This document shows, one piece after another, positions 1 to 64,000 of a DNA stretch of 64,000 bases. A program made the translations under genes and the position numbers. The stretch is from Leptolyngbya sp. BC1307 (lineage in GTDB: Bacteria > Cyanobacteriota > Cyanobacteriia > Phormidesmidales > Phormidesmidaceae). Under the pieces are notes generated by a model. It was not told the origin of the DNA and searched no databases. It saw only the letters and a list, made by a program, of their open reading frames with translations. Each line of letters opens with the position of its first letter. Positions within the stretch are counted from its first letter, which is position 1. The stretch is from NCBI RefSeq assembly GCF_002286735.1, contig NZ_NRTA01000002.1:62001-126000 (forward strand), given 5' to 3'.

Positions 1-491
1 CGGTATCAAAACGTACCTGCTTCTAAAAAAGAGCCTATAATATTCAAGTATACAAATGATTTATACCGCTTAATTCTAATCATTGCTTCTACCTTGATCT
101 ACCTGTATCCTTACTTCGCCAGCACATTTTATTTACAGATAATCCTTTAAACGCCCCCCTAATATTTGGCCCTAATATTTGGCCCTAATATTTGGCCCTA
201 ATATTTGGCCCTAATATTTGGCTATGGCTGCCGGCATATCAGTTGCCCTGAGCCCGATTGCAAACCGGTCTCGCTCCAAAGTCCTCATTCCACAGACAAG
301 CGCCAATCGCTAAGACTTTGGGACGGGCGATTGTTCTTAGCGAGTAGCAGGCGAGCGATCGCGCTAGCTTCAATGCCGGGTCTTCAACTAAACCGGACTT
401 AGGGCAATTCAATAAGCCCCGATAGTTTCCTTATCAGATTGGGGGTTACCCCTTTAATCAAGCACGTATCTTACTATCTTATTTAACTGCT
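1..491. other. Intergenic stretch before the LabA-like gene
   Basis: I see no convincing gene here. The left part is AT-rich; a 13-bp tandem repeat lies at 157-221. A 65-codon reading frame from a TTG inside the repeat (205-402) has no recognisable protein features, so I leave it uncalled. The last 100 bases before 492 must hold the promoter of the NYN gene, but no clear -35/-10 pair is visible. Confidence 0.5.
157..221. repeat. 13-bp tandem repeat, five perfect copies
   Basis: The unit CCCTAATATTTGG is repeated five times head to tail without mismatch. The core TAATATT-like part is AT-rich and flanked by GGCCC junctions. It lies about 270 bases upstream of the NYN-domain gene and is outside any supported coding region. 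Perfect identity suggests recent slippage expansion or a selected binding array; the sequence alone does not decide. Confidence 0.95.
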
Positions 492-1013
492 ATGGTCTCA
501 ACTCCACTAAATCGAATTTCTATTTTTGTAGATGGCAATAACATGTTTTATGCCCAGCAGAAAAACGGCTGGTTTTTTGATCCTAAGCGGGTACTAGAAC
601 ATTTTGTTAGCGAGACAGACGGGCTATCTTTAGTCAATGCCTTTTGGTACACCGGTCTAAAAGATCCGCAGGATCAGCGCGGATTTCGAGATGCGCTGAT
701 CAGCCTGGGCTACACCGTGCGCACTAAGGTGCTTAAAGAATATTACGACGACACCTCAGGCCGCTATTCTCAAAAAGCCAATTTGGATATTGAAATCGTT
801 GTAGACATGTTTAACACGGTTGAGCAGTATGACCGGGTGGTTTTGCTGAGTGGCGACGGTGATTTCGAGCGCGCCATTGAGCTGCTGCGCTCGAAAAATA
901 CCCACATCACCGTGGTCTCAACAGAAGGCATGATCGCCCGCGAACTGCGTAACGTCACTGACCGCTATATCGATCTCAATAAGATTCGTCAGGCCATCGA
1001 AAAATCGGAATGA
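492..1013 (+). CDS. NYN-domain protein, LabA/DUF88 family
   Basis: A 173-residue protein that is a NYN (PIN-like, metal-dependent nuclease fold) domain almost end to end. The N-terminal strand ends in FVDGNNMF (Asp14), the central acidic residues Asp99 and Asp105 lie in a LDIEIVVDMF segment, and LLSGDGDF supplies Asp122 and Asp124; these match the acidic cluster expected for NYN nucleases. The family includes LabA of Synechococcus, implicated in circadian output repression, and bacterial RNA-degrading NYN proteins; which role applies here is inference. It stands alone, with the oppositely oriented anti-sigma-like gene immediately downstream. Start is the first ATG of the frame. Confidence 0.9.
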   Translation: MVSTPLNRISIFVDGNNMFYAQQKNGWFFDPKRVLEHFVSETDGLSLVNAFWYTGLKDPQDQRGFRDALISLGYTVRTKVLKEYYDDTSGRYSQKANLDIEIVVDMFNTVEQYDRVVLLSGDGDFERAIELLRSKNTHITVVSTEGMIARELRNVTDRYIDLNKIRQAIEKSE

Positions 1014-1038
1014 TAGCCTGCACTCAGGTGTCTACTGC

Positions 1039-1440
1039 CTACTGTCTATTCCCAATAGGCGATGAGCGCCGACCGGCACGCAGCGCCCGTCGGATTTTAT
1101 TTTGCGCTTGATACTGCTGCTGTATCTGCGCATCGGACGATAGCCACTGCTCTACCAGACAGCGCTCTTGCTCAGAAACTTCGTCGTCAAGATAGGCGCT
1201 GAGGAGATTAAATTTTTCGTCGGCTGCAAGGCTGTCCCCATTAGAGTGCTGTTGCACAGGGGCAGACGATGGCGGTGTGAGCTGCCAAACATTTTCTGAG
1301 CTAGGCGTGTAACCCGGCTTAATAGCGAGATCCGGCTGGTAGGATCTGCCGGCGGCGGCATGGGCAGGTTGGCTGGCTCTGGCCGCCGCTAAAGGTTGCA
1401 AAGCCGAAGCTTGCAAATCGAGGTTTAAATTAGATGTCAT
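1039..1440 (-). CDS. Anti-sigma-factor-like small protein
   Basis: A 133-residue protein with an N-terminal half rich in Ala, Pro and Ser and probably disordered, then at residues 79-104 a helix-turn-helix-like stretch LLSAYLDDEVSEQER...WL that resembles the N-terminal domain of zinc-finger/RseA-type anti-sigma factors (the common pattern is L-x-AYLDGEL...E...V..WL). The His and Cys zinc ligands of the zf-HC2 form are absent and there is no membrane segment. By family resemblance it may bind an ECF sigma factor, but no sigma gene is adjacent. It converges on the NYN gene and has a long (about 800 bp) upstream spacer. Confidence 0.6.
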   Translation of the reverse strand: MTSNLNLDLQASALQPLAAARASQPAHAAAGRSYQPDLAIKPGYTPSSENVWQLTPPSSAPVQQHSNGDSLAADEKFNLLSAYLDDEVSEQERCLVEQWLSSDAQIQQQYQAQNKIRRALRAGRRSSPIGNRQ

Positions 1441-1589
1441 GATATGCGTAAAACTGTTGCGGTACTTGAAAGAAATTAGAAGTGACGCTTCAGGCGATCG
1501 CAGTAGAAAACACTAAAGACTGCGGAAACGTAGCTGCAGCAGCACCTTGATAAGCTTCATAGTCTTTGTATGGCAACCTGTACCGTAGG

Positions 1590-1601
1590 CAGTTCGAACT
1601 G
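1590..1601. promoter_or_regulatory. Perfect 12-bp palindrome, candidate operator
   Basis: CAGTTCGAACTG is self-complementary and lies about 150 bp upstream of the anti-sigma-like gene start. Its symmetry suits a dimeric regulator, but no family consensus is matched confidently. Confidence 0.25.
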
Positions 1602-1971
1602 TCTACAGCAAAGGTAAGCAAAAGCAGCTGGTAAAAGCGATCTTGTTAAGCCTGAGCATCCTCGGTCGTCTGTTCCCTTAGACGAGCAAACCTCAAAATA
1701 GGTTCGCCACCTTCAGGAAGCATCAATACTACCGATAACAGGGTGGTCACTTCAGAGGTAGTATTTTTACAATATTTTTTAGAGACGGCAGGCTTTTAAC
1801 AGCGTCTCATCACATTTCTCACTGACCATAGAGTTCTCTTTGGGTTGCAACTCAAGGCATCTAAGGCAATTTTTCTAACGGCGAGACGAAGCTCTTGGGG
1901 GATTGGCTCAGGTGATTCGTGGTTTTTGAGGGATAATAAAATTAGGCGGTCGGGTGCTATCTGCTTCTGAG

Positions 1972-2026
1972 ACAGTTTGCTTCTAGGACGGTTTGATTCT
2001 AGGACGGTTTGCTTTTAGGACGGTAG
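1972..2026. repeat. Degenerate 16-bp tandem repeat, about 3.4 copies
   Basis: Units of the form ACGGTTTGCTTCTAGG follow one another at 1972-1987, 1988-2003 and 2004-2019, with a partial fourth unit. Units differ at one or two positions. It lies some 230 bp upstream of the conserved hypothetical gene that starts at 2253. Confidence 0.85.
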
Positions 2027-2252
2027 ACATGCCCGGTGCTACTAAGCACCGAGATCAAGTGCCATAGAGAGATGGGCTGGGCAATTTTGGCGTCTGGCCA
2101 AGCTACTTAAACCGAAGTTTAAAGAGTCAAGGAGCAAGCGAACCATTTATAGGTTTCTTGTGCTAGGCAAGGTATCTTGATAAACAAGCGACTGTCTCAG
2201 GGTTTTCGCTACTTCGCGCATCTCTCATGCCTCTTTAAATATCTCTATACCT

Positions 2253-2684
2253 ATGCAATATCTAGCAAAGGTTTACGCCAAGTCTTCATTGGGCAGTACC
2301 CAGCTCCAGCTATTGGCTGTAAATACGGCTGAATGTACCTGGGAACCGATTACGCCGCCCAAGCTAGTTGCCACCACGCGGGAGATCCCCTTCAATGAGC
2401 AGGTCTTGGTGCTGCTAGAGCTGAGTAATGAGGAGAGCGTAGCGGCTGTCAAAGATGCAACTGAATGGGTGGTTGACTTTGTCTCTGAATATTTGGCGTC
2501 GGGCCTGACGCCCAAAAGTATGAAAGAAGAGGTAGAACGAGCCGAGCAGTGGCGACAGTCGCTGACGCTGCAGACTCAGGAAGTACGCCGAAGAGCACTG
2601 GAAACGGCTGCCCGACGCGATGAGATTCAAAACCTGGAAAAACGGTTGAAGCTAGAGCGCGAAACATTGGAAACTCGTGATTAG
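2253..2684 (+). CDS. Conserved hypothetical protein with C-terminal coiled coil
   Basis: A 143-residue soluble protein. The first ~90 residues look globular with alternating strands (AKVYAKSSLGSTQLQLLAVN, then QVLVLLELSNEE), and residues ~95-143 are a charged heptad-like helix rich in Glu, Arg and Leu, predicted as a coiled coil. I do not recognise an enzyme family. It ends 20 bases before the convergently oriented antiporter gene. The start is the only nearby ATG and gives a sensible N-terminus; no strong ribosome-binding site is seen. Codon use resembles its neighbours. Confidence 0.75.
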   Translation: MQYLAKVYAKSSLGSTQLQLLAVNTAECTWEPITPPKLVATTREIPFNEQVLVLLELSNEESVAAVKDATEWVVDFVSEYLASGLTPKSMKEEVERAEQWRQSLTLQTQEVRRRALETAARRDEIQNLEKRLKLERETLETRD

Positions 2685-2703
2685 TAAGCGCTATTAGCGG
2701 CTA

Positions 2704-4290
2704 CTAGGCAGGATTTTCCTGCGGCAGCACGTCTTGCAGCAGGGGGGCAAGTTCGTCTTTAAGCTGTCCGGCTCGAATGAATTCGGCGTAGGTGTCTGAT
2801 TCTATCGCTAGCAGCTCGTTTCGGACTTGCTCAGCGGCGAAGTTGAGAATTTCGGGATTGGAGCGCTGCAGCTTGGTGAGGTCTTCTTGCAGCTCTTCTA
2901 GCTGACCTTCTACTAAGGCAATCTGATATCTGGCGAACTCTTTGTCTACTTCCTGACGCTCTATAAGTTCTCTAAGCCGATCAAGCACGCGGTTGAGCGC
3001 AACCCGGTGGGCAACTAGCTGAGTGTATCTTTGACGGGTGGGCTGGTCACCTAGCAAATTGAGCCAGGAGAGCAGCGGCTGAGTGGTCAATCCCTGTACC
3101 AGCAGCGTAAAGAGCATGACACCAAAGACTACCGCAATAATTTCCTGTCTGTCGGCCAGCGATTCGGGTACGCTCAGGGCTAGCGCGACTGAGACAGAGC
3201 CTCTCAATCCTCCCCACCAGAGAACGGTCTGACCAGGGATGGAGATGTTCTCACTTTTGGTCACGGCATTGCTGAAAGCACCCAAAGAATAAATGCTGAA
3301 GGCGCGAGCGGTGAGGATGATGGCGATCGCCCACAAAATAGTGTCGGCATAGTCGATCAAATACTCAAAGCGCACCTGGTCGCCAATCAGCAAAAATACG
3401 ATGGAGTTGACAAAAAAGGCCAGAAACTCCCAGAATTCCGACACTACTAGCCGCGTACGAGGATTCATCCCGATCCGGGAGCCAAAATTGCCCAAAATTA
3501 GCCCGGTGGTGACCACAGCGATGACGCCTGAGCCGCCTAGCTCCTCCGCCACGATATAGGTGCCATAAGCTGACACCAGAGTAAGCGACTGCTCTACCAG
3601 CGGAATATCGAACCGCTGAGTGAGAAATGAAATGCCAAAGCCGATCAGACCGCCCAAGCTAATGCCCAAGCCTACAAAAATCCCGAAGCGAGCGATAGTC
3701 AAGGTGACATCAAATTGCTCAATGCCCAAAGCGATGCCCAGCAGCAAATTGAAGGCGACGACTGCGACCCCGTCGTTAAACAGGCTTTCGCCCTCCATCA
3801 GGGTAGTCAGCCGCTTATCTACACCAAGTTCGCGAAAGAGCGCCGTGACAGAGACCGGATCGGTTGCCGATAGGCTAGCCCCGACCAGGAGCGCGGTTGC
3901 CAGCGAAGCGCCCGCCAACTGCTGCAGGCCAAAGACCAAACCCATGATGCAAATGATGACGCCCAGCACGGCATAGAGCAAAATGGGCACAAAATCGCTC
4001 TTTAACCGGCTCCACTGAATATTCCAGGCGGCTTCAAACAGCAGCGGCGGCAGGAAAATAAACAGGATTAGCTCTGGGGAAAGGTTAACGAGCCGGACAT
4101 CAACAACTGCCAGCCCCAACCCGACTAGCAGCAGCAGCAGGGTATAGGGAATATTGCGCAGAATGCTAAGGACCCGTGACAGCGTGGCTACGCCCAAAGA
4201 AACTGACAGCACCAGCAAAAATTGGCGCAGATTGGCCTCAATCGAGGGATCTTTTAGCTCGGGCTCTACAACTACGGCTAGCCAGTGCAT
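2704..4290 (-). CDS. Na+/H+ antiporter, CPA1 (NhaP/NHE) family
   Basis: A polytopic membrane protein with about 12 hydrophobic segments and a cytoplasmic tail of about 110 residues with coiled-coil character (LVEGQLEELQEDLTKLQ). Family hallmarks are the ATDPVSV motif near residue 140 and GESLFNDGVAVV near residue 170, the region bearing the transport-site acidic residues of CPA1 exchangers. Cyanobacterial NhaS1 proteins are of the same type and length (about 530 residues). The frame stays open upstream into recN up to 4521, but the extra residues are not family-like; ATG at 4290 (MHWLAVVV...) is preferred, a GTG at 4341 is the alternative. It lies downstream of recN on the same strand. Role: sodium/proton exchange for pH and salt homeostasis. 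Confidence 0.9.
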   Translation of the reverse strand: MHWLAVVVEPELKDPSIEANLRQFLLVLSVSLGVATLSRVLSILRNIPYTLLLLLVGLGLAVVDVRLVNLSPELILFIFLPPLLFEAAWNIQWSRLKSDFVPILLYAVLGVIICIMGLVFGLQQLAGASLATALLVGASLSATDPVSVTALFRELGVDKRLTTLMEGESLFNDGVAVVAFNLLLGIALGIEQFDVTLTIARFGIFVGLGISLGGLIGFGISFLTQRFDIPLVEQSLTLVSAYGTYIVAEELGGSGVIAVVTTGLILGNFGSRIGMNPRTRLVVSEFWEFLAFFVNSIVFLLIGDQVRFEYLIDYADTILWAIAIILTARAFSIYSLGAFSNAVTKSENISIPGQTVLWWGGLRGSVSVALALSVPESLADRQEIIAVVFGVMLFTLLVQGLTTQPLLSWLNLLGDQPTRQRYTQLVAHRVALNRVLDRLRELIERQEVDKEFARYQIALVEGQLEELQEDLTKLQRSNPEILNFAAEQVRNELLAIESDTYAEFIRAGQLKDELAPLLQDVLPQENPA

Positions 4291-4402
4291 ACTGTCTGCA
4301 ATTGCAGAGGCGGTCAGAAGGGAGTCAGGCAAGGCGATCACGGGGATAAAGTGAGAGCTGCTGATTAAAGCGCTTCTATAGTAAAGCTTAGTGGGCAGCG
4401 CA

Positions 4403-6229
4403 TCACCCTGCCTGACGAATCGTTTCGGCTTGTACCAGCAGAGAGTCGGCAAAGGCGATCGCCTCGCTATGCGATCTGCCCCCGGCCAACTGCGCCAGTT
4501 CGTCTCGCCGGGACTGCGCATCGAGCGGGGTGACTTTGACTATGGTGCGCTCGGCTTCGGTCGCCTTGTCTGTTTTACCCGCTTTGCCCGTTTTGGCAGA
4601 CTGGTCGGCGATTTTAGCGCGCGCTTTGGCTTCTTCGGTGGCAGTAGGCGACTGGCCTTTGGTAGCGATCACCGCTAACGGCTGAGTGACGATGTGTTTG
4701 CCAACGTGAAAGTGAGCATCGGCCATGGCAGCAACCAGCGGCTGGTGAGTAACGCACAGCACCTGATGAGTGCGACCCAGTTGATAGAGCTTTTCGGCGA
4801 TCGCCTGCGCCACCCGCCCGGATACGCCGACATCGATTTCGTCAAATACCATGGTGCCAATCGGATCGACCCGTGAAAAGCACGCCTTCAGCGCCAGCAA
4901 AAACCGGCTCATTTCGCCGCCTGAAGCAATTTCAACCAGCGGCTGCAAAGGTTCACCCGGGTTGGGGCTAAACAAAAAAGAAATCAGGTCTGCCCCTTCC
5001 GCTGCGGGCGCTTGTGACTGAATATCAACTTTGAATTTTACTCGCTCCATTGCCAGGGGTTTGAGCTGCGCGACCAGCGATCGCTCTAGCGTTTTCGCCG
5101 CCGCCTGGCGCAGTTGAGTGAGCTGCTGACAGTTCTCCCTCAGTGTCTTTTGTTTGCTTTGGTAAGCAGCTTCTAAGGCTTCGATAGACTGGCCTTCGCC
5201 ATGCAGAGCCGCCAGTGAAGCCTGGATGCTCTGATAGTACTCAATCAGCGCTGGCAAATCCCGATTGTACTTGCGGCAAAGCTGTTTGAGCTGTGCCATC
5301 CGCTGATCAATTTCTTCTAGCCGCTCTGGATCGGTCTCAATGCTCTCTCCGTAAGCATTAATCTGACGGCCTGCCTCCTGAATCTGAGCCAGCGCGTCGC
5401 TGACCATATCTAAAATCGGGTTAACCTCCGGGTCAAAGCGCAGCATATCGCTTAAGGTGCTTTCGGCCTGACCCAGCATATCGGCGCAGGCTTCGCCGCC
5501 GTCGTTTTCATAGAGAATCTGATAGACCTGATAGCTCTGCTGCTGCAGTTCGACGCTGTGACTCAGACGCTGATGCTCTATCTGCAGCGCTTCTAGCTCA
5601 TCGGGGGCCTCTAGTTCGGCTGCGCTTAGCTCTTTGCTCTGGTATTCGAACATCTCTAGCTGATCGGTGCGCTGCTGCTCCGCCCGGCGGCGAGTGTCTA
5701 AGGCTTTTTTGGCAGCGGTGGCCACTGCATAGTCTATCGCGACCTGCTGGCGCTGCTGCAGTAATGTTTTGTCACCAAAGCCATCTAGCCAGTCGCGCTG
5801 CAGATCAGGAGAGCCGAGCTGTAGGGTCTGGCCCTGCGCTGTAATTTCGATCAGCAGGTGGCGCAGCTCTTCCATCTGCGGCTTTTTGACCACCGTGCCG
5901 TTCAGCCGAGAGCGACTGCGTACAGAGCCTTTGCCAGCGGTCAGTTCGCGGCGACAGATGAGCATATCTCCCTCAGAGGGAATTTCATTGACGCTTAGCC
6001 AGTCAGCAACGCGCGGATCTAGATCGAAGCTGGCCTCAATTAGCGCTTTTTCAGTGCCGGTTCTTACCCATCTGTTGGTGGCTTTCCCCCCTAGCACGGC
6101 GTCAATGGCATCTAGGATAATAGACTTGCCTGCGCCGGTTTCGCCCGTTAAAACGTTGAGCCCGGGCTGCAGCTTCAGATCGAGCTGGTCGATGAGGGCA
6201 AAATTCTCAATTTTTAAGGAAGCCAGCAT
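4403..6229 (-). CDS. recN: DNA repair protein RecN
   Basis: A 608-residue SMC-like ATPase involved in double-strand break repair. Walker A GETGAGKS is at residues 29-36, the ABC-type signature SGGEMSRFLLALK near residue 433 and Walker B MVFDEIDVGVSG near residue 460, with a central coiled coil (roughly 155-400) rich in Gln, Glu and Leu. Near the C-terminus, about 50 residues rich in Ala, Lys and Thr (KAGKTDKATEAE-like) are inserted after the HFHVGK segment, longer than in many RecN proteins. It is divergent from the AarF-like gene with a ~280 bp spacer and precedes the antiporter gene. Start at ATG 6229 gives the canonical ML-x-L-x-I-x-NFALI N-terminus. Confidence 0.97.
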   Translation of the reverse strand: MLASLKIENFALIDQLDLKLQPGLNVLTGETGAGKSIILDAIDAVLGGKATNRWVRTGTEKALIEASFDLDPRVADWLSVNEIPSEGDMLICRRELTAGKGSVRSRSRLNGTVVKKPQMEELRHLLIEITAQGQTLQLGSPDLQRDWLDGFGDKTLLQQRQQVAIDYAVATAAKKALDTRRRAEQQRTDQLEMFEYQSKELSAAELEAPDELEALQIEHQRLSHSVELQQQSYQVYQILYENDGGEACADMLGQAESTLSDMLRFDPEVNPILDMVSDALAQIQEAGRQINAYGESIETDPERLEEIDQRMAQLKQLCRKYNRDLPALIEYYQSIQASLAALHGEGQSIEALEAAYQSKQKTLRENCQQLTQLRQAAAKTLERSLVAQLKPLAMERVKFKVDIQSQAPAAEGADLISFLFSPNPGEPLQPLVEIASGGEMSRFLLALKACFSRVDPIGTMVFDEIDVGVSGRVAQAIAEKLYQLGRTHQVLCVTHQPLVAAMADAHFHVGKHIVTQPLAVIATKGQSPTATEEAKARAKIADQSAKTGKAGKTDKATEAERTIVKVTPLDAQSRRDELAQLAGGRSHSEAIAFADSLLVQAETIRQAG

Positions 6230-6512
6230 AGCCCTCTACGTCGCCACCGCAATTGTTGACAGATTTCATAGGCAGAATGTGCGCGATCAGTGAAGGGGCT
6301 GAGAAAAAAGTTTTATAGCTAGAGGCGGACGACAGCCTTCACCGAGTTGATACAATAGTTTACATATGTTGATTCTATAGCGACTCCTATTTACATCATC
6401 ATCCCTGCCCGGCGATTTTTTGAGTGATTATCTGAGCCTGCTCTGTCTGAGCTTATTCTATCGCTGTGGATCGAGGGCTTGTCCCGGACGACTACATTTT
6501 CTGAAATATTTT

Positions 6513-8570
6513 ATGAGCGTAGCTTCTCCTGATCTTGGCCGTCCATCTGAACTTGATACTTCGACAGCTGCCTCAACCGTGATTCTCGATGCGGCAGGTC
6601 GCCCCGTTGACATGCCCATCGCTGCCGTTGAAGACCAGCCGACTGTAACGGCGGCAAAGGCCCCGGCGGCAGCGACTCGACCGCCTCAGTCTTTAGAAGA
6701 TATTTTGGTTTATGACCCCGAGGCGATCGCCGCCTTCTATCGCCGCCGTCCTCTTCGTATTTTGTTCCGCTTGGTCGAAATTTTTTGGCTCGCGGCGGGC
6801 TACGTGATCGGACTGCTCTCAGATCGGCTCACAGGTCGCCAAAAGATTAACGAGAAAAAGCGGGCCGCGGGACTGCGGATAATGCTAACTCGCCTCGGCC
6901 CAGCCTATATCAAGGTGGGGCAGGCGCTCTCGACGCGGCCAGACCTGGTTTCGCCGATGACCATGACCGAGATGGTAAAGCTACAAGATCAGCTGCCGCC
7001 TTTCTCTAATGAAATTGCCATGCGTTTCATCGAAGAAGAAATTGGTCAGCCACCGGAGAACGTCTATGCAAATCTATCGGCGATGCCAGTAGCCGCAGCG
7101 TCTTTAGGACAGGTCTATAAGGGGCAACTACAAACCGGTGAAACGGTAGCTGTCAAAGTGCAGCGCCCCGGCCTAGCCGAACAAATCGCCAAAGACATTT
7201 ACATCCTGCGAATTTTGGCGAACTGGGCGACTAATAACATCAGTCAGATCCGCAGCGATCTGGTGAGCATTGTCGACGAATTTGGTACGCGCATCTTTGA
7301 AGAGATGGACTACACCCATGAGGGTGAAAATGCGGAGCGCTTCGCTGACCTGTACGGCTGCCTGCCAGAAATTTTGGTGCCAGGCATTTACCCGCAGTAC
7401 ACCGGGCGGCGAGTGCTGACGATGGAGTGGATCGAGGGGGTTAAACTCACCGAAATTGAACGATTGCGTGCTCAGGGCATTGACCCGACTCATGTGATTG
7501 AGGTGGGCGTGCAGTGCTCACTTCGGCAACTGCTAGAGCACGGCTTTTTCCACGCTGACCCGCACCCGGGCAACTTGCTGGTTACAAAAGACGGCAAGCT
7601 GGCCTACCTGGATTTTGGCATGATGTGCCAGGTAGAGCCCTACCAGCGCTATGGCCTGATCGAAGCGATTGTGCATATGGTCAACCGCGATTTTGAAGGG
7701 CTTGCTCAAGACTATGTCAACCTGGAATTTTTGACGCCGGAGACAGATTTGAGCCCGATTGTGCCAGCGCTGGCAGGGGTTTTTAACAATGCTCTGGGGG
7801 CTAGCGTCGCCGAGCTGAATCTGAAGAGCATCACGGACGAATTTTCGGCACTGATGTACGAGTACCCATTTCGCGTGCCAGCTTATTACGCGCTGATCAT
7901 TCGCTCATTGGTGACGCTAGACGGTATTGCCATTAGCGTCGATCCTGACTTTAAGGTGCTCAGTAAGGCGTATCCCTACGTCGCCCGGCGACTGCTGACC
8001 GACCCTGCCCCGCAGCTGCGAGGCTCTTTGCAAGCACTGCTGTTTCAAGACGGCAGCTTCCGGTGGAATCGTTTAGAAAACTTGCTTAAAAATGCCGGCA
8101 ACAGTGACGACTACGATCTCGATCAGGTGCTCGACCAGACATTTGAATTTTTATTCTCAGAGCGAGGCCGGTTTTTGCGCGATCGCGTTGCTGATGAGCT
8201 AGCCAAAGAAATCGACAAAGCGGGCTACGGATTGGTTCAGCAAGTGGCTCGTACGCTGCGGCTCCAGGGACCCAGTAAAACGACGCTAACATCGCTTGAC
8301 CGATCAGATTCACCCGTAACCAGTAGCTGGGAGCAAGCTGCGCGGATCTTGCGTATTTTGCGAGACACACCTGGCGTTAATGCCACGATGCTGGCTAACT
8401 TGCTGCCCAAGCTAATCGCTCAGCCAGAGGCGCGAAATATCGGTCGCCGGGTCGTGAATGGTGTGGTGCAGCGATTGATCGCTCGGCTGATCCGCGAGTT
8501 TTTAGTGACTAAGCCAGTGACTAATCCGGCTGTTCTGCCACCCGCTTTGCCGCCCGCGAGAGCGGCTTGA
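6513..8570 (+). CDS. AarF/ABC1/UbiB family atypical kinase-like protein
   Basis: A 685-residue protein of the ABC1 (ADCK) atypical kinase family, known for roles in quinone biosynthesis and lipid or quinone homeostasis; cyanobacteria and plastids hold several paralogues (ABC1K), so the specific role is unknown. Visible hallmarks: the KxGQ motif in YIKVGQALSTRPD near residue 132, the Ala-rich nucleotide loop PVAAASLGQVYKG, the ATP-binding Lys in VAVKVQRPG, catalytic HADPHPGN near residue 346 and the LDFGMM metal motif near residue 365. The frame extends upstream to a TTG at 6420, but ATG 6513 gives a more natural start. The N-terminal ~60 residues are low complexity. A hydrophobic segment (LVEIFWLAAGYVIGLL) may be membrane-associated. 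Confidence 0.93.
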   Translation: MSVASPDLGRPSELDTSTAASTVILDAAGRPVDMPIAAVEDQPTVTAAKAPAAATRPPQSLEDILVYDPEAIAAFYRRRPLRILFRLVEIFWLAAGYVIGLLSDRLTGRQKINEKKRAAGLRIMLTRLGPAYIKVGQALSTRPDLVSPMTMTEMVKLQDQLPPFSNEIAMRFIEEEIGQPPENVYANLSAMPVAAASLGQVYKGQLQTGETVAVKVQRPGLAEQIAKDIYILRILANWATNNISQIRSDLVSIVDEFGTRIFEEMDYTHEGENAERFADLYGCLPEILVPGIYPQYTGRRVLTMEWIEGVKLTEIERLRAQGIDPTHVIEVGVQCSLRQLLEHGFFHADPHPGNLLVTKDGKLAYLDFGMMCQVEPYQRYGLIEAIVHMVNRDFEGLAQDYVNLEFLTPETDLSPIVPALAGVFNNALGASVAELNLKSITDEFSALMYEYPFRVPAYYALIIRSLVTLDGIAISVDPDFKVLSKAYPYVARRLLTDPAPQLRGSLQALLFQDGSFRWNRLENLLKNAGNSDDYDLDQVLDQTFEFLFSERGRFLRDRVADELAKEIDKAGYGLVQQVARTLRLQGPSKTTLTSLDRSDSPVTSSWEQAARILRILRDTPGVNATMLANLLPKLIAQPEARNIGRRVVNGVVQRLIARLIREFLVTKPVTNPAVLPPALPPARAA

Positions 8571-8598
8571 GATCATTCGTTGGCTTTCTCCGCCCGGT

Positions 8599-10716
8599 CT
8601 AGCAGTCGTCAATTAGCGCAAGGCGGACCGGCAGCTGTTCGTTCAACGTCTGGATCAAGCGAGCGGCCTGGTAGTCATAGAGTTGAATATCCATTGCCGC
8701 TGGCAACTGTTCGACAAAGCTGCGGGCGCGCTCAGGGCTACAGTCAGTGAGTTTGGTCAGCAGGTCGGCTACCTGCTGCTGCGGTTCGGCGTTTGGCCGG
8801 ACATGGGGTAGCGCCTCTACCGACAGCCGCCAGCGACGGGGTGGGGTCATTTCACCGCGTTCAATGCGACGCAGGCCGTTGATAGAAGACAGGACAAAGA
8901 GGCGATCGCCCGTCAGCAGCCGCTGATCATCGGTGGGCATCAAAATGCTGCAAAGCTTGCCTTTGTGATCGCAGGTTTCTCTGAGGATAGGCACGACGCC
9001 ATAGCCATAGGCAATCTGCGCTAGCTGCTTACCGGCTAGCGTATCACCTGAGCCGATCACATATTCTGTGATCAAAATTGTCTGGCCGCTGAGCCGAAAC
9101 AGGCCCAAGATGTTCTCTCCAAAAGCCGCTCCAGCAAACGCTTCAGCCGAGAGCGCGTAGGGGCACAAAACCTGAGCCTGGGGCATCAGCGCCGCCAGAT
9201 TGTCACTAAATGCCTGGCTGCGGGTGCGGACGACTGGGGCAAAGGTGCGATCGCGGCCCAGTGTCTTTTCAGAAGCCAGCAGCGCCACTTCCAAATTAAG
9301 CATCTGATCGTCAGTAACAGCGATTACGCTTTTGGCCGTGGCCAGATTCGCTGCCGACAGCTCTTCTAAAATATTGCCAATCAGCAACGGCACTTGCGTA
9401 TAGAGTTCGGGGTGCCGGGCCTGAGAATCGACGGCGACCAGCGGCTGATTTAGCTCTTGCAGCAAGCTGGTAACTTTGCGTCCAATGCGACCGAGGCCGA
9501 CGACGACGACATGCTGCTGCCGGGGAATGCGAGGCCGCTTTTGTAAAAAGTCAAAGCGAGAGCTGAGCAGCCGGTCGGCGACCAGTCCTAAGACGCCCAA
9601 TACGACCAGAATGCTGGTGAGCGTAATCATCAGGCAGACTAGCAGCACCCAGCCCGGCGCAGTAGGCATGTCAAAGCCGCCAAAGACATCGCCATAGCCA
9701 CCCAGCAGCAAAATTGCGCCCAGCGTAATCGCTTTTACCCAGACTAGGCCAGGAATCGTTGCCTTCAGAATCAACGTGCCGCTGATCCACAGCACAATAG
9801 CAGTCAGCAGGGCGATCGCGACCACCCGCTCCAAAGACTGCTCAGAAGACTGCCGCCAGCTTTTTAACCGTCGCTGCCAGTCGCCCGATCGCAAATCTTC
9901 TAGCCAGTGAGAAAAAGCTGTCAGCGGACTATCTTCCTGAGGTGGGTCAGCGACCGCGTCAACTTCTATATAGGCAACGCGATCGCCCGGGGCTACCCGC
10001 ACATGCGGCTGCCAGCGGTAAAACATCGAAGAGGCTGTGGTGGCCCATCCTAAGGGCTGCTGTGGGTTTTCGACCGGGGCGAGATCAAGCAGCCGAAAGC
10101 GGCCCCGATGCAGCTGCTGCACAGCCTGACGGTCAAAGCGCGGATCGCCGGCCTGGACAAACCGCTCCACCACCCGAAAGCGATGGCGGCCCGCTGTAAA
10201 AACGCTAACCGTGTCGTCTCCTAAACCCGCCAGCACAAAGGTCATGGCCGGCAGTTCAGTGGCATCGAGAGCGACAAATTTACCCAGCTGTCGCTGCAAC
10301 AGAGCATTGAGGCTATGGCGCGAAGAGCGCAAAATAATTTGGATATCGGCGTTGAGGCGGCGGGCGGCGATCGCACATTCTACATTGGTACTCTCATCGC
10401 TCGTGACAATCAAAATAGCGCGGCTCGTCTCAATTCCCGCCTTTTTGAGCACGTCTTCCCGGCGACAGTCGCCTACGACCAACGGGGCAGCTAGCAGATT
10501 GGGCAAATCATTGATCTCCCAGGTGAGAATCTGCTGCCAGTCAACGGCTGTGATATTCACCTGAAACGGATTATCGTCAAACTTTTTGAGGCTGACGATG
10601 CTTTGCTGGCCCAAACTTCCCAAACCACAGACGATAAAGCGATCATGGTCAGTCGCAGGGAACTGCGTGACCATGGGCATCAAGGTCTCAGGGCCAAGGG
10701 GATAGTGAGCGGGCAT
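8599..10716 (-). CDS. RCK/TrkA-N protein with internal two-TM pore-like segment
   Basis: A 705-residue protein: an N-terminal RCK (TrkA-N) Rossmann domain (IVCGLGSLGQQ at residues 28-38), a linker, two hydrophobic helices at about 298-318 and 355-380 bracketing a pore-loop-like stretch LLLGGYGDVFGG (GGYGD at 339-343), then a second RCK domain beginning VVVVGLGRIGRK near residue 403 and a TrkA-C-like region. The layout suggests a 2-TM potassium-channel-like protein with RCK domains on both sides; the filter differs from the common TVGYGD. Ion selectivity is unproven. It converges on the AarF-like gene (28 bp gap). The frame also has an internal ATG at 10680. Confidence 0.85.
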   Translation of the reverse strand: MPAHYPLGPETLMPMVTQFPATDHDRFIVCGLGSLGQQSIVSLKKFDDNPFQVNITAVDWQQILTWEINDLPNLLAAPLVVGDCRREDVLKKAGIETSRAILIVTSDESTNVECAIAARRLNADIQIILRSSRHSLNALLQRQLGKFVALDATELPAMTFVLAGLGDDTVSVFTAGRHRFRVVERFVQAGDPRFDRQAVQQLHRGRFRLLDLAPVENPQQPLGWATTASSMFYRWQPHVRVAPGDRVAYIEVDAVADPPQEDSPLTAFSHWLEDLRSGDWQRRLKSWRQSSEQSLERVVAIALLTAIVLWISGTLILKATIPGLVWVKAITLGAILLLGGYGDVFGGFDMPTAPGWVLLVCLMITLTSILVVLGVLGLVADRLLSSRFDFLQKRPRIPRQQHVVVVGLGRIGRKVTSLLQELNQPLVAVDSQARHPELYTQVPLLIGNILEELSAANLATAKSVIAVTDDQMLNLEVALLASEKTLGRDRTFAPVVRTRSQAFSDNLAALMPQAQVLCPYALSAEAFAGAAFGENILGLFRLSGQTILITEYVIGSGDTLAGKQLAQIAYGYGVVPILRETCDHKGKLCSILMPTDDQRLLTGDRLFVLSSINGLRRIERGEMTPPRRWRLSVEALPHVRPNAEPQQQVADLLTKLTDCSPERARSFVEQLPAAMDIQLYDYQAARLIQTLNEQLPVRLALIDDC

Positions 10717-10824
10717 AGCAGCGCCTTAACTGAAAGGGTCTTCTTTACTTAACCTACTTTCGCCAAAGAAAGATTGAGCGAATGGCTACGATCTCTTCAA
10801 TTTCTGATGATGTCTCTTGAGCTT

Positions 10825-10850
10825 GGTTCCAAGCAAGTTTGTTTGGAACC
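10825..10850 (-). terminator. 8-bp inverted repeat just after the DUF1877 gene
   Basis: GGTTCCAA (10825-10832) and TTGGAACC (10843-10850) form a perfect hairpin with a 10-base loop, five bases beyond the stop of the gene ending at 10855. No T-tract follows on the minus strand, so it may be a factor-dependent terminator, an RNA-stabilising hairpin or an unrelated palindrome. Confidence 0.35.
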
Positions 10851-10854
10851 AGGT

Positions 10855-11544
10855 TCAGATGACTGTTGTGAGAATGACCTGCTGTCTCTCAGCGGCTTCT
10901 ACGAAACAGGTTTTGAATGATTGGATAGCTGCTCGACAGTCTTCGAGCCAGTCATTCGGATCGTATTGTGAGGAGTCAAAGTGGCTAAGTAGCTCATCTA
11001 CTTCCAGTCCGAGGAGAACACGCGCGATTTCCCCAACTTGCTCTGGTATGAGATAACGCAAACCCGAAGCTGAGTCAAACCATTCACCACCCCAGATAGC
11101 CCTATTTGAAAATTCAGCACCCACATCCGGGTAGTTTGTCTCCAGTGCTTTTGACAAACAGGTATGCAGCTGTTCGTCTATTCGAGTGCCCAGATAGACC
11201 TTTCTCTGAGCAAGCAGCGGATCGCCTAGTTTCAGCAGCTTCAGGCTCTGTTCTAAAAGACTACAGTATTCATCTAATTCATTTTCAGGTTCAAAGAGAA
11301 AGTGATTGTCATCCACGCTGTTTCCGAAAGCTGCAAAGTCTGCTCTGTAATCTTTCTTAAATTCTTCAGCTACTGTTCTTGGGCAATACTTAAAGCTAAC
11401 TGTAGGAGGCTCGGTAAACCAAGAGAACATACTTCGACTTCCGTAGCTCCATATATTCTCGACCAGATTTCGCAGTTTCTTATCAGAGCGAAGTTGATCC
11501 AGAAGCTTGATAGGTACAGCTTGTTTTGCAACGGAGTGTGACAC
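10855..11544 (-). CDS. DUF1877 (YfbM-like) family protein
   Basis: A 229-residue soluble protein of unknown function. Its C-terminal half matches the DUF1877 pattern: a WGGEWFDSASGLRYLIPEQV segment, helix EIARVLLGLEVDELLSHFD, then a closing helix FKTCFVEAAERQQVILTTVI. DUF1877/YfbM proteins are uncharacterised. The N-terminal ~110 residues are less typical and do not show the usual family start. The gene looks AT-richer than its neighbours and I noticed no HIP1 octamer in it, hinting at acquisition. It stands alone between the RCK gene and PadR. An eight-base-pair hairpin abuts its 3' end. Confidence 0.75.
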   Translation of the reverse strand: MSHSVAKQAVPIKLLDQLRSDKKLRNLVENIWSYGSRSMFSWFTEPPTVSFKYCPRTVAEEFKKDYRADFAAFGNSVDDNHFLFEPENELDEYCSLLEQSLKLLKLGDPLLAQRKVYLGTRIDEQLHTCLSKALETNYPDVGAEFSNRAIWGGEWFDSASGLRYLIPEQVGEIARVLLGLEVDELLSHFDSSQYDPNDWLEDCRAAIQSFKTCFVEAAERQQVILTTVI

Positions 11545-11817
11545 TGCTGAACTTTGTAAAGTGTTGTGTTGTGGCCTTGCCAGATCTGCCTAATCATAGG
11601 AGAGAGCAGCGCATACTTAATTATGCTATGCCCAACCTCGGTCACTGCGCAACTTGATCCTAGCCGTTGATCCGGTGATGTTAGAAGACCTGTGATGTTA
11701 GAAGAAAGGTAATTCGCTATAGGCTCACGTTGATTGCCTGATGAAACTTGCCTTAAACCTACATAGTCACATTTATTAGCTTACTATGTCTATAGGTGAA
11801 TATTCTTGGTCTAGAGT

Positions 11818-12381
11818 ATGGCTCTTTCCTATGCGATTTTAGCGGCGCTGTTTAATCAGTCTTGCAGCGGCTATGACCTGGTAAAACGCTTTAACAAGTC
11901 GGTGGAATGCTTCTGGAGCGCCAGCCATCAGCAGATTTATAAGGCTTTGAGCAATCTTGAAGCCGAAGGGCACATTGTATCTGAAAAAATTGAGCAGGAA
12001 AATCGGCCCAATAAAAAGCTCTATACCGTCACCGACAGCGGTCGTCAGCACTTGCAGCGGTGGATTGGGGAAGCGGAGGCAATTTCTCCGATTAAGTCCG
12101 ACCTGTTGATCAAGCTGTCTGTCGGCCACGCCGTTCCGACCATCACTCTATTGCAAACGCTGCAAACCTACTACGAGCAGCACAAGGAAAGGCTCAAAAG
12201 CTATCAGCTGATCTCTAAGCAATACGCGCAGGCGCTTCAGCCCTCTCGGGAAAGCCAGTTTCAGTATTTGGCGCTGCGGGCTGGCATTCGTCAGCAGCTC
12301 GCCTGGATTGCCTGGTGCGAAGAGGCGATGGGCTTTTTGGGTCAGCCGGTAGCGGTGAGAGAGTCTTCTTCAGCAAGCTGA
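11818..12381 (+). CDS. PadR family transcriptional regulator
   Basis: A 187-residue PadR-type repressor. The N-terminal winged helix spans residues 1-90: helix MALSYAILAALF, turn GYDLVKRF, recognition helix with Ser-His-Gln-Gln-Ile-Tyr-Lys-Ala-Leu, and wing RPNKKLYTVTDSGRQHL. The remaining ~95 residues are the helical dimerisation domain of the long PadR subclass (Vir_act_alpha_C type). PadR proteins repress nearby or own genes in response to small ligands; the ligand is unknown. Its 3' end overlaps the convergent Fur-family gene by 40 bp, so the two transcripts are antisense at their ends. Confidence 0.9.
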   Translation: MALSYAILAALFNQSCSGYDLVKRFNKSVECFWSASHQQIYKALSNLEAEGHIVSEKIEQENRPNKKLYTVTDSGRQHLQRWIGEAEAISPIKSDLLIKLSVGHAVPTITLLQTLQTYYEQHKERLKSYQLISKQYAQALQPSRESQFQYLALRAGIRQQLAWIAWCEEAMGFLGQPVAVRESSSAS

Positions 12382-12752
12382 CACTGCTCGCACAGGCCGA
12401 AAAACTCTAGCGTGTGATAAAAGATCTGAAAGTGGTGCGACTCGGTCAGGTGGCTCTCTAGACCATGTACCGGGCATTCTGCCATGACTACCGAGCTGCC
12501 GCAGCGCACGCAGGTGAGGTGATGGGTGTCTTCTTGAGTCAGGCTGTAGAGTGATTCGCCACTGGAGAGCGTTCGCACCTGCACCGCGCCTTCTAGCTTG
12601 AGTGACTCTAGCGATCGGTAGACGGTGGCCAGCCCCATGCTTACCTGGCGCTGGCGAAGCTGCACGTACAGCTCTTGGGCTGAAATCGCGCTCTTGAGCT
12701 GCTTCAGTAAGTCGAGAACCTGGATTTGACTGCGGGTGCGGCGGGTTTTCAT
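12342..12752 (-). CDS. zur: Fur family regulator, probably zinc-responsive Zur
   Basis: A 136-residue Fur-family metalloregulator. The winged helix includes SMGLATVYRSLESLKLEG; the dimerisation domain carries HHLTCVRCG and a C-terminal CEQC, the two CxxC pairs of the structural zinc site, and a His-rich loop (ESHHFQIFYHTLEFFGLC). The combination CPVHGLE plus YHTLEFFGLC is, from memory, close to cyanobacterial Zur (FurB) rather than the iron-responsive FurA; this assignment is inference. ATG 12752 (MKTRRTRSQ) is preferred; an in-frame ATG at 12791 would add 13 residues. It is divergent from purS with a ~120 bp spacer and overlaps padR at its 3' end. Confidence 0.82.
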   Translation of the reverse strand: MKTRRTRSQIQVLDLLKQLKSAISAQELYVQLRQRQVSMGLATVYRSLESLKLEGAVQVRTLSSGESLYSLTQEDTHHLTCVRCGSSVVMAECPVHGLESHLTESHHFQIFYHTLEFFGLCEQCQLAEEDSLTATG

Positions 12753-12873
12753 GAGTAGAGATCGGTTGAGCCAGAGAAAATGACTCCTCATTTCCAGCTT
12801 AGATGAGTGCGCAGCAAAGTAGCGAGGGATGCGGTAGGATCGCAGGTGTCTTTTGCCAATAGGTAAGGTAACG

Positions 12874-13158
12874 GTGGCGCAATCTGCTCAGGCCAATTTA
12901 TATCATGCCAAAGTCTATGTGACGCTGCGACCTTCGGTGCTTGACCCGGCGGGAACGGCGGTGCGCTCGGGCTTGGCCCATATGGGCTATGACAATGTCT
13001 CTAAGGTTCGCATTGGTAAGTACATTGAGCTAGATCTCACGGCTGAGAGTGAAGCTGCCGCTCAGCAGCAGCTTGATAAAATTTGCGATCAGCTACTGGC
13101 TAACCCGGTGATTGAGAACTATCGGATTGAGGTTTTGCAGGCAGCAGCAGCGGTATAA
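12874..13158 (+). CDS. purS: FGAM synthase subunit PurS
   Basis: A 94-residue small subunit of phosphoribosylformylglycinamidine synthase (purine pathway, PurSQL complex), which structures the complex and helps channel ammonia from PurQ to PurL. Full-length PurS features are visible: YHAKVYVTLRPSVLDPAG at the start, the central GYDNVSKVRIGKYIEL and the closing helix/strand DQLLANPVIENYRIEVL. I chose GTG 12874 because an AGGTAAGG ribosome-binding site precedes it; a TTG at 12853 in frame is less likely. purQ follows after 13 bases, indicating an operon. Confidence 0.93.
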   Translation: MAQSAQANLYHAKVYVTLRPSVLDPAGTAVRSGLAHMGYDNVSKVRIGKYIELDLTAESEAAAQQQLDKICDQLLANPVIENYRIEVLQAAAAV

Positions 13159-13171
13159 GGGAGCAGCGGCG

Positions 13172-13870
13172 ATGAACTTTGGCGTGATTGTTTTTCCAGG
13201 GGCTAATTGCGATCGCGATATCGCCTACATCCTGCGTGACATTCTCCAGCAGCCGACTCGCATGGTCTGGCACGAAGACCGGGATTTATCGAATGTAGAC
13301 GTGGTGGTGGTGCCGGGCGGCTTTAGCTACGGCGACTATTTGCGCTGCGGGGCGATCGCTCAGTTTTCTCCGGCGATGCAGGCCACTGCCGAACATGCTC
13401 AGCAAGGCAAGCTGGTAATGGGCATTTGCAATGGTTTTCAGGTGCTGACGGAGATGGGGCTATTGCCAGGGGCGCTGGTGCGAAATCGGGATTTGCATTT
13501 TGTGTGCGATCGCCAGCCGCTCACCGTCGAGCGCACTGACTTACCCTGGACGCAAGGCTACCAGGCAGGCCAAGTGATCACCCTACCGATTGCCCACGGT
13601 GAAGGCTGCTACTACGCCGCGCCCGACACCATCAAAGCTCTAGAAGACAACCGTCAGGTACTTTTCCGCTACAGCGATACCGACGGCAAGGCCACTCAGA
13701 CCGCTAACCCCAACGGCTCTCTCAACAATATTGCGGGTATCTGCAACCGGGCGGGCAACGTTTTGGGCATGATGCCTCACCCGGAGCGCGCCGCCGACCC
13801 AGCCCTGGGCAATACCGATGGATCAGCTTTGTTTAAAGGGCTATTGCAGGCAGCGATGGTGGCAGCTTAG
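13172..13870 (+). CDS. purQ: FGAM synthase glutaminase subunit PurQ
   Basis: A 232-residue class I glutamine amidotransferase that supplies ammonia for conversion of FGAR to FGAM. The nucleophile Cys86 is in LVMGICNGFQVL and the His202/Glu204 pair of the triad in GMMPHPERAAD; VVVVPGGFSYGDYLRCGAIA is typical PurQ. ATG 13172 follows a GGGAG ribosome-binding site in the purS-purQ gap; the frame opens earlier inside purS but that is not family-like. The large subunit PurL is not in this window. Convergent with the next, minus-strand gene. Confidence 0.96.
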   Translation: MNFGVIVFPGANCDRDIAYILRDILQQPTRMVWHEDRDLSNVDVVVVPGGFSYGDYLRCGAIAQFSPAMQATAEHAQQGKLVMGICNGFQVLTEMGLLPGALVRNRDLHFVCDRQPLTVERTDLPWTQGYQAGQVITLPIAHGEGCYYAAPDTIKALEDNRQVLFRYSDTDGKATQTANPNGSLNNIAGICNRAGNVLGMMPHPERAADPALGNTDGSALFKGLLQAAMVAA

Positions 13871-13885
13871 CTGAGCCTTCTTGGG

Positions 13886-14701
13886 CTATTCTTCTACCCG
13901 CAGGCGACGGGTAACGACTGTGATGCCGTCATCGCTCACAAGCAGAGCCGACACCCAGCGGGTATCCGGATTTGCCGGGGCTTCACCCACCTTAAACAGG
14001 CCACCGGCTGCTAGCAGCTCTAGCTCTACCGGTCGCCCTGTAAAAAAGTCTTGCGCAGTGCTGCCTTCTTCTACCGCTGCACCTAGCAGATAGCGATCGC
14101 CCAGAGGCTCTGCGACAATGGCATCAAAGTCGTAGGTTTCGCCGGTCTTTACCTGCTCTGGCAAAATCACAGACACGGTCGGCGGATTGTCTCCAGAGGT
14201 GAGCTGATTGCGCTCAGACAGCGTTGTTTGGGCGACGATTTTGCCATCTGCAAACGTCTGCTGAGAGCGAATCACCGACTCTAGCTGAGCGGGCCGACCG
14301 CTACTGGTCTGAGTGCCATTGATATAGGTCACAGTTTCAGCCGTATAGCCACCGCCCTCAACAGGTTCCCAAGACTGTAGCTCTACCCGATAGGTAAGGC
14401 TGTCATAGCTCTCCCAAAGGGTTTGTAGCGCTGTTTGCAGCGTTTCGTAGGTAAACCCGTCTTCATTGGTAAAACTAGGGCTATAGCCCTGCATCACGGC
14501 TGTCACGTCACCAGCGGTAGCAGCGGTGGCAATCTGCTCCAGCGTACTGACTAAGTCGGCGGGCGCTGTCTCAGGAGAGGCGGCTTTAGCTGTGAGCCCA
14601 CTGCCCAAGCTCAAGGCCAGTCCACAGGTCAGGGCAGACGCAAGCTGCCAGGGCTTAGGCCAGTTGAGCCGGTCTGCGAACCAGTGTTGGCGATGGGTCA
14701 T
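13886..14701 (-). CDS. Secreted protein with NTF2-like (SnoaL-type) domain
   Basis: A 271-residue exported protein. Residues 1-40 form a signal peptide (basic start, hydrophobic LASALTCGLALSLGSGL, then AKA-A). Residues ~50-150 (PADLVSTLEQIATAATAGDV...YSPSFTNEDGFTYETLQTAL) resemble a NTF2/SnoaL-like domain, a small cone-shaped fold with no fixed function. The C-terminal half (PPTVSVILPEQVKTGETYDFDAIVAEPLGD...) looks like a beta-rich domain. Probably periplasmic or thylakoid-lumenal. Lies between purQ and murG; no functional link is shown. Confidence 0.7.
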   Translation of the reverse strand: MTHRQHWFADRLNWPKPWQLASALTCGLALSLGSGLTAKAASPETAPADLVSTLEQIATAATAGDVTAVMQGYSPSFTNEDGFTYETLQTALQTLWESYDSLTYRVELQSWEPVEGGGYTAETVTYINGTQTSSGRPAQLESVIRSQQTFADGKIVAQTTLSERNQLTSGDNPPTVSVILPEQVKTGETYDFDAIVAEPLGDRYLLGAAVEEGSTAQDFFTGRPVELELLAAGGLFKVGEAPANPDTRWVSALLVSDDGITVVTRRLRVEE

Positions 14702-14862
14702 GGGTTCACACTTCCTTATAAGAACGGTGGAATGAATAATTGTGGGCAGATATTACCTTAAACCAAGGTAACCTGAAATTTGTACTTGGCCAATTTCTGG
14801 CCGACCTCTGGCTAGTCTCGCAGCCGGGGTCTACTCTTTGAGACTTTTGGGAACTAATTTTT

Positions 14863-15945
14863 ATGGGCGAAGTACCGGCAGGGCCAGCCAAACTCTTGAT
14901 TGCCGCTAGCGGTACGGGCGGTCATTTGTTTCCCGCGATCGCCACCGCACAGCAGCTCTCAAACTTCAAGATTGAATGGCTAGGTGTGCCTGATCGCCTG
15001 GAAACTCAGCTTGTCCCAGATGAATATCCTCTTCATACAGTGCGAATGGGGGGCGTTCAGGGCGGTTTGGGGCTTGGCTCGCTGAAATTGGTAGCTCAGT
15101 TTAGCCGGGCAATTGCCTACGTGCGCAATCTGCTCAAGCGGGGAAACTTTCACGGCGTTTTTACGACAGGTGGCTATATTGCGGCCCCGGCCATTATCGC
15201 GGCCCGCTCTCTGGGCCTACCGGCCATTTTGCACGAGTCTAACGCGCTGCCGGGTAAAGTTACGCGCTGGCTGAGCCCCTGGTGTACAACGGTGGCCCTG
15301 GGCTTTCAAGAGGCGGCGGCTTATTTGCCCAAAGCGCAGACGCAAGTGGTAGGAACGCCCGTGCGATCGCAGTTCTTAAAAGATACGCTCAGCGCTCGTC
15401 TGACCGATATTGATATTCCAGCCGACGCGCCGCTGATTGCCGTTGTCGGGGGCAGCCAGGGCGCTGTCGCCGTCAATCAGCTCGTGCGGGCAGCTGCCCC
15501 AACCTGGCTAGACACCGGAGCCTGGATTGTTCATATCACCGGCAGTAACGACAGCGACGCTGACAGCTTTAGCCACCCCCACTACATTCACCGCCCGTTT
15601 TATGACAATATGGCAGCGCTTTTCCAAAGGGCCGATCTAGCGGTCAGCCGGGCCGGAGCAGGCACGCTGATCGAGCTAGCAGTGACCGGTACGCCTGCCA
15701 TTCTGATTCCCTACCCCTTCGCTGCCGAAGACCATCAGACTTACAACGCTGCGGCCTTCAGTCAGACGGGTGCCGCTCAGGTGTATCAGCAGGCCGACCT
15801 CTCAGCCGAGCAGCTTCAGGCAATGGTTTTAGATCTGCTAAAAACGCCCGACCAGCTCAGCCAAATGGCGGCGGCGGCGAGCAGTCTGGCAATCGCCGAT
15901 AGCGCAGCGAAGATGGCTAAGCTGATTACTCAGCAGATTGCTTAG
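14863..15945 (+). CDS. murG: UDP-GlcNAc:lipid I transferase MurG
   Basis: A 360-residue GT28 glycosyltransferase that adds GlcNAc to lipid I at the inner membrane face to give lipid II. Hallmarks: the glycine-rich GTGGHLFPA loop (residues 17-25) that contacts the diphosphate, HESNALPGK in the N-terminal domain, VVGGSQGAVAVN at the start of the C-terminal domain and the donor-binding VSRAGAGTLIELAVTGTPAILIPYPFAAEDHQ region. Length is normal for the family. It has its own upstream spacer (160 bp, divergent from the secreted protein) and is not in the usual dcw cluster context here. Confidence 0.97.
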   Translation: MGEVPAGPAKLLIAASGTGGHLFPAIATAQQLSNFKIEWLGVPDRLETQLVPDEYPLHTVRMGGVQGGLGLGSLKLVAQFSRAIAYVRNLLKRGNFHGVFTTGGYIAAPAIIAARSLGLPAILHESNALPGKVTRWLSPWCTTVALGFQEAAAYLPKAQTQVVGTPVRSQFLKDTLSARLTDIDIPADAPLIAVVGGSQGAVAVNQLVRAAAPTWLDTGAWIVHITGSNDSDADSFSHPHYIHRPFYDNMAALFQRADLAVSRAGAGTLIELAVTGTPAILIPYPFAAEDHQTYNAAAFSQTGAAQVYQQADLSAEQLQAMVLDLLKTPDQLSQMAAAASSLAIADSAAKMAKLITQQIA

Positions 15946-15961
15946 GGATGAGAGCAACCTA

Positions 15962-17419
15962 CTAGCCGCTCGGCGCTGAAGTCACCGTTGGGCAGCGCTG
16001 CTGACTGTCGGCTGTCTTACGTTCAAGCAGCGATGTATTACCTACGTAAGGTGAGCGATACAGCCTTTCAAATTCGCGGTTAAAGTGAGCGGCGACAGTG
16101 GGGTTTCGAATCACCAGCAGGGTTTCGTCGTTTTCGGTATTGGCGGCGTGGCTCCAGTTTTGAGAGCCGATAATGACAGTCGTGCCATCGATCACAGCAA
16201 ACTTGTGGTGGAGCTTATCGCCGGAAGGCAACTGCGGCGAACCGACGGATGCACTGGGCGTCAGCCAGGGCCGGTTGTCTGCCTCTATGCGGCAGCGCTG
16301 GTCGGGCAGCGCGACACCAAGCATATCCAAAGCCTCACTGTAGCTGCGATAGACAAAGCTGGGGTCAATTAAAGCCCGTAGCGCTGTGCCTGCTTTGACC
16401 TGAGCTTCCAACTGGTTGACAATGGGCTGCTCTGAGAAGACAAACAAGGCCAGATCGATGCTGCGGGTAGATTGGCTGAGGGTGCGGTTAATTAAGCCGT
16501 TGACACTCTGGTCGTAGGGTTTGGTGGGTGACAGAGGAGAAAACTGGAGGGTGACGCTGCTGTTGGGCAGGGCGATCGCCTGCGCTGGACGGTGCGGCTT
16601 TTTGAGTCCGAACCGGCTATCGGTGCGTCCGCCTGGGCCATCACCCCACATCAGGTTAAATTCTTCGGTGAAGCGGTCTGCCATCGGCGCACTGTCAATT
16701 TTGAGAATGACGTTGACGTTGCCGCGACTGTCGGGCTCATCGCCATCGCCATGAGTGCCCGAAAGCGTCAGGTTAGCTGATCCGGTGAGCACCCAGCGGC
16801 GGTCGATGACTAAAAATTTGTGATGCATGAGGCCGCTGCCTTTGGAACCGTCGGCAGTGTCGTCTAACCAGGGCAGGGAGGCCGTTTTGACAATTCGTAG
16901 GGCATCAGCTTGAGCAATTTCGGCGGGTGTGAGAGTGCCGTCGCGATCGCTGTCGGCGATCGCCATCCAGGCCTCGGTTTGCTCTGCCTGCGCTTGGGCC
17001 GAAGTCGGGTTAGCGTACTGATTTTCTAGAATCAAACGCACCTTCACACCGCGATTAGCACTGTCCACCAGAGCCTGAGCAACAAGCGGTAAATTCAGCG
17101 ATTGCACAGCTACATCCACAGAAGTCGCCGCCTCAGCAATAGCTGTGACTACAACCTGCTCTAGGTCGTCGCCATAGCGCTCAATCTGACGATAGGGATC
17201 GGTGTAGACATTGGCTTCTGACTGATTGAAATAAACCTGAATATAGGGGTCTTGAGGCAGTAGACTGACCGCAGGCTGCAGGGCGACCGGTGGCGGCGTA
17301 GCCATGATCCGCCAAATGCTGCTGCCGACTGTCAAAATCAGCGCAATGGCAAAGAGCAGCAGCCACTGCCAGCGGCGAAAGCGTTGAGGAATCACGGCAC
17401 CTGTTAAATAGCTGAACAA
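15962..17419 (-). CDS. Phospholipase D family nuclease/hydrolase with EF-hand-like insertion
   Basis: A 485-residue PLD-superfamily protein. Residues ~17-38 form an N-terminal membrane anchor. Two HKD motifs are present: H199-K201-D206 (MHHKFLVIDRRWVLTGSANLT) and H404/H405-K406-D411 (LHHKFAVIDGTTVIIGSQNWS). Within domain one, between LENQYANP and the first HKD, residues 156-167 read DSDRDGTLTPAE, a canonical EF-hand loop (Asp at 1, 3, 5, Gly at 6, Glu at 12). The family includes Nuc endonucleases and phosphatidyl-transferring enzymes; Nuc-like or lipid-acting cannot be told apart here. Calcium control is inference. It converges on murG with a 16 bp gap. Confidence 0.85.
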   Translation of the reverse strand: MFSYLTGAVIPQRFRRWQWLLLFAIALILTVGSSIWRIMATPPPVALQPAVSLLPQDPYIQVYFNQSEANVYTDPYRQIERYGDDLEQVVVTAIAEAATSVDVAVQSLNLPLVAQALVDSANRGVKVRLILENQYANPTSAQAQAEQTEAWMAIADSDRDGTLTPAEIAQADALRIVKTASLPWLDDTADGSKGSGLMHHKFLVIDRRWVLTGSANLTLSGTHGDGDEPDSRGNVNVILKIDSAPMADRFTEEFNLMWGDGPGGRTDSRFGLKKPHRPAQAIALPNSSVTLQFSPLSPTKPYDQSVNGLINRTLSQSTRSIDLALFVFSEQPIVNQLEAQVKAGTALRALIDPSFVYRSYSEALDMLGVALPDQRCRIEADNRPWLTPSASVGSPQLPSGDKLHHKFAVIDGTTVIIGSQNWSHAANTENDETLLVIRNPTVAAHFNREFERLYRSPYVGNTSLLERKTADSQQRCPTVTSAPSG

Positions 17420-17554
17420 CGGCTGCTCAGCCGGGGCCGATCAGCACCTAGTTAGTTAGCCCACCGCGAGCAAGGGAGGTAACGAAATCGGTCAAACCAC
17501 TGCTCAGGGCAAGGAAACCCTATAATTGATCGAGCCGTAACCGTTGATATCTCT

Positions 17555-18073
17555 ATGCTCACTCCTGCACAGTTTTTGCAAGCTACCGGCTGGTTTGCAA
17601 TTGGCACTCTGGTCTTTGCCCTGCTGACGGCGATCGCCTTTTTCCTCAAGTGGGGCATTCGCTTTCGCCTGGTAGGGGCCACTGGGTTTATGGGCGTGCT
17701 CACTGCTGGCCTGCTGGGTCTGAGCTTTGAACCCTTCACCCAAGCCCAAATTCCAGGCGCGGTTCCCTATGCCACGGTGTTTGACTCAGGCTCGTCGCAG
17801 GTAACGATTACCGTGCCTAATTCGATTACGGCGACTGAACTAGAGGCCACCCTGCAGCAGGCCGCCAGTAATTTGCTCAAGCCCAGTCGGATTGGTGGGG
17901 GCGGGCAAACAACGCCGACTATCAGGGCGCGGGCCATAGTCCACCAGCCGGGCATATCAGAGCTGGTGTACGTCGGTCAGGTAACGCCGGGAACAAGCCC
18001 TACGGGTGAGCGATCGCCCATCGTCAAAGTTTACCCCGATGCGCTGGCCAAGGCTAATCAGGCTGCGTCATGA
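17555..18073 (+). CDS. Ycf51 family (DUF2518) membrane protein
   Basis: A 172-residue protein with two N-terminal transmembrane helices (FAIGTLVFALLTAIAFFLKWG and LVGATGFMGVLTAGLLGLSF) and a beta-rich C-terminal domain with VTITVPNSITATELEATLQQA and a Gly-rich loop IGGGGQTTPTIRARA. This matches my recollection of Ycf51, a protein conserved in cyanobacteria and red-algal-type plastids with unknown function. Divergent from the PLD gene. The start ATG is just downstream of a short spacer. Confidence 0.8.
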   Translation: MLTPAQFLQATGWFAIGTLVFALLTAIAFFLKWGIRFRLVGATGFMGVLTAGLLGLSFEPFTQAQIPGAVPYATVFDSGSSQVTITVPNSITATELEATLQQAASNLLKPSRIGGGGQTTPTIRARAIVHQPGISELVYVGQVTPGTSPTGERSPIVKVYPDALAKANQAAS

Positions 18074-18122
18074 TGTTGAGTAGTACTTTCTCCTTTAGAT
18101 AGTTCTTGACAGCGGTGTTCCT

Positions 18123-19265
18123 ATGGCCTCATTGACTTTTCCAATTTTGAATATTGCGCCTGCTCAGGTGGTTCGCGGGCAGGGCGTTTTAGCAGAAAGC
18201 GGGCCGCTGTTTGCTCGGCTGGGAAAGCGACCGTTGGTAGTGGGCGGCGATCGCACACTGCAAGCGGCCATGCCCTTTCTCAAAGCGCCGCTGGCTGAGC
18301 TGACCACTGCCACTGCTGCCTATCAAAAAGACTGTAGCGAAGCGGCTTTGACTGACTTACATCAGGCGGCGGAGCGTCATAGCGCCGACTGTATTATCGG
18401 CACCGGTGGTGGCAAAGCGCTGGATGCCGCTAAGCTGCTGGCCCATCAGCGGCAGCTACCGGTGGCGACGGTGCCCACTTCAGCGGCGACCTGCGCAGGC
18501 TGGACGGCTCTGTCAAACGTCTATTCTGACCGGGGGGCTTTTCTCTACGATGTGGGCTTGCCGCGCTGCCCGGAGATGATTGTGCTGGACTATGACCTGG
18601 TAGCGACTGCACCGAAGCGAACGCTAGTAGCAGGAATTGGAGATGCGATCGCCAAGTGGTACGAAGCCTCGGTGAGCAGCGGTCACTCAGGCCATACTTT
18701 AATTATTGGCGCAGTACAGCAGGCCCGTGTGCTGCGCGATATCCTCTTCCAAAAGTCAGCCGCCGCACTGGAAAACCCGGGTGGAGATGACTGGCGAGAA
18801 GTAGTCGATGCCGCTGTGCTGATGGCCGGGGTGATTGGCGGTATGGGCGGGGCGCAGTGTCGTACGGTCGCTGCTCACGCGGTGCACAACGGGCTAACGC
18901 ACGTCTCGGCTCACGGCACGCTCCACGGCGAAAAAGTGGCCTATGGCATTTTGGTGCAGCTGCGACTAGAAGAAATGGGGCCAGGGAATGTTCTCGCTGC
19001 GACGAGTCGGCAGCAGCTTTTACAGTTTTATAGTCAGCTCGGTCTGCCCAAATCTCTGGCCGATATGGGTATGGATAAGCTCACCGTCGCTCAGCTTCAG
19101 CAGGCAGCAACGGTAGCCTGCCAGGCCGATTCAGATATTCACCGCCTCCCCTTTAGCGTTGACCCCAATCAGGTGATGGCAGCGATGGTCTCCACGACTG
19201 CGCCTGCTGGCTCTCCGGCAGGAAGAACCCCGATCTCAACTGCCCAGTTGATCACATCAGAATAG
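18123..19265 (+). CDS. Iron-containing alcohol dehydrogenase family, glycerol dehydrogenase-like
   Basis: A 380-residue member of the Fe-ADH/DHQS-like superfamily, closest in layout to GldA. Visible: NAD-binding IIGTGGGKALDAAK with the GGG turn near residue 97, the ATVPTSAATCAGWTALSNVY segment, and metal ligands Asp in VAGIGDAIAKW and His residues in AAHAVHNGLTH and SAHGTLHGEKVA. All three ligand positions are retained, so it is likely an active zinc or iron NAD(H)-dependent oxidoreductase; substrate (glycerol or another small polyol) is not determined. It is followed at 57 bp by the aminotransferase on the same strand. Confidence 0.85.
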   Translation: MASLTFPILNIAPAQVVRGQGVLAESGPLFARLGKRPLVVGGDRTLQAAMPFLKAPLAELTTATAAYQKDCSEAALTDLHQAAERHSADCIIGTGGGKALDAAKLLAHQRQLPVATVPTSAATCAGWTALSNVYSDRGAFLYDVGLPRCPEMIVLDYDLVATAPKRTLVAGIGDAIAKWYEASVSSGHSGHTLIIGAVQQARVLRDILFQKSAAALENPGGDDWREVVDAAVLMAGVIGGMGGAQCRTVAAHAVHNGLTHVSAHGTLHGEKVAYGILVQLRLEEMGPGNVLAATSRQQLLQFYSQLGLPKSLADMGMDKLTVAQLQQAATVACQADSDIHRLPFSVDPNQVMAAMVSTTAPAGSPAGRTPISTAQLITSE

Positions 19266-19322
19266 TCATTCCTGCTACCCTATTCTCTATGTTTTTTTAA
19301 AGTGCCCGCACAGGTAGCCTCA

Positions 19323-20525
19323 ATGACTATAGACTGGCTGAAACCGGCTCAACGGTTAGGTTCACTGCCCCCTTATGTATTTGCCCGATTAGATGAACTC
19401 AAAGCCAATGCCCGAGCAGAGGGCGTTGATCTGATCGATTTAGGCATGGGCAATCCGGGTGGGCCAGCGCCGCAGCCGGTAGTAGAGGCGGCGATCGCTG
19501 CAATAAGCGACCCTGCCAGTCACGGCTACCCGCCATTTGAAGGCACCGCTAGCTTTCGCCGCACCATTACCGACTGGTATCACCGGCGCTATGGCGTCAC
19601 GCTCGACCCCGATGGCGAAGCCCTGCCGCTAATGGGTTCCAAAGAAGGATTGGGGCATCTGGCGATGGCCTATATCGATCCGGGCGACGTGGTGCTGGTA
19701 CCGACGCCTGCTTACCCAGCGCATTTCCGGGGGCCCGCGATCGCCGGAGCCGACATTCACACCATTCCGCTCAGAGCCGAAAACAACTGGATTATTGACT
19801 TTAAAGATATTCCAGCGGCACTAGCAGACCGGGCCAAAGTTCTCTACTTCAACTATCCCAACAATCCCACTGGCGCTGTCGCCCCCCGAGAATTTTTTGA
19901 AGAAATGGTCGCCTTCGGCCATCGCCATCAGATTCTACTCATTCACGATCTCTGTTACGCGGAGCTAGCGTTCGATGGCTATCAGCCCACTAGCCTGCTA
20001 GAGATTCCTGGCGCAAAAGAGATTAGCGTAGAATTTCACACCCTTTCAAAAACCTACAACATGGCAGGCTGGCGAGTTGGCTTTGTCGTCGGCAATCGCC
20101 ATGTGATTCAGGGCCTGCGCACGCTCAAGACCAACCTGGACTATGGCATCTTTTCGGCTCTGCAAAAAGCGGCGGAAACTGCCCTGCAACTGCCCGATCA
20201 TTACCTGGAAGAAGTTCAGCTCCGCTACAGCACGCGCCGCGACTATCTTGTTAAAGCGCTGGCAACGCTGGGATGGGAAGTGGCTAAGCCCTCAGCCGCA
20301 ATGTATCTCTGGGTAGCCTGCCCGCCGGGTACGAGCGCTTCTGATTTTGCCTTATTACTGCTGCAAAAAACTGGCATTGTCGTGACCCCAGGGACTGCTT
20401 TTGGCGAAGGTGGCGAAGGCTACGTGCGAATCAGTCTGATTGAAGATTGCGATCGCTTAGGCGAAGCCGTTGAGCGACTTAGAAAGGCCAATATTCGCTA
20501 CAGCAGCGTTCCTGCTAGCGTTTAA
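19323..20525 (+). CDS. PLP-dependent aminotransferase, AlaC/aspartate-aminotransferase class I-II
   Basis: A 400-residue fold-type I aminotransferase. The N-terminus RLGSLPPYVFARLDELKA, DLGMGNPGG, the PNNPTG motif and HTLSKTYNMAGWRVGF (PLP-binding Lys within SKTYN) are typical; the overall pattern strongly resembles E. coli AlaC (glutamate-pyruvate transaminase) and related enzymes often annotated as LL-diaminopimelate aminotransferase. I see AlaC-like as best supported; DapL activity is not shown. ATG 19323 is chosen; an in-frame GTG at 19302 would add seven residues. It follows the GldA-like gene and converges with the DUF456 gene. Confidence 0.88.
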   Translation: MTIDWLKPAQRLGSLPPYVFARLDELKANARAEGVDLIDLGMGNPGGPAPQPVVEAAIAAISDPASHGYPPFEGTASFRRTITDWYHRRYGVTLDPDGEALPLMGSKEGLGHLAMAYIDPGDVVLVPTPAYPAHFRGPAIAGADIHTIPLRAENNWIIDFKDIPAALADRAKVLYFNYPNNPTGAVAPREFFEEMVAFGHRHQILLIHDLCYAELAFDGYQPTSLLEIPGAKEISVEFHTLSKTYNMAGWRVGFVVGNRHVIQGLRTLKTNLDYGIFSALQKAAETALQLPDHYLEEVQLRYSTRRDYLVKALATLGWEVAKPSAAMYLWVACPPGTSASDFALLLLQKTGIVVTPGTAFGEGGEGYVRISLIEDCDRLGEAVERLRKANIRYSSVPASV

Positions 20526-20547
20526 TCTCCAATCGCGGGCTGTCAGG

Positions 20548-21093
20548 CTACGAGCCAGGAACACTCACCGTTGGCCAGGTCGTCAGCACAAACACGACAA
20601 CCGCCGTCAGCGCCAGCATCCCCTCGATGATATTGCCAATTAGCGAACTCACTACAACAGCCAGACTCACCTTGCCCGAAAACTTCAGTCGCTCTGAAAT
20701 TTTCATCTCCCTTCTGTAAATAAATTCTCCAATAAAGGCACCCAGCATCGTCCCCAGCAAAATCCCTAGCAGCGGTCCACCGACGGGCAGGGCAGGCAGC
20801 AAGCCCAAAAAGCCGACGATTAGCCCAATAATCGATCCGGCCTGGCCCCAACTGCTGGCTCCCACCCGCTTAGCTCCCAGGTAGGCTGCTAAATAGTTCA
20901 CGCCCAGGCTGAGCACCAGCACCACGACTGCCGTGCCCAAAGCCCAGCTAGTGCTGGCAAACCCGGTGACCAGTGACCAGATCAGCACCGCCGTGAGGAT
21001 GAGGCCGATGCCGGGTAGGGCAGGGACGAAGGCTCCGACGATGCCGACTAGCATGACGGCGATGAGGACCCAGTAGAGGATGAAGAGAGGCAT
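20548..21093 (-). CDS. DUF456 family membrane protein
   Basis: A 181-residue protein with five or so hydrophobic segments, Gly-rich helices (GIVGAFVPALPGIGLIL, LLGILLGTMLGAFIGEFIY) and the DUF456 start PLFILYWVL...VGIVGAFVPALPG. Function unknown in the family; the glycine-zipper-like helices suggest a small membrane-embedded transporter or assembly factor. Third gene of an apparent operon: desulfurase, DUF1995, DUF456 (gaps 53 and 35 bp, same strand). Confidence 0.85.
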   Translation of the reverse strand: MPLFILYWVLIAVMLVGIVGAFVPALPGIGLILTAVLIWSLVTGFASTSWALGTAVVVLVLSLGVNYLAAYLGAKRVGASSWGQAGSIIGLIVGFLGLLPALPVGGPLLGILLGTMLGAFIGEFIYRREMKISERLKFSGKVSLAVVVSSLIGNIIEGMLALTAVVVFVLTTWPTVSVPGS

Positions 21094-21128
21094 GGGAGGA
21101 GGGAGAGGGGGGAAGGGGGAAGGGAAAT

Positions 21129-21848
21129 TTACTGGGTTAGGGCGCGGATGAATTGCTGTAGCTCGGCTAGGAGGCTTTTTTTGCGGACTGTACTGGCTGG
21201 TTTGCCAGCATCGGTTTCTGTATCGGCTTCGCCGTAGAGGATGCGCTCGATGTCTTCGCCGGAGGGGCGCTGCGGTAGGTCTTGGACAAGTTCGTATTCG
21301 TCGGGGGCGGTTTCTCGCCAGATCTGCCAGGGGCCAGGATAGCAGCGATAGAGGGCGGCGTCTTCTAGCGGTCGGAGGTAATAGCAGGATTCGATTGTGC
21401 TGAGAAAGCGATCGCGCAGTTGCCGCGCTGCATAGCCAATGCCGACCACGGCTACATCTTCTAAAGCAGGATTGAGCAGAATGACCGGCTTGTCAGTCGC
21501 ATCGTTGCACAGCGCCTCGACTGTTTGCACTTCAATGGAAGAAGGATTGACGACCAAATAGAGATCGTCGTCGGCATCAATCGGGTCAACCAGTTCGCCC
21601 AGTCCGCGAATGATGAAGTCGGGGTTGTTCCAGTCACGCCGGGCCAGTGCCGCTGACCCCGCATCTGGGAAAAAAACTTTGAACTGCTGAGCCTGAAACA
21701 TTTCTAAGAACTGCTCGGCAATCGGCTGGTGCTTGAGTTCAGGAATGGCCATCTCCACCTGAAGACGGGTGTAGCCGTCTTGGAGAGCCGCCTGTACGGC
21801 AGCTTTGGCCTGTTCGGTGGCGTCGGGAAGCGTAGTCGGAATAGACAT
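21129..21848 (-). CDS. DUF1995 protein (cyanobacteria/plastid family)
   Basis: A 239-residue soluble protein. Features: start SIPTTLPDATEQAKAAVQAAL, VEMAIPELKHQPIAEQFLEMF, a central DDLYLVVNPSSIEVQTVE, and C-terminal segment CYYLRPLEDAALYRCYPGPWQIW; this is the DUF1995 layout shared with the Arabidopsis LPA3 protein, implicated in photosystem II assembly. In the family the role is not biochemically defined. It lies between a cysteine desulfurase and a DUF456 gene on the minus strand. Confidence 0.82.
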   Translation of the reverse strand: MSIPTTLPDATEQAKAAVQAALQDGYTRLQVEMAIPELKHQPIAEQFLEMFQAQQFKVFFPDAGSAALARRDWNNPDFIIRGLGELVDPIDADDDLYLVVNPSSIEVQTVEALCNDATDKPVILLNPALEDVAVVGIGYAARQLRDRFLSTIESCYYLRPLEDAALYRCYPGPWQIWRETAPDEYELVQDLPQRPSGEDIERILYGEADTETDAGKPASTVRKKSLLAELQQFIRALTQ

Positions 21849-21901
21849 AGGTCGGAGGCAGGAGAGCGGTAGAGGGACTAGGTAGGATCATTGAGACACA
21901 T

Positions 21902-23065
21902 CTAGACAGGCAGCGGCGAAACAGCGGGCAGGGCGCGCGCGAGGACCTGCTTGAGCACCAGAGCAGTCCAATCGATATCGGCAGCGGTGGTCTGGCGACC
22001 TAAAGTGAGGCGAATGCCGCTGGTGGCGGGGCGATCGCCATACCCCATAGCCTGCAAGATCGGACTCGGACTCAGCTGGCCGCTATGACAGGCAGATCCG
22101 GCGCTAATACCAATGCCTGCTAAATTCATCTGACGAACCAGCGTTTTGCCTGTAATTTCGCCGTACGGCAGGCAAAAGCTGACGTGATGTGGCAGGCGGT
22201 GACGGGGATCGCCAGTGGGCGAAAGCTCATCCACGTCGGACAGGAGGGCGAAGAGGCGATCGCGCAGATGAATCAGCCGCAGCGTTTCGGTGGGCATTTC
22301 GGCAGCAGCCAGCTCAGCGGCAACGCCAAAGCCGACAATAGTGGGAATCGCCTGAGTGCCTGATCGCAGTCCGCGCTCCTGTCCGCCGCCGGAGACGATG
22401 GCCGAGAGCGAGGGCGTACCTGGTTTGATGTAGAGTGCGCCAGCCCCTTGGGGGCCATAGATTTTGTGGCTAGAGAGAGAAAGTAAGTCTACCGGCAGCG
22501 TCTGGACATCAATGGGCAGGCGACCGGCGACTTGCACAGCATCAGTGTGAAATAAAGCGCCGTGTGCTTGCGCGATCGCCCCTAGTTCTGCAATCGGCTG
22601 CAGCGTACCCACTTCACTCTGGCCATAGATGATTGAGACGAGCACCGTGTTGTCTTGCAAGGCATGTTTGAGCTGCTCAGGGCTGACAGCACCTCGCCGA
22701 TCAACCGGTAGGCGGGTCACCTGCCATCCTCGCGTCTCTAGCTGACGGGCAGGCTCTGCCACCGCTGAGTGCTCCACTGTCGAAATGATCAGATGCTGCG
22801 GCTGAGAAAATTGCCCTGCGACGCCCAGCACCGCTAGATTATCAGCTTCGCTGCCGCTGGCGGTGAAGACCACAGTCTCTGAGCTGAGAGCGTTGATCAG
22901 ACCGGCTACCTGCAGGCGCGATCGCTCTAGCGCAGTGGCCGCTCGGTTGCCCCAGTGATGCAGGCTAGAGGCATTGCCCCAATGCTGTGTCATAGCCATT
23001 TGCATGGCGGCGATCGCCTCCGGTCGCGTTGGCGTAGTCGCACTGTAGTCCAGATATATCTGCAT
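21902..23065 (-). CDS. Cysteine desulfurase, NifS/IscS class
   Basis: A 387-residue PLP enzyme that removes sulfur from cysteine to form a protein persulfide for Fe-S cluster and cofactor synthesis. Visible: LDYSATTPTRPEA start, VFTASGSEADNLAVLG, SLSSHKIYGPQGAGALYI with the PLP Lys near residue 202, and the catalytic Cys near residue 326 in GISAGSACHSGQ. The SAGSAC loop context puts it in group I (NifS/IscS) rather than SufS. No IscU or SufE gene lies beside it here. First gene of a presumed operon with DUF1995 and DUF456. Confidence 0.94.
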   Translation of the reverse strand: MQIYLDYSATTPTRPEAIAAMQMAMTQHWGNASSLHHWGNRAATALERSRLQVAGLINALSSETVVFTASGSEADNLAVLGVAGQFSQPQHLIISTVEHSAVAEPARQLETRGWQVTRLPVDRRGAVSPEQLKHALQDNTVLVSIIYGQSEVGTLQPIAELGAIAQAHGALFHTDAVQVAGRLPIDVQTLPVDLLSLSSHKIYGPQGAGALYIKPGTPSLSAIVSGGGQERGLRSGTQAIPTIVGFGVAAELAAAEMPTETLRLIHLRDRLFALLSDVDELSPTGDPRHRLPHHVSFCLPYGEITGKTLVRQMNLAGIGISAGSACHSGQLSPSPILQAMGYGDRPATSGIRLTLGRQTTAADIDWTALVLKQVLARALPAVSPLPV

Positions 23066-23154
23066 AGCGGTGAAAAAAGTCAGATACTTTACAGGATATC
23101 GCCCAGCGGTATGCCTGTGGTCTCTTGCCGCTACTAGCTGAATCGCATTCGGCC

Positions 23155-23182
23155 AAAAACCCAGATGCGTTACACACCTGGG
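23155..23182 (-). terminator. Rho-independent terminator downstream of Ycf66 gene
   Basis: On the minus strand a CCCAG/CTGGG stem with a 13-base loop is followed at once by five Ts. It sits about 55 bp past the stop of the Ycf66-type gene (23235) and before the desulfurase gene on the same strand, so it would separate the two transcripts. Stem is short (5-6 bp). Confidence 0.55.
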
Positions 23183-23234
23183 CTATCTAATTTGGCTATC
23201 TAATCCCATGCAGGGCTTCTATAAAACCGTAGCA

Positions 23235-24215
23235 CTACGGCTCAAAGGGTGTGCCTTCAGGTCTACCAGGTGGGCGGTCAGACGGACGATAGTCGCCGTA
23301 GTTTTCGTCACCGGGGAGATCTAGCTTGGGGGCTTCACTGTAAGGACGCACATTCAGAGCCCGCTCTCCATTGGTGGGACGATCACGGGAGCCCCGCTCA
23401 TCCGGTCGCTCTCCCGTAACTGAGTTCTCTGAGGCATTGTCGGCAAGCGGAGCAGGGCGTCTCGCGGCTGGACGCGATGGAAAGTCTGAACCTCGTTCAG
23501 GGGCTCTTTCGGCACCGCTTTCGGACGGACTGGTAGACTGCTCGGGCGGACGGCCCATCGGCGCGCGCGCGGGTGGGCGATCTTCGTAGCGACCTTGATC
23601 GGCGTAGCGAGTATCTATGGGAGCAGCGCCCGGAGGCCGATTTTCATTGGGCCGATTTTCATTAGGCCGATTTTCGCTGGGCTGCAGTCGCCCGGCTGGA
23701 CCACGGTACTCTTCGTAGGGCTGACGCGGGCGCACGGGTTCTTCCTGATAGTCATTGCTGTAGCCGCGCCGGTACTCTTCGCGGGCTGGTGCCATTCTCG
23801 GATCTCGGGCCGGTGCCATTTGAGGAGGATACGGGCGATCGCGCAGGGGCAGCCCTCGGTCATCCAGCTCAGCCCGATAGACGCGGCGGCTAGGCGGACG
23901 TTCGTCATATCGGGGACGCGGTGGGCGGTTGTCCAGCGGGGGCTGCATCGGCTCAGTTCTGGGCAGCCGGCTACGAATGCTTTCGATCAGCAGGGCTGTG
24001 AGCATACCGCCCATCAGCAGTTGCTGAAAGGAAGCCAGCAGCTCCATGTCCAAATGCGCTAGCAAAAATAGGCCAGAGACCATCAGCAAAACGGCGTAGA
24101 CCTTGTCAGAATCCCGCTGGTAGCCCGGCCTGATCTTCTCTAAGAAAAATAGCGCCAGCGCACCCAAAATTAAGATAATGCCGATTAGCAGTGGAACGGG
24201 GGTACCGAAATTCAC
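23235..24215 (-). CDS. Ycf66 family membrane protein with Arg/Pro-rich tail
   Basis: A 326-residue protein. Residues 1-95 hold three hydrophobic segments (VPLLIGIILILGALALFFL, YAVLLMVSGLFLLAHL, LLMGGMLTALLIESIRSR), the Ycf66 pattern. The long tail (about 230 residues) is disordered, rich in Arg, Pro, Glu and Tyr, with a short tandem repeat of NRPNE units (15-bp units at 23634-23678). The frame opens upstream to 24311, but GTG 24215 follows an AGAGGA ribosome-binding site and gives the family start VNFGTPVP. Function unknown; Ycf66 is conserved in cyanobacteria and some plastids. Confidence 0.78.
   Translation of the reverse strand: MNFGTPVPLLIGIILILGALALFFLEKIRPGYQRDSDKVYAVLLMVSGLFLLAHLDMELLASFQQLLMGGMLTALLIESIRSRLPRTEPMQPPLDNRPPRPRYDERPPSRRVYRAELDDRGLPLRDRPYPPQMAPARDPRMAPAREEYRRGYSNDYQEEPVRPRQPYEEYRGPAGRLQPSENRPNENRPNENRPPGAAPIDTRYADQGRYEDRPPARAPMGRPPEQSTSPSESGAERAPERGSDFPSRPAARRPAPLADNASENSVTGERPDERGSRDRPTNGERALNVRPYSEAPKLDLPGDENYGDYRPSDRPPGRPEGTPFEP
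23634..23678 (-). repeat. In-frame 15-bp tandem repeat (NRPNE units) in Ycf66 gene
   Basis: Three 15-bp units with one-to-three mismatches lie head to tail, preserving the reading frame and giving NRPNENRPNENRPSE-like peptide in the disordered tail. Confidence 0.85.
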
Positions 24216-24581
24216 AGCCGAGTCCTCTTCAGTGCCAGCAGCTTGCTGGCCTTTACAGTGTGTACTTAGAGCGTACGTTACGCCGCGCCGCAGTAGAGCC
24301 CGATGTAGCAAACTCTGCTAGGTGACTCCTCATAGATAGCACGAGGCAGCCTCTATTCTAACCTTGACAGGATAAGACTGTTTGTGCGTAAGCGCTAACT
24401 CGCGCAATTTAGGCAAAGATTGCCTATTGATAAACAGATAAAACCCGGAAGCGCAAAAGCTTGCTCTCCCAGGTATGAAAGTCAGATACAAAAAGCTAGA
24501 TCCAAATCTGAAAGTTTTTAAGCTCATCAAAAGCTAATGAGGCCAGCGCCAAAACCCCTAACAGATGACCTAATCTGACCG

Positions 24582-24701
24582 CTAGCTGCGCTTAATTTGG
24601 TCGCGCTGGCTGATAAAGATGAGCGCGATCGTTGCGGGCACTACAAGAATCAGCAGACCTGCTAGCAAGCTCAGTAGAAAATTCGTCAAAGAAGGAGTCA
24701 T
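24582..24701 (-). CDS. psbX: Photosystem II reaction center protein PsbX
   Basis: A 39-residue membrane peptide: MTPSLTNFLLSLLAGLLIL followed by VVPATIALIFI and the polar end SQRDQIKRS, then TAG. The start MTPSL-x-NFLLSL, single transmembrane helix and SQRD ending match PsbX, a low-mass subunit of photosystem II that lies near cytochrome b559 and affects plastoquinone turnover at the QB site. I found it by translating the spacer directly. It is divergent from the yggT-like gene and no strong ribosome-binding site is seen upstream. Confidence 0.9.
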   Translation of the reverse strand: MTPSLTNFLLSLLAGLLILVVPATIALIFISQRDQIKRS

Positions 24702-24932
24702 AAAAACATGCCTTGGCTTGGGCTCAAGGGGCAGCGGAACACAGCTGTTAATTACCTTCTATAGTATCGGCAATCGCCGTCCTTGAAAAGACGAAGCCAC
24801 AGGCTCAAAGTAGGTTTACGACAGTTTAAACCGGTGAAAACAGCCGCCGACCTGCTGTGAAACCGCCGCTAAAGTTATGCCGAGGGCTTAAGCTAGTAGA
24901 GAACCGTTATTCAAACCGCTGTCAGCAAATCT

Positions 24933-25217
24933 ATGTCGAATGCTGCTCTTGCCACCTGGATTGTGGGACCTGTGCTCAGCCTTTACACGCTGCTGTTTAT
25001 CTTGCGCATTGTCCTAACCTGGTATCCCCAAATCGAGCTGAATAAGTTTCCCTACGCGCTGGTGGCCTGGCCGACAGAGCCGCTGCTGATTCCGGTGCGA
25101 AAGCTAGTCCCTCCCATTGGCGGGGTCGATATTTCTCCGGTGATCTGGGCGGGCATTGTCAGCCTGATGCGCGAATTGCTAGTCGGTCAGCAGGGACTCT
25201 TGAGAATGATCAACTAA
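24933..25217 (+). CDS. YggT family membrane protein
   Basis: A 94-residue protein with two hydrophobic regions (VGPVLSLYTLLFILRIVLTWYP and ISPVIWAGIVSLMREL) and the family signature PTEPLLIPVRKLVPPIGGVDISPVI. YggT/YCF19-CCB3 proteins act in membrane organisation and, in plastids, in haem attachment to cytochrome b6 (CCB3). Role here is inferred from the family. ATG 24933 is preferred; an earlier ATG in another frame is a shadow. It converges with the ABC permease gene at a 39 bp gap. Confidence 0.88.
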   Translation: MSNAALATWIVGPVLSLYTLLFILRIVLTWYPQIELNKFPYALVAWPTEPLLIPVRKLVPPIGGVDISPVIWAGIVSLMRELLVGQQGLLRMIN

Positions 25218-25256
25218 CGCCAAAAACGCTAAAAAGGGGTCGGCTTTTCGGCTGCT

Positions 25257-26144
25257 TTAGAGCGGCGTATCGGCTTCAGCCGGATTGGAAAGGGCGATCC
25301 GGATAAATGACAGAGCCAAAATGATCAGAAAAAGCACTAGGCCAATCGTGCAGGCGTAGCTCATATCCAGGTCTTTGAAGGCCGACTCGTAGACGTAATA
25401 CACCACCGTTTTAGAAGCGTTACGGGGGCCGCCCTGGGTCATGATGAAGACTTCTTCAAAGACTTTGGTAGCAGCGATCGCACTGATCACAGCCACCAAA
25501 AACAGGTAGGGACGCATCAGCGGCAGCGTGATATCCCAATGTTTGCGCCAGCCATCTGAGCCGTCAATGGCAGCGGCCTCGTAAAGATCGGCGGGGAGCC
25601 CTTGCAAACCAGCTAGATAAATCACCATATAGTAGCCCAGCCCTTTCCAGACAGTGACCGCCATAACGCTGAAAAGTACCCAGTTGGGGCTAGTTAGCCA
25701 GGGAATGCTAACAGCACGGCTGGTCACGCTGGAGAAAATTTGGTTGAGCAGGCCGTTTTCGGCGTAGAGCCAGCGCCACGCAATACCCGCCACCACCATC
25801 GAGACGACGACCGGCGTGTAATAAGCGACCCGAAACCAGCGCACGCCGCGCAGCTTTTGGTTGACTAAGATGGCTAGAAGGAGAGGCGCGATCGCCAGCA
25901 CTGGCACCACGCAAACCAGATAGATCACCGTATTTTTGAGCGTTTGCCAGAATGTCTTGTCTTTAATCAGCCGCTGAAAATTGGCTAAGCCGACCCAGTC
26001 AGGTGGCTGGGTAATATCATAGCCGTACGCCATGAAGCTCAGGCGAAAGGCTTGCAGGGCTGGCCAAAATACCGTCAGCAGCAGCACCAATAGCGCTGGC
26101 GCTAAAAACAGATAGGGCGTCAGCGAAGTTTTGAGGCGAGCCAT
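25257..26144 (-). CDS. ABC transporter permease, sugar (MalF/UgpA) type
   Basis: A 295-residue inner-membrane permease with six transmembrane segments and the EAA loop EAAAIDGSDGWRKHWDITLPLMRP that docks the ATPase. Similarity pattern is to carbohydrate uptake permeases (MalF/UgpA, GgtC); substrate unknown. No partner permease, binding protein or ATPase is in the window, so it is an orphan subunit here. It lies 38 bp downstream of the lysozyme gene on the same strand; cotranscription is possible but functional linkage is doubtful. Confidence 0.88.
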   Translation of the reverse strand: MARLKTSLTPYLFLAPALLVLLLTVFWPALQAFRLSFMAYGYDITQPPDWVGLANFQRLIKDKTFWQTLKNTVIYLVCVVPVLAIAPLLLAILVNQKLRGVRWFRVAYYTPVVVSMVVAGIAWRWLYAENGLLNQIFSSVTSRAVSIPWLTSPNWVLFSVMAVTVWKGLGYYMVIYLAGLQGLPADLYEAAAIDGSDGWRKHWDITLPLMRPYLFLVAVISAIAATKVFEEVFIMTQGGPRNASKTVVYYVYESAFKDLDMSYACTIGLVLFLIILALSFIRIALSNPAEADTPL

Positions 26145-26182
26145 AGACGAGTCAGCGGCGAATGAGGGCGGGTCCTACTACT

Positions 26183-26875
26183 TTATAGAAACGAATGGAA
26201 GTTTTGACCGAGGAAAAGCGATCGCTCAGCATTGCGCCGCCGCGTCAGTCCGGCTAACACCTTGCCACCCGCCCGGTTCCAGCGCGGAAACTGATCGGCT
26301 GCGCCCTGAATATCTCCCTGGTTGAGCAGCCGTAAGAGCGTTGAGCTGCGACAAGCACCCGGCCCTACATTGTACGTAAATGACGCCAGCGCCGAAAACT
26401 GATTGTCATTGATCGGCACCTGTACCGCTTCGTTAATGGCCTGCTCAAAGCGAACCAGATCTTGCTGCAAAAACTTTTCAGCTTCGGCCTCGGAAATAGA
26501 CATGCCGGGCTGTACGCCCCGAGTGGTGCCATAGCCAATCGTCCAAATGCCGACCGGGTCCCGGTAGGCTTGTAGCCGCAACCCCTCAAAAGACTTAATC
26601 ATCATCAGCCCGTTGACATTAGTGCGTTTAGGGCCAGCGGGCGGGGCGGGCGGGGCGGGCAAATCAACAACTTTGGGCTGAGGCTCAGCGCCGCCGCGAC
26701 AGACAGTCATACCGCGCGGTGCGTCAGGTCTTTCAAACCACGCCTTCATGCCGACGATATTGACCACCCACTCAGCTGAGTTATTCTTGGAGGGATATTT
26801 AGAAATCTTAGAAAGGTAGTGGCCACCTTCCATCAGGTAAAACGCGCTTTCGGTCTCTTTAATCCAGGTCCCCAT
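26183..26875 (-). CDS. GH24 phage-type lysozyme
   Basis: A 230-residue protein. The C-terminal ~140 residues are glycoside hydrolase family 24: IKSFEGLRLQAYRDPVGIWTIGYGTTRG contains the Glu-8-Asp-5-Thr catalytic spacing, followed by NDNQFSALASFTYNVGPGACRSSTLLRLLN. The N-terminal ~85 residues (WIKETESAFYLMEGGHYLSKI...) form a separate domain of unknown type joined by a Pro-rich linker. No signal peptide is apparent. GH24 cleaves peptidoglycan; such enzymes are phage-derived or domesticated. No phage genes adjoin it, so I infer a stand-alone gene. Confidence 0.87.
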   Translation of the reverse strand: MGTWIKETESAFYLMEGGHYLSKISKYPSKNNSAEWVVNIVGMKAWFERPDAPRGMTVCRGGAEPQPKVVDLPAPPAPPAGPKRTNVNGLMMIKSFEGLRLQAYRDPVGIWTIGYGTTRGVQPGMSISEAEAEKFLQQDLVRFEQAINEAVQVPINDNQFSALASFTYNVGPGACRSSTLLRLLNQGDIQGAADQFPRWNRAGGKVLAGLTRRRNAERSLFLGQNFHSFL

Positions 26876-27059
26876 CGCTGACTGCCCCTAACCGCTACAC
26901 TCAGCACTATTTATAACCTCATTTTGAGGTTTTTTGAAACAGAAAGACTCAATTATACGTATAGCTAGGTCTGCGCTCACTAAACTGAGCTGTTGCGCTC
27001 CGCTAACAGCCCCTTCTTTCCTGATACATCCCCACTACAATAAAGAAAACCCTGTATTT

Positions 27060-28385
27060 ATGGCTTCTCCAGCAACCTCTCAGTCCAGATCAGCAGCCTC
27101 CGAGACTCGCTCGCTGACTTCTCCGGTAATTCGCCGATTGCCAAATGGGCTGACGATCATTGCCGAGCACATGCCCATTGACGCCGTTAACCTCAGTATC
27201 TGGCTCAATATTGGCTCTAAGGTCGAGTCTGACGCGATTAACGGCATGGCTCATTTTTTAGAGCATATGATCTTTAAAGGCACTCCCGAAATCAGATGCG
27301 GTGAGTTTGAGCGCTTGATTGAAGAACGCGGCGCGATCACCAACGCCGCTACCAGTCAGGACTACACTCACTACTACATCACCACTGCCCCTCAAGACTT
27401 TGCCACGCTAGCGCCGCTGCAGGTAGAGCTAGTGACGAACCCTAGCCTACAAGATGACCACTTCGACCGCGAGCGCCCGGTCATCTTAGAAGAAATTCGT
27501 CGGGCCGAAGATAGCCCGAGGCGGCGCACGTTTTACCGCTCAATGGAGATGAACTTTGAGAGCCTGCCCTACCGGCGACCGGTGCTGGGGCCAGTAGAGG
27601 TGGTTGCAGGGCTGACCGCTGAGCAGATGCGCGCTTTTCACCAGACCTGGTATCAGCCCCAAAATATGACGGCTGTCGCTGTGGGCAACCTGCCTGTAGA
27701 GGAGCTGGTACAGGTCGTAGAAGAGAGCTTTGAGCAGGCGCTGGCTCGCAGCAATCGAGATCATTACGATCCTAACCTGATGCTACAAATCCCTTCTGCT
27801 CAGCCAGAAACACCATTTTCAAACATCCACCGGGCCGACTATATTGACGAAGCACTGCAGCAGGCGCGGTTGGTCATGGGCTGGCGGGTACCGGGCATGT
27901 GCAATCTAGAGCAGACCTACCCGCTCGACGTGGTGGCCTCTATCTTAAGTCGGGGCCGAACGGCGCGTCTGATTGACGATTTGCTGGAGCGGCGGCAGCT
28001 GGTTGACAGCATTTCGGCGAGCAATATGACCTTTGGTCACCAGGGGGTGTTCTACATCTCAGCGCAGGTGCCGGTTGATGGCCTAGCGGCAGCAGAGGCA
28101 GCAATTCTTGAGCATATTCAAAGGCTGCACACAGAGCCAATCACGGCTGCGGAGCTGCAGCGGGTGCAAACTCAAGTCGCCAATCGGCATATCTTTGGCA
28201 GTGAGACACCGAGCGATCGCGCGGGTCTCTACGGCTACTATCAAGCGATGACCGGCGATATTCGCCATGCGCTGGACTATCCTGAACAGATCAAGCAGGT
28301 CACCGCTGAGGAGGTTCGCATGGCGGCACAGCGCTACCTGCCTCTACAGGCCTACGGTGTCGTAACGCTCAAGCCAGCGGGGTAA
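27060..28385 (+). CDS. M16 family zinc peptidase (processing-protease type)
   Basis: A 441-residue pitrilysin/MPP-like protease. The inverted zinc motif H65-F-L-E-H69 is in MAHFLEHMIFKGTP; the downstream Glu-rich helix EEIRRAEDSPRR provides the third ligand region, and the C-terminal half is the second M16 domain. One-domain-pair length matches bacterial PqqL/YmxG-like members. ATG 27060 gives the start MASPATSQS; a longer frame from 26934 is not family-like. Six bases separate its stop from the next gene, indicating an operon. Confidence 0.92.
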   Translation: MASPATSQSRSAASETRSLTSPVIRRLPNGLTIIAEHMPIDAVNLSIWLNIGSKVESDAINGMAHFLEHMIFKGTPEIRCGEFERLIEERGAITNAATSQDYTHYYITTAPQDFATLAPLQVELVTNPSLQDDHFDRERPVILEEIRRAEDSPRRRTFYRSMEMNFESLPYRRPVLGPVEVVAGLTAEQMRAFHQTWYQPQNMTAVAVGNLPVEELVQVVEESFEQALARSNRDHYDPNLMLQIPSAQPETPFSNIHRADYIDEALQQARLVMGWRVPGMCNLEQTYPLDVVASILSRGRTARLIDDLLERRQLVDSISASNMTFGHQGVFYISAQVPVDGLAAAEAAILEHIQRLHTEPITAAELQRVQTQVANRHIFGSETPSDRAGLYGYYQAMTGDIRHALDYPEQIKQVTAEEVRMAAQRYLPLQAYGVVTLKPAG

Positions 28386-28390
28386 GCCTT

Positions 28391-29281
28391 ATGTCTAGTC
28401 CGCTTAATCAGTCGCTGGCCCAAAGTATTGCTGGGCAGATCGGCCAGGTGACAAAGCAGCCTTTTCAAGTAGAGTCTCAGCGCTCTATTGGGGGAGGCTG
28501 CATCAATCAGGCGGTAGCGATCGCCGATCGGCAGCGCACGTTTTTCGTCAAAACCAACCGGGCCGACCGGCTGCCGATGTTTGAAGCAGAGCGCGATGGC
28601 TTGCAGGCAATGTATGAGAGCCAGACGGTACGAGTGCCGCAACCGCTGTGCTGTGGTAGGGCAGGCGACTTTTCTTACATTGTCACTGAGTGGTTAGATC
28701 TCGGCGGCAGCGGCCCGGCAGCAGCCTGGCAACAGCTTGGCAAGGAGCTAGCGGCGATGCACCAGGTCACCAGCGCTGAGGGGTTTGGCTGGCACCGAAA
28801 CAATACAATTGGCTCCACGCCTCAGAAAAATGGTTGGCTGACAGACTGGAGCGCTTTTTGGCGCGATCGCCGCTTAGGCCCTCAGTTCGAGCTAGCCTAC
28901 GACCAGGGCGGTGACTTTCCCCGCCGCGATGAACTGATGAGCGCGATTCCTCGGCTGCTCTCCGGGCACCAGCCAGAAGCGGCTTTGCTGCACGGTGACC
29001 TCTGGTCTGGCAATGCTGCGGTTACCCAGGCGGGCGAACCGGTCATTCTCGACCCGGCGACTTACTATGGTGACCCCGAGGCTGACCTGGCTATGACCGA
29101 ACTGTTTGGGCGCCTTCCAGAGGGGTTTTATCAGGCGTACCAGTCGGTTAGCCCGCTTAAAGAGGGCTATGCCCAGCGCAAAATCCTTTATAACCTCTAT
29201 CACATTCTCAATCATTTCAATCTCTTCGGCGGTAGCTATGGCGCTCAGGCCAACCGCATGATCGGGCAAATTTTGAGCTGA
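28391..29281 (+). CDS. Fructosamine-3-kinase-like protein
   Basis: A 296-residue FN3K family protein. Visible: RSIGGGCINQAVAIADRQRTFFVKTN at the N-terminus (nucleotide loop and VKxN), EAERDGLQAM, then HGDLWSGN near residue 203 (catalytic Asp) and ILDPATYYGDPEADLAMTELFG (metal Asp). FN3K enzymes phosphorylate sugar-derived amines on proteins so that glycation adducts fall off. It is adjacent to and probably cotranscribed with the M16 protease (5 bp gap). Substrate here unknown. Confidence 0.9.
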   Translation: MSSPLNQSLAQSIAGQIGQVTKQPFQVESQRSIGGGCINQAVAIADRQRTFFVKTNRADRLPMFEAERDGLQAMYESQTVRVPQPLCCGRAGDFSYIVTEWLDLGGSGPAAAWQQLGKELAAMHQVTSAEGFGWHRNNTIGSTPQKNGWLTDWSAFWRDRRLGPQFELAYDQGGDFPRRDELMSAIPRLLSGHQPEAALLHGDLWSGNAAVTQAGEPVILDPATYYGDPEADLAMTELFGRLPEGFYQAYQSVSPLKEGYAQRKILYNLYHILNHFNLFGGSYGAQANRMIGQILS

Positions 29282-29370
29282 CGCCTCTTCGTCTGCTCAG
29301 CCTATCAATCGCTGAACGCTATTTTTCTCTCCCATTAAGACTCGAAAGTTTGATATATTGGTGCTTCAGC

Positions 29371-29441
29371 GGCGGCATGGCCAAGTGGTAAGGCAGAGGA
29401 TTGCAAATCCTTTACCCCCAGTTCGAATCTGGGTGCCGCCT
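29371..29441 (+). tRNA. trnC: tRNA-Cys (anticodon GCA)
   Basis: Clover-leaf with acceptor GGCGGCA/TGCCGCC, T discriminator, D loop ...CCAAGTGGTAAGG, anticodon loop TTGCAAA (GCA) and TPC arm CCCAGTTCGAATCTGGG. Seventy-one bases without encoded CCA. A TATATT candidate -10 lies at 29354-29359, just upstream. The decayed IS element starts about 130 bp downstream. Confidence 0.96.
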
Positions 29442-29574
29442 TCTCCAACAGGGAATAGAGCCAGCGATAAGCTTTATGTGTTTCTTGAGTGCTAACAAGG
29501 ATTGAGTAAGGCTTCGGCCCAAGTTTGGTCTTCTGACGATAGGGCGGGTGCTGGAACGGGTTGGCTGTAGTCAT

Positions 29575-30273
29575 TTCCCAGCCTTGAGTGTCTTCTTGTT
29601 CGGCAATCTCATAGTGCAAAACCTCGTGATTCCCATCCGGCCAAACCGCCAGTGCGGTTAAGACGACATGGTCTTGGGCTTGACGCAGTTGGCGGATATG
29701 GCCAGCCCGGTCTACTTTTGTTTCCTCTGAGGTGCAAGTGGCTATCCACCCATACCCCATCAACAATCAGTATTGGCGGCGTTTGGACGAGGGGGCTTGA
29801 CGATGACTGTGCACATGGTTTTGAGCTTCTATCGTCACCCGATTGATGGCACTGACGGACAAAACATTGCCCAATAGATGATACAGCGCTTCCTGTAAGT
29901 CCCTCAACGATAGTCCCATCACATACAGGCTCAACGTGAAGTTGAGCAGGCTCCCCAGGCTCCGATGATACCGCTCAAGGATTTGCCACGACCGTTCTTT
30001 GTTACCACTCCTCAGCTTCGGTACTCGGAGCTTTTCGATCCGTCCCTGCGCTGTGTCTAGTACCCGCGTAAAGTAGCCTGAGCGTCGCCCCACTGCTTCG
30101 CTTTGGCGACACCGCTCTGCCAATAGTTCTTCGACCAGGGCTGCTTCTAGGGTCGCTTTGGTCACACCCACCACCACTTGCCGCAGCTTTGCTGCTAGCG
30201 CTGACGATAATTCCGGTTGGAAGCTCGTCGATTGGATTCGCATTATTTGCGCTTCGCGGTTGCTGTTTTTCAT
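29575..30273 (-). pseudogene. IS256-family transposase, N-terminal part, frameshifted and truncated
   Basis: Reading the minus strand from ATG 30273 (preceded by a GAGGAA site), ~155 residues match a mutator/IS256 transposase: VMGLSLRDLQEALYHLLGN then NRVTIEAQ. A stop comes at 29767; just before it the conserved PPILIVDGVWV piece (with the first DDE Asp) is readable only in a -1 frame, and a few codons on the original frame resumes (TKVDRAGHIRQLRQ...VWPDGNHEVLHYEIAEQED). So two compensating frameshifts lie within about 50 bp. Similarity stops near 29575, leaving the last half of the protein missing. Not functional. Confidence 0.88.
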
Positions 30274-30313
30274 GAAAGGCTATTCCTCAAGGGCTTTCCT
30301 TTCTGATTACACC
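29575..30313 (-). mobile_element. Remnant of an IS256-family element (5' half)
   Basis: Holds the transposase 5' half with its leader. The outer end is probably GGTGTAATCAGAAAGG read on the minus strand ending at 30313, close to the start of the CHAT-like fragment. The opposite terminus is missing. Exact ends cannot be fixed without comparison to a full copy. Confidence 0.65.
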
Positions 30314-30317
30314 GCAA

Positions 30318-30605
30318 TTGCTGACTGAAAATGGTGGCGAAAACTTACAGACACTAACAGTAGCCGACCTTAGCACTATGCTATTGCTCAGCCGCTTTTA
30401 TGACCTGTGGCGCACCGAAGATCTTGACCCACCCGAAGCCCTTCGCCAAGCCCAGATTTGGCTACGAGATAGCGACGGGCCAACCCTCGCTCCTTATCTC
30501 AAAAGCTCCCATCCTGATCTTGCTCAGAAGTTTGAGCAAGCACATAACCAACGTCCCTTTGCCCATCCTTTCTATTGGGCTGCCTTTACCTATGTAGGTG
30601 TCTGA
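30318..30605 (+). pseudogene. CHAT-domain protein, C-terminal fragment
   Basis: About 90 codons matching the end of a CHAT (caspase-like) domain: VADLSTMLLLSRFYDLW, then PPEALRQAQIWLRD and RPFAHPFYWAAFTYVGV, which is the usual C-terminal signature. The catalytic His-Cys part and any TPR region are absent in the window. It directly follows the IS remnant, so the 5' part was most likely lost when the IS region rearranged. Homology begins near the VADLST segment at about 30360; the first codons are of uncertain origin. Confidence 0.85.
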
Positions 30606-30705
30606 GAGCTTGCAACAGAAGCAAACCATGGCAAACAGGTAAGCTTGCCCGGCTTTTGGCTAGGCTCTTTATGGGAACTCTGATCTGAGCGCTTCGAGTG
30701 TGACG

Positions 30706-31110
30706 ATGGGAATCAGTATTGCCGCTTGTATCTGCCTATTTTTATTTTGGAGCTGGCAGCGGGCAGAGCGATTAGGTTTGCCTTGGTTCAGCTTAGGGGG
30801 GCAGCAGCGCCCAGCGTACCAGCTACAGTTTAGACAGCGCATGAGAACTGGGTCTATTAAGCCCAAATCGCCGTGGCTCAAATCGGCTGCTGACCAGAGT
30901 AAGCAACCGGTTAACTCATATAGAGCGCAACGCAGACCATCCAAAAAAAATGAGGCGTTTCCTGCTGCGGCTTTTCACAGACTGAACCAGCTAACGCACA
31001 ATGTGGAGATAGCCGAACGGCTAGTTCAAAAGCTTGCAGAGAAGCACCCTGATCGAGATCTGCTGTGGTGCATTCAAAAGGCAATCTACGATATTGAGCG
31101 CGATCGCTAG
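30706..31110 (+). CDS. Hypothetical protein with N-terminal TM segment
   Basis: A 134-residue protein: one N-terminal membrane segment (GISIAACICLFLFWSW), a basic Ser/Arg-rich middle, and a C-terminal helical region LNQLTHNVEIAERLVQKLAEKHPDRDLLWCIQKAIYDIERDR. I recognise no family, though this C-terminal helical tail occurs in other cyanobacterial conserved hypotheticals by my recollection. A GTG two codons earlier (30700) is an alternative start. Lies just after the CHAT fragment. Confidence 0.6.
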   Translation: MGISIAACICLFLFWSWQRAERLGLPWFSLGGQQRPAYQLQFRQRMRTGSIKPKSPWLKSAADQSKQPVNSYRAQRRPSKKNEAFPAAAFHRLNQLTHNVEIAERLVQKLAEKHPDRDLLWCIQKAIYDIERDR

Positions 31111-31163
31111 GCAAAGATAGCTTCAGGCGATGAGTCTACCCTGCTCGCTCACGGCGTTCAGGC

Positions 31164-31871
31164 TTAAGGCGTGGAGTCGTAAGGGGAGGGCGGACGATCA
31201 TAGTAAGACCGCTGGGCGCGAAACTGAGCAGGCGGCAGAAAAGCTTGGTCGTAGTAGCGGTAGGCAGCGGCAGGCGGCATCGGCAAGGGAGACGGCATGG
31301 GCCCGGGCCGGGCTGAGCGCCGCTGAGACTGCAAAATCAGCAGCACCGCACACAAAATCAGGCCACCACCACCCAAGATCAGCACGACGACAACCCCCGC
31401 CCCCAGCCAGATCACTGAGGTAGGCGGACCGGTTGGGGTAGTAGCAATATCAGCAGGCCGGGTGGCCGCAGCAATTTTGTCCTGTAGCTCTAGCGATTCA
31501 ACAGACTGCTGATAGTCTTGAATTTTGGCCAGTAGCTCTTGAGTTTTGTCTTCTTGAGCCTTGAGCTGAGTCTCTAGGCTTCCTGACAGCGTTTCTTGCT
31601 GAGCTAGCTGCTCTTCGAGCTTTTCAGTCAGGTCGCGCTGCTTGTCGAGTTCGCGGCGAATTTCGTACTGTAGCTGCGGGTCGGCCTGGGTATCGGCGAT
31701 CGCCCCAGCCGCTGGTGTCGTTGCTTCGATTCGAGCTAGCCTATCATCGAGCTGGCGGGCACGCTCCCCCTCTGGATTAGCAGAGACCATGCCAATCCGG
31801 GCTACTAACAGAACCAAAGCCGCTACCCCCGTCGTGGCACAGCCAGCTAAATATGCCGTCGTATCGCTCAT
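31164..31871 (-). CDS. Hypothetical coiled-coil membrane protein
   Basis: A 235-residue protein with an N-terminal hydrophobic helix (TTGVAALVLLVARIGM), a long Glu/Gln/Leu coiled coil (roughly residues 65-140; KLEEQLAQQETLSGSLETQL), a second hydrophobic stretch (VIWLGAGVVVVLILGGGGLILCAVLLIL) and a Pro/Arg/Tyr-rich tail. ATG 31871 (MSDTTAYLAG) is preferred over 31898. No enzyme motif. The layout suggests a membrane-anchored spacer protein, function unknown. Confidence 0.6.
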   Translation of the reverse strand: MSDTTAYLAGCATTGVAALVLLVARIGMVSANPEGERARQLDDRLARIEATTPAAGAIADTQADPQLQYEIRRELDKQRDLTEKLEEQLAQQETLSGSLETQLKAQEDKTQELLAKIQDYQQSVESLELQDKIAAATRPADIATTPTGPPTSVIWLGAGVVVVLILGGGGLILCAVLLILQSQRRSARPGPMPSPLPMPPAAAYRYYDQAFLPPAQFRAQRSYYDRPPSPYDSTP

Positions 31872-32323
31872 AGACGGGTCACCTGAGCGGTGCGACAACC
31901 TAAAAGATAGATACCGACTATCCAGCTAGCTAGCAGTGGCTGATAATTTAGTGCGCGCGCTGAAATCATCAGATACAGTACTGACCTTGGAAAAAGCAAC
32001 GTCCACCGAGCGCTATTTTTGGCTAGCCACGGCTTCTCAGCTAAAGACTATCATACCGAATCAGCGATGTTCCTCAGTATGCTAAGAAACCTGCGCGCAA
32101 AGTATATCACCTGCTGTCTCTGAGCAGGCAGGCGCTCGGTTAGCAGCCGTGGCGATCGCTGACATCAGCACCCATTTCATGACGGTTCGTTCTTCCCATA
32201 CGAAGAAGGCGCAGTAGATGTTTGTCTACTGCGCCTCCAAGGTCAAATCTTATTCACGAGCCGTAAAGCTTGATGCAGCAGCGCTTAACGCTAAGCTACC
32301 TAAACACTTGTGACTCGGACATA
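31872..32323. other. Intergenic stretch between hypothetical gene and petE
   Basis: About 450 bp. No gene is supported. It contains the strong 11-bp hairpin at 32208-32235 described as a terminator and the promoter of the minus-strand hypothetical gene; otherwise I see nothing recognisable. Confidence 0.5.
32208..32235 (-). terminator. Strong 11-bp hairpin downstream of petE
   Basis: GGCGCAGTAGA (32208-32218) and TCTACTGCGCC (32225-32235) pair perfectly with a 6-base loop. It lies 89 bp beyond the petE stop on petE's strand; minus-strand sequence after the stem is TTCTTCG, a weak T-run. Likely petE terminator or transcript-stabilising stem. Confidence 0.6.
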
Positions 32324-32731
32324 TTATTCAACGACGATCTTGCCAACCATGCCAGCACCCCGGTGCGGCGCGCAGTAGTAGGTGTATTCACCAGGCTCAA
32401 CGTCAAACGTGCTGGAGTAAGATTCGCCAGGCGAAAAGGTCAGCTTGGTGTGAGTCAGCTCATCAGCAATGGCTTTGCCGCCCGGTACGTTATTGGCATC
32501 AAAGACGACATTGTGGGGAGCCATCTTATTATTCTGCCAGGTGACGGTGTCGCCCTTTGCGATCTTGAGAGTTGCTGGTTCATAAACCAGCAAACCGCCA
32601 TCGGAACCCATTTTGACCGTGTGATCGGCGGCGAAAGCGGGCGATGCCAAGACAGCACAGCTACTGATGACCAGGGCAGCCATCATCAATACGGTACCTA
32701 AGCTACGAAGAGCTCTAGCAATTAATCTCAT
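32324..32731 (-). CDS. petE: Plastocyanin PetE
   Basis: A 135-residue pre-protein: signal peptide to PAFA (cleavage about residue 34) then the mature blue copper protein, lumenal carrier from cytochrome b6f to photosystem I. Copper ligands are His73 (APHNVVF), Cys120, His123 and Met128 ([13 protein letters not shown]). Start [13 protein letters not shown] is also plastocyanin-like. AGAGG lies four bases before the ATG. A minus-strand TATAAT (32786-32791) is a candidate -10 element, so the leader is about 50 bases. In many cyanobacteria petE is copper-regulated; no operator is visible. Confidence 0.97.
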
Positions 32732-33116
32732 AAAACCTCTAGCGTCTAAGTCTAATACAGTGTTGTTTTTTGCACTTATTTGCTAATTATATAGCGCTCA
32801 GTGAATATTTTTGCGGGCTGAAGGTTCGGATTTGACGAACTGTCACTTTCGTAAAGTCCGCCTGTCTGCATTACTGATACCGATAGATTTACCTGATTGG
32901 TCAGATAAGCTCGGCCTGTGGAAAAGCATCGGTTCAGATGGCAGGGAACGTTGCTGAAACTGCCTGAGCCTACTGAGCCTGAGTTTCGAGAGTTTTTGGA
33001 AATCGTCAGAGCGTCAGTGCGGAGTTTGTAGCCAATCATCAAATGATTAGGTGAGTCAGGTGCCAAAAACTAAATATATCTATACAATTGATAAAATTCA
33101 TGACTGAGATGTCCTT
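32732..33116. other. Intergenic region upstream of petE
   Basis: About 385 bp between divergent genes petE and a coiled-coil hypothetical. It holds the petE -10 candidate TATAAT (minus strand, 32786-32791). A long minus-strand frame across this region has no family features and is discarded. I see nothing else. Confidence 0.5.
32786..32791 (-). promoter_or_regulatory. Candidate -10 element (TATAAT) of petE
   Basis: Minus-strand TATAAT located 55 bp upstream of the petE ATG. No convincing -35 is found 17 bp upstream. Confidence 0.5.
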
Positions 33117-33479
33117 ATGGCTATAGATGTTCTACAGAAGCAGGTAGTGGAGTTAAGCAATAAAATTGATGTGCTTCACGTCCTCATGGAGCAGCTGACG
33201 GAAAAGGTATCTGGCATTGCTGCTTTGCAAAATCGTGAATTTGGCAATAGGAACGGGTCTGTCAATCTAGCGCCAGTTGCTTTACCCCGACCGGTAGATC
33301 CCTCTATGACTCACAAAGACATTCTGAGCGATGAGCCCCCTCTCGATGGCAGTCAGTCGAGTTCGCCTCACAATATTTCTCCTGAGATTCAGATTCAGCG
33401 TTTGACGGCGCAGCTAACGGCGGCTTACAACCGCATGGCTGCTTTAGAAGAGCAAATTTTGGCCTGTCGGTTTCAGTAG
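33117..33479 (+). CDS. Hypothetical protein with N- and C-terminal coiled coils
   Basis: A 120-residue soluble protein: N-terminal heptad helix (VLQKQVVELSNKIDVLHVLMEQL), a Pro/Ser-rich flexible middle, and C-terminal helix IQRLTAQLTAAYNRMAALEEQIL. No enzyme motif or known family. It is likely a small oligomeric scaffold or adaptor; that is inference. The first ATG follows a short spacer. It converges with the cobT-like gene, which ends at 33509. Confidence 0.55.
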   Translation: MAIDVLQKQVVELSNKIDVLHVLMEQLTEKVSGIAALQNREFGNRNGSVNLAPVALPRPVDPSMTHKDILSDEPPLDGSQSSSPHNISPEIQIQRLTAQLTAAYNRMAALEEQILACRFQ

Positions 33480-33508
33480 ATCAAAGCTGGGCTGACCAGA
33501 CTCGAACG

Positions 33509-34597
33509 CTATTGCCAGATAGCTTGTCGAAGCTGCGCTTCAACGGCATGGCGGAGCTGTGTGGCTGTCCAGTTTTGATGGAGGTGAGCTGCGATCGCAC
33601 AGCCGCCTGCGCCGATGCCTTCTTTGACAAAGCCCCGCTCGTAGGCCCGCAGCTGCAAGTAAGGTGACTGGCTAAAGTTGATCTGACTGGCAAGGTAGGG
33701 CGCACCGACTGATCGGGCGATGGCAGTTGTGTCGGCACTGGCATCTTCTATCACCCAGCGTGTAGTACCGACGACGACTTGCTCTGGGTTCCAGAACAGC
33801 GATCGCCGCATTTTTGGCTGCGAACGAGCTTGCGCGATGGCTTTAGCCAGAGCATAGACGGCCAGCATCTGAGAGCCGCCGGCCAGCAGCACGCCGCAGT
33901 ATTGGCTAGCTGACAGCACCATGCCTGCGGCAACCGCCTGCATAGGGTCACCGACAGCCGCCACCGCTGCCAGCGGCGAAAAACCACCGTGCTGCCGCCA
34001 GACTGACAGCCCCTGCTCAATCAGATGCTGCTTTTGCCGGTGGTTGCCTGCCAGATGACTGCTGCTCATCAGCCCGGCGACCTCATACCCTAGCGCTGTG
34101 AGCACTGCCTGAGCGGTGGTAGTGCCGCCGACTACACATTCACTCACAATTAAGTAGCTATTAAGGCATTGCTGAGCGAGCTGCTGGCCCCAATGCAAGC
34201 CGCTTTCTAGCAGCATGGCTGCCTGGCTGAGCGTCATTGCCTGGCCGGTATGCACGGGTTTAGCGATCGCCTGAGGTAACGCAATATGAGGCACAGTGAG
34301 CGGCGCTGGCAAGCCTGTGCTCAAGAGGTGCATCGGGATAGTTTGCTCAGTGAGCACCGCTCGGGTAATGACGGCTGGTGAAATGCCTGCGGCCAGCCGA
34401 GGGAGAATAGCCCCGGTGTAGAGAAATTCGCAATCGGCTAGGGCGGTGTGACGGCGGGCTTGAGGCGTGTCTCCCGCAGCAGAAATTTGAGGAATAAGCC
34501 CCGTCTCAGTAAAGCTGACAATGCAGACAAATACTGGTTTTTGGCCTCGATAGCGGGCGAGCCAGGGGCGCGGATTAGCGGCGCAGATGCGGATCAC
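33509..34597 (-). CDS. Nicotinate-mononucleotide-dependent phosphoribosyltransferase CobT-like (TIGR00303 type)
   Basis: A 362-residue protein. Features of the TIGR00303 branch are start VIRI(C)AANPRPWLARYRGQKP-like, FVCIVSFTETGLIPQISAAG, VVGGTTTAQAVLTALGY (Gly-rich nucleotide loop), and AVGDPMQAVAAGMVLSASQ. CobT-type enzymes activate the lower base (dimethylbenzimidazole or an analogue) of cobamides. I chose GTG 34597: it lies 17 bp past the DUF2232 stop and gives the family start, whereas longer frames overlap that gene. Cyanobacterial pseudocobalamin uses adenine, so the base is uncertain. Confidence 0.87.
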   Translation of the reverse strand: MIRICAANPRPWLARYRGQKPVFVCIVSFTETGLIPQISAAGDTPQARRHTALADCEFLYTGAILPRLAAGISPAVITRAVLTEQTIPMHLLSTGLPAPLTVPHIALPQAIAKPVHTGQAMTLSQAAMLLESGLHWGQQLAQQCLNSYLIVSECVVGGTTTAQAVLTALGYEVAGLMSSSHLAGNHRQKQHLIEQGLSVWRQHGGFSPLAAVAAVGDPMQAVAAGMVLSASQYCGVLLAGGSQMLAVYALAKAIAQARSQPKMRRSLFWNPEQVVVGTTRWVIEDASADTTAIARSVGAPYLASQINFSQSPYLQLRAYERGFVKEGIGAGGCAIAAHLHQNWTATQLRHAVEAQLRQAIWQ

Positions 34598-34614
34598 AGT
34601 CGGGTTGCTCGCAC

Positions 34615-35457
34615 CTATTCCTCCATGAGCATTTGTACCCAATTGGGCGGCTCTGGCATGGTAACGCCTAAGCGCTCTAACACCAGCCACGCGGCCAGAT
34701 GCACAGTAAATAGATAGACTACGCTGGAAAATAAGACTGACAAGATAGCAGCGATCGCCACCCATTCCATACTCGGTTGCCCCAGAGCCCCTAGCGAAAC
34801 CCAGCCCCAGTTAGTGAGCAGCCGCATGCCCCACTCAAGCATCTGAGTAATTTGAGCAATCAGATAGCCCCAAAAATCTTCTCCGGCCAGCAGCGACAGC
34901 AGCCAGATCCGAAAAAACGTGCCCAGCGCCACCAGAATGGCCCCGGTGATAATTGATACACCCCAGCTTGCTCGCCGCCGCCACAAGCAGCCGAGCTGCA
35001 CCCCCAAAAAGCCGTAGGGCATCACAAAGAAAATGCTGCGGGTGGGGCCTAGCAAAATTGTCAGCAGCAGCCCCGATACGGTAGCCGCCATCCAAGCCGA
35101 ACGTAAATTCCACCGCAGATAAACCAGGGCAATCGGCAGCGGGAATAAAATGCGCAGCAGCGGACCGGGCGGGAAATAGGTGTTGATTAGCCACATCAAG
35201 CTAGCGGCACTGGCTAAAAAAGCGGTTTCTACCAGCGGCAGTGGCCCGATAGCCTGATGGTGAGACCCTGATCCGGCAGCGGGCTTTTCTGCAGTGGGCG
35301 GGCGAGAACCCTCATCGGGCGGAACTGGAAACAGCTCAGCCGAATGCCGCTGGGCGCTGCTGCCTGTGAGCGGGTCAGGGGACGGATCGTCTGAGATCCA
35401 CGGCGCATCATCTTCGGGCGGTAGCTCGTCGGCGTTGGTTGAGGGGGGAAGGTTCAT
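34615..35457 (-). CDS. DUF2232 (YybS-like) membrane protein
   Basis: A 280-residue protein. About 70 N-terminal residues are disordered (acidic, Pro/Ser-rich), then about seven hydrophobic segments (FLASAASLMWLINTYF, AATVSGLLLTILLGPT, GVSIITGAILVALGTFF, IAAILSVLFSSVVYLF). The pattern fits DUF2232; the family is sometimes likened to ECF-transporter S-components, which is a suggestion only. Position in a Crp-DUF2232-CobT operon invites a role in cobamide or precursor handling; inference only. Confidence 0.78.
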   Translation of the reverse strand: MNLPPSTNADELPPEDDAPWISDDPSPDPLTGSSAQRHSAELFPVPPDEGSRPPTAEKPAAGSGSHHQAIGPLPLVETAFLASAASLMWLINTYFPPGPLLRILFPLPIALVYLRWNLRSAWMAATVSGLLLTILLGPTRSIFFVMPYGFLGVQLGCLWRRRASWGVSIITGAILVALGTFFRIWLLSLLAGEDFWGYLIAQITQMLEWGMRLLTNWGWVSLGALGQPSMEWVAIAAILSVLFSSVVYLFTVHLAAWLVLERLGVTMPEPPNWVQMLMEE

Positions 35458-35468
35458 AGGTAATGGCG

Positions 35469-36158
35469 CTATACCAATAAGCTTTCGAGGGCTTCGAGGT
35501 CGATGATTCGTAAGATATCGCGATCGCGCTCAATCAACCCCTTTTTCTCTAACTTACTTAAAACCCGGGTCACTGTCTCTCGCGCTAGCCCGCTCAGCCC
35601 GCTCAGCTCCCGGTGAGGCAAATTGGGAATTTCCATGCCCTGCCCGGCCACTTTGCCCTGCCCATCTGCCAAAAACAAAAGCACATCGGCCACCCGCGAC
35701 TGACTGTCCGACTCGCGCAGTCGCAGTCGACGATTGACCTGGCGCAACCGCCGGGCCATCAGCCGAGCTAGATGCAAGCCCGCTAAGGGCTCAGTATTAA
35801 TGAGATCGACAAAGTACTGGGCAGGCATATTGCCGATTATCGTCGGAGCCAGCGTGATCACATCGGTAGAGCGAGGAACCTCTTCGAGCGGAGCCATCTC
35901 CCCAAAGATTTCCCCTTTCCCTAAAATATTCAGGGTCACTTCCTTCCCATCTAGATTATAGGTGCGAATTTTGACCCAGCCCTCAAGAATAAAATAAACC
36001 GAATTCCCCCAATCGTTTTCTAGCAAAATGACCTGATTGGCCGGGTGTTGGCGCGTAACTACATGAGCAGCGGCCTGCTGAGCTGACCCAAGCGGCAGCT
36101 CGGCAAAGAAGGGAGTTATGCAAATCAGTTCGTTTTGGTCGAGCGCGCGCGCATCCAT
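35469..36158 (-). CDS. Crp/Fnr family transcriptional regulator
   Basis: A 229-residue regulator with an N-terminal cyclic-nucleotide-binding-like domain (VYFILEGWVKI, phosphate-cassette-like region GEIFGEMAPLEEVPRSTDV with the RS pair) and a C-terminal winged HTH (ELSGLSGLARETVTRVLSKLEKKGLI). The Glu-plus-Arg-Ser pattern would allow cAMP binding as in SYCRP1-type proteins; NtcA (which binds 2-oxoglutarate) is less likely from the cassette. It is the first gene of a tight operon (gaps 11 and 17 bp) with DUF2232 and CobT. Confidence 0.88.
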   Translation of the reverse strand: MDARALDQNELICITPFFAELPLGSAQQAAAHVVTRQHPANQVILLENDWGNSVYFILEGWVKIRTYNLDGKEVTLNILGKGEIFGEMAPLEEVPRSTDVITLAPTIIGNMPAQYFVDLINTEPLAGLHLARLMARRLRQVNRRLRLRESDSQSRVADVLLFLADGQGKVAGQGMEIPNLPHRELSGLSGLARETVTRVLSKLEKKGLIERDRDILRIIDLEALESLLV

Positions 36159-36721
36159 GGCAGCTGATAAGGCTAAGGCTAGCGTTGTGAGGACTTAAGG
36201 GGGCTATTCTAAACTCAGCTGTATCCCTCTGAAACTTCTACCCGCTGATGGGCCGCTGATGGGCCGCTGATACGATAGACGGCAGGCAAGCCGAACTCTC
36301 TCAAGTAATGTTCCTGACCTCTAGAGGCTTGACTCTAGAAATCGTCTACACATCAATGTTGCTCACAACGAGGTCTCTCAGTAGAATAAGCCGTCAGCGC
36401 TAAAAGAGCTGCTGCTGTAAAGCACGCTAACTTTAGCATCGAAGCTGTCGCGGGTACTAGCTTGCTCTACCTTGACACACAATCCATGGCGTCGCTGTTG
36501 ACACCAACGCATCAGACCAACAAACAAGCAGGCAAGCAAGCAGGGTTGCGATCGCACCTGTTCTGCAGCTTACTGGGGACTACTTGGGTAGTTTTTTAGA
36601 GGCTGCTTCGAGGCCGTTTGGGCAACAACTGTTAAACTCCGTCATAAATTTGCTAGCGTTGGGCTGTGTTTTTTTACGGCGCTAGCTTAAACTTTGTGGA
36701 CTTGCCATTTGTACCCTTTCC
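36159..36721. other. Intergenic region upstream of the giant Hsp70-like gene
   Basis: About 560 bp between divergent genes. It contains a short tandem CTGATGGGCCG repeat near 36243-36270, and a small hairpin ACTAC-TTGG-GTAGT with a T6 tract at 36579-36597, possibly an attenuator or an upstream small-RNA terminator; stem is only 5 bp. I see no gene. Confidence 0.45.
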
Positions 36722-36763
36722 GTGTACTGGCAAAACCATCGCTTATTATCGCAGGCATCCATT

Positions 36764-39700
36764 GTGACTTCTCAGCAGGATCAGATTAAATCACTCATCG
36801 CTGATATAGAGCGGGCTCTGGTTTCAGAAAAGCCGCGAACGCCTTGGATTAGAGCTAGCGAGGTGGAGCCGCAGCGACAGGCGCTAGCCAAAGCGCAGGA
36901 CTACTTAAAGTCGCTCCAGGAAACATTTGAAGCGCCCGGTGGCTGGGGACCAGTTGACCCCAGCACTGGCCAGATCGCCGCTCAAAAGCCGGCTTCTGGT
37001 AGGCTCGGCAGCGAAGATTTTGAAGGTATATTTAGCAATCGGGCCATGCAGACGCAGCTGTCTGGAGAGTCAGCCTCTGGAGAGTCGGTCTCTGGAGAGT
37101 CGGCAGAAAGTGTGCTGCAGGCGCTGCTGACAGAGATGAAGTTTCTCAAGTCCAGTGCGCTGGAGCCACTGCGTCTGGAGATGGACAGTCTGCGGCAGGA
37201 GCGCGATCGCCTCTATCAAGAAGTCAGAGCGCTAGCCGAACAGCGCCAGACCGCCAGCTTAGAAGCGGACCGCCCGACAGTTGACGATCAGCAGCTCAAC
37301 CAGTTTTTACAGGCGCTGATGGAGCGGTTGCAGGCGAACCTTTCGACTCAGGTCACCCATACTCTGAGCCAGCTAGAGACCGACCATGCTGAAGCCGTCG
37401 CCCGGCTATCGGCAGGTACAGAGCCAGTCCCCTCGCCTGTGACTGCCAGCGCCCAGCTAGAAGAGATGCGTCAGTTACAGTCTCGCTCTGATCAGCTGCT
37501 AGTCAATATCGACTCGACGCTGCAGCGAATGTTTGAGACGCTACAGAGAAATATTGATAGCTATCAGATCTCGCTCAATCAGGGCATTGAAAATATGCAG
37601 AGCCTGGGCCAGCAGGGAGAAGTGATCGTGCGATCGCTCGTCGACCATCTTACCCAGCAGCTCGGTCAGAGTACACCCCCCGAACCCGCTTTTTTCCCGC
37701 CTCGGTCAGCGGCCCCATCAGAACTAGCATTTACAGCCTTTGAAACCGATGACTTAGTCGGTGAATCTGCCAGTGAATCTGCCAGTGAACCTACCGGTGA
37801 TCAAGCTGAAACGACAATAGACACTGTGTTTTCGCTCGATGATATTTTGCCCGATCTGCTGAGTGATGAAGAACCCGACCCCGCACCCGCAGAACCAGCA
37901 GACACGTACTCCTCTACTGAAGAGCAGCCAGAAGACTGCATCCGAGAGGACGGCACCATTGATCTCGATCTGCTGAAGCTGGATATCGACCGCAGAGATG
38001 AAGAAGCGGCAGCGCCTACCTCACCAGATTTGGCGACTGATTGGATTACCGACTCCCCGGATGATCGCAGTCAGCCCGATGGCCCGCTTGCAGCGACCGA
38101 CCCGGCAGGCGCTGGCACAGAAGAGCAGGTTATGCCAACAGCCGATACGGACTATCTAGCGGACCTCACTTTTGAAGATCTCACGATTGATCCAACGCTT
38201 GATGATTCACAAGTGAATCCAGATATCGATCCACTCTCAGCCTCCATCTCCCCGTTAGATGAGCAGCCAGACGAAGAGCCGCTAGTAGAGACTCAACCCG
38301 ATCAGATAGATCACTCAGCGCCAGATTCGCTAGCAGACGCCTTTGAGGTTGATGACGACGACACCGATCTGGCCCGTATCCTGCCAGATCTGGGCGCATC
38401 TATGTCTGAATCTGAGAGCGGGTTACCAGAGTCAGATCTAGAGCCGGAAACAGATCCAGCAATAGAATCAGCGCTAGACATCGAATTCGACCGAAATTTA
38501 GATCTAGATCCAGCGACAGACGAGATCGAGCCAGCCAAGGCCACACTGACTGAGCAGCCCGAATCGTCTCTGGTACCAGATATTCCAGACACAGATGATG
38601 ATGATTTCACGGTTGGTCTAGAGCAACCAGATGACCGAGAAGATCCGCTATCTGCCGAGCTAGTCGCCGAACTAGAAGCCGCCAACCAAGCAGCTGAGCA
38701 AACCGCTGTCGAAACCGTTGACGGCGATCTCAATGCGCTGACTTCGGATCTCGAAGAGGCCGTTGTATTTGAAGCAGCGGCCCCACCCCCCGAAACGCTC
38801 TCTCCGGCATCCCTGCCTTTAGAGTCGGCGCTGATTCCTGACTTGCCCGAAGGTGAAGCGGCAGATTTTCCAGAAGCTGATGATCGCCCGCCGGCTGAAG
38901 CCGAGACAGCAGCTGATGAACCGGGCGATGAGTGGGAACCTGATGAGTGGGAAGCCGGGGATGATTCGCAGGCGTCTCTGCCTCAAGTCGTCGCAGTAGA
39001 TGATGGGCCGTCCGCAGTGCCTGCTGTCGCTGCCACTACGGACGAGTCGGTAGGTCTCGATAAGTTTCTGCTACCAATGGATGCCCCGCCTTTGCCCGAG
39101 CCGCCTTTAGCTACAGAAGCTACAGACGGAACCTCAGCCGATCAATCAGTCATTGATCCGTTTGTGGGGGCTGATTTGTCACCGGATCAGCCAGTCGATG
39201 AGGAAGATGACGATCCGACCGATGGTCAACCGGCTGACTGGTTCTTAGGAATTGACATTGGCACAACCGGCCTGTCAGCAGTGCTGATGAATCAGCGGGG
39301 AGATCAGGTCTATCCCTTGTGCTGGAACATGCTAGGCGACGACCAGTCTGACCGATTTCGCCTACCTGCTGTTGCCCAGATTGATGACCAGACTAGCTTG
39401 CCATTGGGAACCGTCGGGCCAGCTGCGCTTCAGAAATCCACCCCGCTGCTGCGCAACATTAAGCCTTTAGTCAAAATTGGCATTCCCCATGGAATAGCCG
39501 GTGAGCCGCTGGTTCAGTGGTCTGATCAGGTGGCCCTACCGCTGATGTCGGTTTCAAACGGTCTGGCTGATTTACTCAAAACCCTCAGCCCCGATCATCT
39601 TAGCTGCCGCGCGGTAGGGCTAAGAGATAGCGCCTTGCGCCGCGCACTGAGGGATCTGCGGGGGGTGATTGTGGGCTACCCCAATAACTGGCCGGACACC

Positions 39701-40996
39701 TACAGCTTCAATATCCGGGAGGCGGTTTTGGCGGCGGGCTTAGTTGAGCAAGCTGAGCAGATATTTTTTGTGGAAGAGGCGATCGCTGTGCTGCTCTCTG
39801 CCCTACCCGACCCTGAGGAGGCAGATGATCTGCCAGAAGATCAGCAGCCCGGTCTCTACAACTGCAACTGGGCCGGTGGCACGGTGGTAATCAGCGCGGG
39901 TGCTACACTCACCGAGGCGGCCATGGTCAATTTGCCCGCCGACCTCGCTCAACTTAGCTACAAAGATTTTGCGCTGCGCAGCTTTACCTACGCAGGCGAT
40001 GGTCTCGATCAGGATATTGTCTGTCAGCTACTGCATGTGCCAGTGCAAGCTCACATGAAACCTCAGCCGGCAGACCCGGAGGATACAGCGGCAGATACCT
40101 GGCAGGCATTGGGTCTACACCGGCTCGAACTGCCTCAGCCAGGAGAAGCCGACCGGATTAAGCGCCATCGCCTGCAGCAGCGTTTGAATGATTCGCCCTT
40201 GGGCAGGCAGGCATTGGCCGCTGCTCGCCGGATCAAGCTCGCTTTACAGGAAGAAAATCAGTTTGAGCTTGCCCTGGCCGACCAGAGCTGGGTAATCAAG
40301 CGCAAAGACTTAGAGACCAAGGTATTTTTACCCTATGTCCAGCGGATCAACCGGCAGATTAACGGGCTGCTCAGCCAGAAATCGCTCTCGACGCAGGCTG
40401 TGAAGCAGGTGATCTGCACGGGTGGCTCGGCTTCTTTGAGTGCGATCGCTCGCTGGCTGCGGCAAAAGTTTCCCAATGCCACGATCATTCAAGATACCTA
40501 CAGCGGCGAATACTCTAATAGCTGTAGCCGGGTAGCTTACGGTCTGGCTAATCTCTGTCACTACCCGCAGGTGCTCGATACCCATCGCCACCAGTACAGC
40601 GACTATTTTCTGCTGCTAGAGCTGCTGCGCATTTTGCCCGAACAGCCGCTGCCTGCGGGAGGCATTATGCATTTGCTAGAGCAGCGGGGCATTAACACTC
40701 AGGTCTGCCAGTCTCATATCTTGGCGCTGATTGAAGGCCATCTGCCGCCAGGGTTGGTGCCGATTGAAGGCGATCGCCCCTTAATTAGCGCGCAGTCTTC
40801 AGAGATTGATACTTACCGGATGCTGGCAGAGCTGCCTTTGTTTAAAAAGCAAGGGGGCCAGATCTATATCGCCGACCCGCAGCAGGGCGATCGCCTACGC
40901 ACCCATTTAGAAGCCGTCTTAATCAACAAGGCGCAAGCACTGCAAGAGCCTCTGACAGCTCAGCTCGCGCCTGAAACGGTGTTGTCAGCAGATTGA
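36764..40996 (+). CDS. Giant Hsp70-like ATPase with acidic disordered linker
   Basis: A protein of about 1,410 residues. N-terminus (~1-310) is helical with coiled coils (LRLEMDSLRQERDRLYQEVRALAEQ). Residues ~330-830 are low-complexity, very rich in Asp, Glu, Pro and Ser. From ~830 to the end is an Hsp70/actin-fold ATPase: phosphate-1 loop WFLGIDIGTTGLSAVLM near residue 830, VIVGYPNNWPDTYSFNIREA, FFVEEAIAVLLSA, phosphate-2-like GGTVVISAGATL, and the adenosine motif ICTGGSASLSAIARWL near 1,215. No substrate-binding domain of DnaK type. In-frame tandem repeats occur in the linker (37061-37105, 37761-37796). GTG 36764 is preferred; 36722 is an alternative start. Function unknown. Confidence 0.78.
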   Translation: MTSQQDQIKSLIADIERALVSEKPRTPWIRASEVEPQRQALAKAQDYLKSLQETFEAPGGWGPVDPSTGQIAAQKPASGRLGSEDFEGIFSNRAMQTQLSGESASGESVSGESAESVLQALLTEMKFLKSSALEPLRLEMDSLRQERDRLYQEVRALAEQRQTASLEADRPTVDDQQLNQFLQALMERLQANLSTQVTHTLSQLETDHAEAVARLSAGTEPVPSPVTASAQLEEMRQLQSRSDQLLVNIDSTLQRMFETLQRNIDSYQISLNQGIENMQSLGQQGEVIVRSLVDHLTQQLGQSTPPEPAFFPPRSAAPSELAFTAFETDDLVGESASESASEPTGDQAETTIDTVFSLDDILPDLLSDEEPDPAPAEPADTYSSTEEQPEDCIREDGTIDLDLLKLDIDRRDEEAAAPTSPDLATDWITDSPDDRSQPDGPLAATDPAGAGTEEQVMPTADTDYLADLTFEDLTIDPTLDDSQVNPDIDPLSASISPLDEQPDEEPLVETQPDQIDHSAPDSLADAFEVDDDDTDLARILPDLGASMSESESGLPESDLEPETDPAIESALDIEFDRNLDLDPATDEIEPAKATLTEQPESSLVPDIPDTDDDDFTVGLEQPDDREDPLSAELVAELEAANQAAEQTAVETVDGDLNALTSDLEEAVVFEAAAPPPETLSPASLPLESALIPDLPEGEAADFPEADDRPPAEAETAADEPGDEWEPDEWEAGDDSQASLPQVVAVDDGPSAVPAVAATTDESVGLDKFLLPMDAPPLPEPPLATEATDGTSADQSVIDPFVGADLSPDQPVDEEDDDPTDGQPADWFLGIDIGTTGLSAVLMNQRGDQVYPLCWNMLGDDQSDRFRLPAVAQIDDQTSLPLGTVGPAALQKSTPLLRNIKPLVKIGIPHGIAGEPLVQWSDQVALPLMSVSNGLADLLKTLSPDHLSCRAVGLRDSALRRALRDLRGVIVGYPNNWPDTYSFNIREAVLAAGLVEQAEQIFFVEEAIAVLLSALPDPEEADDLPEDQQPGLYNCNWAGGTVVISAGATLTEAAMVNLPADLAQLSYKDFALRSFTYAGDGLDQDIVCQLLHVPVQAHMKPQPADPEDTAADTWQALGLHRLELPQPGEADRIKRHRLQQRLNDSPLGRQALAAARRIKLALQEENQFELALADQSWVIKRKDLETKVFLPYVQRINRQINGLLSQKSLSTQAVKQVICTGGSASLSAIARWLRQKFPNATIIQDTYSGEYSNSCSRVAYGLANLCHYPQVLDTHRHQYSDYFLLLELLRILPEQPLPAGGIMHLLEQRGINTQVCQSHILALIEGHLPPGLVPIEGDRPLISAQSSEIDTYRMLAELPLFKKQGGQIYIADPQQGDRLRTHLEAVLINKAQALQEPLTAQLAPETVLSAD
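37061..37105 (+). repeat. In-frame 15-bp tandem repeat (SGESA/V) in Hsp70-like gene
   Basis: Three units of TCTGGAGAGTCGG.. run head to tail and encode SGESASGESVSGESA. Confidence 0.85.
37761..37796 (+). repeat. In-frame 12-bp tandem repeat (ESAS) in Hsp70-like gene
   Basis: Three units GTGAATCTGCCA (the last degenerate) encode repeated Glu-Ser-Ala-Ser-like tetrapeptides in the acidic linker. Confidence 0.8.
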
Positions 40997-41003
40997 CGTT
41001 CTC

Positions 41004-42509
41004 CTAGGCGACAGCGTCAGAGTCGGGGCCAAAGTAGGTTGGCGTAAAGCTGCCGTGCAGACCATAGGGCACATGGTGCTTGAGCTTGAGCGTTGCCACT
41101 GGGCCAGCGGTAATCTCTTTAGCGTCAAAGATTGCCAGTTCGGTGCGGTGAAACTCAGCGTTGTAAAGCCATAGCAGCAGCCAGCCGTCGTCTTCTTCGG
41201 TGCCGGCTGGGTGGGGCACAAACAGAGGCTCGCCGCCAAATCCGTGCGGCGAGGCGCTCCAGAGCTGCTCTTCACCGGTTTCCAGATCGCGCTTGAGCAA
41301 TGCCTGCAAAGGAGCATTGCCGGTGCTGCTATGGGCCGCGCCTAAGTATAGATAGCGATAGGGGCGACCTACCTTTTGCGGATGCAGGGCTGGAAACTCG
41401 CAGATGCGCTCAACCAACACCTCCACATCGACTTGTGCCGTCGATAAGTCCACCGTAAATCGCCACAGCTTGCTGGTAGGCACATGGTCAAAGTCTACTT
41501 CGCTGTAGTCACTGGCCCCTTCTAGGGTGGGAAACTTCTCGTAGCAGATCGAGTCTAAAATCAGCTTGCCGTCTTGCTCGTAGGCGTTGGCATGGTGAAA
41601 GACAAAGCAGGAGTCGGTTTCAAAAAAGCGGACTTCGCCCTGAGCGTCAGACGCATCACTGCGAGGAATCACAACAATCTTTGTAGGCTGCTTCGGGTTG
41701 AACTGAATGCACTCGGCGGCTCCCTTCCAGCCGATCACAAAGGGCAGCGGGTTAAAGCTCACCGGATTTTGCACAAAAATGCAGTAATTAGGCGTGATCG
41801 CAAAGTCGTGCAGGAAAGCAAAGCCAGGTAGGGTATGGCGAGACTGATCCGCTAGCTGACCGTCTGCGCTAAATTCGTACAGGCTAATCGTGCTAGAAAG
41901 ACCGGGCTTAACGGCAAAATTTACCAGCCGGGCTGCCCCTTCGCGATCAGGGTCAATTTTTGGGTGGGCGGCAAAGGCGTCGCCTTTTTTAAGCAGGCCG
42001 TCGAGATAGTCTAGGCCAAACGTTTCTAATGTCTGCGGGTCGAGGCGGTGAGGCTCTGCAGCTTCCCACAGGGCCAGCAGTTTGCCGCCCCAGTAAATGA
42101 TGTGGGTATTGGCAATATTTTTGAGCTGAGTGTCAAAGGCATTGGCTAGCCAGCCGCCTGGCTTTTGGGTGCCAAAAACGCCTCGATATTCGGGTTTGCC
42201 GCTCTTTTGCTCGGCGACGTAGCCCGCAGTGCGCACAAAGCGATTGCGGTAGAAGGCTTTGCCGTTGGCGATCGCCATTGAGCTAATCATGCCATCGCCA
42301 TCAAACGGGTGGTGCAGGGGGTAGCCGTTAATATCGGTCAGCCCTGGCCCATTGCGAAAGACGGTTCCAGAGAGTTCCAGCGGAATTTCGCCCTCAATAT
42401 CGTCTACCCAGTAGGCAAACTCTTCGGGCTGCGACAGGTAGCCGCTTTTCCAGTCTTCTCTAGCGTAGGCAGTCGATGAGTCACGAGAGGATGATTGCAG
42501 CGTTTGCAT
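41004..42509 (-). CDS. Carotenoid oxygenase (apocarotenoid-cleaving, RPE65/CCD family)
   Basis: A 501-residue CCD enzyme. Non-haem iron His ligands are visible in the expected spots: FAAHPKIDP, FLHDFAITPNY, FVFHHANAYEQDG and HGSFTP near the C-terminus. FRNGPGLTDINGYPLHHPFDGDGMI is the conserved N-terminal propeller-entry block. Size fits the cyanobacterial apocarotenoid 15,15'-oxygenase (Diox1) type, which makes retinal from apocarotenals; the substrate is not proved. No signal peptide. It precedes the BT1-type carrier on the same strand (63 bp gap). Confidence 0.92.
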   Translation of the reverse strand: MQTLQSSSRDSSTAYAREDWKSGYLSQPEEFAYWVDDIEGEIPLELSGTVFRNGPGLTDINGYPLHHPFDGDGMISSMAIANGKAFYRNRFVRTAGYVAEQKSGKPEYRGVFGTQKPGGWLANAFDTQLKNIANTHIIYWGGKLLALWEAAEPHRLDPQTLETFGLDYLDGLLKKGDAFAAHPKIDPDREGAARLVNFAVKPGLSSTISLYEFSADGQLADQSRHTLPGFAFLHDFAITPNYCIFVQNPVSFNPLPFVIGWKGAAECIQFNPKQPTKIVVIPRSDASDAQGEVRFFETDSCFVFHHANAYEQDGKLILDSICYEKFPTLEGASDYSEVDFDHVPTSKLWRFTVDLSTAQVDVEVLVERICEFPALHPQKVGRPYRYLYLGAAHSSTGNAPLQALLKRDLETGEEQLWSASPHGFGGEPLFVPHPAGTEEDDGWLLLWLYNAEFHRTELAIFDAKEITAGPVATLKLKHHVPYGLHGSFTPTYFGPDSDAVA

Positions 42510-42572
42510 AAGAGGATAGAGGAGGTGGGTTAGAGGAGGTGGATTTATATCAAAATTTGTGAGGCTTTCGGC

Positions 42573-44030
42573 TTAGACTGTGGCATCTAGCGCCGCTGCC
42601 TCTTCGGTGATTTCAGGGGTAGATAGGGCGATCGCCGGTTCTCCTTTAAGCGCCGAACCCACCGGATTTTGAGCAGAAACGGCTGTCTCCGGCGGATCCC
42701 CTGTTACAGTGCCGACAGCAGAGGCTTCCGGTAAAAGGCTCAGCAGTGGCAGCGGCAGTAAGGTAGTGAGGTTGGTCAGCAGCACCAGTAACCACAAATT
42801 GCCAAACTCAGTTTCGGTAACGTGTAGCCAGTGAGTTAGCAGCGCGCCTAGCTCATGAGAAAGCAGACCCGCCAGATTAACCACTGACATCAATAGGGCA
42901 AACAGAGTCGCTTCGACACCCGGCGGACAGAGCCGCGCCGACAGCACTAGCACCGGCATAAAGGCAATTTGACCGGCGACCGTCAGCACCAAACTATCGC
43001 CCAGGCTAAACCACCGATCGTCAATGCCTAGGGCTCGGTTGGCGTGAGTGACCAGCAGCAGCATTGTCATTCCGAGCAGAGCCGACAGCACGGTAGACCA
43101 GCCAAAAATCTTGCGAAAAGAAACTTCCTTCAGAAAGCGCTGAAAAATCCAAATGCCCATCAGAGAAGCAAAGCTAGTCACCAGTCGTACCCGTCCCAAA
43201 AACTCAGGTTCGAACCCCAGCTCATTGGTCGAGAAAAAGAAAAAGGCCGAATCGGCAGTTGGGGTCGCCTGCCACAAAAACAAAAACAAAGCAGGCATCC
43301 AGATTGCCCTTTGAGAAACCGCTCCTTTGAGCAGCTTCACCTGATTAATAACGACTTTCAGGTTCGATTGCTCAGCTACTGGGTCTTCAGAAATCAGCCA
43401 GGCAACAGCCGATACCACCAGCGGGAAGGTCGCCGTAATCCCAAAGACCGTCTGGGTACTGGTGTGCTCTAGCAGCAGACCGCCCAGGTAGGCCGTAATT
43501 AAGCCGCCAACTGCCGAAGCGCCCCAGGCCAGGGACTGTAGCGTACCCACATCACCCTGTTCTTCTTCGCGAGCGCGCTCTACCACCAGCGAATCGACAA
43601 TCACATCTGAAATTGCTACCGATAGTGACGACAGCAAAATCGCAGCAGTCGCGGCTATTGCGGTGTGAACGACCGTTGCCATTGAAAGCCAGGCGATCGC
43701 CCCCAACCCACCCGAAATAACCAGGTAGGGCCGCCGCCGGTAGCGAAAAATCGGCAACCCGTCTGACAAAAAGCCAAACACTGGCTTGATAGTCCATGGC
43801 AGCGCCGCCACTCCCATCAGCGCTGACACTTCCGCCGGCGAAAGCGCGATGTCATCTTTCAAGAAAAAGCTCACAGCCAGCCGGGCCAACCCTAAAACGC
43901 CCTGAACAAAATACACCAGTAAAATGGCACTCAGCTCTAGCGTGAGCGGCTGACCCAGCAAGATGCGCCGTTCTATAAAGCCTTTTGCCTTTTGGCCGAT
44001 AGAATGGTCAGAAGGGGAGGACGCTGTCAT
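42573..44030 (-). CDS. Folate-biopterin transporter (BT1/FBT) family, MFS
   Basis: A 485-residue membrane protein with about 12 hydrophobic segments. LPWTIKPVFGFLSDGLPIFRYRRRPYL is the BT1/FBT signature loop; YFVQGVLGLARLAVSFFLKDD at the start and SDVIVDSLVVERAR are also typical. Cyanobacterial and plastid members (slr0642-type) transport folate or pterins. Start ATG 44030 is preferred; 44057 would add nine residues. It lies upstream of the carotenoid oxygenase gene on the same strand, with a short gap, so co-transcription is plausible. Confidence 0.9.
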   Translation of the reverse strand: MTASSPSDHSIGQKAKGFIERRILLGQPLTLELSAILLVYFVQGVLGLARLAVSFFLKDDIALSPAEVSALMGVAALPWTIKPVFGFLSDGLPIFRYRRRPYLVISGGLGAIAWLSMATVVHTAIAATAAILLSSLSVAISDVIVDSLVVERAREEEQGDVGTLQSLAWGASAVGGLITAYLGGLLLEHTSTQTVFGITATFPLVVSAVAWLISEDPVAEQSNLKVVINQVKLLKGAVSQRAIWMPALFLFLWQATPTADSAFFFFSTNELGFEPEFLGRVRLVTSFASLMGIWIFQRFLKEVSFRKIFGWSTVLSALLGMTMLLLVTHANRALGIDDRWFSLGDSLVLTVAGQIAFMPVLVLSARLCPPGVEATLFALLMSVVNLAGLLSHELGALLTHWLHVTETEFGNLWLLVLLTNLTTLLPLPLLSLLPEASAVGTVTGDPPETAVSAQNPVGSALKGEPAIALSTPEITEEAAALDATV

Positions 44031-44196
44031 ATCAACCAGTATCAATTCACAACCCATGATAACCGGCTTCTCTCAGTTGTTAAGAAAAGTATCACCACCG
44101 ACAGATCGCCAACTCTCTACAGATAGGGAATTAAGAGATAAGAAATCAGGAATTTGAGACTATGCTGACTAAAAGTGTGACTTCAAACGTAAACCC

Positions 44197-44550
44197 ATGC
44201 CCCTGATCAAAGTTCAAACTTCCGTTGACACCCCGGCCAAAACCACCGTCGAAGACCTGCTCAAGCAGCTGTCAGCCAGCCTCGCTAAGCACTTGGGCAA
44301 ACCCGAATCATACGTGATGACCGCCTTCGAGCCTGGTACCTCAATGACCTTTGGCGGCACCACCGACCCCACTTGCTTCATTCAGATCAAGAGCGTAGGC
44401 ACGATGGGCAGCGATAAAACCCAAACCATGAGTCAAGACTTCTGCGCCAAAGTGCAGGCTGCCCTGGGCGTCCCGCCCAACCGCACCTACATCGAATTTG
44501 CCGATGCTCAAGGCGCAATGTGGGGCTGGAATGGAAAAACCTTTGGATAG
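44197..44550 (+). CDS. MIF-like tautomerase (phenylpyruvate tautomerase family)
   Basis: A 117-residue protein matching macrophage migration inhibitory factor along its length: start MPLIKVQTSV (catalytic Pro after Met removal), KPESYVMTAFEPG, MTFGGTTDP, CFIQIKSVG and the end NRTYIEFADAQGAMWGWNGKTFG. Such proteins tautomerise phenylpyruvate in vitro; the physiological role in cyanobacteria is not known. Divergent from the BT1 carrier; PBP2 converges on it (131 bp gap). Confidence 0.93.
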   Translation: MPLIKVQTSVDTPAKTTVEDLLKQLSASLAKHLGKPESYVMTAFEPGTSMTFGGTTDPTCFIQIKSVGTMGSDKTQTMSQDFCAKVQAALGVPPNRTYIEFADAQGAMWGWNGKTFG

Positions 44551-44681
44551 CTCATGAGAGCTGCAAGCCTGTCGGCTTAAGTCGAAGCAACCTGATTCAA
44601 GAACCCAGCAGGCAGCGACAGCCCTACTCCTGCCTCCTGCCTCCTGTCTGTTCTAATAGGCAACTCCCACTTACAAAAGCC

Positions 44682-46487
44682 CTACTCAGCCGCTGGTTGC
44701 TCCGCCTGCTTAACGTCAAAGTATTCGAGCAGCACTTTTTTTACCATCGGCGCGGCCAGAGAGCCGCCTCCCCCCCCAGAGTGCTCGCCAAAGGCCACTA
44801 CGACAATCTCGGGCTTATCTGTGGAGGCATAGGCACCAAACCAGGTATGAGATTCTCCTGGCGGGGCTTCTGCGGTACCACTCTTGCCTGAGATAGGCGG
44901 CAATGCGGGGTCAGCCACTGCTTTTCCCGTGCCATTGGTCACTACTTCCCGCAGGCCATCTTTTATAACCCTGATCGTACTCGGTGCCAGTCCTAAAGAT
45001 TCGGTCCATTGTTTGGTTTCTTCTTCGTCCATCACCAGATGGGGCGTGACCATATTGCCACCGTTGGCAGCAACAGCAAACATCACCGCAATCTGTAGCG
45101 GCGTCGCGAGCACATTACCCTGACCAATGGAAGCATTAATGGTATCGCCCAGGTACCAGCTTTCGTCTAGGACTTCGCGCTTCCATTCTTCGGTAGGGAC
45201 TAGGCCCTCGTCTTCTTCTAAAGCCAGCTCAATGCCGGTTTTTCGGCCTAGGCCAAACTTACGCATCCATTTCTCTAGCTCCTTTTCGCCTACAGCTCGG
45301 CCCACCTGATAGAAGAAGGTGTCGCTACTCATGGCGATCGCGCCGCGAAAGCCCAAAGGGCCAAATCCGGCGTTGTTCCAGTCCCAAAACTGAATGCCAC
45401 CAATGGTGATATTAGGGTAGGTCGGCAGCACCACCTCGGGAGAAAATTTGCCAGATTCCATGCCCGCAGCAGCGGTAACTATCTTAAAGGTACTGGCAGG
45501 TGGATAAGCGCTCAGGGCGCGGTTAACCAGCGGATTGCCCCGACTCTGAAGCTGGTTCCACTGAGCCTCAGAGATTCGGGATGAAAAGATATTAGGGTCG
45601 AAGGTAGGCCGGCTGACCATCGCCCGCACTGCGCCATTGCGCGGGTCGATAGCAACAATAGCACCGGTCTGATTACCCAGGGCCTGCTCAGCGGCTTGTT
45701 GCAGATCGGTATCGAGCGTGAGCTGCACGTCTTGCCCAGAAACCGAAGGCTTTTCGCCAATTACCTTTAGCACCCGGCCACTGCTGTCGACTTCTACCTG
45801 CTGACCGCCCCACTGACCTCTCAAGGTGGGTTCTAGGGCCATTTCTACGCCCATTTTGCCGATCACATCCCCGATGCGATAGTTCTCATCTTCCAATCCG
45901 GCGAGTTGTTCGTCGTTGAGTTCGCCGGTATAGCCTAAAACATGGGCAGCTAAGTCGCCTCGGGGATAGTTGCGTACTGCTTCTGCTTCTACTCGTACGC
46001 CGGGCAATTCCTGGGCATATTCAGCCAGCGCTGTGGTCTGAGCAGAACTGACCCCCCGAGAGATCGGCACTGATTTGTTCAGGTTGTAGCTGTTCAAATC
46101 GAGGCGCGCTTGAATCTCAGCGGTCGGAACATCGAGAATCTGAGCCAGGCGCTGAATGACCTGCTCGCGCTCAGCTTCTTCTTTGGGCAGGGCAATCGGC
46201 CAGATAGAGACCGAATGCGAGAGGCGAGAGCCTACCAAAATGTTGCCTTTACGATCAAAAATAGTACCCCGGGCCGGGCGTCTGGGCAGCAGCAGCACCC
46301 GGTTTTCCTCAGCCAATTCGCGGTTGTAGTCCCCTTGAACTAGCTGCAAGTAGGCTAGCCGGGAGCCAATACCGCCGATCATTACCAGGCTCAGCAGCAG
46401 CATGATCACCACTGACTGGTACTGGCGGCCAACGGTGCGGCCTCCTTTTTTTTCACTGAAGCTAGAGATGCGTTGGGAAAAAGCCAT
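44682..46487 (-). CDS. mrdA: Penicillin-binding protein 2 (class B, MrdA-type)
   Basis: A 601-residue class B PBP: one N-terminal membrane anchor (VIMLLLSLVMIGGIGSRLAYL), the PBP dimerisation domain (RRPARGTIFDRKGNIL) and a transpeptidase domain with active-site Ser in YPPASTFKI (SxxK), an SxN-like triad, and KSGT in ISGKSGTAEAPP. Homologues serve in elongation-type lateral wall synthesis with RodA. ATG 46487 gives MAFSQRISSF; 46526 is an alternative start. It follows PBP1A on the same strand with 81 bp gap; the pair may be one transcription unit. Confidence 0.93.
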   Translation of the reverse strand: MAFSQRISSFSEKKGGRTVGRQYQSVVIMLLLSLVMIGGIGSRLAYLQLVQGDYNRELAEENRVLLLPRRPARGTIFDRKGNILVGSRLSHSVSIWPIALPKEEAEREQVIQRLAQILDVPTAEIQARLDLNSYNLNKSVPISRGVSSAQTTALAEYAQELPGVRVEAEAVRNYPRGDLAAHVLGYTGELNDEQLAGLEDENYRIGDVIGKMGVEMALEPTLRGQWGGQQVEVDSSGRVLKVIGEKPSVSGQDVQLTLDTDLQQAAEQALGNQTGAIVAIDPRNGAVRAMVSRPTFDPNIFSSRISEAQWNQLQSRGNPLVNRALSAYPPASTFKIVTAAAGMESGKFSPEVVLPTYPNITIGGIQFWDWNNAGFGPLGFRGAIAMSSDTFFYQVGRAVGEKELEKWMRKFGLGRKTGIELALEEDEGLVPTEEWKREVLDESWYLGDTINASIGQGNVLATPLQIAVMFAVAANGGNMVTPHLVMDEEETKQWTESLGLAPSTIRVIKDGLREVVTNGTGKAVADPALPPISGKSGTAEAPPGESHTWFGAYASTDKPEIVVVAFGEHSGGGGGSLAAPMVKKVLLEYFDVKQAEQPAAE

Positions 46488-46567
46488 AGCGATGGGGCAG
46501 GTAATGACAGTCGTAAGACAGGTCAATTAGACAGTTAGCAGCAGACAGTTGGCAGTAAGCAGCCTGA

Positions 46568-48952
46568 TTAGTTGTTTAGCACACTAGGCGTTGGGGGCTC
46601 TGCCTCCTGTTTGGGTGGCGGTGCGGGCGCAGGCGCAGGCGCAGGAAAAACAGGGGCTGGCGCGGGTGGGGGCACCGGGGCCGGAGCGGGTGCCGGGGCG
46701 GGCGCAGGGGCAGGGGCAGGGGCGGGCGCTGGCGCGGGGTCTGATTGGTTGCGAATGGGGCGATCGCGATAAACCGGGTCTACAGGAACCTCGGGCTCAG
46801 GCTCTGCGGGCGCGCTGAAGTATTCATCCGGTGCTTCTTCGCTATAGACGGCGGGGCGTCTATAGTCTTCTGGCTGATCGCGATCGCTTCGCGCTGGCCT
46901 ATCTACAATCGTCCGGCGAGGTGAAATGGGCTTGGCCTTAATGGTGCCTTCTCGCCCGCCTAGCTTGGGCAAGTCTGGGAATTCTTCAACCGGCAGATCA
47001 TCAATAAACTGACTGACAAACTCATACCAGGCCAGGGCCGCTGTGCGGCTAGCGCCGCTGGTCGGGCTGCTGTCGTCATTGCCCATCCATACCCCAGCGA
47101 CTAGCTGCGGAGTATAGCCGACAAACCAGAGATCCCGGTTTTTCTCAGACGTACCGGTTTTGCCAGCGACCTGTCTGCCCGAAATCGCCGCATTACCACC
47201 AGTACCTCCATTGACTACGCTCTCTAGCATCCAGGTCATAATGGCTGCAGTCTCAGCATCGAGGGCCTGTTTCGGTTCTTCCTCAAATTCGTACATCACA
47301 TCGCCTTGTGAATTCGTGATGCGGGTGATGCCGTGCGGGGTAATATGCTTGCCCTCAGCGGCAAAAGAGCCATAGGCACTGGTTAGCTCTAGCAGGTTGA
47401 CTTCTGATGCGCCCAGCGCCAGCGAGTAGGCGGGCAGCAGATCCGAATCGATACCCATGCGATGAGCCATCGCAATCACTGGGTCAAAGCCAACATCGAC
47501 CAGCAGCTTGACAGCGACGATGTTAATCGAGCGGGTTAGGGCCTGGCGCAGATCGACTTCGCCGCTGTAGCTGTCACCGTAGTTTTCAGGCTCATAGCCA
47601 TCGACAATATAGCGAGCGTCAGTGTAATTTTTGTAGGGTGACATGCCAGTGGCGATCGCCGTCGCATACACAAACGCCTTAAAAGTAGAGCCCGGCTGCC
47701 GCTGCGCCTGAGTCACCCGGTTAAACTGGCTACCGTCAAAATCAGTACCGCCGACCATGGCCTTAATTTCGCCAGTGTTCGGATCAAGCGCCACCAGAGA
47801 AGCCTGCTCAAAGCGCTGCCACTCGCCATATTCTTCGGTGATATCTTTAACCGTTTTTTCGGCTGCCTCCTGCCACTTCGTATCTAAAGAGGTTTCCACC
47901 ACTAAGCCGCCAGCTTCTATCTGCTCAGGGGAGAGAATTTCGGATAGCTGCTTTTTGATATAGATAGTGAAGTAAGGATACTTACTGTAGAGATACTTAG
48001 GCTCTTGCGCTTCTAGCGTCACGGCGGCCTGATACGCCTCATCGGCCTGAGCAGTCGTAATGACGCCATTGGCCTCCATGCGGCTGATTACCTTATCGCG
48101 CTGCTGGCGAGCCGCTTCCGGATCAACCAGTGGAGAATAGAGACTAGGAGCCGGAGCCATGCCAGCAATCAGAGCCACGTCAGCCACGCTGAGCTTATCG
48201 ACTGTTTTACCAAAGTAAATCCAGGCGGCATCAGCCACGCCATAGGCTCCCGCACCCAGGTACACCAGATTGAGGTAGCGCTCTAGCACTTTTTCTTTGC
48301 CCAGATCTTTCTCTAGTCGCTGAGCTAGTATCGCTTCTTTAAACTTGCGCTGAAAGCTCCTGTCCTGGTTGAGAAACGTGAGCCGCGCCAGCTGCTGCGT
48401 AATCGTGCTGGCCCCTTCTACCACGCCACCGCTGCTGAGGTTGGTCAGGGCAGCTCTGGTAATTGAACGGTAATCGATCCCGTTGTGCTGATAAAACCGG
48501 CGATCTTCAGCGGCGATAAACGCCTGCACCACCACTTCAGGAATTTTATCAAAAGCAAGATTCTCCTGAGCGGTCGGGCCAACTTTCTGCAAAATTTTGC
48601 CGTCTCCGGCCTTCAGCGTGATGGTGCCACTGCGGTCATAGGTCAGCGCCTGACGCACGTCGGGCACCGTCTCTTGCAGACTGCTCCACAGCCGATACAA
48701 CTGAGCGCTAGGGCCAGCAATACTCGCCCCCACGAGCAGTACCACCCAAAATACAGGCCGCTGGTAAACAGGTTTGCCAACAGGCGTAGGAGCAGACTGG
48801 GTCTGACCGAGCTGAGTAGATTGGGGAATAGCTGCCGTTCGAATAGCCGTCTGCCGCCGCTTAGCAGTCTGAGCAGCGCTTGGGGAAGCTGGCTTCGAGT
48901 CGGAATCGCGCAGCCTGTTAGACCACTGTTTCAGCTGAGAAAAAAGGTTAGC
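46568..48952 (-). CDS. Class A penicillin-binding protein (PBP1A-type)
   Basis: A ~794-residue bifunctional enzyme. N-terminal membrane anchor near VFWVVLLVGASIAG, a GT51 transglycosylase domain (EDRRFYQHNGIDYRSI, catalytic Glu; GASTITQQLARL), and a transpeptidase domain (RQPGSTFKAFVYATA with SxxK, SINIVAVKL, KTGTSEKNRDLWFVG). The C-terminus ends in a Pro-Ala repeat tail (about 45 residues), coded by a GC-rich hexamer-like tract at 46610-46735. GTG 48952 (VANLFSQLK) is preferred since GGAG precedes it; a TTG at 49024 would also keep the frame open. PBP2 lies downstream. Confidence 0.93.
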   Translation of the reverse strand, partial: ANLFSQLKQWSNRLRDSDSKPASPSAAQTAKRRQTAIRTAAIPQSTQLGQTQSAPTPVGKPVYQRPVFWVVLLVGASIAGPSAQLYRLWSSLQETVPDVRQALTYDRSGTITLKAGDGKILQKVGPTAQENLAFDKIPEVVVQAFIAAEDRRFYQHNGIDYRSITRAALTNLSSGGVVEGASTITQQLARLTFLNQDRSFQRKFKEAILAQRLEKDLGKEKVLERYLNLVYLGAGAYGVADAAWIYFGKTVDKLSVADVALIAGMAPAPSLYSPLVDPEAARQQRDKVISRMEANGVITTAQADEAYQAAVTLEAQEPKYLYSKYPYFTIYIKKQLSEILSPEQIEAGGLVVETSLDTKWQEAAEKTVKDITEEYGEWQRFEQASLVALDPNTGEIKAMVGGTDFDGSQFNRVTQAQRQPGSTFKAFVYATAIATGMSPYKNYTDARYIVDGYEPENYGDSYSGEVDLRQALTRSINIVAVKLLVDVGFDPVIAMAHRMGIDSDLLPAYSLALGASEVNLLELTSAYGSFAAEGKHITPHGITRITNSQGDVMYEFEEEPKQALDAETAAIMTWMLESVVNGGTGGNAAISGRQVAGKTGTSEKNRDLWFVGYTPQLVAGVWMGNDDSSPTSGASRTAALAWYEFVSQFIDDLPVEEFPDLPKLGGREGTIKAKPISPRRTIVDRPARSDRDQPEDYRRPAVYSEEAPDEYFSAPAEPEPEVPVDPVYRDRPIRNQSDPAPAPAPAPAPAPAPAPAPAPVPPPAPAPVFPAPAPAPAPPPKQEAEPPTPSVLNN

Positions 48953-49026
48953 CACTTCAGGAGTTCTCCAGACGGACTCGCCGCCGTTGACAGACGTTGT
49001 TCCAAAAGGTCGGGTTTGAGGCAATG

Positions 49027-49070
49027 CTTAGACAAGCCATTCTTAGACAAGCCATTCTTAGACAAGCTAT
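49027..49070. repeat. 15-bp tandem repeat upstream of PBP1A gene
   Basis: The unit CTTAGACAAGCCATT occurs at 49027-49041 and 49042-49056, and a degraded third copy follows at 49057-49070. It is just upstream of the PBP1A start, outside coding sequence if the GTG start is right. Confidence 0.9.
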
Positions 49071-49228
49071 AGATAAACCAGACCAGAATGTGCAGATGGC
49101 TAGATGCAGGGGCTAATTCGCCTAAATGCTATCACGGCAGGTAGAGTCACTGAGGGCAAGGGGGATCGGTTTTTGTTCGCGGCTCATGACTGGTCACTGC
49201 CATCAGGCGGGGTATTTCGACCAGACAG

Positions 49229-50269
49229 CTAGCTCACTAGACTGCTGTGGCCGATAGCCAATGCCGTCACCAGCATTCCTAAGACTAAAAACGGCTGAGC
49301 GCTGGCCTGATATTTGACATCGTTTTCGAGCGGATCGCGCAAAAAGTACATATCTTGAAAAGTGATCTGAGGAATGATCAGTAAGATTAGCAGTACCGCG
49401 TAGAGGTTTTTATGAATGCCAATTAAGTAAGCGGCCATGCCTCCTTGAAAAATGTCGATCATCAGTACACAGATCCAAGCGGCCGTTTGCACCCCAAACA
49501 TCACTGGCAGCGACTTCAGACCGAGCTGGCGATCGCCCTCCACCGCCTTAAAGTCATTCACGACAGCAATCCCTAACCCGGCCATACTGTAAATCAGCGT
49601 CAGCACCACAATCGTCGGATTGAGATCGCCAAACAGCGCGTGGCCCGCCCACCAGGGCAGCGCAATATAGCTAGCGCCCAGCGCATAGTTACCTAGCCAG
49701 CCATTTTGCTTGAGCTTGAGCGGTGGTGCCGAATATATATAAGAGATAAAAGAGCCGCCCACCGCCAGCACAAAGAGCGTCGGAAACTCGTGCCCGGCCC
49801 AGCGATCTAGCCCATAAGCCACTGCTAGCCCGCTCAGCAACAGCACCCATACCTGCGCCCTCACCTGGCCGAGAGAAATCGCCCCGGACGGAATTGGACG
49901 ATTGGGCTCATTAATCGCATCGAGATCGCGGTCGTAGTAGTCGTTAATGGTTTGGGTGTAGCCGGTTAGCAACGGGCCAGACATCAGCATACAGGCCGCT
50001 GCAATCAGCACATTTTCGACCGACCAGGTATAGCCGCCCGAAGAAGCTGCGCCGCAGACCACACCCCAAATGAGCGGAATCCAGGTGATCGCCTTCATCA
50101 GCTGTAAACGAATCTTCCAGATCGAGGTTTCGCCAGCCTCTGCGCCCTTCATGCCCAATAGCTGCCGCGCTTTGCCACTGCGTTTAGCCTCTGCGCCTGC
50201 CGGATCAGCGACCATGTCGGACTGATCTAAGTCTGGTGTCAATGATTCCGATAGCTGCTCTTCAGACAT
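49229..50269 (-). CDS. chlG: Chlorophyll synthase ChlG
   Basis: A 346-residue UbiA-family prenyltransferase that esterifies chlorophyllide with phytyl or geranylgeranyl diphosphate. The first aspartate motif is NDYYDRDLDAINEPNRPIP, the second lies in NDFKAVEGDRQLG; multiple transmembrane helices and the GETSIWKIRLQLMKAITWIPLIWGV start are ChlG-typical. First ~45 residues are acidic and disordered. It is 38 bp downstream of the get3d-like gene on the same strand; a shared transcript is plausible. Confidence 0.96.
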   Translation of the reverse strand: MSEEQLSESLTPDLDQSDMVADPAGAEAKRSGKARQLLGMKGAEAGETSIWKIRLQLMKAITWIPLIWGVVCGAASSGGYTWSVENVLIAAACMLMSGPLLTGYTQTINDYYDRDLDAINEPNRPIPSGAISLGQVRAQVWVLLLSGLAVAYGLDRWAGHEFPTLFVLAVGGSFISYIYSAPPLKLKQNGWLGNYALGASYIALPWWAGHALFGDLNPTIVVLTLIYSMAGLGIAVVNDFKAVEGDRQLGLKSLPVMFGVQTAAWICVLMIDIFQGGMAAYLIGIHKNLYAVLLILLIIPQITFQDMYFLRDPLENDVKYQASAQPFLVLGMLVTALAIGHSSLVS

Positions 50270-50307
50270 ATGCCATTCCTTTTAGAAGACCGAATCCTAC
50301 CAATACA

Positions 50308-51435
50308 TTAGCCAAAAGAAATGATTAAGTAGCCGTCTTGAAACTTCGCCCCTGTGACCGAACGGCCACTGAGACCTGACGGCAAAGATAGATTGTGTCG
50401 CTGGTCGCCCGCTTCTACCGTGACCTCTGGCCCGTATTGGGTGAGCTTCACCTGCTGCTTGTCAAACCCCGGCAAAAACAGCTTAACGGTACTGCTGGCA
50501 ACATCTACAGTCATAGAACTAGGCACATCTACCGGCCCAATTAAGTCCGGCAGGGCTGCGACCAAAGGCTGCCAGCGATCGCCTGCTGAGCTGTAGGGCA
50601 GCGCTGTGACCGGTAAGGGGCTAAAGGCTTGGGTGGCAGCGGCGGTATCTGCTGGGTCTGGCGAAAATACTGAATTGACAACCGTACCGGCAACCGTCAG
50701 GCCAATTTGCTGGGCGGCGCTCCAGAGGTATTTGCCCGTCGCGATCGCCACCGCATCATCTGTCGTCACCACATAGGCCCGCAGCTGCATCGGGTCACGC
50801 ACGAGGGCTTTGCCTTTCGCCACCATACTCTCTACGCTCTGGCTCTCAGGCCGATTCCAAATATCGCCTGACGAGCCGCTGCTCAATATAGCGCCTGTCA
50901 CTGGGGCAATAAAAGGTGAAATCGACCGGTAAAACTGCGAATCTTGAAAGACCTTTTTGAACCGGCGAAAATACCAGTCAATGCCGCCAATGGCTCCCCA
51001 CAGGCGCAGCGTGGACTGGTCGCCTGCGCCATCATGCACGATCACGTCATACTGGCTGCTCTCGGTATATTCGCGAATCGCATTCAGCGCCAAAAAATCA
51101 TCCAGCCCCGGCACTACGCTCAGCTCCTGGCCATAGACCGCCTTAAAAAACGGATCTCTCAAATACCGGGCCTCAAAGTTTTTGAGCTGCTCCCAGTTTT
51201 CGTCGAGCAGGGCGGTAGTGCGTAGCTGTACAGCCTGAAAGCTCTGATTCCCAATGCTGACCGCGCTAGCACTTGGGCCAACATCAGTGCCTAGCAGCAG
51301 CGACAGCGCTGGCCCGGCCTCTTGGGAAATCAGCAGCACTCGCTTCCCTGCCCCTGCTAGCTTTTGAGCAGCGGCGATCGCCACTGTAGAGCGGCCTGTG
51401 CCCCCCTTCCCTAGAAACGTGAGAATCAGCGTCAT
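50308..51435 (-). CDS. Get3d-type ArsA/Get3 ATPase with alpha-crystallin-like domain
   Basis: A 375-residue ATPase. N-terminal P-loop is GKGGTGRST (residues 9-17), with Arg where the deviant Walker A of Get3 usually has the second Lys; DGAGDQSTLRL carries switch-like residues. Residues ~300-375 form a beta-rich alpha-crystallin/HSP20-like domain (VKLFLPGFDKQQVKLTQYGPEVTVEAG...). This combination defines the Get3d clade of phototrophs, thought to bind hydrophobic helices. The adjacent chlG is suggestive of membrane-protein or pigment assembly. Precise function is unknown. Confidence 0.85.
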   Translation of the reverse strand: MTLILTFLGKGGTGRSTVAIAAAQKLAGAGKRVLLISQEAGPALSLLLGTDVGPSASAVSIGNQSFQAVQLRTTALLDENWEQLKNFEARYLRDPFFKAVYGQELSVVPGLDDFLALNAIREYTESSQYDVIVHDGAGDQSTLRLWGAIGGIDWYFRRFKKVFQDSQFYRSISPFIAPVTGAILSSGSSGDIWNRPESQSVESMVAKGKALVRDPMQLRAYVVTTDDAVAIATGKYLWSAAQQIGLTVAGTVVNSVFSPDPADTAAATQAFSPLPVTALPYSSAGDRWQPLVAALPDLIGPVDVPSSMTVDVASSTVKLFLPGFDKQQVKLTQYGPEVTVEAGDQRHNLSLPSGLSGRSVTGAKFQDGYLIISFG

Positions 51436-51499
51436 AGTCTACAGATAATGAAGTCTACAGAATTTATATAGAGGTTTTAAAGGGGTAGAAATTAGGCAG

Positions 51500-51703
51500 C
51501 TACGCAACCGGGCGCAGCTCATCTTCAAAAAACCAGGTGGTGTAGCCATCTGATTCAAACGTTACCAGCGCGCCAATGTTCTGCCCGTCAAGCAACTTCA
51601 GATCCTTAACGGTGCCAGTTTTGCCCAGGCGAGCAGCAAAAGACTTGCCGACGCGATCGCGCATCCGGCACACCTGTACCCGCTGTCCAATTTCCAAATC
51701 CAT
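51500..51703 (-). CDS. Small DUF2862 family protein
   Basis: A 67-residue protein with an SH3-like barrel pattern: IGQRVQVCRMRDRVG, GKTGTVKDLKLLDGQNIGALVTF, then TTWFFEDELRPV. Matches DUF2862, small proteins common in cyanobacteria, function unknown. Same strand as get3d-like gene (gap 64 bp) and divergent from hisF. Confidence 0.8.
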   Translation of the reverse strand: MDLEIGQRVQVCRMRDRVGKSFAARLGKTGTVKDLKLLDGQNIGALVTFESDGYTTWFFEDELRPVA

Positions 51704-51797
51704 GCTTAATAAACTGTATCCTTACTGAGGTGTCTGGCTCAAAATCAGATCTCAGTTTATCAGCGCCCCGCGCTCCCTCTGAACATAACTCAAAAAA

Positions 51798-52592
51798 ATG
51801 CTTGCCAAACGAATTTTGCCCTGCCTTGATGTGAAAGCTGGCCGCGTGGTCAAAGGCGTCAACTTCGTCGATCTCAAAGACGCGGGTGACCCGGTAGAAC
51901 TCGCCAAACGCTACAACGAGGCCGGGGCCGATGAACTGGTGTTTTTAGATATCACCGCTACCCACGAAGACCGCGATGTGATCTATGACGTGGTCTATCG
52001 CACCGCTGAACAGGTGTTTATTCCGCTCACAGTAGGCGGCGGCATTAGCTCTTTAGACACTATTAAAAAGCTGCTGCGGGCCGGGGCTGACAAGGTGAGT
52101 ATTAATTCAGCAGCGGTGCGCGACCCGGATTTGATTGACCGGGCGAGCGATCGCTTTGGCAATCAGTGCATCGTCGTCGCCATTGATGCCCGCCGCCGCC
52201 AGCCGTCCGCTGCCGAACCTGAGCAGCCCGGCTGGGATGTCCCCCGGTGGGATGTCTTCGTGCGAGGGGGCCGCGAAAATACCGGACTGGATGCGGTGAC
52301 CTGGGCTTGCGATGTCGTTCAGCGCGGAGCCGGGGAGCTGCTCATTACCAGCATGGATGCCGACGGAACGCAGGCAGGCTATGACCTGACGTTGACTGAG
52401 GCGATCGCCAGCCGTGTAGAAGTGCCGGTAATCGCCTCAGGAGGAGCTGGCACCTGCGCCCACATTCATCAGGCGCTGACAACAGGCAAAGCCGAAGCCG
52501 CCCTACTCGCCTCACTGCTGCACTACGGTCAGCTCAGCGTCGATGAAATCAAAACCTATTTGTCAGCTCATAACGTCACAGTCCGCCGCTAA
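51798..52592 (+). CDS. hisF: Imidazole glycerol phosphate synthase subunit HisF
   Basis: A 264-residue TIM-barrel cyclase of histidine synthesis that uses ammonia from HisH to make IGP and AICAR from PRFAR. Active-site Asp11 ([18 protein letters not shown]), the phosphate-binding [10 protein letters not shown] and [11 protein letters not shown] motifs and the second catalytic Asp in VVAIDARR are all present. Length is normal except for a short Gln/Pro-rich insert ([14 protein letters not shown]). hisH is not adjacent. Confidence 0.97.
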
Positions 52593-52867
52593 TTGTTTAC
52601 AAAAGCTTATAAAGCGTCCGCTTTTCTGAAACACCCTCTATTGTGAAGGCAAGCCGTGCGGACATGTTCCTCACAGTTAAAGTGCCTCTGATTAAAGGGC
52701 TAGACCCTGTGTCCGGGGTGTTTAACAGACGAGCAGGCTCATCGGCAAAGCCTGAGATATCTGTTAATATATGTAAAAGTGTGTAAATGTTTACTGCCCA
52801 GTCAGAGTCGTTCTGATTGATTGGCGCTCCCAGGTTGGCTCATGCTGTTAGATAAAGCACCGCTGAA

Positions 52868-53152
52868 ATGATATTGCTGACGCTAACTATTGTGATTGGT
52901 CTAGTCTTTTGGGCACTGCGCCTGATGGATCGGGCTGTTGAAAATCAAGAATTTTCGCTGATGCTAGCTGGTTTCTTAGTCGCCTCTTCTGCCGCCGCTG
53001 TAGTCGGCGTCCATTTTTTGATGAGTGACTACTTCACGCTCATCGGCGGTCAATCCGGTTCTGCTAACCGTTACGATACCGCCTGGGTTGATAGTGACCT
53101 GCCCGTTTTGGTAGAGCGCACCAGCACGTATTCGCGCTCAAGATTTGAATAG
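52868..53152 (+). CDS. Small hypothetical membrane protein
   Basis: A 94-residue protein with two hydrophobic helices (LLTLTIVIGLVFWALRLM and SLMLAGFLVASSAAAVVGVHFLM) and a polar tail. No family recognised. The upstream 275 bp spacer after hisF is AT-rich with TTAATATA-like -10 candidates. It converges with a peptidoglycan-binding protein gene. Confidence 0.6.
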   Translation: MILLTLTIVIGLVFWALRLMDRAVENQEFSLMLAGFLVASSAAAVVGVHFLMSDYFTLIGGQSGSANRYDTAWVDSDLPVLVERTSTYSRSRFE

Positions 53153-53200
53153 ACCTGATTTAACAGACCTGGCTTAAAGTTAGCCCCAATCGTCCGACGG

Positions 53201-53956
53201 CTACTGAGCTAACGCTCGTAAAAGCGCATCCCACGTAGACGGACCGACAATGCCATCGACCAATAACTGCTGATCGCTTTGGAACTGTTTGACAGCGGCT
53301 TCGGTTTGTTCTCCGTACCCACCGTCAATTTCACCCTGATAGTAACCTAGCGTTCGCAGTTCGCTCTGAAGCTGGGAGACAGCAGCACCCACAGCATCGA
53401 CCCTGAGCACAGGCGGACCGTTAGGCGCTGGCGCTGGACTATTTTCCATGCTGACAACAGCGGCGGTGGGGGGTTCTACAGGCGCTTCACTGGCAGGAAT
53501 CGGCTGAGCCGCCTCAGGCGTAGGGAGCAGCTTACCCCAAGTAGACGGCCCGACAATGCCATCGGCGGCAATGCCAGCTGCCGTCTGAAACCGGGCGACA
53601 GCCTCCTGAGTACTCTGGCTATAGGTACCATCGACGCTGCCTGAGTAAAAGCCCAGCAATTTTAGAGTGGCCTGCAGATAGCTCACGCTTTCGTCAGTGC
53701 TGCCCGCAGACAGAATTGGATAGGCCGGCTGCGCTATTAAGGGATCGATCTCTATAGATTGGGTAACCGATTGATCAGCACGTCTGGAAGAGCCCAGATC
53801 AGATATGCTGAGCGCTGGTGTGCCAAGGCCGAGGAGGATAGCGGGTAGTGCGATCGCCCCTGCGAAATAGATTGTCCGCTGATTAAACAATTTACGCCAG
53901 CCTTTATTAAGCAGTGGCTGTTCGTTAAGTCGCCTGTGATTGCGCGATCGCACCAT
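53201..53956 (-). CDS. Exported peptidoglycan-binding protein (two PG_binding_1 domains)
   Basis: A 251-residue protein: N-terminal hydrophobic signal/anchor (IYFAGAIALPAILLGLG), then two PG_binding_1 repeats, the first SVSYLQATLKLLGFYSGSVDG...ADGIVGPSTWGKLL, the second VSQLQSELRTLGYYQGEIDG...VDGIVGPSTWDALL, joined by a Pro-rich linker. Binds cell wall, no catalytic domain seen. ATG 53956 is preceded by a GAGGAAA ribosome-binding site and excludes the unrelated residues from a frame that opens at 54055. Divergent from the DraG-like gene. Confidence 0.9.
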   Translation of the reverse strand: MVRSRNHRRLNEQPLLNKGWRKLFNQRTIYFAGAIALPAILLGLGTPALSISDLGSSRRADQSVTQSIEIDPLIAQPAYPILSAGSTDESVSYLQATLKLLGFYSGSVDGTYSQSTQEAVARFQTAAGIAADGIVGPSTWGKLLPTPEAAQPIPASEAPVEPPTAAVVSMENSPAPAPNGPPVLRVDAVGAAVSQLQSELRTLGYYQGEIDGGYGEQTEAAVKQFQSDQQLLVDGIVGPSTWDALLRALAQ

Positions 53957-54080
53957 TGCGGGTTTCCTCAGCCTTTTGCATAGTTCTGCTTGGCATAGTG
54001 TTGCATAGTCTGCCTTCAGCCATCTCAATATAAGCAGATATAATTCTCTGTGCAAAGGAGCGTCAAGGCCCGACCCTCAA

Positions 54081-55172
54081 ATGCCTACATCTCACCTACC
54101 CACTCAAAACTCTACGAGCGATCGCTTCCAGGGAGCACTGCTAGGTCTGTGGCTTGTCCCCAGAGCGATCGCCGAGAGCAATCGCACCGCTGACGAGTGG
54201 GAGAACTGGGCAGCAGCAGTTGCCTTCGGGTTTGAGCATATCCTCGCCTCGCCCGCTGAGCCGCTGTCGCCTCAAAGCGCTCAGGAGAGACCTGTAACAC
54301 TATCTACCGGGCGACCTATTCAACTCCCCCTCTGGCTAACTGATATAGCCGAGCTGCTGCGCTATCACGACAGCCGGGAGCGCCGCTGGCAGCGCTTTGC
54401 TACCGAGTCGCAAACATATAGGGCGCAAACATCTGGGACGCAAGCACCCGCCGAGGCTCAGTACTTGATACTCGGTGACCTTTTAGAATTCGCCCTGAGC
54501 GGCTGTGCGGATTCTCCAGTGAATTATTTAGTGCAGTTGCAAATGCGTTCTCAGCCGTATGAGCTATTGTCAGCGCCCTCTCGTCACTATCAGGGGATTT
54601 TGACCGAGATGCACGCACAATTGTCGCAGATCTGGCGATTGCCGGCCGTAAGCCAGTCTATATCAGGAAATCTCTACACTCACGATCTCACGGCTACTGA
54701 GCTGGCTGACCACGCAGCCTTTATAGGCGGGGTGCTTAGCGCACTTACCCATCCGGAGAGCTACTGCCTATCGGTACAAGCAGCGGCACGCTATGGCGGA
54801 ATAGCCGCGCTAGCAGCCGGTGTGCTGGCAGGTGCGATTAGTGGACGGATGGCGCTACCTGTGCTGTGGCAGATGGGTTTATCTGCAAAATCCGAGCAAG
54901 CGCCTAGCCCTTCATCAAGTCTCAATCAAGAATTTTGTCATCAGTCAGGAAACCAGATAGAAAAGCAGGATGATTTAAACATCCCATTAAATAGAACATC
55001 TGCAGACAGGTCCCCCACAAACAAACTGGCCCAGCTTTCCCAACAGCGGCTTTCAGACGTGTCGGCGCTGGCCAATCGACTGTTTGAGCAGTGGGCAGGG
55101 ATTTTGCCTGCGGCTAGCGCTCCATCGGCTGTAGTTGCTGTTAAAACAGCTTGCGGCAGGTCAGCCATCTAA
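54081..55172 (+). CDS. Degenerate DraG/ADP-ribosylglycohydrolase-like protein
   Basis: A 363-residue protein. The start FQGALLGLWLVPRAIAE resembles the first helix of ADP-ribosylglycohydrolases (FRGALLGLAVGDA-like), and near residue 230 SVQAAARYGGIAALAAGVLAGAISGR resembles the GGDTDT...AG(A)LAGA segment, but the Asp pair that binds Mg is missing. Thus I infer an enzymatically dead or remote relative. The C-terminal ~110 residues are Ser/Gln-rich. It is divergent from the PG-binding gene. Medium-low confidence on the fold. Confidence 0.5.
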   Translation: MPTSHLPTQNSTSDRFQGALLGLWLVPRAIAESNRTADEWENWAAAVAFGFEHILASPAEPLSPQSAQERPVTLSTGRPIQLPLWLTDIAELLRYHDSRERRWQRFATESQTYRAQTSGTQAPAEAQYLILGDLLEFALSGCADSPVNYLVQLQMRSQPYELLSAPSRHYQGILTEMHAQLSQIWRLPAVSQSISGNLYTHDLTATELADHAAFIGGVLSALTHPESYCLSVQAAARYGGIAALAAGVLAGAISGRMALPVLWQMGLSAKSEQAPSPSSSLNQEFCHQSGNQIEKQDDLNIPLNRTSADRSPTNKLAQLSQQRLSDVSALANRLFEQWAGILPAASAPSAVVAVKTACGRSAI

Positions 55173-55270
55173 TTGCTTGCCTGGTTGCTTGCTACGGGTT
55201 ACTCGCGATTGTTACGGCTATCGGCCTTGCCAAACCCATCCACTGTCAGCAGGCCCGACCTGAAAGCGCG

Positions 55271-55299
55271 TTAATCAGCTAAAAAACCCGCACTATAAT
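55271..55299 (+). promoter_or_regulatory. Candidate promoter of the HD phosphohydrolase gene
   Basis: TTAATC (55271-55276) and TATAAT (55294-55299) are separated by 17 bases, upstream of the gene starting at 55398. Confidence 0.55.
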
Positions 55300-55397
55300 G
55301 GCGAAATGATGTATTTCAAAACCCGCTTCACTCTTCCCCATACTGCCGCTGGTAGCCTCGCTACAGTGGCCCATTAGGCAATTTATTAGGTGGGCCA

Positions 55398-57998
55398 ATG
55401 CGCGTTCTCCGTCATGTTGCCAGTTGGATTTATCAGCTGTGGCTGTGGTCGTCCAGGCGGCTGAGGTACGCCGTTCGCTATTGGAATAGGCGGATCAATC
55501 GTCGCTGTACCCCTTTAGTCAATAGCGCTCGGCAGTTTTTTCGACTAGAAGGGCTCCCCCCATCAGGGCCGAACCGGCAGGCTCGGGCAAGTCATGCTGC
55601 GCGATCGCAGACATCAGCCAGCAAAAAGTCTACCGGCAAAGACCTGATATCGCGAGGAGCCAGCAATCGAACCTGGATAGTAACGCTCGTAGCGGTTTTA
55701 GTGCTGACCGCCTGCTTTGGCCAACGCTTCTATAATCAGCCTGGCCTGGATGTACGGTCAATATCACCACAGACCTTCCGTGCGCCTGCAAGTGCCATTG
55801 TGGAGGATGAAAAGGAGACTGAGCTGCGACGCACTAACGTTCGCAATGGTGCCGTAGAGATACTCAAGCTCGATCCTGACCGCACGGCGGCGGCGGAGCG
55901 ATCGCTTAAAACGCTTTTGCGGCAAGGGCGAGAGCTTCGAGAGCAGGCAGGTAGCCCCCAGTTTCTCAGCTCGGAGACTCTGTCAGAAACCACACAGGAT
56001 ACGCTATTTCAGGCTTCAGACAGTCAGTGGCAAATGATCTGGCGCTTAGCTGAGTTAGCGGGTGAATCCTCAGCTGAGCTATTCCCTGCGGCGGATCAGC
56101 CTGCGCCATCGCTGCCGCCCAAAATCGCCGCTCAGATGCGATCGCTAGCAGCTGACCAGGCAGATGCCCTGCAAGAGCTACTGTCTTATCAGGCCCAGTC
56201 AGGCAGCCAGGGTCTAGCACTGCTCCAAATTCGGATGGACACGCGGCGACGGCAATATCGTCAGACAGTTGATGAGCTAGCAGCAGCTAGCTCAGAGGAT
56301 CAGCCCAAGGGCCCGCCCCTCTACAATTATCGCTTGTTTGAGCTCTCCGATGAGCAGTGGTCAACGCTAGAGAGCGATGCCGAGCAGATCTTTTCAGAGA
56401 TGATGATTCAGGGCATTCATAGAGGCATGCCCGACGATCTACTACGCCGGGCAATAGAGCTGCGAGTACCGGCTGGGCCAACGCCAGAAGTAAAGCAGCT
56501 TACCGCTGATGTGATCGCAGCATCGCTGGTAGCCAACCTGGTTCGCGACGAAGAGCGCACCCGCCTGCGGGCCGATCAGGCCGTCAATGAGATTGAGCCG
56601 GTAATGGTCTCAATACATAGAGGCGACGTAATCGTGCGGGCTAATGAAGTCATCGATCAGTCTGATTTTGTACTGTTGGACTACTTCGACCTGACCGGGC
56701 GCTATTTTAACTGGATCGGGCTCTGCGGCTTTAGCCTGCTAGTAGCAGCGGCGGTCGCGTTTTACCTGTGGGTAGATCACCGGCAGGTTAACCAACTCAA
56801 CCGGCGCGACCATGGGTTAGTGCTGCTGCTGTGTCTAGTCGTTTCCGGGCTGGCGGCGCTGCGAGTACCGACTTTGGGGCTGCCGGCTGTGGGGCTGCTG
56901 GTCGGCAGCTTTTACGGCTCAGCGTTGGGGCTGACGGTGGTGGGGCTGCTGACGCTGCTGCTGCCGGTCGGCCTATCAGTCAGTACGATTCCGCTGGTCA
57001 CGGGAGCCTCAGCCGCGATGCTCGGCACCTGGATTGCGCCTCGGCTGCGATCGCGCGAAGAATTTGCCCTATTAGGCGGGTTTGTCGGCCTCTCCCAGGC
57101 CATAGTTCACCTAGTGCTGACGCTAATGCGCCTGACGGTAGCCACGCCGCTGTGGAAAGTCGTGTTTGTCGGTTCGGCCATGCATGGTCTCTATGGCCTG
57201 GCCTGGAGTGTCGTAGCGCTAGGCGTCAGCCCTTATCTAGAACACTTTTTTGATGTGGTGACGCCGATTCGCCTGGCTGAGCTGTCTAACCCCAATCGCC
57301 CGTTACTGAAGCGGCTAGCAGCCGAGACCCCTGGCACCTTTCAGCACACAATCTTCGTCGCTAACCTGGCAGAAGCCGCTGCCCGCGCTCTGGGCCGCAA
57401 TGTAGAGCTGGTGAGAGCAGGCACCCTCTACCATGACATCGGTAAAATGCACGACCCTGAAGGCTTTATCGAAAATCAGATGGGTGGCCCCAACAAGCAC
57501 GACCTGATTGATGACCCCTGGAAAAGCGCCAGCATTATCAAAAAGCACGTCACGCTGGGCCTGGTGATGGCGCGCAAATACCGGCTGCCAGAAGCCGTGC
57601 AGGCATTTATCCCAGAGCATCAGGGCGATATGAAAATCAGCTATTTTTACCAGCAGGCTAAGGCCAAACAGGCTGTAGAACCTACCCTGGTCGTCAATGC
57701 CGCCGACTTTAGCTACGACGGCCCGATTCCTCAAACCATTGAAACCGGGATCACGATGCTGGCCGATTCTTGTGAGGCGGCCTTGCGATCGCTCAACCCC
57801 GATGCCTCAATCGACGAAGCCTATACCATGGTGAACAAGATTCTGCGGGCTCGCTGGCGCAACCGACAGCTGATAGACAGCGGCCTCAGTCGCGATGACA
57901 TGGACATAATTGCCAGCGTCTTTGTCCAGGTATGGCAGCAGCATAACCACAAGCGCATTTCTTATCCCAAAAGCGTACTGGCTGGGAAGGAGTCGTAA
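55398..57998 (+). CDS. HD-domain phosphohydrolase, 7TMR-HD (PgpH) type
   Basis: An 866-residue membrane protein: basic N-terminus, one TM helix (WIVTLVAVLVLTACFG), a large extracytoplasmic region (~110-415), a block of several TM helices (~430-620) and a C-terminal HD domain with TLYHDIGKMHDPEGF near residue 675 and EHQGDMKISYFYQ. This is the PgpH architecture; PgpH hydrolyses cyclic di-AMP in Firmicutes. Cyanobacteria make c-di-AMP, so the same activity is likely here. An AGGTGGG site precedes the ATG, and a promoter with TTAATC-17-TATAAT lies at 55271-55299. Confidence 0.92.
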   Translation: MRVLRHVASWIYQLWLWSSRRLRYAVRYWNRRINRRCTPLVNSARQFFRLEGLPPSGPNRQARASHAARSQTSASKKSTGKDLISRGASNRTWIVTLVAVLVLTACFGQRFYNQPGLDVRSISPQTFRAPASAIVEDEKETELRRTNVRNGAVEILKLDPDRTAAAERSLKTLLRQGRELREQAGSPQFLSSETLSETTQDTLFQASDSQWQMIWRLAELAGESSAELFPAADQPAPSLPPKIAAQMRSLAADQADALQELLSYQAQSGSQGLALLQIRMDTRRRQYRQTVDELAAASSEDQPKGPPLYNYRLFELSDEQWSTLESDAEQIFSEMMIQGIHRGMPDDLLRRAIELRVPAGPTPEVKQLTADVIAASLVANLVRDEERTRLRADQAVNEIEPVMVSIHRGDVIVRANEVIDQSDFVLLDYFDLTGRYFNWIGLCGFSLLVAAAVAFYLWVDHRQVNQLNRRDHGLVLLLCLVVSGLAALRVPTLGLPAVGLLVGSFYGSALGLTVVGLLTLLLPVGLSVSTIPLVTGASAAMLGTWIAPRLRSREEFALLGGFVGLSQAIVHLVLTLMRLTVATPLWKVVFVGSAMHGLYGLAWSVVALGVSPYLEHFFDVVTPIRLAELSNPNRPLLKRLAAETPGTFQHTIFVANLAEAAARALGRNVELVRAGTLYHDIGKMHDPEGFIENQMGGPNKHDLIDDPWKSASIIKKHVTLGLVMARKYRLPEAVQAFIPEHQGDMKISYFYQQAKAKQAVEPTLVVNAADFSYDGPIPQTIETGITMLADSCEAALRSLNPDASIDEAYTMVNKILRARWRNRQLIDSGLSRDDMDIIASVFVQVWQQHNHKRISYPKSVLAGKES

Positions 57999-58657
57999 GG
58001 CCAGTAAATCAGTGACAAAACAATACGCATGTACTATGATTCTGGCATCCTGATTTCAGAGGTAGCGATAGCAGACAGCGGTCAAAGCCAGTGTCCTCTA
58101 AGTTTATCTAGAATCACTCAGGCTGCCCATAGGTAGCAGAACGGTAGCAGAACTTTGAAGCGCACCGATTCAACAAGACCCAACGGTCTAGAACGAACGG
58201 TGTCTAGTCGAACAAAATCTGTCTATAGGACCATGTAATGTTCCTGTGAGCGGATTTAAATAGTTTACAAACATTTGCAAATTTGTTTAAGACTCTCATT
58301 ATCATGCGAACTCAATAGGCTTATTACCCGAACCAGGCAGGCTCCATTTTTCCGTAGAAATGCGCTAGGACTGTTTATGAGATCGACTTTCCGTCTTTAG
58401 TCAGCCGGTTTTCTGAGAGCTTCACAAACGATTAAATTGAACAATGGCTCTCATAAACGTTACAATTGTTTTCATAAATTAGGTTTTAAATTTCCTGTAG
58501 AGAAAAAGCGCAGATCAATATCTCTGTCCATAGCTTTTTCTCGGTGCAACTGTCTCATTTCGGGGTTCAAGCTTTAGACGGCTTGCATGCCAAGTGTTTG
58601 GGAGTTAGCCCTAGTGGTGCTCCCGGTCAAGAACTATTCTCTTACCGCTACATTTTT
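57999..58657. other. Intergenic region upstream of the sigma factor
   Basis: About 660 bp, no gene supported. It is AT-rich with a 10-bp palindrome ATTTGCAAAT (58273-58282) in a near-symmetric TTTACAAACATTTGCAAATTT block, a plausible operator for the sigma gene. In-frame codons from a GTG at 58544 would lengthen the sigma protein. Confidence 0.5.
58273..58282. promoter_or_regulatory. 10-bp palindrome ATTTGCAAAT, candidate operator
   Basis: Perfectly self-complementary core, about 385 bp upstream of the sigma-factor start, set in an AT-rich block of related repeats. Confidence 0.3.
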
Positions 58658-59611
58658 ATGAAAGCCGCTCCTTCTGGCGATTTAGTTCGCACCTATCTCA
58701 AAGAGATTGGCCGTGTGCCACTACTCACTCACGAAGAAGAGATTATTCTGGGTAAGCAGGTCAAGCAAATGATGGAACTGCTTGCCGTTCATGCCGAGTT
58801 AGCCGAAACGTTGGGACGCGATCCTGATCAGGTGGAATGGGCTCAGGCTGCCCAGCTATCCGCAGACGATTTGGCCGTAGCGATTGAGTCGGGCGAACGC
58901 GCTAAACGCAAAATGGTCGAGGCCAATCTGCGGCTGGTCGTGTCAGTCGCCAAAAAATATATCAAGCGCAATGTCGATCTGCTAGATCTCATCCAGGAAG
59001 GCACTATCGGCATGCAGCGCGGGGTGGAAAAATTTGACCCGGCTAAGGGCTACCGCTTTAGTACCTATGCTTATTGGTGGATTCGGCAGGCCATTACTCG
59101 GGCGATCGCCGAAAAGAGCCGCACTATTCGCCTACCGATTCACATCACCGAAAAGCTCAACAAAATTAAGAAGTCCCAGCGCCAGTTCACGCAAAAAACG
59201 GGCCGCGCCCCCACCATTCCTGAGATTGCTCAAGATACAGAGCTGACCATTCAGCAGGTGCGTGACTATCTAGACAAGTCGCGGCAGCCCCTGTCGTTAG
59301 ATTTGCGCGTAGGTGACAACCAGGATACTCAGCTCAGCGATCTGCTAGAAGACGATGGCCAAACGCCAGACGATTACGCCACGCAGTCATCGCTCAAGCG
59401 CGATTTAAATGCGCTGATAGCCGATCTGACGCCACAGCAGCAGCGGGTGATTTCGCTGCGCTTTGGCCTCGATGATGGCAAAAATATGACCCTGGCAAAA
59501 ATCGGAGCCATGCTAGATATCAGTCGCGAGCGCGTGCGCCAGATTGAGCGAGAAGCGTTGACTAAGCTGCGGAAGCGTCGGGGCGACATGCGAGAGTACA
59601 TCGCGGGTTAA
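58658..59611 (+). CDS. Group 2 RpoD-like sigma factor (cyanobacterial Sig family)
   Basis: A 317-residue sigma-70 family protein. Region 1.2 [22 protein letters not shown], region 2 [26 protein letters not shown] then [20 protein letters not shown] (region 2.4), region 3 and region 4.2 with [24 protein letters not shown]. It lacks the long region 1.1 of the primary SigA, so it is group 2 (SigB-E-like). Precise subtype (SigC suspected) is not decided. ATG 58658 is preferred. The long upstream spacer is compatible with complex regulation. Confidence 0.92.
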
Positions 59612-59647
59612 TCGGTATCGCGGGTCAATCGGTGGGGTCAGCCTGCT

Positions 59648-60070
59648 ATGATGCTGGCGCACTTGACTAGCGCACTTGACTGGCGCACTCGACGGCGCGA
59701 TGCTGTGACCCCACAACAATTGGCTTTGCTTTGCTTTTCGGTAATAACGGCTGCCTGCGGTCAGCTGTTGCTGAAGCTCGGGGCGCTCAAACTCGGAACC
59801 GCTGAGGCAACCGGACTACCGGGTCGTCTGTGGGCGATGGTCACTATTCCAGAACTGATTGCCGGATTTGCCGTCTATGGCACGAGTGCGATCGCCTATA
59901 TTTTTCTCCTGACCCGAGTCAAGCTTAGCGTTGCGGCTCCTAGCACTGCTTTGATCTATGTGCTCTCAGTGTTAATCGGTTTTTTTGTCTTTAAAGAACC
60001 TGTTTCTTTCTCGCAGCTGCTAGGGTTAGCCTTCATTGCTTTTGGGGTGATTTTGGTGGTTTCGCGCTAG
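59648..60070 (+). CDS. Small EamA/SMR-like membrane protein
   Basis: A 140-residue protein with four hydrophobic segments (ALLCFSVITAACGQLLLKLGAL, LIAGFAVYGTSAIAYIFLLT, PSTALIYVLSVLIGFFVF, LLGLAFIAFGVILVVSR), one half of a DMT superfamily transporter (EamA- or ArnE-like). Such half-length proteins often function as dimers. The substrate is unknown. It lies 36 bp past the sigma-factor gene. A terminator follows at 60217. Confidence 0.8.
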   Translation: MMLAHLTSALDWRTRRRDAVTPQQLALLCFSVITAACGQLLLKLGALKLGTAEATGLPGRLWAMVTIPELIAGFAVYGTSAIAYIFLLTRVKLSVAAPSTALIYVLSVLIGFFVFKEPVSFSQLLGLAFIAFGVILVVSR

Positions 60071-60373
60071 AGCAAGCGCCTGGCTAAAGCCGTTTAGTCC
60101 AGATCGCCTAGCTCGTTCTGGGGGGTTCCCAACGATGGCCCCGAAAATGATGCGGCGAAATGACACGGGGACTGCTTTGTAGTACATTAGGACTATTCTA
60201 TTCGACTTGACGATTGCCCTCGCCAGCGGCGGGGGTCTTTTTTTGCCGTTTAGCAGTCGCTTGTGTCGTGAGCAAAGGGGCCAACGGTAAAACGGTATAA
60301 ATAGTGGCTGCCGTTAGAAAATCTCATGCCCTTATCCATATACTCTGTAGGGCATAGGCTTTTGTGCAGGACC
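60071..60373. other. Spacer with terminator before the acyltransferase gene
   Basis: About 300 bp, no gene supported. A GC-rich segment (60117-60170) has weak stem potential (CCCCG/CGGGG) and is followed by the strong terminator at 60217-60244. I tried and failed to match this segment to known cyanobacterial RNAs. A short non-coding RNA is possible. Confidence 0.45.
60217..60244 (+). terminator. Rho-independent terminator
   Basis: CCCTCGCC and GGCGGGGG (one T-G pair) form an 8-bp GC-rich stem with loop AGC, followed by TC and seven Ts. It lies about 150 bp past the EamA-like gene and 130 bp before the acyltransferase ATG. Confidence 0.92.
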
Positions 60374-61639
60374 ATGACCGCTAATTCTCAGAGTGCGCCT
60401 CAGACCTTTTATCCGCCAAAGCAGCGACCGCTGATGATCAGACTGGTACAGAGCATCACCACGCCTCTGGCCCGGCTGCTCTACAAAGTGTGGATATCGG
60501 TCTCTGAAGAAGACGTCGGCAAGGTGCGAACGATAGAGGACGCCCGCATTGTTTTTGTCTGCAACCATCCCACAATGGAGGATGGGATCAGTCTGTTTGC
60601 CCTGTCAGCTCGCCTGGGTCAGCTGTTTCACTACGTTGTCGCCTATGAATCGTTTAAAGGACTATTAGGCTGGTTTATTCAGCGGCTGGGGTGCTATTCG
60701 ATTCGACGAGGATTGGGCGATCGCGCCAGCATCAGCCAAACCATTGCCCTACTTAAAAAGCCACAGTGTCGCCTGGTAATTTTTCCTGAGGGTGGCTGCT
60801 CCTACCAGAACGATACGATCATGCCCTTTCGCTCAGGGGCTATTCAACTACCGATGTCTGTACTGGCCCAACTCGCCAAAAAAGCGTCCTCCCCTGAGCA
60901 AATTCCCGATCTGTACCTAGTGCCCCTGACGTTGAAATATCGCTACTTGCAGCCCATGCGCCGGGTGATCAAAACCACGCTCGACCGGTTGGAGAGCCAG
61001 CTCCAGATTGCCGCCGTGCCAGCGGGCCACACTGATATTTACCAGCGACTGCGGCGGGTGGCTCACCAGGTGATTTTGAAAATTGAAGCTGAAGCCGGGT
61101 TGCCCCCCGAAAGCGATCTAGATTGGAATCAGCGGATCGAGCGGCTGCGGCAGATCTTTATCAAAAAGTGTGAAGCGGCGCTGGAGATTGAGCCCAATTT
61201 GCATGTACCGGTGCGTGAGCGGGTTTACAAAGTTCAGGCTCTACTAGAAGCTGAGCAAGAGTCTGCAGACGCTAGCGGCAGCAACCTCCACGCTGAAGCT
61301 GAACAGTCAGATATCTACTGGGATACTGTGCGGCTGCTCAACTTCGACGCTATTTACGATGGCTACGTTGCCGAATCACCTACGCCAGAGCGCTTTTTAG
61401 ATACGCTGATGCGGTTAGAGCGGGAGGTGTTTCATCTGGAGCACGCCCAGCTTAAAGCGCTCCGCAAAGCCTACTTTTATATCGGTGACCCGATCAATCT
61501 CAAAGGTTATTTGGCAGACTATCAGCGCGATCGCTCCGGTACCACTGATCGGCTAGCTGAGCAGATCCACCAGACCATGCAGGCCAATTTGGAGCAGATG
61601 AACCAGGCGGCTCAAAGCAATGACCTGTCTTCTTTCTAG
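60374..61639 (+). CDS. PlsC-like lysophospholipid acyltransferase
   Basis: A 421-residue protein with an acyltransferase domain in the first ~240 residues: H65-x4-D70 in VCNHPTMEDG, then FPEGGCSYQNDTIMPFRSGAIQLP (FPEG acyl-acceptor motif). The C-terminal half (about 180 residues) has a helical, acidic region of unknown role and is longer than plain PlsC. Transfers acyl chains to lysophosphatidate or a related acceptor at the membrane. ATG 60374 is preferred; an upstream ATG at 60326 is possible. Confidence 0.85.
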   Translation: MTANSQSAPQTFYPPKQRPLMIRLVQSITTPLARLLYKVWISVSEEDVGKVRTIEDARIVFVCNHPTMEDGISLFALSARLGQLFHYVVAYESFKGLLGWFIQRLGCYSIRRGLGDRASISQTIALLKKPQCRLVIFPEGGCSYQNDTIMPFRSGAIQLPMSVLAQLAKKASSPEQIPDLYLVPLTLKYRYLQPMRRVIKTTLDRLESQLQIAAVPAGHTDIYQRLRRVAHQVILKIEAEAGLPPESDLDWNQRIERLRQIFIKKCEAALEIEPNLHVPVRERVYKVQALLEAEQESADASGSNLHAEAEQSDIYWDTVRLLNFDAIYDGYVAESPTPERFLDTLMRLEREVFHLEHAQLKALRKAYFYIGDPINLKGYLADYQRDRSGTTDRLAEQIHQTMQANLEQMNQAAQSNDLSSF

Positions 61640-61688
61640 ATGATTGGGTGGGTCTACAAGAATCTACGAACGTCGTTTTAGGGTACTT

Positions 61689-62654
61689 ATGCGCTCTGAG
61701 TCACGCTGTCAGCTACCGCCATCGCTATCGCCGGGCGATCTGCTATATGTCATATCGCCTAGTGGTGGGCTACTCACCTCAGAAAAGTTTGCAGAAGGGC
61801 TGGCCATCTGGCGTCAGCGGGGCTACCGACTGCATTTGTGCGATGGCTATGATGATCGCTGGGGATATCTAGCTGGCAAAGACAGTCGCCGCCGGCAGCA
61901 GCTATTAGCCGCGCTGCAAAATCCTGAGTGTAAGGGCATTCTCTGCGCTCGCGGCGGCTATGGCGGTACCCGTTTACTAGAAGAGTGGGATTGGCCACCG
62001 CTAACAGCAGCCCCCAAATGGTTGATTGGCTTTTCAGATATCACTGGTTTGCTGTGGAGCTTGAGCAAGCAGGGCATATCGGGTGTGCATGGGCCAGTCC
62101 TGACGACGCTAGCAGATGAGCCGGCCTGGTCGATAGCGCGTTTGTTCAGCTGGGTAGAGCATCACCAGATAGCGCCTATACAAGGTCGCGGGTGGGCTGA
62201 GATGGGCTGTGGCGGTCAGGCCAGCGGCAGATTGCTGCCAGGAAATCTCTGTGTGGCCACTCACCTGCTGGGCACACCGGCTGAACCTGACTTAACCAAT
62301 GTGATTCTGGCGTTCGAAGATGTCGGCGAAGCCCCTTACCGGCTGGATCGAATGCTGACTCAGTGGCGCTCTAACGGTCGGCTGAAGCAGGTGAAAGGAA
62401 TTGCTTTAGGTCGCTTTAGCGGCTGGCAACCGGATCAGTCAGGGCCGACGCTGAGCGTGGCAGAAGTGATGAGCGATCGCCTCTCAGATCTGGGCATTCC
62501 GATTGTCTCTGATTTACCTTTTGGCCATGACGGTGCCAACGCCGCTCTGCCGGTGGGGATCTCCGTACAGCTCAATGCAGACGCAGGCACATTGAGCTGG
62601 CCAGATAGCGTTCTCCCATCACCGCCCGCTGAAGGATGGCCCGCTGAAGTGTGA
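61689..62654 (+). CDS. LD-carboxypeptidase (S66 family)
   Basis: A 321-residue serine peptidase that trims the terminal D-Ala from tetrapeptides in peptidoglycan recycling. LSPGDLLYVISPSGG, ARGGYGGTRLLEEWDW, the nucleophile Ser within LIGFSDITGLLWSL, and the later Glu and His in AFEDVGEAPYRLDRML and PFGHDGANAALPVG match the S66 family. The reading frame opens at 61644 but ATG 61689 fits better. It is the next gene after the acyltransferase on the same strand (gap 49 bp). Confidence 0.93.
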   Translation: MRSESRCQLPPSLSPGDLLYVISPSGGLLTSEKFAEGLAIWRQRGYRLHLCDGYDDRWGYLAGKDSRRRQQLLAALQNPECKGILCARGGYGGTRLLEEWDWPPLTAAPKWLIGFSDITGLLWSLSKQGISGVHGPVLTTLADEPAWSIARLFSWVEHHQIAPIQGRGWAEMGCGGQASGRLLPGNLCVATHLLGTPAEPDLTNVILAFEDVGEAPYRLDRMLTQWRSNGRLKQVKGIALGRFSGWQPDQSGPTLSVAEVMSDRLSDLGIPIVSDLPFGHDGANAALPVGISVQLNADAGTLSWPDSVLPSPPAEGWPAEV

Positions 62655-62726
62655 TAATCGTCAGATCTGGTACAGTCAGCTAGGATGACCCGTCTAAAAT
62701 AAAGTTATCCCTCATTCTTGCTCGCC

Positions 62727-63431
62727 GTGGTTCCTCTTAAAGATAACAACCCCATCAGCACGACGCCGGTAGTCGTCTATGGTCTGGTTGTTCTGAATGT
62801 TGCTATTTTCCTCTACGAAATGTCGCTGGGAGAAAATGCTCTCCAGCAGTTTTTTAACACGTGGGCAATTGTCCCGGCTGAGCTGACTCAATCCTTCAGC
62901 GGCGGCGCAGCGGCTGAGCGCGAATGGTTTACGCTAATTTCTTCTCAGTTTCTCCACGGCGGATTTCTGCATGTGGGGGGCAATATGCTCTATCTGTGGG
63001 TCTTTGGCAACAATATTGAAGACCAGCTGGGTCATCTCAAGTTTCTGATTTTTTATCTGGCCTGCGGCGCGCTGGCAGGGCTAACGCAGTGGTTTTTTGA
63101 CCCGGCTTCGACCGTGCCAACGCTGGGCGCTAGTGGGGCGATCGCTGGCATTATGGGAGCCTACATTATCCGCTTTCCCCGCGCTAAAATTCTCACCCTG
63201 GTGCCGCTGTTTATCTTCATCACGACCTTCCGCATTCCGGCTATTTTCTTCTTGGGCTGGTGGTTTGTACAGCAGGCCCTATATGGCATCGCTAGCTTGG
63301 GAGCGACGGCGGATGTCGGGGCAACGGGCGGCGTGGCTTACTGGGCACATGCGGGCGGCTTTGTTTTCGGCGCTGTTTTAGGGCCGCTGCTCGGGCTGTT
63401 TTCTAAAGAGACGGACCGCCATCGCTGGTAG
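62727..63431 (+). CDS. Rhomboid family intramembrane serine protease
   Basis: A 234-residue membrane protein with about six TM segments. The catalytic Ser lies in TLGASGAIAGIMGAYI and its His partner in YWAHAGGFVFGAVLG; FLHGGFLHVGGNMLYLWVFGNNIED is the conserved N-terminal block. It cleaves substrates within the membrane; substrate unknown. GTG 62727 is chosen (VVPLKDNNPIS); a TTG at 62718 is an alternative. Confidence 0.93.
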   Translation: MVPLKDNNPISTTPVVVYGLVVLNVAIFLYEMSLGENALQQFFNTWAIVPAELTQSFSGGAAAEREWFTLISSQFLHGGFLHVGGNMLYLWVFGNNIEDQLGHLKFLIFYLACGALAGLTQWFFDPASTVPTLGASGAIAGIMGAYIIRFPRAKILTLVPLFIFITTFRIPAIFFLGWWFVQQALYGIASLGATADVGATGGVAYWAHAGGFVFGAVLGPLLGLFSKETDRHRW

Positions 63432-63493
63432 TTATATCGCTTGCTCACAGAGACAATCCGCTTCTCTATAATCTGTTTTGTAATGGAGTCAAT

Positions 63494-64000
63494 ATGATGA
63501 CCACCCAACTCAATGCGCCGACTGCGCCCGACCCGGCGTCTGTGGTTTACGAAGGTCAGTTCGGCAGCTTTACCATCGACCCGCATGATCGCCAGGAGGT
63601 AATTCTCTACCGGGCTGGATTGGTTGTGGCTGCTATCAGTTTTGCGATCGCCGTCCTCTGCGTGTTCTTTGCCAGCGCGGCAGCTCCCCTAGTAGCAACT
63701 ATCTGCTACGGCCTGATGTGGCTAGCGCTTGGTCTCAGCTTCGCGAAGATCCATATCTACTTACGGCCCCTACACCGGGCGCTACAGATTTTTTGGGCGA
63801 TTGGCGGGCTGGCGAGCGTGGCGATCGCCTTCATTTACCCCAGCCCTCTAGCGCTGACAGCCTATCAGCAGCCACTGACAATTTTAGGCATCGGCTTTAC
63901 CTTTGCTGCCCTAACCGGCATTTTCTTCAAAGAAGCCTTTTGCTTTAATCGCCTGGAGACCAAATTTCTGGCGGTGATAGTGCCCGGTCTGCTGTTAGGC
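63494..64000 (+). CDS. DUF2301 membrane protein (3' end outside window)
   Basis: The first 169 codons of a membrane protein: short polar start then YEGQFGSFTIDPHDRQEVILYRAG, followed by four or five hydrophobic helices; this matches my memory of the cyanobacterial DUF2301 family, function unknown. ATG 63494 follows a GGAG ribosome-binding site. The frame continues to the window's last base without a stop, so the protein is incomplete. It follows the rhomboid gene by 62 bp. Confidence 0.75.
   Translation, partial: MMTTQLNAPTAPDPASVVYEGQFGSFTIDPHDRQEVILYRAGLVVAAISFAIAVLCVFFASAAAPLVATICYGLMWLALGLSFAKIHIYLRPLHRALQIFWAIGGLASVAIAFIYPSPLALTAYQQPLTILGIGFTFAALTGIFFKEAFCFNRLETKFLAVIVPGLLLG

Follow-up and report, generated by a model that had tools for sequence, protein, structure and literature searches.

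Domain architecture of the 1410-residue protein

The locus described here raises the question of what an Hsp70-like ATPase core does at the far end of a long, strongly acidic protein, and how such a protein is made in those relatives in which its parts lie in different reading frames. The window, i.e. the whole stretch of DNA analyzed, comprises 64,000 nucleotides from Leptolyngbya sp. BC1307 (NZ_NRTA01000002.1, positions 62,001 to 126,000), and the gene and its neighbors are placed in it as follows:

36764..40996, + strand: entire gene (1410 aa), from a GTG start to a TGA stop (open-frame call; start backed by A2 conservation)
36764..37690, + strand: N-terminal helical base, aa 1–309 (structure prediction, conservation; related region in EamA transporters)
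37061..37104, + strand: 15-bp tandem repeat, 2.9 copies, SGESA-type, inside the N-terminal region (repeat scan)
37691..39232, + strand: acidic linker, aa 310–823 (composition; length-variable and composition-conserved in relatives)
37761..37800, + strand: 12-bp tandem repeat, 3.3 copies, ESAS-type, at the linker start (repeat scan)
39236..40555, + strand: actin/Hsp70-fold nucleotide-binding head, aa 825–1264 (predicted model, fold comparison, alignments)
40556..40963, + strand: conserved, mostly helical C-terminal extension of the head, aa 1265–1400 (conservation, predicted model)
35469..36158, - strand: Crp/Fnr-type regulator, divergent neighbor, conserved near the gene (annotation, conservation)
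34615..35457, - strand: DUF2232 membrane protein, conserved neighbor (annotation, conservation)
33509..34765, - strand: CobT-like phosphoribosyltransferase (TIGR00303), conserved neighbor; the true start is probably inside the frame
33117..33479, + strand: conserved neighbor, small protein whose SlyX-like match stays under the Pfam cut-off (profile match, conservation)

A single open frame spans positions 36722–40996 on the forward strand and ends with TGA. GTG 36764, named as the start in the preliminary description, is the better start codon: 33 of 34 A2 rows extend to this position, where their first residue is M or V, mostly as part of M-T-S. The same description proposed that a helical N-terminus and a very acidic linker of ~500 residues precede a C-terminal Hsp70/actin core, and our analysis confirms this order: helical N-terminus (aa 1–309), acidic linker (aa 310–823), Hsp70/actin-fold head (aa 825–1264) and a C-terminal extension of the head's own. 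The further statement that this arrangement is unlike DnaK, MreB or FtsA is upheld. In the Pfam and NCBIfam profile searches no family reached its cut-off. Searches of PHROGs and of PDB sequences returned no useful match. Our literature search, which covered mainly open-access papers and included passages of PMC3711429 and PMC5009743, found no paper on the gene or on the A run discussed below.

The N-terminal region is predicted to be mostly helical (helices at aa 2–20, 31–56, 112–167, 175–217 and 228–302), in agreement with the earlier reading, in a model of low overall confidence (pTM 0.27). The base is probably oligomeric. In the genome of the window no relative of this region was found apart from the gene itself. 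A second family (~600 aa) with the same N-terminal helical region was considered as a candidate HmpF; this assignment was rejected, as its members (L080–L082 and L093) are EamA-type transporters that carry an extra helical N-terminal domain related to the base of our gene. In the best EamA-type match from the window's own genome (L234) the similarity is confined to the transporter part. The abstract and outline of PMC9239167, on T4P and DnaK1, show no tie to the gene.

The linker carries a net charge of about -135 (for aa 331–847: 28.6% D+E, net charge -136), and is probably disordered. Among 39 full-length frames, five pairs of which look like one genome each, its length ranges from 394 to 1679 aa, with 16–30% D+E, i.e. 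the acidic make-up is kept despite the variation in length. The length variation anticipated earlier from in-frame tandem repeats in the linker is thus real. Both repeats exist, but only that at 37761–37800 lies in the linker, while that at 37061–37104 belongs to the N-terminal region.

Matches were detected in 51 of the 58 genomes searched (own genome counted, a few matches partial), with 48 confirmed loci, all labelled cyanobacterial; this spread, together with the same acidic make-up of the linker, argues against a stray fusion. Of 292 genomes of the phylum, 77 contain the head at E <= 1e-3 and 63 of these with E below 1e-20; plasmid records searched with the head gave no match.

The head: a predicted Hsp70/actin fold with a modified nucleotide-binding site

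The C-terminal 591 residues were modeled by AlphaFold2 with high confidence (pLDDT 88.1, pTM 0.90) as an actin/Hsp70-type nucleotide-binding fold, which bears out the ATPase core recognized from the sequence. Solely Hsp70-type chains and MreB appear among the best 50 matches listed in the fold comparison (DnaK: Z 23.4, rmsd 4.2 over 372 residues; MreB: Z 21.2, rmsd 3.0 over 293 residues). Profile similarities are weak: PF00012 matches with 12.0 bits (E 0.059, cut-off 20.6 bits), HscA and PRK11678 with E-values of 1.4e-6 and 5.7e-4, and PilM_2 (PF11104) with 17.0 bits (E 0.003, cut-off 27 bits).

The preliminary description regarded the nucleotide site as likely intact, and named loss of core residues in an alignment as evidence to the contrary. 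For phosphate 1 and the adenosine motif the expectation holds: D831 is invariant, with Asp kept in 100/100 aligned heads, and TGG 1219–1221 is invariant within the own family. The phosphate-2 site, placed by profile alignment with DnaK, reads instead N1035-W-A-G-G-T, and its catalytic Asp is absent, as in 93 of the 100 aligned heads of all families (13 of the 93 are gapped there). This loss makes a slow ATP switch likelier than a fast ATPase, as judged from the alignments. Some relatives do have Asp at the phosphate-2 site (7/100 heads overall, 4/30 in the own family), and in these hydrolysis may survive.

Could the head be a working Hsp70-type chaperone or co-chaperone, to which clients are delivered by the helical base? 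The DnaK/Hsp70 structures among the closest solved folds, the HscA and PRK11678 hits, and those fold and profile alignments that continue somewhat beyond the nucleotide-binding domain in full-length DnaK would agree with such a function. However, the 146 residues after position 1264 are mostly helical in the model, with two short strands, no Pfam hit and no beta-sandwich, so that the earlier claim that the usual substrate-binding domain is missing is upheld. Together with the missing phosphate-2 Asp and profile scores far under the NCBIfam cut-offs (27 vs 709 and 19 vs 331), this renders a chaperone unlikely. Compared with Hsp70/DnaK, HscA and YegD-type proteins, the modeled head shares the nucleotide-binding fold, phosphate 1 and the adenosine motif, but differs in its mostly helical C-terminal extension and in the helical base and acidic tether that precede it.

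A head that polymerizes like actin or MreB, with the protein serving as a cytoskeletal filament or as a membrane adaptor of the PilM/FtsA type, appears similarly doubtful. The predicted head has the actin-superfamily fold in common with MreB/ParM-type proteins, and the fit to MreB is near that to DnaK and has a lower rmsd. The PilM similarity, on the other hand, is limited to 67 residues around the adenosine motif, there are no pil, fts or mre genes among the four conserved neighbors (Crp/Fnr, DUF2232, CobT-like and SlyX-like), and an acidic tether of 400–1700 residues on each subunit would be expected to hinder the packing of a tight filament. FcmB of filamentous cyanobacteria, described in PMC12645912 as ParM-like, combines cyanobacterial origin with the actin-superfamily fold, as our protein is predicted to do; FcmB is described with a downstream fcmC gene, whereas here base, tether and head are encoded in one gene with other neighbors.

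An A run at the junction of linker and head

In the window's gene base and head are plainly fused in frame with no A run at the joint, and a run of A9 or longer is found in none of the 29 readable members of its family, the window included. Overall, 62 of the 139 genomes whose joint could be read have an A9–A11 run directly before the head, and these belong to 15 of the 24 family groups read. A run of at least nine As where two frames meet, retained among homologs, is the sequence hallmark of genes with programmed transcriptional slippage; the genomes are not independent, and family f29, which was searched deliberately, dominates the counts (52/139, many from one genus). The run is exactly A10 in 51/62. 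Its placement is not due to chance, since 14 of only 18 runs of A9 or more in 33 loci (1.17 million strand-bases) are located at the joint.

Relative to the base, the head of the 62 run-bearing genomes is in frame in 26, shifted by -1 in 32 and by +1 in 4 (G057, G064, G091 and G037, from four family groups), and in the 36 shifted genomes the two frames overlap at the run. The phase varies inside a single genus while the run is retained, and on a tree of 42 run-bearing genomes it needs 16 changes. With a run in split genes defined as 9 or more As in the 700 nt before the head, without a condition on overlap, it occurs in 36 of 39 overlapping splits and in 0 of 15 gap splits (Fisher 9e-11); the three overlapping splits without a run of 9 (G160, G259 and G387, the last with A8) are unexplained. 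An ATG for the head is absent in 25 of the 36 run-bearing splits, and 14 have no ATG, GTG or TTG; in the other 22 a start codon of some kind precedes the head, and separate initiation may occur there. In gap splits a head ATG is present in 14/15. Simple gene fission was considered as the general cause of split frames and rejected for the 36 overlapping run-bearing splits. It does fit the 15 gap-type splits and locus L087, with its ATGA overlap.

In 27 of the 36 shifted genomes the base frame meets a stop no more than 15 nt from the run (0.75, vs 0.16 after codon shuffles). When each of 13 family groups is represented by one run-bearing genome, the relevant stop is within 15 nt in 9, and at 16, 20, 75 and 94 nt in the others. 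In family f28 the run is found in 10/30 and the shifted-frame stops are 11–78 nt away; at such distances the truncated product need not be programmed in this family.

Broken frames at homopolymers may also reflect sequencing errors or decaying pseudogenes: A10 runs are error-prone, G091 departs from its near neighbors by A11 for A10 alone, and two loci from metagenome-assembled genomes (L076 and L077) are broken without any run. We regard this as very improbable. The run, together with its nearby stop, is seen again and again, also in the single-contig genomes G149, G369 and G039; in genus g44 the majority of -1 joints are distinguished from in-frame joints by a base missing beside the run and not by run length; conservation of the head extends through the 42 run-bearing genomes whose sequence sufficed for the tree; and the nearby stops are enriched.

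Ribosomal frameshifting has a precedent in E. coli dnaX, where -1 shifts occur on A-rich slippery codons. In our relatives A AAA AAA is contained in every A9–A11 run, and -1 is what 32 of the 36 shifted genomes need. Against this mechanism, which we consider improbable, are the four genomes that need +1, the A10 length, which exceeds the need of a slippery heptamer, and the 60 nt behind the run, where no extra folding indicative of a stimulatory structure was detected (mean z +0.2, 35 distinct stretches, mononucleotide shuffles).

Judged from sequence, the joint looks like programmed transcriptional slippage that yields the base with and without the head. Such slippage has been described for Thermus dnaX and, as a comparative inference, for IS elements of Nostoc PCC 7120 (PMC1088944), and was demonstrated experimentally for tssM of Citrobacter and Yersinia (PMC4256274). 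These genes share with our relatives a run of 8–11 As in an in-frame or out-of-frame layout, and produce two protein lengths per gene, as we propose here; they differ from the present case, a chromosomal putative scaffold gene with the site in 15/24 cyanobacterial family groups and a phase that differs between close relatives.

A proposed tethered ATP switch with an adjustable fraction of heads

On balance we favor the interpretation of these proteins as a cyanobacterial scaffold, composed of base, acidic tether and ATP-switch head, in which slippage on A9–A11 would set the ratio of headless to headed forms in many relatives. The helical base would carry the long tether, and the head would be an ATP-binding conformational switch; with neither a substrate-binding domain nor the phosphate-2 Asp, it would not be a classical chaperone or a fast ATPase. 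In the relatives, RNA polymerase would slip on the run just before the head, so that part of the mRNAs would encode base and tether, ending shortly after the Lys stretch, and others the full-length protein; the window's family, which has no run, would make only the fused protein. The evolutionary extension of this scheme has, in our view, about an even chance of being correct: an old slippage site, kept as A9–A11 in a large part of the cyanobacterial radiation, would set the ratio of headless to headed scaffold, and the genomic frame next to it would drift freely between in-frame, -1 and +1. The lineage of the window would do without this control, having a permanently fused gene and often a much longer tether.

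If this is true, a large conserved cyanobacterial gene that looks in many genomes like two fragments or a pseudogene with a frameshift is one recoded gene, and its slippage site would in our judgment have an unusually wide conservation for a gene that is chromosomal and non-mobile. The family would also bring in a cyanobacterial type of Hsp70/actin-fold protein that is linked to a scaffold through hundreds of acidic residues, and its natural relatives with a fused form, a slipping form or two separate genes would make a ready set for probing the function of the head.

Architecture of the putative scaffold protein

An open frame of 1424 codons occupies window positions 36722-40996 on the forward strand and ends with TGA. 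The preliminary description began translation at the GTG at 36764, and we retain this as the likely start, because 33 of the 34 rows in A2, an alignment of relatives, begin at the same residue with M or V, usually as M-T-S. The protein of 1410 residues almost certainly joins a helical base, an acidic linker and a head of the Hsp70/actin fold:

Residues 1-309: helical N-terminus, or base (AlphaFold2 model with long helices, pTM 0.27)
Residues 310-823: acidic linker (composition)
Residues 825-1264: head (AlphaFold2 model, homologue alignment)
Residues 1265-1400: conserved, mostly helical C-terminal extension of the head (AlphaFold2 model, alignment)

Scans of parts of the protein against Pfam and NCBIfam returned no family over its cut-off. 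In residues 331-847, D accounts for 17.2% and E for 11.4%, and the net charge is -136. The linker length variation foreseen in the preliminary description is borne out by 39 full-length frames (among which five pairs appear to be duplicate copies of one genome): linkers range from 394 to 1679 residues, with D+E 16-30%, K+R 1-8% and a net charge of -53 to -393. Length is free and acidity conserved, as would suit a tether that is probably disordered.

The helical region of the base (approximately residues 100-310) matches the N-termini of EamA-type transporters of 598-616 residues at loci L080-L082 (28-31% identity, E 1e-10 to 2e-12). The transporters of approximately 600 aa with this extra helical N-terminal domain are:

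L080, 3414-5210
L081, 3508-5316
L082, 1988-3838 (-)
L093, 16112-18061, approximately 2.6 kb from the base gene

The similarity suggests that the helical region may be an interaction or oligomerisation module used in two kinds of protein.

Fold and active site of the head

The AlphaFold2 model of the head (46 relatives aligned in alignment A1) has pLDDT 88.1 and pTM 0.90. Among the structural matches listed, Hsp70-type proteins rank first (DnaK: Z 23.4, rmsd 4.2, 372 aligned), followed by MreB with a lower rmsd (Z 21.2, rmsd 3.0, 293 aligned; Foldseek and VIA-align for both). Against the DnaK paralogues encoded in its own genome, the head scored probability 83 and E 9e-6 in profile-profile alignment. 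Some alignments extend beyond the DnaK nucleotide-binding domain, to DnaK residue 409 (profile-profile) or approximately 480-500 (some structural rows); the modelled stretch following that domain lacks the beta-sandwich and contains mostly helices, with two short strands only. The phosphate-1 Asp, D831, is conserved in 30 of 30 own-family sequences and in 100 of 100 heads, while the phosphate-2 Asp is replaced by N1035; Asp occupies that column in 4 of 30 own-family sequences and in 7 of the 100 heads, 13 of which have a gap there. The earlier claim of a likely intact nucleotide fold thus stands for the fold and phosphate 1 and falls for phosphate 2: judged from model and alignment, the fold is retained and the active site changed. 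By analogy with Hsp70 and actin, the head would be expected to hydrolyse ATP slowly or not at all.

An A run at the joint of linker and head

In several relatives the base with its linker and the head lie in different frames. In the first set, A9 or A10 occurs at nine overlapping joints of loci L085-L113; three other overlapping cases in this set have no run: at L087 stop and start overlap as ATGA, and at L032 and L066 the break lies well away from the head. Joints were read in 142 mapped genomes, one locus per genome, and 139 remained after L087, L110 and L111 (head start unreadable) were dropped; named loci L032-L079 were excluded, most of them duplicating genomes already counted. Fused genes comprise 56 without and 26 with a run of at least nine As, and split genes 36 with a run inside the overlap and 18 without, plus three without a base frame found; these totals are not frequencies in nature, as family group f29, searched deliberately, supplies 52 of the 139 (the joints read cover part of the matching genomes; for f29, 52 of 59). 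By family group, the run was found in 15 of 24 and in none of the 29 readable members of f1, the window's own. A10 also occurs in L074 (Nostoc sp. FACHB-152) and L075, both outside the count. In splits with a gap (L107, L109, L114, L115, L116, L117, L151, L163, L165, L183, L190, L197, L204, L205) the head forms a separate gene that has an ATG and lacks a run of nine As; this is a third way in which the two parts are arranged.

At L110 and L111 (family group f27) the head gene is shortened (415 and 585 aa, respectively) and no base was detected; L110 still lies near a Crp/Fnr gene and L111 near a DUF2232 gene. Two MAG loci, L076 and L077, where several frames are broken and the run is absent, are probably assembly errors and were left out of the counts.

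Sequence comparison indicates that the run is not due to chance or error. Of 18 runs of A9 or more in 33 loci (1,170,462 strand-bases), 14 are at the joint. At least nine As lie within 700 nt before the head in 36 of 39 overlapping splits versus 0 of 15 gap splits (Fisher 9e-11). An ATG is available to the head in 14 of 15 gap splits versus 11 of 36 run splits, and in 14 of these 36 the stretch from the point where the head frame opens up to the head contains no ATG, GTG or TTG. In split genes with a run the base frame stops within 15 nt of it in 27 of 36 (0.75 versus 0.16 with downstream codons shuffled), and of the 26 fused genes with a run, 15 have a shifted frame that stops within 8 nt (0.58 versus 0.16), many of the close-stop genes coming from a single genus; 13 family groups each contain one run-bearing genome, and in these the stop lies within 15 nt in nine and farther in four. 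In family group f28, 10 of 30 genes carry a run, always exactly A10 and in nine of ten encoding E-K-K-K; the shifted-frame stops, however, are not close (11-78 nt away), which makes a programmed short product less likely in this group.

The phase of the head changes 16 times among 42 run-bearing rows, an approximate count from a quick tree of 100 heads with long branches. It differs between close members of one genus (G347 in frame, G149 -1), and in genus g44 most -1 joints reflect one base missing beside the run, not an altered run length.

These sequences make recoding at the joint in relatives very probable, and such recoding would probably be transcriptional. A ribosomal -1 slippery heptamer could serve the 32 of 36 shifted genomes that need -1, but not the four that need +1 (G057, G064, G091, G037), and no folding signal was detected 3' of the run (mean z +0.2, 35 stretches). 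Transcriptional slippage is favoured because a polymerase adding or dropping As serves both. Similar runs have been described elsewhere: from comparison, A8-A10 runs of Nostoc PCC 7120 IS elements have been put forward as slippage sites (PMC1088944), and an A11 run in tssM of Citrobacter was shown experimentally to give two product lengths, both required (PMC4256274).

Distribution and genomic context

The whole protein has a match in 51 of 58 genomes, its own included (E <= 0.001), a few of them partial (G012 and G033, N-terminal half only; G054, weak and helical region only). The head matches in 77 of 292 genomes drawn from the phylum (E <= 1e-3), 14 of the 77 more weakly than 1e-20. Pattern scanning of named genomes, a method that detects close relatives only, confirmed 48 loci. 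Every record title is cyanobacterial; most are Leptolyngbyaceae-like and one is Nostoc.

Among 39 loci compared (up to 22 kb, window included), common neighbours are genes for a DUF2232 membrane protein (32), a Crp/Fnr-type protein (31), a CobT-like protein (27) and a small SlyX-like protein (20), usually forming a divergent cluster ahead of the scaffold gene. This association may be old synteny only; the divergent Crp/Fnr gene is a first candidate for regulating the scaffold gene. RPE65-type dioxygenase and BT1/folate-biopterin transporter genes follow at 41004-44057, a pair common, among these loci, only to the window, L033, L037 and L095. Elsewhere in the window are, at 157-222, 5.1 perfect tandem copies of the 13-bp unit CCCTAATATTTGG and, at 29767-30273, a short reading frame that by eye resembles a mutator-type transposase fragment.

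Proposed role

Neither transcriptional slippage nor the Hsp70/actin fold is new in kind. In the open-licence literature searched, we found no paper on the scaffold gene or its A run; the new cyanobacterial actin FcmB is described as ParM-like and different (PMC12645912). The protein family and its conserved putative slippage site appear new. We tentatively propose, as one possibility, that the protein acts as a switch on a scaffold. The base would assemble and bear the acidic tether; the head, where made, would bind ATP and then alter its shape or partners. In the lineage of the window, base, linker and head form a single, plain fusion gene. In run-bearing relatives slippage would yield assemblies in which subunits with a head and subunits without one are mixed, in a ratio fixed by the polymerase; because this ratio would hold whatever the genomic phase, the phase may be free to drift.
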